Part shown: positions 1 to 28,681 of the stretch, piece by piece
Numbering within the stretch: position 1 is the stretch's first letter
Layout of the letters: each line of letters starts with the position of its first letter
IMG/VR virus record: IMGVR_UViG_3300044712_000561
Span: 1 to 28,681 of that record
Direction: 5' to 3' (one strand)
Length of the DNA stretch: 28,681 bases
Source of the DNA: a virus
Notes under the pieces: generated by a model
Told to the model about the DNA's origin: nothing
Databases searched by the model: none
The model's input: only the letters and a program-made list of their open reading frames with translations
Program-made: the position numbers and the translations under genes

Positions 1-81
1 GGTTAAGCCTATGGCCTCGCAGCCGGTAGCGTGATTTGAAGCAAACCGCTCGCCTCGGGGCGAATGACGGAATGCGGAAAG

Positions 82-113
82 AAAAAGACCGGTCACCATT
101 GCTGGTGCCGGTC
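82..113 (-). terminator. Intrinsic terminator closing the long minus-strand operon
   Basis: Read on the minus strand, GACCGG pairs with CCGGTC and, inside it, CACC pairs with GGTG around a six-base loop, with one bulged A. A TTTTTC run follows directly. This is a classic rho-independent terminator. It lies about 175 bases after the stop codon of the last gene, with a folded segment in between. Confidence 0.85.
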
Positions 114-132
114 CCTCGAATGTCCGCTTGCA

Positions 133-242
133 GTCGTCCAGAGCGATATGCGAAACACTCCGCGCTGACTTGCACGAGGCTGTCAGCGTCTGCCGCGGAA
201 TTCTATTCGTTTGCGAGTTTCGCATATTGAGGTGCCGGACGA
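133..242 (-). ncRNA. Candidate structured RNA at the 3' end of the early operon
   Basis: Three nested stems are visible. GTCGTCC (133-139) pairs with GGACGAC (236-242). ATATGCGAAAC (146-156) pairs with GTTTCGCATAT (217-227), a perfect 11-bp arm pair. CGCTGAC (163-169) pairs with GTCAGCG (182-188). The segment lies between the last gene and the terminator at 82-113, so a minus-strand transcript would end in this fold plus the terminator hairpin. No reading frame in it looks real. It could be a stable 3' UTR RNA or a processed small RNA. The strand is inferred from the terminator. I do not recognise a known family. Confidence 0.5.
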
Positions 243-287
243 CGGCAAACTTCAATGCTGCGAATCAAGCGCATGATGTTCTGACTG

Positions 288-1088
288 TCAAGCGAAGATT
301 ATTTCGCCCTGAGGATTAAACTCCCTGCGATTCGTCCCAACAGTCTCCAGTCGTGGAGTTGGAAACATGCGGACCATGCGACCGTCCAGTGTTGTCCCCA
401 TCTCCGTGCGATACGCTGGACTTTGCTTAAAAAAAAATGCCGCACCTGATTCCAAACACTTCTGGTTCATTGCTCTTGGCCACGACAAATCGTGATTGCG
501 AAACCCCGGACCAGATTCACCGCCGTAAATCACCCAGTCAATTCCGGTTAGGTCCAAATCATCCAGAGGACCAAGTGCTGGTTCGTAACTGATGAATCGA
601 ACAGTGGCTGGAATGTATCGCAAATAATCCGCTCTCACCGCCACGCGCATGTCCTCAACCGAGGTTCCAAGCCAGACGTTTGGCCAGCCTTCTGTGCCCC
701 AATCCTCCGGCAGATGGTCTCCGATGCGCTCTGGTCGTTTGGTGAGCAATTGCCAGTCAAGCCACGGAGTTTCACGAATCATTTCCCAAAGACGCGGACG
801 CATTCCGTCAATGGTTGGATGATCCTCAAATACATCACAGAGCGATGCGCAAAACACCAGTTTGCGCTGCCCAGTTTCTTCTGCCTCCTGATTCCATTGC
901 GCTGGCTTTTTCCAGTTTGATGCGCTTGTGATTTGCCGAACTCCATTCTTTCCCCACAAACTCAACCCCATCCTGTCGCGGGTGAGTCGTTCCGCGTAGC
1001 AATTTTTGCACCCGTCCGACACTTTCACGCAGCCCATTGCCGGATTGAAGGTGTTGTTTGTCCAAGCGATGATTGACTTTTCAGCCAT
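288..1088 (-). CDS. DUF5131 (phage Gp37/Gp68) family protein
   Basis: The 266-residue protein opens with the family signature: WTNNTFNP at residues 9-16, then Cys20, Cys27 and Cys30 in a CxxxxxxCxxC arrangement that resembles the Fe-S-binding cysteine cluster of radical SAM proteins. Downstream stretches (LLTKRPERI, VWLGTSVED, FISYEPALGPL, WVIYGGESGPGFR) are typical of the Gp37/Gp68 family. The family is common in phages and its reaction is not established. It is the last gene of the early operon and starts 6 bases after the preceding frame ends. Family assignment is firm; function is unknown. Confidence 0.9.
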   Translation of the reverse strand: MAEKSIIAWTNNTFNPAMGCVKVSDGCKNCYAERLTRDRMGLSLWGKNGVRQITSASNWKKPAQWNQEAEETGQRKLVFCASLCDVFEDHPTIDGMRPRLWEMIRETPWLDWQLLTKRPERIGDHLPEDWGTEGWPNVWLGTSVEDMRVAVRADYLRYIPATVRFISYEPALGPLDDLDLTGIDWVIYGGESGPGFRNHDLSWPRAMNQKCLESGAAFFFKQSPAYRTEMGTTLDGRMVRMFPTPRLETVGTNRREFNPQGEIIFA

Positions 1089-1094
1089 GATGTT

Positions 1095-1655
1095 TCACTC
1101 TTTCTTCGCTCCCCCGGTTGACGCCGGATGTCCCTCTGTTGATTCACTCGCGGAGGGACGGGAGCCATTCCGCAGGAGTCGAAGCCCAATATAACGCGCA
1201 TTTCCAATGTTCTGCGCTTCAATCGCTTCGCCAATATTAAACCCGAATCTGTCAGCAATTCCAAGTGTATTCTGTCCAAAGAAAATATTTGCTTTTGCAG
1301 CCAAAGTTGGTGGGATTGGAAGCTTTTTAAGTCCGAGAATTCTTTTCGTTTCAGAATCCATCCCGCCGAACGCCCATTTACTTTTCCCCCATCTGGTAAT
1401 CGTGGTCGTCATCGTGACAAACACGGTAACATCCGACTGCATGTTCTCAAGCAACGCCACGTAATGCTTCATCGGTGAACCGTATGCGTCGAGATCCACT
1501 ACTGCCGCCTTGAATCCAACCTGCGCAAGCACCCTCTGCGAATCCAGTTTGAACAAAGCTGAACGTCCTGCAATGTCACAACCCCAATAAGACTTGATGA
1601 AAAACTCCTTGCGCAATTGCTTCCACAAATTGCCTTCTCCTTGCTCTCCGGCCAA
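1095..1655 (-). CDS. 5'-truncated methyltransferase-like protein
   Basis: The frame (186 codons from a TTG) begins inside what looks like a SAM-dependent methyltransferase fold. GEGNLW resembles the end of the glycine-rich motif I, YWGCDI could be the following acidic strand, and VVDLDAYGSP resembles the motif IV region of Trm1-like or related RNA/DNA methyltransferases. The residues that should precede GEGNLW are missing, because the upstream DNA belongs to the ParB-like gene in another frame. The C-terminal half (TITRWGKSKWAFGG onward) reads as ordinary protein. The translation start is therefore doubtful and this may be a gene remnant. The enzyme class is inferred from motifs only. Confidence 0.5.
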   Translation of the reverse strand: MAGEQGEGNLWKQLRKEFFIKSYWGCDIAGRSALFKLDSQRVLAQVGFKAAVVDLDAYGSPMKHYVALLENMQSDVTVFVTMTTTITRWGKSKWAFGGMDSETKRILGLKKLPIPPTLAAKANIFFGQNTLGIADRFGFNIGEAIEAQNIGNARYIGLRLLRNGSRPSASESTEGHPASTGGAKKE

Positions 1656-2065
1656 TCAACGAGGCGATAGGCAAAGCGCGTGCCGACCGTCTCCACATAG
1701 CCGTAGGCGAGCGTGCCTGACGCGTCAGGTGCCTCAAGGTGATGCGTGAAGGCGATGGTGGCAGCTTCGTCCTGCTGGAACTGCTGAACGCGCTTGTGCC
1801 CGCCCACCAGATTGCCGGTGCGCTTGTTCTCCACGATGCCGCTCAGGTCGCCATACTCCGCGAGCGAACGCTTGAAGGCGTCAGCTTGCGCGTCCGTGAA
1901 CGGAAGGCGCGGATTCTTCGGGTTGGGCCGGAGCGCGGAAAGCGGACGCGGTGTAGATGCGCCAGAGTGCTTTTCGGTAGGGCTCGAAGGCGGTGATTCG
2001 GCGTCCTGCGGCTGCTTCTTCTTTCTCTGCGGCTTCGAGGTCTTTGACGATGCGGCTGTTGTCAT
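1499..2065 (-). CDS. ParB-like nuclease-domain protein, C-terminally disrupted
   Basis: After a Lys/Ser/Pro-rich leader of about 40 residues comes a ParB-type domain: LSALRPNPKNPR, then GDLSGIVENKRTGNLVGGHKR, the usual stretch ending in a G-G-H-x-R motif. Conserved spacing continues to VDWPESKEKA near residue 142. From there the frame becomes Ser/Arg-rich and unlike the family, because it runs out of frame across the methyltransferase-like gene. In phages these domains usually sit on DNA-modification or regulatory proteins rather than partition proteins, and no ParA is present. The start is supported by GGAG six bases upstream of ATG. The C-terminal part after about position 1640 is probably not native. 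Confidence 0.65.
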   Translation of the reverse strand: MTTAASSKTSKPQRKKKQPQDAESPPSSPTEKHSGASTPRPLSALRPNPKNPRLPFTDAQADAFKRSLAEYGDLSGIVENKRTGNLVGGHKRVQQFQQDEAATIAFTHHLEAPDASGTLAYGYVETVGTRFAYRLVDWPESKEKAICGSNCARSFSSSLIGVVTLQDVQLCSNWIRRGCLRRLDSRRQ

Positions 2066-2107
2066 TCTGCTCCTTCGGTTTTCTTGGGTTGCTGGTTGAC
2101 CATTTCA

Positions 2108-2353
2108 TTAACACTCTGCCTTGATGACGAGCATGGTTTGTGTTGCAACGCATCCGTTAGCGAGTTGTTTCAATCCTCCATCGTCATCCATCATTTCGTG
2201 CGTTTCGATTGCGATAGACGTGATTGGAATAATGCAGACTCCATCAGATTCCAGTGAATGCGTGCATTTTGATTTGTCCACACAGACTTGCTTTCGACCC
2301 CATCCAGAAGCCATGAGCTTTCCTAGCTCTTTGTGCAGTTTTGCTATTGTCAT
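2108..2353 (-). CDS. Small phage protein of unknown function
   Basis: An 81-residue protein starts at ATG 2353, overlapping the stop of the upstream gene by ATGA. It contains four scattered cysteines (CVDKSKC, GVC, GCV) and an acidic MMDDDGG patch. A longer in-frame extension upstream is the shadow of the neighbouring gene. I do not recognise the family. Position and coupling support expression within the operon. Confidence 0.65.
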   Translation of the reverse strand: MTIAKLHKELGKLMASGWGRKQVCVDKSKCTHSLESDGVCIIPITSIAIETHEMMDDDGGLKQLANGCVATQTMLVIKAEC

Positions 2354-2673
2354 CGCGCCACCTTCCTTGGTCTTCCGCGCTTGCCCTTGCGAGCCATCGC
2401 TGCGGCGATGAGTTTCTGTATCTCCCCCTTGCCCCACTCGGCCATCACCCGCTTGGCCACAGCGAGGAAGATGACGCCTGAACCGTAGAGCGGCTGCGTG
2501 CGCTTGTCCTCGTCGGCGTGGAGCCAGCGGTCCATCGTGTAGCGTGGGAACGGTGCGCCGATGCGCTGCTCGAATGCGGAGCGCAAGGCTTCTGCCGCCC
2601 CGTATCTGCCCTTGACCCACTCGCGGACTTCCGCAAAGTCGCGGTCAGTGAGCGCCTCTGTGATTGCTTTCAT
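2350..2673 (-). CDS. Phage protein of unknown function, basic C-terminus
   Basis: This 107-residue protein has a hydrophobic core (YGSGVIFLAVAKRVMAEWG, about residues 63-81) and a strongly basic tail, RKGKRGRPRK, which resembles an AT-hook-like or general nucleic-acid-binding extension. A GAAAGGAACC Shine-Dalgarno lies just before the ATG. Both ends overlap neighbours by ATGA, so it is translationally coupled. Function is unknown; DNA contact is only suggested by the basic tail. Confidence 0.75.
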   Translation of the reverse strand: MKAITEALTDRDFAEVREWVKGRYGAAEALRSAFEQRIGAPFPRYTMDRWLHADEDKRTQPLYGSGVIFLAVAKRVMAEWGKGEIQKLIAAAMARKGKRGRPRKVAR

Positions 2674-2963
2674 TGGTTCCTTTCTTCCCGTAAGTTTTCT
2701 GAAATGTCAATTCGCTTGTTGATTCGTTCCGCGTCGACCTTGTATGTCCCGCGCTTGGCGGCAACATAATAGACGGCCCGCCTCCAAGGATGCGAGGCGG
2801 GTTGAACTCCTCGCGGAGTGCAATCGCCTTTGAATCTACTTCGTTTAGTCATGGGATGTTCTGCATAGACCGTGATGTCTTTCACCAGCCCATGCAGGTC
2901 GCTCAAATGTCCGCTAACCATGCGCGTCAGCGAAGCCTGCGATTGCGTCTTGAATTTTCTCAT
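2670..2963 (-). CDS. Hypothetical phage protein (97 aa)
   Basis: The frame is open for 97 codons and its stop overlaps the next start by ATGA. The protein is basic with no membrane segment and no metal-binding cluster. Its C-terminus (KVDAERINKRIDISENLR) looks helical. No clear Shine-Dalgarno precedes the start, so the N-terminus is uncertain. I do not recognise the family. Confidence 0.6.
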   Translation of the reverse strand: MRKFKTQSQASLTRMVSGHLSDLHGLVKDITVYAEHPMTKRSRFKGDCTPRGVQPASHPWRRAVYYVAAKRGTYKVDAERINKRIDISENLREERNQ

Positions 2964-2996
2964 AAAGATTCTGGCGCAGGCTCGCTGCGCTTGGTG

Positions 2997-3293
2997 TTAT
3001 GCCTTTGCGCGTTTCTTCGCATCAGGCTTGTAGTTGTCCCAGCCAGAGGACGGCGATTCGTCTTCGTCGCCTTCTTTCCAGTAGCGGGCCTCCATGATGG
3101 AAGACTGCTCACCGTCCGAGTAGTCGTTCCATTCATCGGCGGTGTCATCTATTCCGTCGCGAAGTTCTTCGATTTGCAGGTCCACGTTCTTGTGGTTGTC
3201 GTCTCCGAAGGTAGTTCGTCGCGGGATGTAGGTCTTGCACGCTTCGAGTGCTTTGATTTCTGCTTCGATTTCAATTTGTGTTCGTTCAGGCAT
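2997..3293 (-). CDS. Hypothetical acidic phage protein (98 aa)
   Basis: I chose ATG 3293 because it overlaps the upstream stop by only 8 bases. ATG 3308 and 3338 are alternatives in the same frame. The protein begins with a helical segment (QIEIEAEIKALEACKTYIP) and then becomes strongly acidic (DDTADEWNDYSDGEQSS), ending in a basic KKRAKA. The charge pattern suggests a small soluble protein. No family is recognised. Confidence 0.6.
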   Translation of the reverse strand: MPERTQIEIEAEIKALEACKTYIPRRTTFGDDNHKNVDLQIEELRDGIDDTADEWNDYSDGEQSSIMEARYWKEGDEDESPSSGWDNYKPDAKKRAKA

Positions 3294-3711
3294 AATAAGT
3301 CGCTTCATGCGAACCCGGCTTTCGCGTTTCAGTTGCAAGCGCCCCGTCCGGTGTGCCGGGTCGCTGAGTTCCGGTGTTAGCCGACTGAATCACACTGTCG
3401 GCCACCATCATACAGAAGTTCGCCACATCAGCGCATTCGTCGGCGGTTTCTTCCGGCGTTCTTGTCAGGTTGACGGTGTGCGCTCCGATGGCCGTGAAGC
3501 ACTGTTGGAGTTCCACGGTTTCGTCGAGGACTCGCTCGACCAGATTCCACGGGTGGTCTTTCAGCCAGCCTTCGCGGTCGCCTTTGTGCCGGTTCTTCGC
3601 GAGCTTGGCTTCCATGCGTTTCGCGAAGGCGAGCACGTGCGGCCATGTCGGGGAGTCGGCCAACAAATCGCCGGAGCCAACAGCGCCGGGCTTTTCAATT
3701 TCAGGGTTCAT
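3286..3711 (-). CDS. MazG-like nucleotide pyrophosphohydrolase family protein
   Basis: The middle of this 141-residue protein carries the all-alpha NTP pyrophosphatase pattern. RVLDETVELQQ (about residues 60-70) supplies the first acidic helix and ETADECADVANF (about 88-99) supplies the second acidic helix with the usual E..D spacing. An N-terminal WPHVLAFAKRMEAKLAKN helix is also typical. Family members hydrolyse (d)NTPs to monophosphates or alarmones; the substrate here is unknown. The last 30 residues are low complexity. A second, smaller MazG-like gene precedes it in the operon, 48 bases away. Confidence 0.75.
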   Translation of the reverse strand: MNPEIEKPGAVGSGDLLADSPTWPHVLAFAKRMEAKLAKNRHKGDREGWLKDHPWNLVERVLDETVELQQCFTAIGAHTVNLTRTPEETADECADVANFCMMVADSVIQSANTGTQRPGTPDGALATETRKPGSHEATYYA

Positions 3712-3759
3712 TTGCTTTCGGTTCCTTTTGGTTCGCTGGCACTGTGGCTCAGCTTATCG

Positions 3760-3996
3760 TTATTTGAAGTGAGCGAGAATTTGCAGGCAGACCGCCCCGA
3801 GGTCGATTGCCTCCTGCCGGATTCTGTCTGCATCCCCGCCCTCATGCCGCGCCTGCAACATCGCCTGACAAAGCTCGCCGCATTCCTCTGAGGCGACGAG
3901 GCCGAGCGTTTCCAGCGGTTGTATCCCCCACTTGTAGATATTCGCTTCCGCTTTGTTCGCGAGAATGGCGGTGTGGATGGTGTGGTGGATGGTCAT
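3760..3996 (-). CDS. Small MazG-like protein
   Basis: The 78-residue protein contains ASEECGELCQAML (about residues 35-47) and RIRQEAIDLGAVCLQIL (about 58-74), the two acidic helices of the MazG/all-alpha NTP pyrophosphatase fold, and little else. It overlaps the methyltransferase stop by ATGA. Its size fits minimal phage MazG-like proteins that act as dimers or tetramers. Two different family members side by side suggests partner subunits or distinct substrates. That is inference. Confidence 0.75.
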   Translation of the reverse strand: MTIHHTIHTAILANKAEANIYKWGIQPLETLGLVASEECGELCQAMLQARHEGGDADRIRQEAIDLGAVCLQILAHFK

Positions 3997-4967
3997 AGCA
4001 GACTCGGGGTCTCGTCAATCTTCCCGCTCTCTTGCTTCACTGCCTCTTCAAGATGACGCACGGCTTGATTGTAATACGCCTCTTTGAGTTCGATGCCGAT
4101 GGCGCGGCGCTTGTTGATGACCGCTCCATAGGCTTCTGAACCGACTCCCATGAACGGGGTCAGGACAATCTCGCCGGGGTTGCTCCAAAGGACGCAGGCG
4201 CGTTCTATCACGTCGAGTTGCAGCGGGTGAACGTGACGCTCGTCCTCATCCTCTTTCATGCGCGGCAATGTCCGGTCAATCCGCACGTCGTCCCAGAACG
4301 CAGAGGCGTATTGTCGCCAAATCCAGTGTGAGAATCTGTTCTGTTTCTGGTCCCCGTCCCATCCTTCAAACACCTTATAATCGCGAGGCATGACGCGTTC
4401 TCCCGCGTAACTAGTCAGCCCGTTCGGATGAGCCACCTTCTTTTCGTTCTTGCCCTTTCGCCGGAAGATTAGCAACTGATCCGCAACCGCATTCGAGCAG
4501 CGAGTTGAATCCTCCGTGATGCCGCGATGGCTCAGACTCTTGGTCATGGTCCGGTTGCGAACCGTCAACGGCTCTTTCCAGACAAAGAAACGCATCGCAA
4601 AATCCCATCCGCTCTCCTGATGAAGTCGGATGATGTCACCGGGATAATCGTAGAGATGGTCCAATCCAGAATTACCGCTCGGCACGTCCATACAATGCAC
4701 GCAAGACATCCTGCCCGGCTTCGTCAGTCGCGCAATCTGGTCCACCACGAACTTGTAATGCGTGAAAAACTCTTCGTTATTCAAGCTGTTCGACAAGTCA
4801 CGCGGTGATGACGAATACGTGTAGAGACAGCCTGCCCGCTCCGTGGCAAACGGAGGCGAATAGATTGACATGTCGATGCTCTTGTCCGGCAAAGTCGGAA
4901 GGACTTCGAGGCAATCCCCGTTGTAAAGAGCATATCGGTCGGTAATGTTTTGTTTCTTTATAGCCAT
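3993..4967 (-). CDS. DNA methyltransferase, beta-type motif order
   Basis: The 324-residue protein has the catalytic SPPF motif at residues 37-40, preceded by NGDCLEVLPTLPDKSID, and the SAM-binding motif TPFMGVGSEA at 270-279 near the C-terminus, followed by RRAIGIEL. Catalytic motif first and FxGxG-type motif last is the beta-class amino-methyltransferase order, so the product is N4-methylcytosine or N6-methyladenine; SPPF alone does not decide. The central 100-240 region would hold target recognition. No restriction endonuclease partner is adjacent, so it is an orphan phage methylase, probably protecting phage DNA. It overlaps the helicase gene by 10 bases. Confidence 0.92.
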   Translation of the reverse strand: MAIKKQNITDRYALYNGDCLEVLPTLPDKSIDMSIYSPPFATERAGCLYTYSSSPRDLSNSLNNEEFFTHYKFVVDQIARLTKPGRMSCVHCMDVPSGNSGLDHLYDYPGDIIRLHQESGWDFAMRFFVWKEPLTVRNRTMTKSLSHRGITEDSTRCSNAVADQLLIFRRKGKNEKKVAHPNGLTSYAGERVMPRDYKVFEGWDGDQKQNRFSHWIWRQYASAFWDDVRIDRTLPRMKEDEDERHVHPLQLDVIERACVLWSNPGEIVLTPFMGVGSEAYGAVINKRRAIGIELKEAYYNQAVRHLEEAVKQESGKIDETPSLL

Positions 4968-6379
4968 GCTGGTTTCGTTGGGTTGAGGGTGTCCGTAGTC
5001 GTGTTAATCATGGTTGCGCTTCTCATTTCGGCAACCAATTGCGTGAACATTTCATCCATAGCCCGCGCCTTGCGTTCCATGTTATCACGCACCCGAGTTT
5101 CTCCAGTTGTGCTGACGATATCTACTGTGACAGGCAACTTCTGTCCGAACCGCCAGCAACGCCGGATGCTCTGATAATACTGCTCATATGAATGAGTCGC
5201 GAATGTAACGACGTGCGAGCAGTGCTGAAGGTTAAGGCCGAAGCCAAATATCTTGGCTTTGCTGATGAGTTTCCTATCGCCACCCTGAAGAAACCATTCA
5301 ACAATCTCTTCCTTCTCATCATCAGACGTTGCGCCTGAGACTTCGCGGCTGTTGGGGATAATCTTGGCCAGCCTCTTTCCTTCATCATTCAACTGACACC
5401 AAATGACGGCAGGCTCCGGGGCTTTCACCAAATCCGCCACCAGCCCGCAACGCTCATCCAATGTGCGCCGACGCTCCTCGCGCTCTTCTTTCAAACCGAA
5501 CGCATCTAAAACGAACAGGTGCCCTTCGGCTGGCTTGTTTGGTTCCACTACGTAATGCCGCTCTTCGAGTGGTGGCAGAATGAATCCGTCATCGGAGAAA
5601 CCAACATCGGAAGGACGCCGACAGGCTTTTGCCCACGTCGCAATCCAACGCCAAAAAGGAACAACCGCGTGTCCTTTCAGTTTCCAATTGCCAATCTGCT
5701 GACTCACCCGAAATGCCAGCTTGCCGAAATGGTTCCCGTGCTTCTCGTTGACCCATTCCTTAATCTCCTGTCGCCTATGCGGCTTGTTATCAGTCTGCCG
5801 AAAGAATCGGGTTAACATGTCCGAATAACCGATATCGCCAAGAGCCTCAGATGAAGTCCCAAGCTCAATGTAATCGTTCGGTGCGGCGGTCGCTGTGCAG
5901 AGCAACCTGTATTTCAGCTTGAGCATGAAGCGGGTCACTTCCTTTTGCGTTGCTCCGGTGAAATGCTTCAGGATGGATGACTCATCACAGACGCAACCAA
6001 CGAAGTCATTCGCATCAAACAGATGAAGCTTCTCGTAGTTGGTAATGATGATTTTCTCAACAGGCAATGCGGCTGTTCTAACGTGCTTCGCTTCGATGCC
6101 GAACTTGTGCGCCTCCTTTTCCGTCTGCGGACCAACTGCCAACGGAGCAAGAATCAACACGCGCCCGTTAGTTTCGCGCACCACGTTCTCAGCCCACACT
6201 AACTGCATGAGAGTCTTGCCAAGACCGCAATCCGCAAAAATTGCCGCCTTGCCTTTCATGACGGCCCATTCAGTGATTGCCTTCTGAAAATCAAACAGGC
6301 AATCCGGCATGAATGACGGTTTGAATCCGCTCATTCCGCCCAACTGACTCTTGCTATTGATAAACTGTTCGTAATTCAT
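4958..6379 (-). CDS. SNF2-like superfamily 2 DNA helicase
   Basis: The 473-residue protein has Walker A FADCGLGKT (residues 48-56), a motif II of the form CDESS (131-135, DESS rather than DEAH), motif III-like TATAAPND (162-169) and motif VI QSIRRCWRFGQ near residue 415. The QSIRRCWRxGQ form is typical of phage SNF2-type ATPases. Such proteins translocate on double-stranded DNA and in phages serve replication or recombination. It is coupled by ATGA to the upstream RusA-like gene and followed by the methyltransferase, forming a DNA-metabolism cluster. Confidence 0.93.
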   Translation of the reverse strand: MNYEQFINSKSQLGGMSGFKPSFMPDCLFDFQKAITEWAVMKGKAAIFADCGLGKTLMQLVWAENVVRETNGRVLILAPLAVGPQTEKEAHKFGIEAKHVRTAALPVEKIIITNYEKLHLFDANDFVGCVCDESSILKHFTGATQKEVTRFMLKLKYRLLCTATAAPNDYIELGTSSEALGDIGYSDMLTRFFRQTDNKPHRRQEIKEWVNEKHGNHFGKLAFRVSQQIGNWKLKGHAVVPFWRWIATWAKACRRPSDVGFSDDGFILPPLEERHYVVEPNKPAEGHLFVLDAFGLKEEREERRRTLDERCGLVADLVKAPEPAVIWCQLNDEGKRLAKIIPNSREVSGATSDDEKEEIVEWFLQGGDRKLISKAKIFGFGLNLQHCSHVVTFATHSYEQYYQSIRRCWRFGQKLPVTVDIVSTTGETRVRDNMERKARAMDEMFTQLVAEMRSATMINTTTDTLNPTKPAWL

Positions 6380-6747
6380 TTCATCCTTTCGATTGTTACT
6401 TCCGTTCTTTCTTCTTCCTTGCTGCTGACCTTTTGCTGGCTTGTTTCAATCTTCGTTGTTCCCGGCGCATCGCCCGGTATGAGTCCAGCGTAGCGGCAGC
6501 AATCAACCACATACTTCTCGCAGAGGTTGTCCTCGTCGAGGAGTCGTCTGCGGAAGCTCGTAACGCGGACAAGAAACTTTCCTGAATCGTTTCCTTGAGC
6601 TTTGCCCGCTGCCAATGGCCCATTCCACAAATCGCGTTCCACGACGGGAGCGGGGCTTTGACGCACAACCGGACAATCGCTGGCGTTGTTTCGAAGGAAG
6701 GCGGGGCTGGCGTTGGGGAATCGTTTGAGCAGTTCATCGCGGGTCAC
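6376..6747 (-). CDS. RusA-like Holliday junction resolvase family protein
   Basis: The C-terminal half carries the RusA-like pattern: FRRRLLDEDNLCEKYVVDCC with the D-x-D-N core, then AGLIPGDAP, and a closing KEEERTEVTIE strand. These acidic residues bind metal in RusA resolvases. The usual paired aspartate after AGLI is represented by a single D in IPGDAP. I chose GTG 6747, which overlaps the upstream stop by GTGA; GTG 6780 is an in-frame alternative. It would cleave branched DNA and sits beside the helicase gene. Confidence 0.78.
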   Translation of the reverse strand: MTRDELLKRFPNASPAFLRNNASDCPVVRQSPAPVVERDLWNGPLAAGKAQGNDSGKFLVRVTSFRRRLLDEDNLCEKYVVDCCRYAGLIPGDAPGTTKIETSQQKVSSKEEERTEVTIERMK

Positions 6748-7016
6748 AAGTAGGGGTATGGTTTGTCCGACTTCTTGCACTTGGTCAGAATCTCCCCGCT
6801 CAGAGTCCGCGTGAACTCGAATTCGTAAAGCGGGGCAACGGTATGCTCTGGCACTTCCTCAAACAAATCAGACAGAGCAAGATATTCCGTCGCGTCCAAG
6901 TCCCACCGGGCGCGGGCTTCGACCACCACCATCTGAGAGAAAGCCGGTAGCACGTTACGCCAATTAGCGAGCGAATCGCGTCTGATGAAGAACCTGCCGA
7001 TTGGATTCGTTTTCAT
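6744..7016 (-). CDS. Hypothetical phage protein (90 aa)
   Basis: ATG 7016 is preferred over an upstream in-frame ATG at 7031, because GGAGGA then lies in position as Shine-Dalgarno and the start overlaps the upstream stop as TAATG. The protein contains a mixed alpha/beta sequence (WRNVLPAFSQMVVVEARARW, residues 19-38) and ends in KPYPYL. No known motif is seen. It precedes the resolvase-like gene in a coupled pair. Confidence 0.65.
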   Translation of the reverse strand: MKTNPIGRFFIRRDSLANWRNVLPAFSQMVVVEARARWDLDATEYLALSDLFEEVPEHTVAPLYEFEFTRTLSGEILTKCKKSDKPYPYL

Positions 7017-7453
7017 TATTTCCTCCTCCACACTCTCACAACCCGCCCGTTCGCTGACTTGCGCTCACTCGTCCTGTAACCGACCGGCTCAATCAAGCCG
7101 CGCTGTTTCGCTACTGCCATCAGCACGCCCCACCAATTCGGATGCTCTGGTTGCGTTGGAACATGACGATGCAAATCATCACTGGTGAATTCCTGCAATG
7201 CGCTGAACAGGTAGAAGCACGGCAGCGCGTTCTCGCACCATTGCCGCTTCAGCACGTCAATTTGCAGGACAGGTTCAATCCCAATCTTACGCGTGCTGAC
7301 CTGTTTGAGCTTGTCCCATTCATCGCGGGACAGCGGACGCCCCCACGCGCAACCGTCCGTGCGCCAGCCGTCCGGGTCGAAGATTTGTGTGCCGTCAATC
7401 TTCTCCCATGTTCGCGGGAGATGCCGTCCTGTTTTGGTTTTGAGAATCTTCAT
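7016..7453 (-). CDS. Hypothetical phage protein (145 aa)
   Basis: A strong AAAGGAACC site precedes the ATG. The N-terminal half contains WGRPLSRDEWDKLKQV, and the C-terminal half (HPNWWGVLMAVAKQRGLIEPVGY then a basic RVVRVWRRK end) looks like a small winged-helix segment. That could mean DNA binding, but no named family is recognised. It is followed immediately by the 90-residue gene. Confidence 0.7.
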   Translation of the reverse strand: MKILKTKTGRHLPRTWEKIDGTQIFDPDGWRTDGCAWGRPLSRDEWDKLKQVSTRKIGIEPVLQIDVLKRQWCENALPCFYLFSALQEFTSDDLHRHVPTQPEHPNWWGVLMAVAKQRGLIEPVGYRTSERKSANGRVVRVWRRK

Positions 7454-7464
7454 CGTTGGTTCCT

Positions 7465-7929
7465 TTATTCAATCCATGCAACGCACGCAGACGTTGAACA
7501 CTTCGCCCAAATATGACCGTTGAATCCTGAGTGCCTCACCATCAGTTCCCCGCTTTCGCAGACCGGACATTTCACTTTGCCCTGCCAGTCTTTTCCTTTT
7601 TGCTCCTTGCGAATATGTGCGACAGCGCCAAGAGCTTTTTCCATGCGCTCGAAATGCCGCTTCCATTCACGCTCATGCACGTCGCTTTCCCGCTCAGTGG
7701 GCCAACGGAGTTGCGTGCATTCCATCAGCGGTTCGCCACGTCTCTCGGATTCTTCGTGATGGCTCTTAATGCAAGGCAACCGCAATGCGCTTCCGGTCAA
7801 TCCAAGCTCATCCACCTTTACAAGTTCATCATAACAGATTCCAGCCTTGCACTTCTCACCGCGTTGCAATCCCGCTTTCCTCTGGTAATGCACGCACCAT
7901 TGCTGATGCTGCTCTTTTATGGTTTTCAT
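7465..7929 (-). CDS. Cys-rich protein with C-terminal zinc ribbon
   Basis: ATG 7929 is chosen for its GAAAGGAAG site; an in-frame upstream start at 7974 lies in the preceding gene. The 154-residue protein has an N-terminal Cys/His group (Cys12, Cys27, Cys32) and a C-terminal ribbon with Cys121, Cys124, Cys144 and Cys149 (CPVC...CSTSAC), similar in layout to topoisomerase-type zinc ribbons. It likely binds zinc and possibly nucleic acid. Function is unknown. Confidence 0.7.
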   Translation of the reverse strand: MKTIKEQHQQWCVHYQRKAGLQRGEKCKAGICYDELVKVDELGLTGSALRLPCIKSHHEESERRGEPLMECTQLRWPTERESDVHEREWKRHFERMEKALGAVAHIRKEQKGKDWQGKVKCPVCESGELMVRHSGFNGHIWAKCSTSACVAWIE

Positions 7930-7939
7930 TTCTTCCTTT

Positions 7940-8512
7940 CTACTTCGGACTCCTATCCACCTTGTTCCACTCACCCGCCTGACACAACAACCCGGCTTCC
8001 CGCGCTGCCTGCGGGTGCAAATGCTTCCATCTGCGATTATTCACAATCGCTGATATCATCGTCTTTCCCACTCCAAACTCTTCCGCAAGTCTCAACCCGC
8101 TATTCAACGGATGCCTAGGCGTATAACGCGCTCTGATTTCTTTTACCTTATCGTCCGTCAAAACGGCGTTGTATCGCTGTTCCCCAAACTCTCTGTGCGC
8201 CCTTCCTTTCTTTATTGAGTCCTGCGCGTTGTCTTTGTTCGTTCCAAGAAATAGATGCGCTGGATTGACGCATTTCGTGTTGTCGCACTTATGGCACACC
8301 AGCATTCCGTCCGGTATCTTGAAACCATGACGCAACTCAAAAGCCATCCTATGGGACTTGAAGCGCCTACCGTCGAACCAGCAAACCCCGTATTGATTTA
8401 ACTTTCCGTGACCATGCAATCCTCCTAGCCACTCCCAACATTCCCCATATTCTCGGATTGCGACTCGCTCCCAAAAATGCCTTACGAAGTCGTCCCATGA
8501 TAATCTTCTCAT
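7940..8512 (-). CDS. Free-standing HNH endonuclease with helix-turn-helix tail
   Basis: The 190-residue protein has the HNH_3-type core: CWEWLGG, then YGVCWFDGRRFKSHRMAFEL, then CHKCDNTKCVNPAHL (residues 73-87) with Cys73, Cys76, Cys81 and His86, followed by GTNKDNAQDSIKKGR. From residue 115, LTDDKVKEIR and GVGKTMISAIVNNRRWKHL form a DNA-recognition helix-turn-helix as in homing endonucleases. The last 25 residues (HPQAAREAGLL...) match the tail of the next HNH gene upstream. It overlaps that gene by ATGA. It probably acts as a selfish homing nuclease. Confidence 0.92.
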   Translation of the reverse strand: MRRLSWDDFVRHFWERVAIREYGECWEWLGGLHGHGKLNQYGVCWFDGRRFKSHRMAFELRHGFKIPDGMLVCHKCDNTKCVNPAHLFLGTNKDNAQDSIKKGRAHREFGEQRYNAVLTDDKVKEIRARYTPRHPLNSGLRLAEEFGVGKTMISAIVNNRRWKHLHPQAAREAGLLCQAGEWNKVDRSPK

Positions 8513-8820
8513 GCTTTACCTTTCGCTAATTCGGTTTTGTTCCATTGTCCAAACGGAGCAAGCAGTCCACATTCTCTCGCCGCTTGAGGATGTTCGTGCG
8601 CGAACTGATGGCACTTCTTGCAAAGCGCAATCCATCCAGGTTTCCAATTCAGAAGCGGTCCAAGCCTTCCAAACTTGTGATGTACCTCTGTCGCTTTGCT
8701 CCTGCGGCATCCCTCGCATTGGCTGTTTGAGATGAGCCATGCCTTGCTTTCCTTGCGATAGGTGTCGAAAGCGGGACGGCGTTGTTTGCTGACTCGGTTC
8801 ACAATTTTGCCTTTGCCCAT
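8509..8820 (-). CDS. Small HNH endonuclease
   Basis: The 103-residue protein has CEGC (Cys35, Cys38), the catalytic-type EVHHKFGR (His47, His48), LNWKPGWIALC and CKKCHQFAHEHP (Cys67, Cys70, His71, His75), a complete compact HNH domain. The tail HPQAARECGLLAPFGQWNK is shared with the neighbouring larger HNH protein. The protein could be a processing nuclease or a homing-type enzyme. Head-on similarity with other phage HNH proteins is by motif only. Confidence 0.88.
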   Translation of the reverse strand: MGKGKIVNRVSKQRRPAFDTYRKESKAWLISNSQCEGCRRSKATEVHHKFGRLGPLLNWKPGWIALCKKCHQFAHEHPQAARECGLLAPFGQWNKTELAKGKA

Positions 8821-9146
8821 AGCTTGCTGACTTTCTCCTTCGTTTTGTTCACGGCGTCCGCGTTGGCGATGTCGCGCAACTGCGGCAGAATCTTGTTATC
8901 GAGCAACCAATCACGCGCTTCCATGATGTGCGCGCAACGGTAGCGGTTTCCGGCAGGAGCGCCCGCGCTCAATCTCGGCCCGAGGTTGAACGCGAAATGC
9001 TCACAGCCGCATTGACCGTTGAAATGGAAATTCTCCAAGTCAACGAGGTATTTACGAGAAGGGTTGCTCCGGCTCTGAACGTAGAACCGGAGCAACTCGC
9101 CTTCAATCGGCTCAACTTTCGGGCTGAGTCGGATTGGTTTCTTCAT
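8799..9146 (-). CDS. SWIM-type zinc-finger-like protein
   Basis: Residues 31-48 (RKYLVDLENFHFNGQCGC) followed by RCAHI give the pattern Cys46-x-Cys48...Cys71-x-His73, the CxC...CxH signature of SWIM zinc fingers, which mediate protein or DNA contacts. The insert between the pairs (22 residues) is longer than in many SWIM domains. The C-terminus is a basic helix. It overlaps the HNH gene downstream by 22 bases and the upstream gene by 35. The role is unknown; a partner-binding function is inferred. Confidence 0.7.
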   Translation of the reverse strand: MKKPIRLSPKVEPIEGELLRFYVQSRSNPSRKYLVDLENFHFNGQCGCEHFAFNLGPRLSAGAPAGNRYRCAHIMEARDWLLDNKILPQLRDIANADAVNKTKEKVSKLWAKAKL

Positions 9147-9363
9147 TTGATTTTCCAGAGAACTCGTCGCAAGTCCCCATTTTCTTCACAGCAAATCCAC
9201 CGATTTCGCAACGGAGGTTAAACTCCTTTGGAAACCTCTTTCCATGCAGGTCTTCGTTGTGAAATCCACTATCGAACTTGAATGAAGCACAATTCCTACA
9301 GACTTGCAGAACAGCTTTGCTGACGTATCCCTGCCTCGCTTTGGCTTCTGATTGCTTGCTCAT
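9112..9363 (-). CDS. Small putative zinc-binding protein
   Basis: The 83-residue protein has four cysteines spaced as two pairs: CRNCASFKF (Cys22, Cys25) and, later, RCEIGGFAV and GTCDEF. This fits a single zinc-binding site. It is hydrophilic with no membrane segment. Its 3' end overlaps the SWIM-like gene by 35 bases, an unusually long overlap for this operon. No family name can be given. Confidence 0.65.
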   Translation of the reverse strand: MSKQSEAKARQGYVSKAVLQVCRNCASFKFDSGFHNEDLHGKRFPKEFNLRCEIGGFAVKKMGTCDEFSGKSNEETNPTQPES

Positions 9364-9366
9364 GCG

Positions 9367-9909
9367 TCAGAATCCCCGCGTGTTCGCCGATGTCGGGGCA
9401 GGAACGACTGTTGGCGCTTTCTTCACCCGCACCGATGCCGCAGCGTCCTTCGAGTGGTAAGCCACCGCGTTCAAGCCTTCCATTGCGCCGTCTGCGATCG
9501 CTTTCGCAATTACCAGCGTTCCGGCTTGAGTGACTGGGCTGTAAAACAGCAAGGTCAACGAGTCGTAAACCAGCATCGCACCGCTCACGGTCTGGACGAT
9601 CTTCTTGTCGATCGGGAGCGCGGCCACGATGCCGGCAACCTGCCCGCCAGTTAGGCTTCCAGACTCGATGCCGGTGTTCAACGCTTCGACGCTTTTTCTG
9701 ATGAGTTCAGCGTGTTGCGGGTTGGCGATGATGTCGGCAATCACGCCAGCCCGCACGGTCACCTTTGTGATCTCTGCGACGCGCACGATGTTGCTCATCG
9801 TCACTGCCTGCTGTTCCGGTGTCTGCGGCGTGGTCTTGCACGCCGTCAGGACGAAGAATGCCGCGCCAATCAGCGCGACTGCCATGATTGTCGTTTTCCA
9901 ATGTTTCAC
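9367..9909 (-). CDS. Phage lipoprotein of unknown function
   Basis: The N-terminus has Lys/Trp/Lys charge, a hydrophobic core (TIMAVALIGAAFFVL, residues 7-21) and the lipobox LTAC (21-24), so signal peptidase II should process it at Cys24. The mature part, about 157 residues, is Ala/Val-rich and helical with no catalytic motif, and ends in a Pro-rich stretch. Phage lipoproteins of this kind can act in superinfection exclusion or lysis, but nothing here decides. The gene upstream encodes a one-span membrane protein and overlaps it by ATGA. Confidence 0.75.
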   Translation of the reverse strand: MKHWKTTIMAVALIGAAFFVLTACKTTPQTPEQQAVTMSNIVRVAEITKVTVRAGVIADIIANPQHAELIRKSVEALNTGIESGSLTGGQVAGIVAALPIDKKIVQTVSGAMLVYDSLTLLFYSPVTQAGTLVIAKAIADGAMEGLNAVAYHSKDAAASVRVKKAPTVVPAPTSANTRGF

Positions 9910-10106
9910 TGTCTGCCTTTCGTTGATGGTTGACTGAACGGGTTTCGTTTATCTCCGCGAGGCACCCGGTAGAACCTCTGCGGACGATTGAACTGCGCGA
10001 TATGCGAACCGATGCCGTTAAAGCGATTATGTTCCGCACGCGCTGCCAAGATTGTCATCGCCCACGCGAACGTGAACGCCGCGATGAACACAGCCAACAT
10101 ACTCAT
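9906..10106 (-). CDS. Small one-span membrane protein
   Basis: Starting at ATG 10106 after an AAAGGGGG site, the 66-residue protein has one N-terminal hydrophobic helix (MLAVFIAAFTFAWAMTILAA, residues 3-22) and a basic C-terminal tail. It overlaps the lipoprotein gene by ATGA and the upstream gene by ATGA. The pair could form a membrane complex, for instance in lysis or exclusion, but this rests only on adjacency. Confidence 0.65.
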   Translation of the reverse strand: MSMLAVFIAAFTFAWAMTILAARAEHNRFNGIGSHIAQFNRPQRFYRVPRGDKRNPFSQPSTKGRQ

Positions 10107-10387
10107 GCCGCCCCCTTTCTGGCCGTTTCCTTTGGTGGAAGCTCTTTGCAGTAAGCATAGCCCGATTTTCGGTAACAACTTGGGACTTTAACCTTCCGAT
10201 AGGCGCTGCGAATATTCATCGGACAGCTTGTGCTGATTTCATAACGTGTCACCAATTCTGCCGATGCCAAAGACCAGCAATTCTTGGATGTTACCGGCGC
10301 ATCAACTCCGGGTCTCTCGCAAGTGCCGGGGTGGTTGTATCGGTCGTTATAGCAACCGAGACAGTAATTTGATGTTTTCATACTCAT
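10103..10387 (-). CDS. Cys-rich small protein
   Basis: The 94-residue protein contains CLGC near the start (Cys9, Cys12) and further cysteines at about 23, 37, 55, 71 and 80, suggesting one or two zinc sites. The fold is not recognised. Its C-terminus is basic (PPKETARKGAA). It is coupled by ATGA at both ends. Confidence 0.65.
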   Translation of the reverse strand: MSMKTSNYCLGCYNDRYNHPGTCERPGVDAPVTSKNCWSLASAELVTRYEISTSCPMNIRSAYRKVKVPSCYRKSGYAYCKELPPKETARKGAA

Positions 10388-10731
10388 GCCGGTTGCGCTC
10401 CTTTCTTCTTTCGCGTCTTGCTCTCATCAGCGGACTCAACCTTGGGAGCCTCGCCGTCCTCCGGCTTGTCCAGCCCGAGCGTCGGCTGCGTGTCATCCTC
10501 AAGCTCGCAGTCGGTGCTGTCCTTAACCGTCGTCGGCGCAATCTTGAACTTAACCTTAATGACAGCGGGCTTGACGCTGCGGTCGATGATAGCGGTAAAC
10601 GTCACGCTCCCTTTGTCGAAGTTCGCCGCGCTCTGCGTGTTGATATCAACAATGTGCCGCTCCGTCAGCATTTGAACCTGTGCGGCGATGGTTTCAATGA
10701 TCTGCCGGTTTTGTCTTTCGAGTTTGCTCAC
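10384..10731 (-). CDS. Hypothetical protein with acidic C-terminal linker
   Basis: GTG 10731 is chosen because AAAGGGA lies just upstream; a longer frame reaches 10815 without a site. The 115-residue protein begins with a helix (KLERQNRQIIETIAAQVQML), has a beta-rich middle (GSVTFTAIIDRSVKPAVIKVKFKI written in two strands) and ends in an acidic then basic tail (LEDDTQP...KTRKKKGAQPA). No family is recognised. It directly follows the DnaB gene in the operon. Confidence 0.65.
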   Translation of the reverse strand: MSKLERQNRQIIETIAAQVQMLTERHIVDINTQSAANFDKGSVTFTAIIDRSVKPAVIKVKFKIAPTTVKDSTDCELEDDTQPTLGLDKPEDGEAPKVESADESKTRKKKGAQPA

Positions 10732-10768
10732 TTCATTCCCTTTCTTTGGTTGATGGTTTAACTGCAAT

Positions 10769-12133
10769 TCAATGTTCGTTCTGCGGCATGTCTTTGTCCT
10801 CGATTTTCGCCGCACTCTCGAATCGAGTCCACTTCTTCAAAAACACCATTTCAATCTTGCCAACTGCTCCGTTCCGCGCCTTCGCCCTCAACAACTCGCA
10901 GCGCCGTTGCGGTTCACACTCATCGTCGTCGGGGAAGTGGATGAACCAAACCTCATCCGCGTCCTGCTCAATCGCCCCCGACTCGCGGAGGTCTGATAAA
11001 CGCGGCTTACCCTTACGCTGTTCAACGTCCCGGCTCAACTGGCTCAAGACGATGACCGGGATGTTCAATTCGCGGGCGATGCGCTTCACCCCGTTGCTGA
11101 TGTCCGTGACCGTCTCTCGCAACGAATCCCGCCGTTGACTGCCTTGAACGAGTTGCAGGTAGTCGATGACGAGTAGGTGAATTCCTTTCTGCTGCTTCAA
11201 TCGGCGTGCCAGAGCTTGCAGCTTTCCAATCGTCGCACCGGGACAATCGACGATATGAATCGGCAACCAACTCAAGCTGCCGTGCGCGTTAGCAATAGCG
11301 AAGCTGACTTCCGCTTTCTCTTCCGGATTCATGCGTCTGACAGCCCGCAGCGAGGTCTTGGCGCGGGACAGCAGCATCCGCATGGTCAAGCTCTCATCAC
11401 TCATCTCCAAGCTGAACACGCCGACAGGATGACCGGCCTTAGCAGCGTTCTCTGCAATGTTCATCGCAAGCGAGGTTTTACCCTGCGACGGGCGGGCAGC
11501 AATGACAATCATCTCGCCACCCTGCAACCCGTCCGTCGCATCGTCGAGGTCAAGGTAGCCGGTGGTGATTCCAAGGATGCCGTCCTTTGCCGCTGACTCT
11601 TCCAGCTTCGCTGCCGCCTTGTTCAACAACACGGAGAACTCACTGCCGTCCTTTCCTGAATGAACACGGACAGCGAGAGCGTCCCGCTCGAAATCCTCAA
11701 CAAGCTTGTGCGCTGGCTCTGTCGTCTCGAATGCCTTGCTGACGTATTCAGTGCAAATCGTTATCAACCGGCGTAACGATGCTTTCTCTTTGAGGATTCC
11801 GAGATAATAGCTGATATGCGTGGCGCACGGCACAGCGTCTGTGAGACTGGACAAGTAGGCAAGCCCACCGACTGAATCCAGTTGCTTCGCGTCCCGCAGC
11901 TTTTGAACAAGCGCAATCAAATCCACTTGCTTCCCGTCCTCGCTCATCGAAGTGATAGCTTCGTAGATGGTGCGGTGTCTTAGGTCGTAGAACGCTTCCG
12001 AGCCTCCCGGCAGTTCCGTCACGCACAACGGCATATTCTCTCGCGAGTCGAGCAACAGGCACCCGAGAACTCCCTGCTCTGCTTCGTGCGAATGCGGCGG
12101 AAGGCGGTCAAGATGGTGGATTCGTTTCGGCAT
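10769..12133 (-). CDS. dnaB: Replicative DNA helicase, DnaB family
   Basis: The 454-residue protein has a DnaB N-terminal domain (HSHEAEQGVLGCLLLD onward) and a RecA-like C-terminal domain. Walker A is ARPSQGKT (residues 213-220), the SLEMSDE motif is at 241-247 and Walker B is LLVIDYLQLV (320-329). A downstream LSQLSRDVEQRKGKPRLSDL matches the conserved DnaB region with the arginine finger. It unwinds DNA at the fork as a hexamer. ATG 12133 is chosen for its AAAAAGGA site. It lies downstream of the replisome-organizer-like gene in the same operon. Confidence 0.96.
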   Translation of the reverse strand: MPKRIHHLDRLPPHSHEAEQGVLGCLLLDSRENMPLCVTELPGGSEAFYDLRHRTIYEAITSMSEDGKQVDLIALVQKLRDAKQLDSVGGLAYLSSLTDAVPCATHISYYLGILKEKASLRRLITICTEYVSKAFETTEPAHKLVEDFERDALAVRVHSGKDGSEFSVLLNKAAAKLEESAAKDGILGITTGYLDLDDATDGLQGGEMIVIAARPSQGKTSLAMNIAENAAKAGHPVGVFSLEMSDESLTMRMLLSRAKTSLRAVRRMNPEEKAEVSFAIANAHGSLSWLPIHIVDCPGATIGKLQALARRLKQQKGIHLLVIDYLQLVQGSQRRDSLRETVTDISNGVKRIARELNIPVIVLSQLSRDVEQRKGKPRLSDLRESGAIEQDADEVWFIHFPDDDECEPQRRCELLRAKARNGAVGKIEMVFLKKWTRFESAAKIEDKDMPQNEH

Positions 12134-12371
12134 TTGGTTTTCCTTTTTCGAGTTCTTCAATCATGGCGTCAGCAATAGCACAACAGTATTGAACATCATC
12201 CCTTGTCGCGAATGTTGTCGCATGCGTCTTGTTAGCCATGAACCCACTCAACGCCATCCCCGCGAACCAAGCACGCAGAGACATGCCTAATTCTCGGTCA
12301 AAATACAAATTGCCTTGAATCGCCGCCTGCAACGGAAATGCTGAACCGCCGTCATTTTTCACTTTGCTCAT
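12108..12371 (-). CDS. Conserved small phage protein (GMSLR...WFAG family)
   Basis: The 87-residue protein has the recurring phage pattern GGSAFP...GMSLRAWFAGMALSG, followed by a C-terminal YCCAIADAMIEELEKG helix. Many phages encode this small family near replication genes; the function is not established. ATG 12371 has GGAGAAAGGAAC upstream, one of the strongest sites in the window. The 3' end overlaps the DnaB start by 26 bases. Confidence 0.78.
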   Translation of the reverse strand: MSKVKNDGGSAFPLQAAIQGNLYFDRELGMSLRAWFAGMALSGFMANKTHATTFATRDDVQYCCAIADAMIEELEKGKPNAETNPPS

Positions 12372-12594
12372 TTTGTTCCTTTCTCCTGTTCCAATTCTCA
12401 ATCGCACACTCCACCACGGCGCAAGCAATCGTCGCCCCGCATTGGAGACACTCCACCTTCGCCACGTCCCAACGGCAGATTGGCGAAACAACTTTTGCCG
12501 CTGTCCCGCAGAACGGGCAGTGCTTGACTCGCGGATCAACCGTTTCATCGGCTGTCCGCAGTTCGGGGAAGGATGGAAATCGTGGGTCGCTCAT
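12352..12594 (-). CDS. Lar-like restriction alleviation family protein
   Basis: The 80-residue protein has CPFCG (Cys26, Cys29), then VECLQCGA (Cys49, Cys52) and AIENWNRR (64-71). This is the Lar-family layout: two CxxC pairs and a C-terminal A-x-x-x-W-N-x-R helix. Lar proteins moderate host type I restriction, although many phage homologues are untested. ATG 12594 overlaps the stop of the preceding membrane-protein gene by ATGA. Confidence 0.8.
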   Translation of the reverse strand: MSDPRFPSFPELRTADETVDPRVKHCPFCGTAAKVVSPICRWDVAKVECLQCGATIACAVVECAIENWNRRKEQNEQSEK

Positions 12595-12746
12595 TTTCGT
12601 TCTCCAATCCACAAAATCACCACCGCAGAGATCGCGTGCATGATTACCATTGCGCCGAAAAAATAGTGAACCCAAACGCTTGTCTGCTGGTTGAACACGA
12701 TGAAACTGAGAAGCCCTTTGATTGCGTTGATGTCGAATTTGCTCAT
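12591..12746 (-). CDS. Very small membrane protein (51 aa)
   Basis: ATG 12746 follows a GGAAGGAAC site and overlaps the preceding stop by ATGA; the stop overlaps the Lar-like start by ATGA. Residues 9-47 are largely hydrophobic (GLLSFIVF, then VHYFFGAMVIMHAISAVVIL), giving one or two membrane helices with a short basic C-terminus (GERK). Its coupled position and clean membrane pattern support it despite its size. Function is unknown. Confidence 0.65.
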   Translation of the reverse strand: MSKFDINAIKGLLSFIVFNQQTSVWVHYFFGAMVIMHAISAVVILWIGERK

Positions 12747-13051
12747 GTTCCTTCCTCCCATTTTCCAAGCGTTCGCAGGAAGGCTTCGGCACGTTGTGAG
12801 GCGGTGGCGGTGACATGCTGGAATGACCCATCGTAAGACCGCCCAAGTTCAGCGGCGTATCTGTTTCGTTGGCTTGCATCCAGCACCTTCTCCGCTTCGT
12901 GCATCGCGTTTAGGTCGGAGAGGTAGTCAGGAAGCATTCGCACGTATGGCGAATTTGGTTCGCGTCCGAATGGGGTTTTGGTTGCATCAAGGAAGCAGTT
13001 TTTCCACCCACACGCCTCCGCTATTTTGATGCGTTGTAATTCAGGTTTCAT
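12743..13051 (-). CDS. Phage ABA-sandwich domain protein
   Basis: The 102-residue protein matches the phage ABA-sandwich pattern: MKPELQRIKIAEACGW at the N-terminus, DYLSDLNAMHEAEKVL in the middle and ATASQRAEAFLRTLGKW near the end. The family is common in phages beside replication or metabolic genes and has no assigned activity. A weak GGAAAC precedes the start, which overlaps the stop of the HNH gene by ATGA. A 21-codon frame upstream of the HNH gene resembles this N-terminus. Confidence 0.85.
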   Translation of the reverse strand: MKPELQRIKIAEACGWKNCFLDATKTPFGREPNSPYVRMLPDYLSDLNAMHEAEKVLDASQRNRYAAELGRSYDGSFQHVTATASQRAEAFLRTLGKWEEGT

Positions 13052-13515
13052 ATATGTTTCCAGTTTGTTCGGTTTATTACTCTCTGAGCGGTTGAAAATG
13101 AGCATCCAAAATGCTCCGCAATTTCAGTTAGCGATGTGATTCCGTTTTTATACATATTTCTCATCGCAACAACTTTGGTATCTGTAAGCACAGCCCTGCC
13201 ATGAGCTTCCCCTCTATCGGGTTTGCATCTTCCTTTTTTCACCATATCCATCATGTTATCGCTTCTGGTTCCGCTGAATATGTGACCGGGATTGCAACAC
13301 GCAGGATTGTCGCATGAGTGGCAGGCTTGGTCTGGCCAGATTCCGTTTCGCAGAAAAAAAGCCACCCTAGGTGCTCGAATTGTTTTCCCGTCTATTCGGA
13401 ATTGACCGTATCCGTTTTCATCTTTTGCACCGCGCCACAGCCAGCAGCGCAGGCTTTCTTTAACCTCAACCATGCTCCAAAACCGCTCATGTATCTGTGA
13501 TGATCTATTATTCAT
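13048..13515 (-). CDS. Free-standing HNH homing-type endonuclease
   Basis: The 155-residue protein shares its layout with the 7940-8512 HNH gene: CWLWRGA, YGQFRIDGK, then CHSCDNPACCNPGHIF (residues 65-80), GTRSDNMMDMVKKGR, and a C-terminal LTDTKVVAMRNMY plus CSFSTAQRVINRTNWKHI helix-turn-helix. It sits between a 21-codon fragment and the ABA-sandwich gene with ATGA overlaps on both sides, so it did not break operon translation. Its AT content looks higher than that of its neighbours. Probably a recent homing insertion. Confidence 0.9.
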   Translation of the reverse strand: MNNRSSQIHERFWSMVEVKESLRCWLWRGAKDENGYGQFRIDGKTIRAPRVAFFLRNGIWPDQACHSCDNPACCNPGHIFSGTRSDNMMDMVKKGRCKPDRGEAHGRAVLTDTKVVAMRNMYKNGITSLTEIAEHFGCSFSTAQRVINRTNWKHI

Positions 13516-13577
13516 TTCAAGAGCATAGCATCAATGAATAGCTTGTAAATCGCTATCCGTTGTTTTTCTGGTGTCAT
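13512..13577 (-). pseudogene. 21-codon frame resembling the ABA-sandwich N-terminus
   Basis: ATG 13577 overlaps the stop of the replication gene by ATGA, and the TGA overlaps the HNH start. The peptide begins MTPEKQRIAI, which matches MKPELQRIKI of the complete ABA-sandwich protein at 7 of 10 positions, then diverges to YKLFIDAMLLK and stops. The simplest reading is that the HNH gene entered an ABA-type gene or an N-terminal duplicate and left this stub, which still couples translation. It could also be a genuine micropeptide. Confidence 0.5.
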
Positions 13578-14215
13578 ACTTTCTCTCCCATCTGCATCAG
13601 CTTCAATTCACAAACACTGATGTCGTTCTTGAGTGTTCGCTGCCTCTCTTTTTGCTGCTCAGAAGCGCCGTATTTCATGTCCTCCCGCAGCTTGTCAGAC
13701 TCGGCGCGGAGTTGCTTGAGGTTGTCGCGGAAGAGTTGAACCCGCGAACGGTCAAATTGTCCTCCGCGATTATCATACCGCCCTTCCATCACGCGCTCGA
13801 CGTTGCCCGGTCTGAGGAACCAATCGACGTTCGCTTTCCATTGCTGGTCATTCTGGCCAACCGCGAAGTCGCTCCGTTCAAGTCGCGCAATCGCCTCGCG
13901 CCAATGCGCTTTGAAGAAGTCCGATTGCAGCCGTGATTTGAGCGAGCGCAACCGCGTGGCATCGAACTCCACGCACGGCGAGAGTTTGCCGCTGGCATTC
14001 CATGCTTTGCCAACTTCCTTCGCTTCATCGTAGAGCGATGGGCCTTTCGGCTTGGTCGCCTTGGGTGCCCAACGCTTCACGAGCTCACCTTGCAAGGCGA
14101 AGTCAGATTCTTGCTCGATTGCGACAACTTTGCACATCGCCCACTGCTCAAGATAGCTCGCCAACCAATCAGCGGTTGTGCCATTTTCCACTTCAATCGT
14201 TACGTTGAATTTCAT
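13574..14215 (-). CDS. Phage replisome-organizer-like protein
   Basis: The central part of this 213-residue protein reads WREAIARLERSDFAVGQ, WKANVDWFLRPGNVERVMEGRY (residues about 126-147). This is the W-x-A-N-x-D-W-F-L-R-P...E-G-x-Y module at the C-terminus of many phage replication/DnaT-like proteins that recruit helicase. The last 60 residues form a charged coiled coil (LFRDNLKQLRAESDKLRED). The N-terminus is a short beta segment of unknown kind. CGAAAGGAAC precedes the ATG. DnaB lies six genes downstream. Helicase loading is inferred. Confidence 0.65.
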   Translation of the reverse strand: MKFNVTIEVENGTTADWLASYLEQWAMCKVVAIEQESDFALQGELVKRWAPKATKPKGPSLYDEAKEVGKAWNASGKLSPCVEFDATRLRSLKSRLQSDFFKAHWREAIARLERSDFAVGQNDQQWKANVDWFLRPGNVERVMEGRYDNRGGQFDRSRVQLFRDNLKQLRAESDKLREDMKYGASEQQKERQRTLKNDISVCELKLMQMGEKV

Positions 14216-14234
14216 CGTTTGTTCCTTTCGTTGA

Positions 14235-14354
14235 ATTTAATTGCCCGCCGCGAGAGTCCGGCCCCTGTCCGGCAGGATGTTGCTCTCTCGCGCTTCGTCC
14301 GCGTCGACTAGCGACTTATCGAACTCAGCCAGCACAGGCACGGGCAAATTAAAT
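14235..14354 (-). ncRNA. Folded 5' leader of the replication gene
   Basis: ATTTAATTGCCCG (14235-14247) pairs with CGGGCAAATTAAAT (14341-14354) with one bulged base. Within it CGCGAGAG (14249-14256) pairs with CTCTCGCG (14285-14292), and shorter CCGG/CCTG hairpins lie inside that. The element ends 19 bases before the ATG of the 213-residue protein, so on the minus strand it would be a structured leader. It may control translation or be a processing site. No named family is recognised. Confidence 0.45.
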
Positions 14355-14386
14355 CCTCATCCACCGGGTTAAGTTAATTGTGTCGA

Positions 14387-14515
14387 TTACCTCAACATGC
14401 GCAGGCTTTCCGATCCTGCGGATTGGTGGATGAGAAAATGGTCGGACGGCTCAGGTCGCTTGAAATCGTCTGAAGTGGCCTTGAATGCAAGGTCAATCGC
14501 ACCATTTGATTTCAC
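14387..14515 (-). CDS. Possible 42-aa protein in the intergenic stretch
   Basis: A GTG-initiated frame encodes a peptide starting MKSNGAIDLAFKATSDDF and ending ESLRMLR. Its composition looks protein-like, but it lacks a good Shine-Dalgarno, and a 73-codon frame overlaps it on the other strand. Apart from this and the leader at 14235-14354, I see no gene between 14216 and 14793. Confidence 0.25.
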   Translation of the reverse strand: MKSNGAIDLAFKATSDDFKRPEPSDHFLIHQSAGSESLRMLR

Positions 14516-14793
14516 CCTCAATGACCGCCCGATAAATTATCACGACAGAGAACATGGTCAGCTAGGATTTACTCTGTCGCTATCCCTTGGCGAGAAATGT
14601 TCCTTTGCTTTCACCTGATAAGCTACTCGCATGGCTGACTCTAAAATTGAATCTCCCCTACAGTTTGACGCTGCTCTGTCACGATGACAGCGGCAAGTGC
14701 CATGCCGGGGGAGAAAATGGACAGGCGGACAGCAGTTGCAGATTGCTTGTCCTTCGCTCTCTGCAAAGGCAATTTCTGTCTCGCCTGAATTGG

Positions 14794-14809
14794 TGGACGC
14801 GGCGGGAAT
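14794..14809 (-). repeat. Orphan copy of the tmRNA 3' end
   Basis: This 16-bp sequence, ATTCCCGCCGCGTCCA on the minus strand, is identical to the last 16 bases of the tmRNA at 15307-15322. Here it is followed by CCA, so the reading is ...CGTCCACCA, a complete tRNA-like 3' terminus with no gene body upstream. The HNH stop codon overlaps its first base. Confidence 0.85.
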
Positions 14810-15267
14810 TATCCATACCGCTCCAAAATGCTTTTAGCCCAAATCAGAGCATCTGTTACTCGAATTCCAGTTGGATGAGGTTTACACCAAAGCTCTAAGT
14901 TTTCGATTCGATTGTCATCACGAATACCGTTTTTGTGATGAACATTTTCTCCAGCGCAAAGGAATCTGCCTAGTGCTTTCTCCATAACTAGAACATGCTC
15001 GAAAAAATACTTCCTTCCGCTGGGATGTTTTTCAACCCTACACATGACATACCCTTTACGATGCCACGCCACTCCTCCTTTCCAGTTTCCGTTATTAAGG
15101 CCAGTCCTGTCAGTGCAGGCATCACAAACCGAAGAAGAAGGTCTTTTTAATCCTCCGCATTTAGGGCATGCGTTTTTTTCCGCAATTCTCCTACACTTTG
15201 GACACTTCAGATGTCTTGATGACGGATTGAATTTCCTGCCACATTCCGAGCATTGTTTTTGAGCCAT
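14809..15267 (-). CDS. HNH endonuclease with four N-terminal CxxC knuckles
   Basis: The 152-residue protein starts with zinc-ribbon-like pairs Cys6/9, Cys22/25, Cys34/37 and Cys48/51, then GLNNGNWKGG (a NUMOD3-like DNA-contact motif), and a compact HNH domain: FFEHVLVMEKALGR, NVHHKNGIRDDNRIENLELW (residues 109-128) with His110, His111 and Asn123. The C-terminus VTDALIWAKSILERYG ends exactly where the orphan tmRNA end begins. It is a typical homing-type nuclease, differing in family from the two CHxC HNH genes. Confidence 0.9.
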   Translation of the reverse strand: MAQKQCSECGRKFNPSSRHLKCPKCRRIAEKNACPKCGGLKRPSSSVCDACTDRTGLNNGNWKGGVAWHRKGYVMCRVEKHPSGRKYFFEHVLVMEKALGRFLCAGENVHHKNGIRDDNRIENLELWCKPHPTGIRVTDALIWAKSILERYG

Positions 15268-15272
15268 GCTTG

Positions 15273-15301
15273 ACCCTAGTGGACTTGTGTGGACAAGTCA
15301 A
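15273..15301 (-). promoter_or_regulatory. Possible promoter and hairpin upstream of the HNH gene
   Basis: Just after the tmRNA 3' end lie TTGACT and, 17 bases on, TAGGGT, a plausible sigma70-type pair. The -10 box is poor and the AGGG could instead be the Shine-Dalgarno of the ATG at 15267. GACTTGT and ACAAGTC (15282-15299) form a 7-bp hairpin inside this interval. Confidence 0.3.
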
Positions 15302-15306
15302 GAGAT

Positions 15307-15322
15307 TGGACGCGGCGGGAAT
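15307..15322 (-). repeat. tmRNA-internal copy of the 16-bp duplicated end
   Basis: This is the genuine acceptor and T-arm end of the tmRNA, identical to 14794-14809. The bases flanking the two copies differ on both sides, so the duplication is exactly 16 bp. In this copy the sequence after the discriminator is ATC rather than CCA. Confidence 0.85.
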
Positions 15323-15636
15323 CGAACCCGCGTCCTTGGAAACTTCACAGCAACCGATGCACACGTTTATTAGGGGCGAACTGCTTCGCCCTCCACCAGC
15401 CACCAGATAACGCACTGATGACGCTGCGATTTGCTCGCTGCGACGTTCGCACCGGCTAGCGAGCATCTGCCGGGTGAACGGTTCGCGGATTAAACCGCGA
15501 AGGCAACTTCGCGCTGAGCGAAGTCCACAGGAACGATTTTGTCGTTTCCGTTTTGGATGTGGATTTAACGAGGCCAACATCCTTCCTCGACGTGCGTTTG
15601 CTGTTTCTGTTTCCAAGTCGATACCTTTACGCGCCC
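15307..15636 (-). ncRNA. ssrA: Transfer-messenger RNA (tmRNA)
   Basis: The 5' end GGGCGCG pairs with CGCGTCC at the 3' end (one G-U), with A as discriminator. The T arm is GCGGG-TTCGATT-CCCGC. CTTGGAAAC near the 5' end pairs perfectly with GTTTCCAAG near the 3' end, the tmRNA helix 2. GGTATCGAC matches the conserved 5' segment. A tag frame starts at GGAAACGAC and reads GNDKIVPVDFAQREVAFAV before TAA, and the stop sits in the loop of a CGCGG/CCGCG hairpin, as in helix 5. CCA is not encoded directly after the discriminator. tmRNA rescues stalled ribosomes with SmpB; no smpB is in the window. Confidence 0.95.
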
Positions 15637-15652
15637 GAAATTAAAGAGTGCA

Positions 15653-15781
15653 TCAGGATTCGCGGAACGCTACCCGTTGAACTTGTTGAGAACAGATCCG
15701 AACCTGCCCCGGAGTCTCAACCACCTTTAACGCGGGCTTGATGGCATTGCCACACGATTTCAACGGAGACGCTTTAGTCAT
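15653..15781 (-). CDS. Possible 42-aa protein upstream of the tmRNA
   Basis: From ATG 15781 a frame reads MTKASPLKSCGNAIKPALKV and ends RVAFRES. It lies 24 bases after the coiled-coil gene and 16 bases before the tmRNA 5' end, so it would overlap the tmRNA promoter. It has no good Shine-Dalgarno. TTTAAT at 15640-15645 could be a -10 box, though it is close to the mature 5' end. Confidence 0.3.
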   Translation of the reverse strand: MTKASPLKSCGNAIKPALKVVETPGQVRICSQQVQRVAFRES

Positions 15782-15804
15782 TGCTGCTAATGCACTCAAA
15801 TATA

Positions 15805-16557
15805 TCACCGACTCCTGAACGTCGCTTTCTCTTCGGTCCACACGCGCAGACCGGGCAGCTTCGTGTCTTTCGTGATGCTCGCTTTGATACCAGCGCGGTT
15901 CTCTTCCAGCTTCACCGCCCACGACTGCCCTTGCTCGTTCGCTGTCGCACGGTAAAGCGCCACGATATCAGTCACTTCAAAGCAGACGGTTTGACCGCTC
16001 ACCGCCCCGCCTGCCTTGGTCATGGACGGCTTGAACAACACGGCGTCACGCAAGTCCTGCTCTGCCGCTTTGCTCTGCGCTTCCGCGTCCAGAGCTTTCT
16101 GCAAATCCGCTTCCGTGGTCATCGTGTCCACCTTGGCAGCGAGCGCAACCTGTTCCACCCTGAGTGCCGCTGCCGCCTCGTCAATCGCCTTCTGGCGAGC
16201 TGCAAGCTCTGCCGCCACTCTCGCCCGCTCGCTCGCTTGGAACGCGGCGTAGCCTTCCGCCAGCCGCGTTTTCTGCGCCACCAACGGAGCGAGAAAACCA
16301 TCGCGCACCGTCCGCAACTTCTTCAGCCACGCATTGACCGGCTCGCGTATCTCCGCCTCCATCGCCTCAACGTCCTTAATGCGCTTCTGTATCATTCCGC
16401 CCACGTTGCTACACTCGGCAGCGGTCGCCGCGTCCGTGGGGAGCGGGAGGCTTGCCGCGAGGGCAACCAGCCCGTCCCGCTCTGCTATCGGCAACTCGTC
16501 GATCACCGGTTCGACCATTAATGGCGAGGCTTTTATCAACTGCTTCATCGTGCTCAT
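15805..16557 (-). CDS. Phage coiled-coil protein of unknown function
   Basis: ATG 16557 lies just past the upstream stop (TAATTATG); the longer frame from 16590 would overlap it. The 250-residue protein is dominated by a long charged helix (about residues 55-175, rich in Ala, Glu, Arg and Lys). It ends with a small beta-type domain (VSGQTVCFEVTDIVALYRA and KLPGLRVWTEEKATFRSR). Proteins of this design are often found next to recombination or ssDNA-binding genes in phages, and a DUF669-like gene lies two genes upstream. A scaffold or recombination-partner role is only inferred. Confidence 0.7.
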   Translation of the reverse strand: MSTMKQLIKASPLMVEPVIDELPIAERDGLVALAASLPLPTDAATAAECSNVGGMIQKRIKDVEAMEAEIREPVNAWLKKLRTVRDGFLAPLVAQKTRLAEGYAAFQASERARVAAELAARQKAIDEAAAALRVEQVALAAKVDTMTTEADLQKALDAEAQSKAAEQDLRDAVLFKPSMTKAGGAVSGQTVCFEVTDIVALYRATANEQGQSWAVKLEENRAGIKASITKDTKLPGLRVWTEEKATFRSR

Positions 16558-16559
16558 AA

Positions 16560-16778
16560 TTATTTCGGGTTGAGTGCTCCGTAAACACACAATCCAGTGA
16601 TGATAGTGAATCCGATGAGGGACAGCACCATGACGATTGACAGCAAGTCGTTGCTGGTTATTGATTTTGCGGGATCAAACTCCTTTTTGTTGTTTCGCGT
16701 CGAAGCGAGTAAAGCAATGCCTTGAACCACTAGATAAAACCCCACCGCGATTATATGATACGTGATTGCGTTGTTCAT
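16560..16778 (-). CDS. Small two-span membrane protein
   Basis: ATG 16778 has AGGAAG upstream. The 72-residue protein has two hydrophobic helices, IIAVGFYLVVQGIALLA (residues 9-25) and LLSIVMVLSLIGFTIITGLCV (split around residues 45-65), with a charged linker between them. A holin-like topology is possible, but the position within the replication operon argues against a lysis role. Function is unknown. Confidence 0.65.
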   Translation of the reverse strand: MNNAITYHIIAVGFYLVVQGIALLASTRNNKKEFDPAKSITSNDLLSIVMVLSLIGFTIITGLCVYGALNPK

Positions 16779-16881
16779 TTGCTTCCTGTTGGAAAAGCCC
16801 GCCGCTCGCACCTCGCCCGCTCCTTCCGCTACGATAAGAGCAGGCTGGCCGCACGCGGCGGGCAAATTAACCGTCACTCGA

Positions 16882-17514
16882 TCAGAACGGTTCTCGGTCA
16901 CTATCGACCGGCGAATCTCCAGATTCCTCGGGCATCTCGTCCGCGTCCGGTTCGGGCGGTGCCATGATGGCGCGGAACTCGGGTGTCGCCTTGATCTTCT
17001 CCTTCAGTCCGTCGCTGAACGACTCCAGCACCTTCCCGTCGAACTCCTCCAGTTCAAGCGAGAAATACTTGGACGCGTTGACTTGCGGAGGACACTTCAT
17101 CGTCTTAGGCAGCGGTGCCACGCTGTCGATGTTGATATACGCGCCGTCCTCACTTTCAATGAGCGTCAGGAGGCAAGGCTTTCCAAGGATGGATTTCGGG
17201 TCGAACCCGCTCAAATCCTCCTTGCTGAACTTCTTGCCGCGCCAGCTTTCCAGCGTGGCTTTGAGAGCGCTCTGGCCGGCGAGCGATTGCGTGAACCGGC
17301 GACTGACGGCAAACGGCTTACCCTTGCACTCGGGTTTGAACTCGCCGTTCATCAGGTGTTCCGGCAGTTCCCACGTGATGAGAACTTTCCGTTGATATTT
17401 CGTTTGCCCCTGCCAGCTAACCGGCTGAGTGCCCATGTCGATGAGTCCGATGCATCGGGCAACGTGCGTGCCGGGTTCGGGGTTCTCATGCTGCGTTGTT
17501 TCTTTCCACTTCAT
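16882..17514 (-). CDS. DUF669-like phage protein, putative ssDNA-binding
   Basis: The 210-residue protein follows the DUF669-type layout: EPGTHVARCIGLIDMGTQ (residues 13-30), VLITWELPEHL, KPFAVSRRFTQSL, LESWRGKKF and DPKSILGKPCLLTLIE, then a Pro/acidic tail. Proteins of this family lie in phage replication or recombination clusters and are generally considered single-stranded DNA-binding-like; activity here is not shown. The acidic C-terminal tail (EPDADEMPEESGD) resembles the tails by which SSB proteins recruit partners. Confidence 0.75.
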   Translation of the reverse strand: MKWKETTQHENPEPGTHVARCIGLIDMGTQPVSWQGQTKYQRKVLITWELPEHLMNGEFKPECKGKPFAVSRRFTQSLAGQSALKATLESWRGKKFSKEDLSGFDPKSILGKPCLLTLIESEDGAYINIDSVAPLPKTMKCPPQVNASKYFSLELEEFDGKVLESFSDGLKEKIKATPEFRAIMAPPEPDADEMPEESGDSPVDSDREPF

Positions 17515-17551
17515 TGCTGCTGTCCCTTTCTTGGTTAGTTGAGGTTGACTG

Positions 17552-17830
17552 CTATTTCACTTCGTTCACTTCCATTGCGCTCACCGCATCATAAAGCATC
17601 TGCTTGTATTGCGGCGTCAGCTTCTCGCACCACTTCAAGATGCGATTATAAACCTTCCCAGCTGCGATCGATTGCTTGTGCGCCTTGCGCTTCGCTGCCG
17701 CCTCCGCGTTGATGGCGGCGATGGCCGGGTCAACCGTGCGCGGCTTGCGCGGCGTGGTTGCCTTTGGTTTGCGCTGCTTCTTCTGCTTCGGTTCAGGCGC
17801 GGGTGTCGTGGGTGTCGTCTGTTCGTTCAT
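17552..17830 (-). CDS. Basic, Pro/Lys-rich small protein
   Basis: The 92-residue protein has a disordered N-terminal third (TTPAPEPKQKKQRKPKATT) followed by a helical domain (IAAINAEAAAKRKAHKQS, then KVYNRILKWCEKLTPQYKQM). A nucleic-acid or histone-like contact is conceivable from the charge. No family is recognised. Confidence 0.6.
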   Translation of the reverse strand: MNEQTTPTTPAPEPKQKKQRKPKATTPRKPRTVDPAIAAINAEAAAKRKAHKQSIAAGKVYNRILKWCEKLTPQYKQMLYDAVSAMEVNEVK

Positions 17831-17937
17831 GCTGTCGTTGCTTTCTTGGTTGAGGTTTGTTGCCCGTTCACTCCCCGGTGCGGAACGGTGCCGAAGGGGT
17901 CGCAGTTTTAGAGCGTGCGACTAGCTCAGAAATTGAA

Positions 17938-18030
17938 TGAGCGCGGCAGGATTTGAACCTGCAAGTATTATCAATACCAGCGCAGTTGATTAGGCTGCTA
18001 CACAGCGTCTTTACATTCCGCCACGCGCTC
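17938..18030 (-). tRNA. Type II tRNA-like gene (Leu-like), anticodon unclear
   Basis: GAGCGCG pairs with CGCGCTC, with A as discriminator. The T arm is GCAGG-TTCAAAT-CCTGC. A variable arm GTATT-GAT-AATAC is perfect. GTGGCGGAA matches the D-arm start of leucine tRNAs, but the GG usually found in the D loop is not there. Between the D arm and the variable arm there are 27 bases, about 7 more than usual. The best anticodon hairpin is GCAG with CTGC around a 9-base loop CCTAATCAA. Anticodon TAA (Leu) or AAT would need an odd loop. CCA is not encoded. It may be a degenerate or unusual tRNA. Confidence 0.65.
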
Positions 18031-18037
18031 AAATTGT

Positions 18038-18214
18038 TCACTCCGCTTTCTCCCGCCGCATCTCTACCAGCTTGCGCGTCTCATCGCTCTGCTCGTCAAG
18101 CAGCCGGTGCGCCTGCTGGCTGGTTGCGCCAGCGCTAAGCAGCGTCTCATAGGTCATCTGGTCGTCGCACACCAAGTCGCGGAGTGCGGCATCTTTCTTT
18201 GATTGGAAGCTCAT
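18038..18214 (-). CDS. Small hypothetical protein (58 aa)
   Basis: ATG 18214 overlaps the upstream stop by ATGA and the frame ends 8 bases before the tRNA-like gene. The peptide MSFQSKKDAALRDLVCDDQM continues into a helical LLSAGATSQQAHRLLDEQS and a charged end. It looks like a real small soluble protein. No family is recognised. Confidence 0.6.
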   Translation of the reverse strand: MSFQSKKDAALRDLVCDDQMTYETLLSAGATSQQAHRLLDEQSDETRKLVEMRREKAE

Positions 18215-18678
18215 AATTCGTTAAAACAATCTCTTGACTCCTGTCCAAATTGCACAACTTTCGGTTTACGTGATTCTAGCAGTTTTGCCATTGTTTCTGA
18301 GATTTTCAGATTTCGCAATCGCTGCCGCCGTTTTTCTAATCCGAGAGCTACGCGCTTATCATGAAAATCCGCCGCCTGTCCGTTCATCTTTGCAATGTCC
18401 AAAAGAGCCGCATTGATTGAATCATCATCCTGATTGGCGAACATATACGCGCCCAAATACCCGGCTTCTTTATCCATCAAAATCTCGTCTGGATGAGGAC
18501 CGCACGAACCGTTGATTGTGATATTCTCGTCCACCCTTGGGTAATCCGATTGCGGAAGTTCAACCCTCCAAGATTGCGGCATCCAATCGCGCACTTCGCT
18601 CCAGCGAACACGCGATGCAATCGTCGAGAAAACACAGCAAGTCATCCTCGCCGCATTGTTCGTTGTGTTGTTCCGCAT
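18211..18678 (-). CDS. Hypothetical phage protein (155 aa)
   Basis: The frame is open for 155 codons, with in-frame alternative starts at 18645 and further inside. The middle region (CGPHPDEILMDKEAGYLGAY) and a charged helix (RVALGLEKRRQRLRNLKI) look protein-like. No motif is recognised. The start is uncertain because no Shine-Dalgarno precedes ATG 18678, and the region just upstream is a folded terminator-like element. Confidence 0.55.
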   Translation of the reverse strand: MRNNTTNNAARMTCCVFSTIASRVRWSEVRDWMPQSWRVELPQSDYPRVDENITINGSCGPHPDEILMDKEAGYLGAYMFANQDDDSINAALLDIAKMNGQAADFHDKRVALGLEKRRQRLRNLKISETMAKLLESRKPKVVQFGQESRDCFNEL

Positions 18679-18680
18679 AG

Positions 18681-18764
18681 AAAATTAAAAAGGCGCACAC
18701 GGAGGAAGCAGGAGATGAAACCTGCGGACCATTGCAGAGTGGCAGTAGCCCGACCGTGTGCGCC
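18681..18764 (-). terminator. Large hairpin with T tract, terminator or attenuator
   Basis: GGCGCACACGG and CCGTGTGCGCC (18692-18702 with 18754-18764) form a perfect 11-bp stem closing a 51-base interior. That interior contains GCAGG/CCTGC (18708-18725) and a weaker GGC/GCC hairpin. TTTTTAATTTT follows on the minus strand. It lies between the DUF932 gene and the next gene, so it could end or reduce read-through. The 73-base size resembles a tRNA, but the arms do not fit one. Confidence 0.6.
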
Positions 18765-18804
18765 AAAGTTGTTTAGCCGCTCATCAGCGCGGCGTCAAGG
18801 TTGT

Positions 18805-19899
18805 CTAGGAAGCGAGGCTCATCAGCTTGCCCGCCCGCTTCTCCAAATCAATCCTCGCGTCCATGTATTCAAGGGCGCGAGCCGATGCGGTGAAACCGTT
18901 CACCATGTCCCAAACGCTATCGCATTGCCCCTCTTCGCTGCGGGCGAACTGAATTGCCTCACGCACTTCGCCGCGAGTGAACCCGTTGGCCTTGGCGAAC
19001 TGGCCAATGCCGTTCTCGAAGTCATCGCCCTTCTTGCTCACCCAATCCAACCGGATACCCTTGAGGCGCTTCACCGCGTCCTCGACGGGCTTGGCAGAGG
19101 CGTTGACGTAATCGAGCAACGCGGGCATCGCGTCACGGTCGAACCGGGCAGGACCGCCCGAGGTATGGCGCACAACCAACTTCGTCACGTCCTTGGCATC
19201 ATAGACAATGTGGTTTCCACAGCAGACTCGGAACAAGAACGTCATCAACCCGAACGTCCGCGCTCCGACTTCCGAGTTCCAAACGATGAATCCCCGGTTC
19301 ATCTGGTCGCGCTCGCTGCCGCCGTCCACCATGCTCCCGCCATCAATCATGAACATGAAAACGTCATGGTCGCTGGCGTAAAGACCGGACGGCTTGCGGG
19401 ACCAATCAAGCGGGTTAAAGAACCGCCCGTTGCTCTGCTCGACGATGCGTCCCACTGCGTCCACGCAATCCGCGTCCCAGATGCGCCCGTAGGTAGTGCT
19501 GGTGACCGCTTGGAGCGTGTTGATGTCGCCCTCGTCGTTGCGGATGGTCATCACCTTGAACGCTTCCTTGTTGTCCACCGTGCGACGGCGTTCCAAGCTG
19601 GTGTTAATGCACTGGGCAGCGAGAGGCGCGGGCAAGGTGCGGAGATAACCAGCAGGCGCACCGGCGACGGTGGCGAGTTGCCCGAAGGCGTAGTGCGTCG
19701 GGGCGGACGGCTGGATCTTGTGGTTCAGTACCAGCCCGCCAGCTTCCGGCGCTTCCACACGCAAGTCTTCGATGCGGAGGTCTTCCGATTTGCTGCGGAG
19801 ACGACGACCGTGAACCGCGTCGCGCAAAGCTGTCAGCGTTTCAAAACGCTGGTCGGCAGGACGGTTCATCCACTGAGTTGAGGCTTCCATGAGGTTCAT
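18805..19899 (-). CDS. DUF932 family protein
   Basis: The 364-residue protein carries the DUF932 pattern: QAVTSTTYGRIWDADCVDAV (about residues 130-149), DHDVFMFMID, then RGFIVWNSEVGARTFGLMTF and FRVCCGNHIVYDAKD (about 203-240). Members are common in phages and plasmids; the biochemical role is not established. A GAAAGGGAAAAC site precedes ATG 19899. The type II hammerhead lies 32 bases upstream of the start, so self-cleavage would give this cistron a new 5' end. Confidence 0.9.
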   Translation of the reverse strand: MNLMEASTQWMNRPADQRFETLTALRDAVHGRRLRSKSEDLRIEDLRVEAPEAGGLVLNHKIQPSAPTHYAFGQLATVAGAPAGYLRTLPAPLAAQCINTSLERRRTVDNKEAFKVMTIRNDEGDINTLQAVTSTTYGRIWDADCVDAVGRIVEQSNGRFFNPLDWSRKPSGLYASDHDVFMFMIDGGSMVDGGSERDQMNRGFIVWNSEVGARTFGLMTFLFRVCCGNHIVYDAKDVTKLVVRHTSGGPARFDRDAMPALLDYVNASAKPVEDAVKRLKGIRLDWVSKKGDDFENGIGQFAKANGFTRGEVREAIQFARSEEGQCDSVWDMVNGFTASARALEYMDARIDLEKRAGKLMSLAS

Positions 19900-19931
19900 C
19901 TTGTTTTCCCTTTCATTGTTTATGTTCTGAC

Positions 19932-19986
19932 GGACTCGTCAGCAGCCGCATAACGGCTGGACCGGGCAGCGTGCCCGGTTTCGTCC
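19932..19986 (-). ncRNA. Type II hammerhead ribozyme
   Basis: On the minus strand all core elements are present in type II order. GGAC (stem II, 19986-19983) is followed by GAAA, then a CCGGGC/GCCCGG hairpin (stem III). UC gives the cleavage site, and a CAGCCG/CGGCUG hairpin forms stem I. The conserved CUGACGA (19942-19936) and GUCC (closing stem II) complete it. Every conserved base matches the hammerhead consensus. Cleavage is predicted after the C complementary to 19960. The first base of the ribozyme is the last base of the upstream stop codon. An alternative CTGAC/GTCAG hairpin (19927-19942) could mask the core. Confidence 0.93.
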
Positions 19987-20717
19987 TAAATTTGCACCGC
20001 TGTCTCGCGCTCCCATGCACAACGCACAGCACGCTCAACCAGCATCCGCTCTCCGTTCGCGACTGAGCGCAACCGGCAGGCAGGCACAGCGAAAAGATGC
20101 GCTGCATTCAACACCGTCTCGCGATCAACGCGCAACTTCAGCTCTGCGAACCTCAGCGATCCCTCAACGCAATTACCAGCCCGACGCGAATCCGCGAGAG
20201 TCACCATCGCGTTGTCCGATTGCTCGTCGTAGCGACGTTGCTCCAATTCATTCTCGCGCATGCGAGCGTCCACTTCTGCGCGATGCTTCCGCGCCTCGGC
20301 CAGAGCGCGTTTGACGCGGGCAACAAAATCGCGGGCAAGTAAATCATCGCTTGTCGGATGATACTCAACCCGCAGGTCGGACGTGATAATTGACCCGTCA
20401 TGGTCCCACTCCGTCCCCGCAGGAGCGCGAAGGTTGCGCGTTTTCAATTCTCCGGCAAACCCGTAGGTGTATGTCGCTTGAAAGCGATTCTCGATGCGCA
20501 GGAATGAGGTATAGACCGGGATGTAGTTGCTGCCTTTATATCCTTTGTAGCTGCCGCGATACTCGAATGAGTCAACGCCCACATCTCCGAGTTGATGAGC
20601 CTTTGTCCGCGCACGCGCCGTCAGCCAATTTCGTTTAGCGGGATGCGCTGAATGCGCTGCCGATGTTGCGCGACAAGCGAGTGCCGAATTTTCGATTGTA
20701 TGATTGTGAGGTTTCAT
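19986..20717 (-). CDS. Hypothetical phage protein (243 aa)
   Basis: ATG 20717 is preferred because AAAAGGAAC precedes it. The middle of the protein (FEYRGSYKGYKGSNYIPVYT, then LRIENRFQATYTYGFAGEL) is rich in Tyr/Gly and beta-like; the second half is a charged helix (VARVKRALAEARKHRAEVDA). Its last residues (RCAWERETAVQI) run into the hammerhead: the TAG ends on the first base of the ribozyme. No family is recognised. Confidence 0.65.
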   Translation of the reverse strand: MKPHNHTIENSALACRATSAAHSAHPAKRNWLTARARTKAHQLGDVGVDSFEYRGSYKGYKGSNYIPVYTSFLRIENRFQATYTYGFAGELKTRNLRAPAGTEWDHDGSIITSDLRVEYHPTSDDLLARDFVARVKRALAEARKHRAEVDARMRENELEQRRYDEQSDNAMVTLADSRRAGNCVEGSLRFAELKLRVDRETVLNAAHLFAVPACRLRSVANGERMLVERAVRCAWERETAVQI

Positions 20718-20790
20718 CTTGTTCCTTTTCTTTGGAGCGTGATTGCTCCCCGCTGCCGCGCCATTGCTGACGAGGCAGACGGGAACAGTC

Positions 20791-20970
20791 TCACCACTTG
20801 GCAATCTTCCAGCCTTGCACATAAGCGCGAAGCGACAGCGTGCCGTCAGTTAGCATCATCTTCCGCTGTGCGCGGATGTAACCAACCATGAACCATGCAC
20901 CCTGATTGATGGCAGAGCGCAAGGCTTGGCCGACGAACCGGCTCAACTCAGCATTAGTTCTCGTCTTCAT
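20791..20970 (-). CDS. Small hypothetical protein (59 aa)
   Basis: ATG 20970 overlaps the upstream gene by 17 bases and has GGAGCGTAAGC upstream. The protein, beginning MKTRTNAELSRFVGQALRSA, is basic with an amphipathic helix and ends WKIAKW. Unrecognised. The longer upstream frame is a Ser/Thr-rich shadow of the next gene. Confidence 0.6.
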   Translation of the reverse strand: MKTRTNAELSRFVGQALRSAINQGAWFMVGYIRAQRKMMLTDGTLSLRAYVQGWKIAKW

Positions 20971-21112
20971 GCTTACGCTCCTTCCGTGCGCTGTGCGCCC
21001 GCTGCTCGTCGCGTTTGACGGCGTGGCGGACGCGGTTGACTGCGATGGCGAACTCTTCCGCGAGGTCTTCAAGGTCGTCGCGGAGGTCTGGGATGGGGAT
21101 TGTTGCATTCAT
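20954..21112 (-). CDS. Small charged protein (52 aa)
   Basis: GAGGAACAAACG precedes ATG 21112. The peptide has an acidic first half (IPDLRDDLEDLAEEFAIA) and a basic second half (RHAVKRDEQRAHSARKER), a helical, coiled-coil-like pattern. It is coupled to the following 59-residue gene. Function is unknown. Confidence 0.6.
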   Translation of the reverse strand: MNATIPIPDLRDDLEDLAEEFAIAVNRVRHAVKRDEQRAHSARKERKHEDEN

Positions 21113-21122
21113 CGTTTGTTCC

Positions 21123-21359
21123 TCAACTCACTGTGATTGATTCACCGATAATCATGGATGAAACGAGAGCGAGCGACTTCGGGCCAAGGGTGATTTTCTT
21201 CAAGCCGCCAATCCTGATGAGTCCTTTGCGCTCGATTGAGCGGAGGAGATTTCCATCCAACCGCATAAATCCGTCTCCGTCATACGTCCCGTCGCTCATC
21301 AACGTGTCAGTCGTCACGCTGAACGTCCCCATGCCGGTTTTCGTAATAGTAGTTTTCAT
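21123..21359 (-). CDS. Small beta-rich protein (78 aa)
   Basis: The peptide MKTTITKTGMGTFSVTTDTL continues in short strands with GGLKKITLGPKSLALVSS and ends IGESITVS. It is soluble and looks beta-rich, without motifs. Its start overlaps the stop of the 32-codon gene by ATGA. Confidence 0.65.
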   Translation of the reverse strand: MKTTITKTGMGTFSVTTDTLMSDGTYDGDGFMRLDGNLLRSIERKGLIRIGGLKKITLGPKSLALVSSMIIGESITVS

Positions 21360-21454
21360 CTTTTCGATTCCTTTGTCTGACTCAGCATTTTCACGGGGTT
21401 GTCACCGCTCATCCATTCGTGTGATTGAATGACCTGCTTTAGACCGCTTGGCAT
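21356..21454 (-). CDS. First gene of the minus operon, 32-aa micropeptide
   Basis: ATG 21454 has AGGA six bases upstream, and the TGA overlaps the next start by ATGA. The peptide contains GLKQVIQSHEWMSGDNPVKM and is highly charged. Its position at the head of the operon, immediately after a hairpin array, is like that of a leader peptide. Confidence 0.5.
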   Translation of the reverse strand: MPSGLKQVIQSHEWMSGDNPVKMLSQTKESKR

Positions 21455-21467
21455 TTGGATTCCTGAC

Positions 21468-21558
21468 CCGCTTATCAGCGGCACCGGCCTCTTTCGAGGT
21501 TGTCGGCTGGTCCCGGCCTGAGAGTCATCTGCTCTCGATTGAGCGGTCTTTCACCGCT
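21468..21558 (-). promoter_or_regulatory. Array of four hairpins in the early-operon leader
   Basis: Four hairpins lie in 91 bases. They are CCGCT/AGCGG (21468-21481), CCTC/GAGG with a GAAA loop on the minus strand (21488-21499), GAGAG/CTCTC (21520-21536) and AGCGGT/ACCGCT with a GAAAG loop (21542-21558). AGGCCGG occurs twice between them. They end 14 bases before the first ATG of the operon. The array could be an antitermination, stability or protein-binding leader. A 77-codon Arg/Lys-rich frame crosses it, but I do not trust that frame. Confidence 0.5.
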
Positions 21559-22014
21559 ACTGGCCTTGCGTGCTCTAGTGCGCTTCCCGCTTTCGAGCTT
21601 CGCCCGTGACTTTTCGGCGTCCGCCTTTCGCGTTTCCGCTATCGGCTCCCGGTTTTTCTTCGGTCTCTCCGGCGCGGTCCAAACTACCCGCAATCTTCGC
21701 TCTACCACCCGGCTTTCGGTTCGCGTTCCGGCCCACTTTCGCTTCTGGCCCTCGGTTCGCCCTCCCCGGCGAACGCAATCAATTTACGAAAGTTTTAAGA
21801 AATGTAAACATCTTTTTTCTGCAATTGGGCCGTTCAAGCGCAAACGCTTTCAATTCCAAAGCTTTACGGAGAGCGATTTTTCTTCCGCACACCGATTTTT
21901 CACCCTGTTTTTACGTCGAAACTTCGCGGCCAGCGCACTATTTAACCGCTCGCTGCCGGGCGTGCTGCTGAACTTTTCCGAAGAAAAGGCTTTTCTTTTC
22001 TGAGCGGGCAGGCT
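21559..22014. other. Divergent intergenic control region
   Basis: No gene is convincing here. From 21570 to 21780 the minus strand is purine-rich, with many GCGAA and CGAAAG words. Frames of 67 and 77 codons on the minus strand and 121 to 167 codons on the plus strand all overlap this biased stretch and look like composition artefacts. Around 21780-21825 the sequence is AT-rich, and TTTACA with AAATTG 17 bases on (minus strand) is a possible promoter for the leftward operon. Confidence 0.45.
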
Positions 22015-22020
22015 TTTAAT
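22015..22020 (+). promoter_or_regulatory. Possible -10 box for the folded RNA
   Basis: TTTAAT lies about 7 bases before the expected RNA start (near 22027) and 11 bases before the first pairing base at 22031. The -35 position holds only TTTCTT, so the promoter is weak or uses another factor. Confidence 0.35.
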
Positions 22021-22026
22021 TCCCAC

Positions 22027-22204
22027 AGTTCCGCCTGTTGGACCGGGCGAAAGAGAAGTCATGCAGAACAAAATTCACAACATCGAATTTAGGTTCCCGC
22101 GCTGCGGAGAGGCTTCGTGCCATCCTCCACACCGACTTCTCTCGGTGGTCCAACAGAAGCGGGCAATCGAAGACCGGAGTGGCGAAAGTCGCTCCGGTTT
22201 TTTT
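22027..22204 (+). ncRNA. Candidate small RNA or attenuator leader, about 178 nt
   Basis: Long-range pairing closes the element. CCGC (22031-22034) pairs with GCGG (22159-22162), TGTTGGACC (22036-22044) with GGTCCAACA (22147-22155), and AGAGAAGTC (22052-22060) with GACTTCTCT (22134-22142). A GGAG/CTCC hairpin lies near the tip. A perfect terminator follows at once. The gene at 22248 starts only 44 bases after the T run. So this is either a free-standing structured RNA or a leader that attenuates the initiator gene. I do not recognise a named family. Confidence 0.6.
22173..22204 (+). terminator. Strong intrinsic terminator before the initiator gene
   Basis: ACCGGAGTGGC (22173-22183) pairs along all 11 bases, with two G-U pairs, with GTCGCTCCGGT (22188-22198) across a GAAA tetraloop. 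Seven T follow. It ends the transcript that carries the folded RNA, and read-through would be needed to express the plus-strand operon from that promoter. Confidence 0.92.
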
Positions 22205-22247
22205 CCGTCTACCTGTTTACAAACTCCACATCATTGAAAGGAAATCC

Positions 22248-23006
22248 ATGAACAAAACCAACCGCGTCGAAGGAACAATCCGCCACACCGTCGGCGAACG
22301 CAAAGGCGACGGCTTCACGATGATTCCTCACGACATGACAAACGATTCATCCCTTTCGCTCGCTGCCAAGGGACTACTCCTTTACATGCTCAGCAAGCCC
22401 GACGGATGGAAGCTGCGCGTGGCGGACGTTGCCAAGCGTTGCAACAACGGGGAAGCATCCATCCGTTCCGCCCTGAAGGAGCTTCGGATGACCGGGTATG
22501 CCCACTACGCCCGCCCGGCCCACGTCGGCGAGCCGGGCGTGTGGAGATTCTGCGATTGGCCTGAATTCGCCGTCATTGCGGAAACCGCCATGACGGAAAC
22601 CGTGATGACGGAAACCGCTACGCTTAGTAAGAATGAGGATAGCAATACGGAGGGTAGCAAAAAAGATTTGAGCAAAAAGACTAAAGAGACGGGCAAGCCC
22701 GATGCCGCGGCTTTGAATTCCAACCTTTCGGAAATTCCGAAGACTTCAATCGAAGATTCCCTGCCTTCAAAAGCGAAGCGTCATTTTGTTCCGCCTGTAA
22801 TTCGCTACACCCGGCAGCAGGTCAATGATGCCGTGGAATCTCAGGGGTGCGTCAACATCATCAACCATAAGCCGCAGCTTTTCGAGGAGTTGAAAGCTTT
22901 CCAGTTTCGAGACCGCTACGGGAATCCGATTCGCAATCTCGACGGTTACGTCAACGGTTTGGAGTTCAAAATCGAGTCAGCTAAATCTGCGAAATTTCGA
23001 CGGTAA
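22248..23006 (+). CDS. Winged-helix phage replication initiator, lambda O-like
   Basis: ATG 22248 follows GAAAGGAAATCC; the long upstream extension lies in the folded RNA. Residues 22-88 form a winged-helix domain: GFTMIPHDMTNDSSLSLAAK, GLLLYMLSKPDGW, then VADVAKRCNNGEASIRSALKELRMTGY. This is the pattern of phage replication initiators and regulators. A linker (residues 105-185) is Thr/Glu/Lys-rich and contains AETA-MTETV-MTETA repeats encoded by DNA iterons. The C-terminal part (TRQQVNDAVESQGCVN onward) may contact partners. It leads the rightward operon. Initiator function is inferred from domain and iterons. Confidence 0.75.
   Translation: MNKTNRVEGTIRHTVGERKGDGFTMIPHDMTNDSSLSLAAKGLLLYMLSKPDGWKLRVADVAKRCNNGEASIRSALKELRMTGYAHYARPAHVGEPGVWRFCDWPEFAVIAETAMTETVMTETATLSKNEDSNTEGSKKDLSKKTKETGKPDAAALNSNLSEIPKTSIEDSLPSKAKRHFVPPVIRYTRQQVNDAVESQGCVNIINHKPQLFEELKAFQFRDRYGNPIRNLDGYVNGLEFKIESAKSAKFRR
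22575..22690 (+). other. Candidate replication origin: three iterons and A-rich DNA
   Basis: Three 15-bp direct repeats occupy 22575-22619. Each contains a hyphenated dyad: GCGG-AAA-CCGC, ACGG-AAA-CCGT and CGG-AAA-CCG. An A-rich, GC-poor stretch follows to about 22690. Iterons with internal dyads next to an AT-rich segment inside the initiator gene is the lambda ori design. Only three copies are present, against four in lambda. Confidence 0.6.
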
Positions 23007-23029
23007 ACCACCAACCAAGAAAGGAACGA

Positions 23030-23296
23030 ATGACGATGAGAGAACTACTTGAAATCCATGCCGCCCCTCCGCGTGACGCTGGCGCTGCGCTCTCGCTGGA
23101 AATCAACCGCTGCCACCGGCTCATTGAAGAGCGGAGGAAAGCGATTGCGGAAGCGAACAATGAAGGGCTGGTGCTGTTCTGTGAATTGGGATTCACGCGC
23201 ATCGAGAACGAGTTGAAAAAAGCTGGCTTCGCCCTGATGACCGGCAACGTGGAACAAATCAAGACCGCTCTGGCGGCAATCAAGAAGGTAAAATGA
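23030..23296 (+). CDS. Small helical protein (88 aa)
   Basis: AAGAAAGGAACGA precedes the ATG. The protein is helical and charged (LEINRCHRLIEERRKAIAEA, then IENELKKAGFALMTGN) and ends in AAIKKVK. It could be a small coiled-coil partner. No family is recognised. It overlaps the next micro-gene by ATGA. Confidence 0.65.
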   Translation: MTMRELLEIHAAPPRDAGAALSLEINRCHRLIEERRKAIAEANNEGLVLFCELGFTRIENELKKAGFALMTGNVEQIKTALAAIKKVK

Positions 23297-23361
23297 AAGC
23301 TGAGAAACTCATCCTCATCAATCCCGGAAGCGATGCCTTCCGATTCTACAAACTGCCATGA
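23293..23361 (+). CDS. 22-aa micro-gene between two coupled genes
   Basis: The ATG overlaps the upstream TGA, and its own TGA overlaps the next ATG, giving ATGA junctions on both sides. The peptide MKAEKLILINPGSDAFRFYK plus LP is compatible with a real micropeptide, or it may serve only to carry ribosomes to the next start, which lacks its own site. Confidence 0.45.
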   Translation: MKAEKLILINPGSDAFRFYKLP

Positions 23362-23669
23362 CAAACATACTCGCAACCATCACGCTCGTCGTCACCACCA
23401 ACTGGATGACTGTGAGCATCACCAAGCCAGTAAGCGACCCATCCAGCGTCGTTTACGCCGTTAACCGTGTGGACACCCAAAATCAAATCGGCGCTCGCGT
23501 CACCAACACCGTGGCCACCGTTGTTTGGAAAGGAAAAACCAATCGCTTCGTCTTGGAGTCAACGGAGGTTTTCTTTCACGGCGACTTGTCACGCAGCATT
23601 CCTGTCGCAACCATCCCGCAAGACATGAAGGACGCAATCGACAACCGGCTTCATCTGATGACGCCATGA
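23358..23669 (+). CDS. Small protein with hydrophobic N-terminus (103 aa)
   Basis: The N-terminus MTNILATITLVVTTNWMTVS is hydrophobic but lacks a basic start and a clear cleavage site, so export is doubtful. The rest alternates short strands (VATVVWKGKTNRFVLESTEV) and ends MKDAIDNRLHLM. No family is recognised. Confidence 0.6.
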   Translation: MTNILATITLVVTTNWMTVSITKPVSDPSSVVYAVNRVDTQNQIGARVTNTVATVVWKGKTNRFVLESTEVFFHGDLSRSIPVATIPQDMKDAIDNRLHLMTP

Positions 23670-23679
23670 AAGGAAAACT

Positions 23680-23859
23680 ATGAGCGCAAGAAAATGTCCC
23701 CACACCAAAGACGACTGCCACGCTTGCGGTGAATGCCGCAAGAAGATTGCAGAACTCAACGCCGCGATTGACCGGCTGAACGCGATGATTGACAAGAAAC
23801 TGATGGCGAGTTACGCCGGGCATCCAGGGTATGCGCCGAAGAGAAAGGAATCGGAATGA
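23680..23859 (+). CDS. Cys-rich coiled-coil micro-protein (59 aa)
   Basis: ATG 23680 follows GAAAGGAAAACT. The sequence opens with CPHTKDDCHACGEC, a dense zinc-knuckle-like group of four cysteines and two histidines, followed by a helix (KKIAELNAAIDRLNAMIDKK). The TGA overlaps the next ATG. It probably binds zinc and may dimerise. Function is unknown. Confidence 0.65.
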   Translation: MSARKCPHTKDDCHACGECRKKIAELNAAIDRLNAMIDKKLMASYAGHPGYAPKRKESE

Positions 23860-24077
23860 CCTGCAATAATTGCGGTCGCAACCGCTGCCTGATTGACGGG
23901 CTGTGTGATGATTGCACCATCAAGAAGCATGGAACGCTGTTCCCTTGGTTGAACAAAAAGGCCGGGCAGGTAACCAACCCGCCCGGCCAGCACCCCATCA
24001 ACCAACCCACGGAAAAAAATCAAGGCCAGCGTTCGATGAACCGCTTGAACGACGGCAACCAAGAAGAAAGCCCATAG
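23856..24077 (+). CDS. Small zinc-ribbon protein, convergent overlap
   Basis: Four cysteines form CNNC...CDDC (Cys3, Cys6, Cys17, Cys20) at the very start, with one more between them, a compact zinc ribbon. The rest is a low-complexity Asn/Gln/Pro tail. The last 58 bases overlap the 3' end of the phosphatase gene on the other strand, so the tail may be less conserved than the ribbon. Confidence 0.6.
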   Translation: MTCNNCGRNRCLIDGLCDDCTIKKHGTLFPWLNKKAGQVTNPPGQHPINQPTEKNQGQRSMNRLNDGNQEESP

Positions 24078-24520
24078 CGTTCCGCCTCTTTCACCGCGGC
24101 GCTCGAGGACCAACCGCCGTCAATCCGGTAGCAAGCATTGACGACTCCGGTCCTGTCGCAACCGTGCTGGCAGTGAACAGCCACAGCACCTTGCGAAGAG
24201 CGGATGATCTGCAGGACGCGCCACACTTCAGCCTTTGAAGGTGCTGCAACGCCGCTCATCGGGACGTTCGTATAAACCATCCCCAACCGTTCGCACGCCT
24301 CGCGCTCGCCCGGCCAGCCGCCATCATCCCGCAGGTCAATGACCGTGCGGACGCCTTGCGAGTGCAGGAACTCCAACCCAAGCGCAGACGGCTGGCCGCA
24401 ACGCCACACGCGCCCGTCCACGCGGTCGAGGTTCGGCGTGGCATAGACCGGCGGGACGCCCCTCGGGGCAATGCAGCCAGCCAGCAGGACGGCAATGGCG
24501 AGACAATAGAGAGATTTCAT
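24020..24520 (-). CDS. Lipoprotein with dual-specificity/tyrosine phosphatase domain
   Basis: ATG 24520 has GGAAAG upstream. Residues 1-16 form a lipoprotein signal with lipobox LAGC (Cys16), so the enzyme should be membrane-anchored. The domain follows: WRCGQPSALGLEFLHSQGV, TVIDLRDDGG (59-68), MVYTNVPMSG and the P-loop HCQHGCDRTG (116-125) with catalytic Cys117 and Arg123. A general-acid aspartate is not obvious in the VPMSGVAAPS stretch, where many relatives carry one. It could dephosphorylate envelope or partner proteins. A lipid-anchored phosphatase at the end of a tail operon is unusual. Confidence 0.88.
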   Translation of the reverse strand: MKSLYCLAIAVLLAGCIAPRGVPPVYATPNLDRVDGRVWRCGQPSALGLEFLHSQGVRTVIDLRDDGGWPGEREACERLGMVYTNVPMSGVAAPSKAEVWRVLQIIRSSQGAVAVHCQHGCDRTGVVNACYRIDGGWSSSAAVKEAERYGLSSWLPSFKRFIERWP

Positions 24521-24522
24521 GG

Positions 24523-24924
24523 TCACCACTTTCCTTTTGGACATTTTTCAGTCGAGAGCCAGTGCTTGAGCTTGGAGCACGAACAAACTGTGCAATGCGG
24601 GATGACCGCGTTCATCCAATGCTCGCAACCTCGGCAGACTTCCAGCCGCTGATGGAACTGGACGGCGGTCACCACCGGGAAGCCTTCCGCTGCCCAAGCG
24701 GCGACGGCAGAACCGAAGTGTGAAATCATCTCCACCAACCCCGGACGCCGTTGCTCCGCTTGCGTGTTCTGATACTTCGCGCACAACCGCTCCCACACCG
24801 GCACTTCCAACAGCAGTTCCTTGCCATCCTCCGACCACACACCAGCGGATTCAACGTCCTCGAAATACCCGAGCGGACGTTGCCGCGCTCGCTCTTCAAG
24901 GTGATGGCGGGGGATGCGTATCAT
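24523..24924 (-). CDS. Cys-rich phage protein ending in CPKGKW
   Basis: ATG 24924 overlaps the upstream stop by ATGA. The 133-residue protein has a helical first part (MIRIPRHHLEERARQRPLGY) and a C-terminal zinc-binding module: CRGCEHW, HCTVCSCSKL and EKCPKGKW. A C-terminal C-x2-C...CP-x-G-K-W module is common in small proteins encoded after phage tail genes; the role is unknown. The phosphatase gene follows 2 bases later. Confidence 0.7.
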   Translation of the reverse strand: MIRIPRHHLEERARQRPLGYFEDVESAGVWSEDGKELLLEVPVWERLCAKYQNTQAEQRRPGLVEMISHFGSAVAAWAAEGFPVVTAVQFHQRLEVCRGCEHWMNAVIPHCTVCSCSKLKHWLSTEKCPKGKW

Positions 24925-25580
24925 GGGGCGAGGCAAGATTGCGGAAATGGTGCTGGGAGTCCGGCAGCTTCGGCCAGTGTGTAAAGCTGCTCCCATATTA
25001 TCTCCGTTTCATTCGTCCCCTTTGGCGTGGTTGGAAATACTGAATCCAATAGCGTCGGTTCAATCGTGATGATGGACTCAGAAGTTATCCGGCATGAAAT
25101 GTGTTCCTTGGTTGACGGTTGGGGGCCGGGGAAAATGCGTTCCCTCCATCTCCACAGAACATACGGAGTGTTGAGGGTATTCTCGATGCGCGACTTTGCC
25201 ACGTCGCAGCCCCGCCCAATCATTAGCAACGGATCGACGAAATAGGGCATCCCGTCGGTGTAATCCCTCGACCGCCTGATAAACGATTCAGGTCTCCAGA
25301 TTCCGACTGGGAATTGCGGCTGTAACACCGGGCAACAGTCATCCACCGGGTTCCCGGCGTGACCTGCATCGTAATCAACTGAGTCATATTGGTAGCGCAC
25401 GTAACCGTTTTCATACGGCTTGCCCATCAAGCATCCATGCACGCACCCATAAAATTCCGCGAAAGGCGGGAGCGCCCCATCCCAAAGACGGCTCCAAGAC
25501 ATCGTGTAACGCATCTTCCCGAAGTATTGACTCCCACAGCAACCGAACAAGGGAAGCCCCGATGAAGTTGAGCAAGGCAT
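24921..25580 (-). CDS. Late-operon protein of unknown function (219 aa)
   Basis: The frame begins 3 bases after the tail protein's stop. The sequence is rich in Cys, Trp, Tyr and Pro (GLPLFGCCGSQYFGKMRYTM, WSRLWDGALPPF), suggesting a compact secreted or virion-surface domain. A later ITSESIITIEPTLL segment is beta-like. Its position after a tail hub-like protein suggests a minor tail or receptor-related role, but no family is recognised. Confidence 0.6.
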   Translation of the reverse strand: MPCSTSSGLPLFGCCGSQYFGKMRYTMSWSRLWDGALPPFAEFYGCVHGCLMGKPYENGYVRYQYDSVDYDAGHAGNPVDDCCPVLQPQFPVGIWRPESFIRRSRDYTDGMPYFVDPLLMIGRGCDVAKSRIENTLNTPYVLWRWRERIFPGPQPSTKEHISCRITSESIITIEPTLLDSVFPTTPKGTNETEIIWEQLYTLAEAAGLPAPFPQSCLAP

Positions 25581-25583
25581 GAA

Positions 25584-27794
25584 TCAGTAAGGGTCAGACA
25601 TGATGACCATCGCCCGCTTGACGACGTTATTGACGCACACTTCGCACTCACGCACGTAAAGACTCTTACCGTTGCAGAGCGATGAATCAATCTCTACAGA
25701 ACCGTTTCCGGTCAAGACCAACCTGCCGCCCTCTTCCAAGGCTTGCACCAGCACTTTCTCGACCGGATCCGCGTCCTCCGCTGCGGCGAGAAGGTTCATG
25801 ACGCCCCGGTTGCTGCCTGCCGACACTTTGGCGACGGTCTTGCCCTTCCAATTTACGGATGCGCTTGGCGCAGCGCCGGTCCCGCCGTGCAACACCACGC
25901 CCGTGATCTTCGTCGTGTCGAGCGATGATTCCTTGCTCTGGATGACAAGGTTGTATTCGTTCGCCTCGCCCGGCGAGAGGTTGTCATTGCCTATGCCTTG
26001 GCTGCTACTGATGTCGCCGCCACCGGACGCTTTCGTGCCGTCGCCCATCGCCTCCGCGTTCACCCACTTGAGCGGGGTGCGGGAGATGCGGAAGAAATCC
26101 ACCAACTCAGCGACTCCAAGCCAGCGCGGAAGCCCGAAGTCCACGGACGTGATGCCGGTGTCATAGTTGACAGTCACTTTCTGGACGATGGCCCGCATGG
26201 TCGAGAACGTCGCCTCGCCCTTGCTTCCGAGAAGGTTCACGACGTTGCCCACGCGCACCTGCCCGGTCGGGAACTGCTCACGGATGACCAACCCGCCCTC
26301 GTAATAGACCTGACTGAGCGCCTGCTGGACCTGCTGCGCCAGCCCCACCGGAATTTCTTCCGCTGCCGTGACGCTCGTCGTGGTGGTGTAGCTGCCGGGC
26401 GGGCAGGTGGTGATTGTCGCCTCGAAATGGAACGCCCGGCCCGCCAGCGCACCGCTGCGTTGCTCGATGTCCATCCAAGCGTAGAATCGCACGCGCTTGA
26501 CGGCGTAAGTCCCGTTGTCGATGAGCCACTGCGGCACCTGCCCTTCCGTCACGCGATACCAGCCGGTCTTCACCTGCTCGCGGATATCGGGAGGCGTGAT
26601 TGCTCCGGTGTTCAATTCCTGACACGTCCAACCGGGCGAGTAGTATTTCCCGGCATCATACTCTTCCGGATTCAAAGCAACATCTTGGAAGTCGATTGCC
26701 GTTGCGTTGCTCTGGTCAATCTTCATGTCATCGCGCAAGGACGGGCAGCAGTCCTTCCACCAAGCGAGGACTGTAGGCGCAACGGCGATGCCGTAGAATT
26801 CCGAAGTCAGCGTGGTGACGGATGAGCCAGACATCACCACCGTCTGCGTCAGCGACCCGGCAAGGAGGTATTCGGATTTCAACCGCATCTTGGCGGCGTC
26901 CCAAGCGGAAGCGGGGTAATACTGGTGCGTCGTGGTCAACCCAACAATGTTTCCATCCACGGAATTGCTCGCCACGAACATCAGGTGGACAGCCGGGGTG
27001 ACGAGTGAGTTGCGGGGAGTCGGCGAAGCCGCGCTGATGTCCTCGCCGAGCGTCAGTGTGACGGCGGGCAGGTTCGCCCGGCGCTCGAAGTAGATGGAGG
27101 GCGGAACGGTCGAGTAATCGAACCGGCTGACGACATCCGGCGCTTTCTCCAAACCGATGCGAATCGCCTCCCAAACCTTGATGTCATGCTTCTGGACGGA
27201 AGGGATGTAGAGGTCGGTCGGTTCGACGGCTGTAGCTGCCTGCCCGAGTTGGATGCCCGCTCCCAATTCGCTTTGCAACCAATAGATGGCATCGTAAATC
27301 TGACGCCCCACGCTGATGAGCTTCGTGCCGGGCAAGTATGGGTAGCCACCGGGATAACCGGGTGCCGGGTCGCCGATGATGGTCGTCGTGTTGAAGAATA
27401 GACAGGCGAGCGTCGAACCCGCCGCGCTCGTGGAGATGCTGCTCCAATTCTGGTAAAACGTCGTCCGCTCAAGTAACATCCAAGCATTGACGCACTCATA
27501 ACGCTCGCGCACCTGCGAAGTCCCGTCCATCGGCGCGTAATCCAACACCTCACCGACGAACAAAATCTCCGGGTCGCCAGTCGGGTTTCCGGTCGCGTCC
27601 ACCTCGTAAGCGAGCAGTCGCACGGCATCACCGCTTGCTGCAATAGGCGCGTCAGTCAGCTTGATCTTGACGACGGTGAAACTCATCCTGTCCGCTCCAA
27701 GCGACATGAAGGAGCATTCGAGTGAGCCGTGTTCAACGCCCCAATCGCCGGGCAGCTTTGATGTTCCGTTGATTTCGAGAAACGCTTTTCTCAC
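25584..27794 (-). CDS. Phage tail protein, hub/baseplate-like
   Basis: The 736-residue protein starts with KAFLEINGTSKLPGDWG, then LAYEVDATGNPTGDPEILFV and GEVLDYAPMDG (residues up to 90), a beta-rich module seen in tail hub or baseplate proteins. Its middle is repetitive beta (LSQVYYEGGLVIREQFPTGQ, VRVGNVVNLLGSKGE). A segment near residue 570 (SVDFGLPRWLGVAELVDFFR) resembles ends of phage tail proteins. The C-terminus is a Gly/Ser linker plus a small beta domain. It follows the coiled-coil gene by ATGA. Exact tail position is inferred. Confidence 0.7.
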   Translation of the reverse strand: MRKAFLEINGTSKLPGDWGVEHGSLECSFMSLGADRMSFTVVKIKLTDAPIAASGDAVRLLAYEVDATGNPTGDPEILFVGEVLDYAPMDGTSQVRERYECVNAWMLLERTTFYQNWSSISTSAAGSTLACLFFNTTTIIGDPAPGYPGGYPYLPGTKLISVGRQIYDAIYWLQSELGAGIQLGQAATAVEPTDLYIPSVQKHDIKVWEAIRIGLEKAPDVVSRFDYSTVPPSIYFERRANLPAVTLTLGEDISAASPTPRNSLVTPAVHLMFVASNSVDGNIVGLTTTHQYYPASAWDAAKMRLKSEYLLAGSLTQTVVMSGSSVTTLTSEFYGIAVAPTVLAWWKDCCPSLRDDMKIDQSNATAIDFQDVALNPEEYDAGKYYSPGWTCQELNTGAITPPDIREQVKTGWYRVTEGQVPQWLIDNGTYAVKRVRFYAWMDIEQRSGALAGRAFHFEATITTCPPGSYTTTTSVTAAEEIPVGLAQQVQQALSQVYYEGGLVIREQFPTGQVRVGNVVNLLGSKGEATFSTMRAIVQKVTVNYDTGITSVDFGLPRWLGVAELVDFFRISRTPLKWVNAEAMGDGTKASGGGDISSSQGIGNDNLSPGEANEYNLVIQSKESSLDTTKITGVVLHGGTGAAPSASVNWKGKTVAKVSAGSNRGVMNLLAAAEDADPVEKVLVQALEEGGRLVLTGNGSVEIDSSLCNGKSLYVRECEVCVNNVVKRAMVIMSDPY

Positions 27795-28681
27795 GGGTTC
27801 TCCCTCTCATCGCCACCGATTTTCTTGGCAGCTTTCAGCTTCCTCACTTCAGCCGACAACCATCGCATCTCGCGCACGGTGATTTGACCATCCTCCAAAA
27901 CAGCCTTAGCAAGCTCTGCCGCTGCGCTCCGGCTGTTGGCAATCGCTGCCGCTGCCATCTGGAAAACTGCGCGCTCGTCTCTGGTGCCGGGCATCTTGGA
28001 CAACAACCCTTCACCGGCTGAGATTTCTTTGTCCTCTGCTCGCTGTGCTGCTTTCCCCTCTTTGTGCGCCTGCTGCCATTCTTGGGTCGCGCTGTGATAC
28101 TGAGAGATGGCGGCTTGGTGTGTAACTCTCTGTGAGAACGCGGCACGTCCTTCACCGACCTCTTCCATCCCGGTCCTCGCAGATTCTTCCAGCCGGGCAG
28201 CATCTGCTCCTGCCCGGTCTGCTTGGCTTTGCAATGAGGAAACGCGAGCCGGGCCAAGCTCCATCCTGTCAGTCAATTGCTGGCGACGTGTTTGATTGAG
28301 TTTAATACGTTCTGCAATATCTTCGGCAGCTTCTTGCGGTGACATCATCTTGCCGGATAACCGCGCTTTCGTTTTTCCTCCCGGACCAACATCGATTGAC
28401 CTGCCTTGAATTTGCCCTTCATATCCAGAACTAATCAACCCTTCAATGCGCGCCGCCTCTTCCTCCAATCCTCCAGCTTCCGCCTCGTAATAGCTTTTCT
28501 CTTTTTCCGCGCCAGTCTTGAATTGCCTCATTGTATCTGCTGCCTTGTTGGCTTCAGCTTGCAACGCTGCTTGCTCTTCGCGCTTCTTCTGAGCGAGTTC
28601 AGCGTTCTTCTTGGCCAGCGTTTCTTTCGCGGTCAACTCATCTTGCGCGGCCTTATTCTTGGCTTCGTTCGCTGCCTTCTC
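27791..28681 (-). CDS. Coiled-coil structural protein, 5' end outside the window
   Basis: The frame is open to the window edge, so at least 296 residues are visible and the start is missing. The visible part is helical and charged throughout (AKKNAELAQKKREEQAALQA, RARIEG-type spacing, then LEDGQITVREMRWLSAEVRK). A Gly-rich break (GRSIDVGPGGKT) separates two helical blocks. It could be the C-terminal part of a tape-measure or tail chaperone-type protein because it precedes a tail hub-like gene, but coiled-coil content alone does not prove this. Confidence 0.6.
   Translation of the reverse strand, partial: EKAANEAKNKAAQDELTAKETLAKKNAELAQKKREEQAALQAEANKAADTMRQFKTGAEKEKSYYEAEAGGLEEEAARIEGLISSGYEGQIQGRSIDVGPGGKTKARLSGKMMSPQEAAEDIAERIKLNQTRRQQLTDRMELGPARVSSLQSQADRAGADAARLEESARTGMEEVGEGRAAFSQRVTHQAAISQYHSATQEWQQAHKEGKAAQRAEDKEISAGEGLLSKMPGTRDERAVFQMAAAAIANSRSAAAELAKAVLEDGQITVREMRWLSAEVRKLKAAKKIGGDERENP

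Follow-up and report, generated by a model that had tools for sequence, protein, structure and literature searches.

Described hammerheads and the phage locus

In viroid and satellite hammerheads, an alternative fold masks the catalytic core by base pairing. The masking partner is the opposite side of the rod-like genome. In the tailed phage hammerheads considered here, the partner is instead a dedicated 5-nt tail beside stem II.

Type II hammerheads were placed between phage genes in 2011 and are clustered at prophage gene junctions (Perreault 2011, PMC3088659). Their consensus includes a pseudoknot between loop I and the 3' tail that is common but not universal (RF02276; PMC3088659). A second comparison is the hairpin ribozyme in yeast, where a 4-bp product helix dissociates slowly on its own and exchange between neighboring helices is fast in vivo (Mahen 2010, PMC2817708); an exchange of this type is what the proposed action of the phage tail would involve. 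The shared element is a later-transcribed helix that competes with a ribozyme helix. Those constructs are engineered yeast mRNAs with helices of 8-14 bp, whereas the phage hairpin is natural and has 6 bp (PMC2817708).

The window analyzed here is a 28,681-nt stretch of DNA from an uncultivated phage, IMG/VR record IMGVR_UViG_3300044712_000561. On its minus strand, positions 19986-19932 are confirmed by sequence analysis as a complete type II hammerhead. This ribozyme and its class have in common with the published type II hammerheads the core, the type II order, and a phage intergenic setting (RF02276; PMC3088659), and the frequent occurrence of several copies in a row (PMC3088659). The class to which it belongs has a 4-bp stem II, mostly a 5-nt loop I, and no excess of loop I-tail pairing. 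Some members of this class have a tail that is complementary to the core, a feature for which no published description was found. A pseudoknot in the window between loop I UUAUG and the 3' flank CAUAA was considered and rejected because the complementarity is not conserved in relatives and the class lacks such an excess.

The first-pass annotation of this DNA regarded a gene-junction type II hammerhead with a possible switch as worth testing. The junction part of that novelty was already published in 2011 (PMC3088659), and the tail looks to be the new part. No description of a core-complementary tail was found in the main text of the open-access papers searched.

Architecture of the ribozyme and its gene junction

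All features in this section lie on the minus strand. Read 5' to 3', the ribozyme is GGAC GAA ACCGGGCA-CGC-UGCCCGGU C CAGCCGU-UAU-GCGGCUG CUGACGA GUCC, in the order stem II, GAA, stem III, C17, stem I, core, and stem II. The full sequence, GGACGAAACCGGGCACGCUGCCCGGUCCAGCCGUUAUGCGGCUGCUGACGAGUCC, occurs exactly once in the window. All conserved hammerhead bases are there, namely CUGACGA (core CUGANGA), GAAA, and U16.1 C17, the UH at the cleavage site. The 5' strand of stem II, GGAC (19983-19986), pairs with the 3' strand GUCC (19932-19935), and the catalytic strand CUGACGA occupies 19936-19942. Stem III is the hairpin ACCGGGCA-CGC-UGCCCGGU (19961-19979, A15.1-U16.1 included), and stem I is the hairpin CAGCCGU-UAU-GCGGCUG (19943-19959). 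Folding predicts a three-stem junction of -27.8 kcal/mol (z -3.1) with the core in type II order. Both the fold of 19988-19932 and the model alignment leave stem II open and close stems I and III with loops. By the hammerhead rule, cleavage is predicted after C17 (19960) and before 19959.

Upstream lies a gene of 243 aa with no known family (19986-20717). It has an AAAAGGA ribosome-binding site, and codon usage fits best in its own frame. Relatives of this ORF were sought and none were found. Its stop codon, TAG at 19988-19986, contributes its final G as the first base of the stem II 5' strand. Downstream of the ribozyme, GUCAG (19927-19931) is followed by a leader with an AAAGGG ribosome-binding site (19900-19926) and then by a DUF932-like phage gene of 364 aa (18805-19899). 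The protein matches PHROG phrog_1362 (E 2.6e-38) and Pfam DUF932 at E 1.6e-4, just below the cutoff. Between the ribozyme end and the ATG at 19899 there are 32 nt. The first-pass annotation had read this junction correctly, both in starting the ribozyme on the last base of a stop codon and in counting 32 bases to the DUF932 start. The 5' end that it expected opposite 19959 agrees in position with the hammerhead rule.

Detection and distribution

The Rfam model RF02276 (Hammerhead_II) matches the ribozyme when a 201-nt stretch is searched, with 30.1 bits (E 1.4e-4), which falls short of the 37-bit gathering score. A Rfam search across the whole window misses it, and so do Rfam searches of seven relatives. 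These misses are probably due to search filters, and absence there says little. Phage hammerheads are probably under-counted, with the compact type II class escaping whole-contig searches with RF02276.

An independent covariance model was made with 25 phage hammerheads sharing a single layout, leaving out the window and its DUF932 relatives. It finds the ribozyme with 66.1 bits and E 2e-14 as the sole real match in the window; the next match has E 1.1. A structure scanner run on 1.94 Mb of shuffled sequence returned 2 weak matches and 0 strong ones.

To sample relatives without regard to the RNA, 22 loci were picked from IMG/VR by the DUF932 protein alone. The same ribozyme lies directly 5' of the DUF932 gene in six of the 22, and it is missing upstream of that gene in the other 16. 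The six ribozyme-bearing relatives have DUF932 proteins of 53-55% identity, and three of their ribozymes are identical (L002, L004, and L005). Among the DUF932 relatives without a hammerhead (L006 and L009-L023), several apparently have plain GC-rich hairpins there, e.g., L011-L013, L018, and L019.

Across homologues, stems I-III show 77 both-sided changes with 100% pairing, though the rows were picked by core and stems and pairing is thus partly by construction. Both sides change in 10 of 16 pairs, and the covariation score is reached by 0 of 500 shuffles. The stems are also kept in the protein-selected relatives. The earlier claims of a complete hammerhead with all conserved bases (E 2e-14 with the independent model) and of a gene-junction position stand, the latter with sequence-level support from the same placement in relatives whose DUF932 protein is ~55% identical. 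The proposed Rfam Hammerhead_II search gives a match in 201 nt that is below the gathering score and vanishes at whole-window scale.

Pattern scans that ignored the tail and used three different stem II sequences found at least 369 unique hammerheads of type II whose stem II has 4 bp. Several loci hold four to nine copies in a row. In the collected set, 92 of 118 tailed copies and 272 of 400 untailed ones have a long frame whose stop codon ends between -8 and +3 relative to stem II. The start codon follows the hammerhead at a median of 28 nt (tailed) or 22 nt (untailed). A stop before and a start after the hammerhead are a general feature of the class. These counts come from related sequences chosen by core and stems, and the collected matches are a lower bound.

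A role specific to DUF932 was rejected, as the genes downstream of collected hammerheads are very diverse. DUF932-related genes make up the two largest downstream-gene clusters (21 and 12 loci, with some contigs counted twice). Other downstream genes encode ArdC-like and GP88 proteins.

The core-complementary tail

GUCAG stands directly 3' of stem II in the window and in 6/6 relatives, while stem II itself varies. Together with the preceding C, it is able to pair with CUGACG of the catalytic strand. The result is an alternative hairpin, CUGACG-AGUC-CGUCAG (19927-19942), in which 19942-19937 pair with 19932-19927 and the active core is excluded. This is the CTGAC/GTCAG hairpin that the first-pass annotation had named as a competitor. 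It is present, and on sequence evidence it recurs and co-varies across many phages and is not an accident of the window copy.

Among the matches listed (loci L144 onward plus earlier-collected contigs), 53 of 369 tail-blind hammerheads carry the tail, about one in seven. In these 53 copies UCAG sits at offset 0; offset 1 accounts for 10 copies and no other offset for more than 4. The base before UCAG pairs with core position 7 in 53/53 (33 U/A, 19 C/G, 1 U/G). Shuffles of the tail-blind set give a mean of 28 Watson-Crick pairs, and the observed 52 is reached by 0 of 20,000. A second scan let core position 7 and the tail base occur in any of their four combinations. A standard pair occurs in all 95 of its unique matches (57 U/A, 35 C/G, 3 U/G, 0 C/A), for a p of 7e-23 if relatedness is ignored, and 74 of the 95 also pass the stem scanner. 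A pattern scan favoring GTCAG was left out of the covariation claim. Catalysis fixes CUGA and G8, which leaves only one pair of the hairpin free to vary, and the covariation therefore comes from a single position and from related sequences.

Four loci hold both core/tail versions. Moreover, near-identical pairs differ by a double change of core and tail (the L120 copies, and L103 versus L178). Public genomes add 4 structure-confirmed tailed copies, in an Acidobacteria MAG and a Rhodobacteraceae MAG, all of them U/A.

The hammerhead could be plainly constitutive, with the tail a neutral leftover spread by descent and by module exchange among phages. The small tailed share of the tail-blind copies among the matches listed fits this explanation, as does the relatedness of the sequences, which makes the counts non-independent. 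It is nevertheless quite unlikely given the zero C/A mismatches in 95 matches, the coexistence of the two versions in single phages and their alternation between near-identical copies, and the retention of the tail while stems I-III diverge. The scarcity of tails does mean that the tail is not needed for use at a junction, because only about one tail-blind copy in seven has one.

The repeat CTGAYG-N4-CRTCAG could also be a protein binding site at the DNA level that merely overlaps the ribozyme. It is palindromic, and covariation would be expected in DNA too. However, the repeat is invariably found at the catalytic strand, whose sequence catalysis already fixes, and it is located inside operons between stop and start codons. 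A protein would also not require change in step with a free core base, and a DNA site is considered highly improbable. The tail as an extension of stem II that pairs with the 5' flank was rejected, with pairing of 0% at the first pair and at most 30% at the others.

Predicted function of the tail

The core-tail hairpin enters the minimum free energy (MFE) fold once the tail is included. Core-tail pairing excludes the active fold because the core and part of stem II are consumed. By nearest-neighbor energies, which omit tertiary stabilization of the active fold, the locked fold is below the active one in 118/118 tailed copies, by 2.6 (sd 1.0) kcal/mol on average. In most copies, stem II persists in the MFE fold until 4-5 bases of the tail have been transcribed, so the cut can come before the lock. 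The calculated association of the cleaved products goes from -6.0 to -1.2 kcal/mol with the tail, ~4.8 weaker. In untailed copies, the next five bases leave product association unweakened.

These calculations are compatible with a lock that acts after cleavage, and this reading is somewhat favored: the tail would eject the upstream product and cap the downstream mRNA with abutting hairpins. The compact type II hammerhead would cut a polycistronic phage mRNA between the orphan gene and the DUF932-like gene, at 19960/19959 by the hammerhead rule. Since stems I and III are both closed hairpins in type II, each new mRNA end would sit at a hairpin. On the upstream mRNA, the stem III hairpin would be followed by a single terminal C carrying a 2',3'-cyclic phosphate. 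The first nucleotide of the DUF932 mRNA would have a 5'-OH and be paired within the stem I hairpin. After the cut, little besides the 4-bp stem II would keep the pieces together. The 5-nt tail N'UCAG would then pair with core CUGAN and displace the stem II strand, releasing the upstream piece and making the cut irreversible. The downstream mRNA would be left with a 5' end at which the stem I hairpin abuts the 6-bp core-tail hairpin. Both mRNAs should decay more slowly, one protected by a 3' hairpin and the other by a paired 5' end bearing a 5'-OH. We infer this order of events and the effect on mRNA stability and expression.

By calculation, the locked fold is the more stable one before the cut as well, so the tail could just as well inhibit. 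The main rival is an off-switch, in which the tail hairpin keeps part of the uncut transcript inactive and cut and uncut mRNA coexist. Both the lower calculated energy of the locked fold in 118/118 copies and the presence of the hairpin in the MFE fold of the full junction would fit. However, transcription finishes stem II ahead of the tail, which gives the ribozyme a head start, and tailed and untailed copies coexist and serve in one phage. An off-switch is possible but less likely, and the energetics fit the post-cleavage lock at least as well.

Under the off-switch, a ribosome terminating at the overlapping stop would occlude stem II together with the GAAA strand. The locked fold would then be favored, and the cut would be coupled to upstream-gene translation. 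The stop codon is at stem II offset 0 in 44/118 tailed versus 69/400 untailed copies (p 1e-5), an excess that is possibly a lineage effect. The stronger form, a translation-gated ribozyme in which the terminating ribosome chooses between the cutting fold and the core-tail hairpin at many phage junctions, is unlikely. If true, mRNA splitting would be coupled to upstream-gene translation.

Tailed phage ribozymes thus appear, from their sequences, to carry a built-in lock or switch. Mutation of the five-base element opposing the catalytic core should alter product release, re-ligation, or cleavage. If the post-cleavage lock holds, phages would use self-cutting RNAs as mRNA borders with hairpins at both new ends, and the tailed hammerhead would be a compact one-way ribozyme design.

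Other features of the window

A type-P1 twister candidate (RF03160) lies at 21445-21374 (-), 1.4 kb upstream of the hammerhead on the same strand and 14 nt before the start of the ORF at 21359-21123. It scores 35.5 bits against a curated cutoff of 67.2. P2, P4, and both pseudoknots are intact with altered sequences (GAC/GUC, GG/CC), compensatory in the pseudoknots, and P1 has only 3 bp. A strict twister pattern finds this candidate and one more (L294) in 4.18 Mb and none in shuffled sequence. L294 is a phage contig in which a twister-like element and a tailed hammerhead share a strand, at 318-368 (+) and 2308-2358 (+). In the window, the twister candidate and the hammerhead bracket a 1.45-kb mRNA segment. 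Speculatively, cleavage by both would free this segment with 5'-OH and cyclic-phosphate termini, which RtcB-type ligases can join.

A tRNA-like Rfam match of 93 nt at 17938-18030 (-) has 33.8 bits and no ARAGORN call. The window also contains a tmRNA gene at 15306-15636 (-), with a Rfam E of 1.2e-45 and the ARAGORN tag GANVAASKSQRHQCVIWWLVEGEAVRP.
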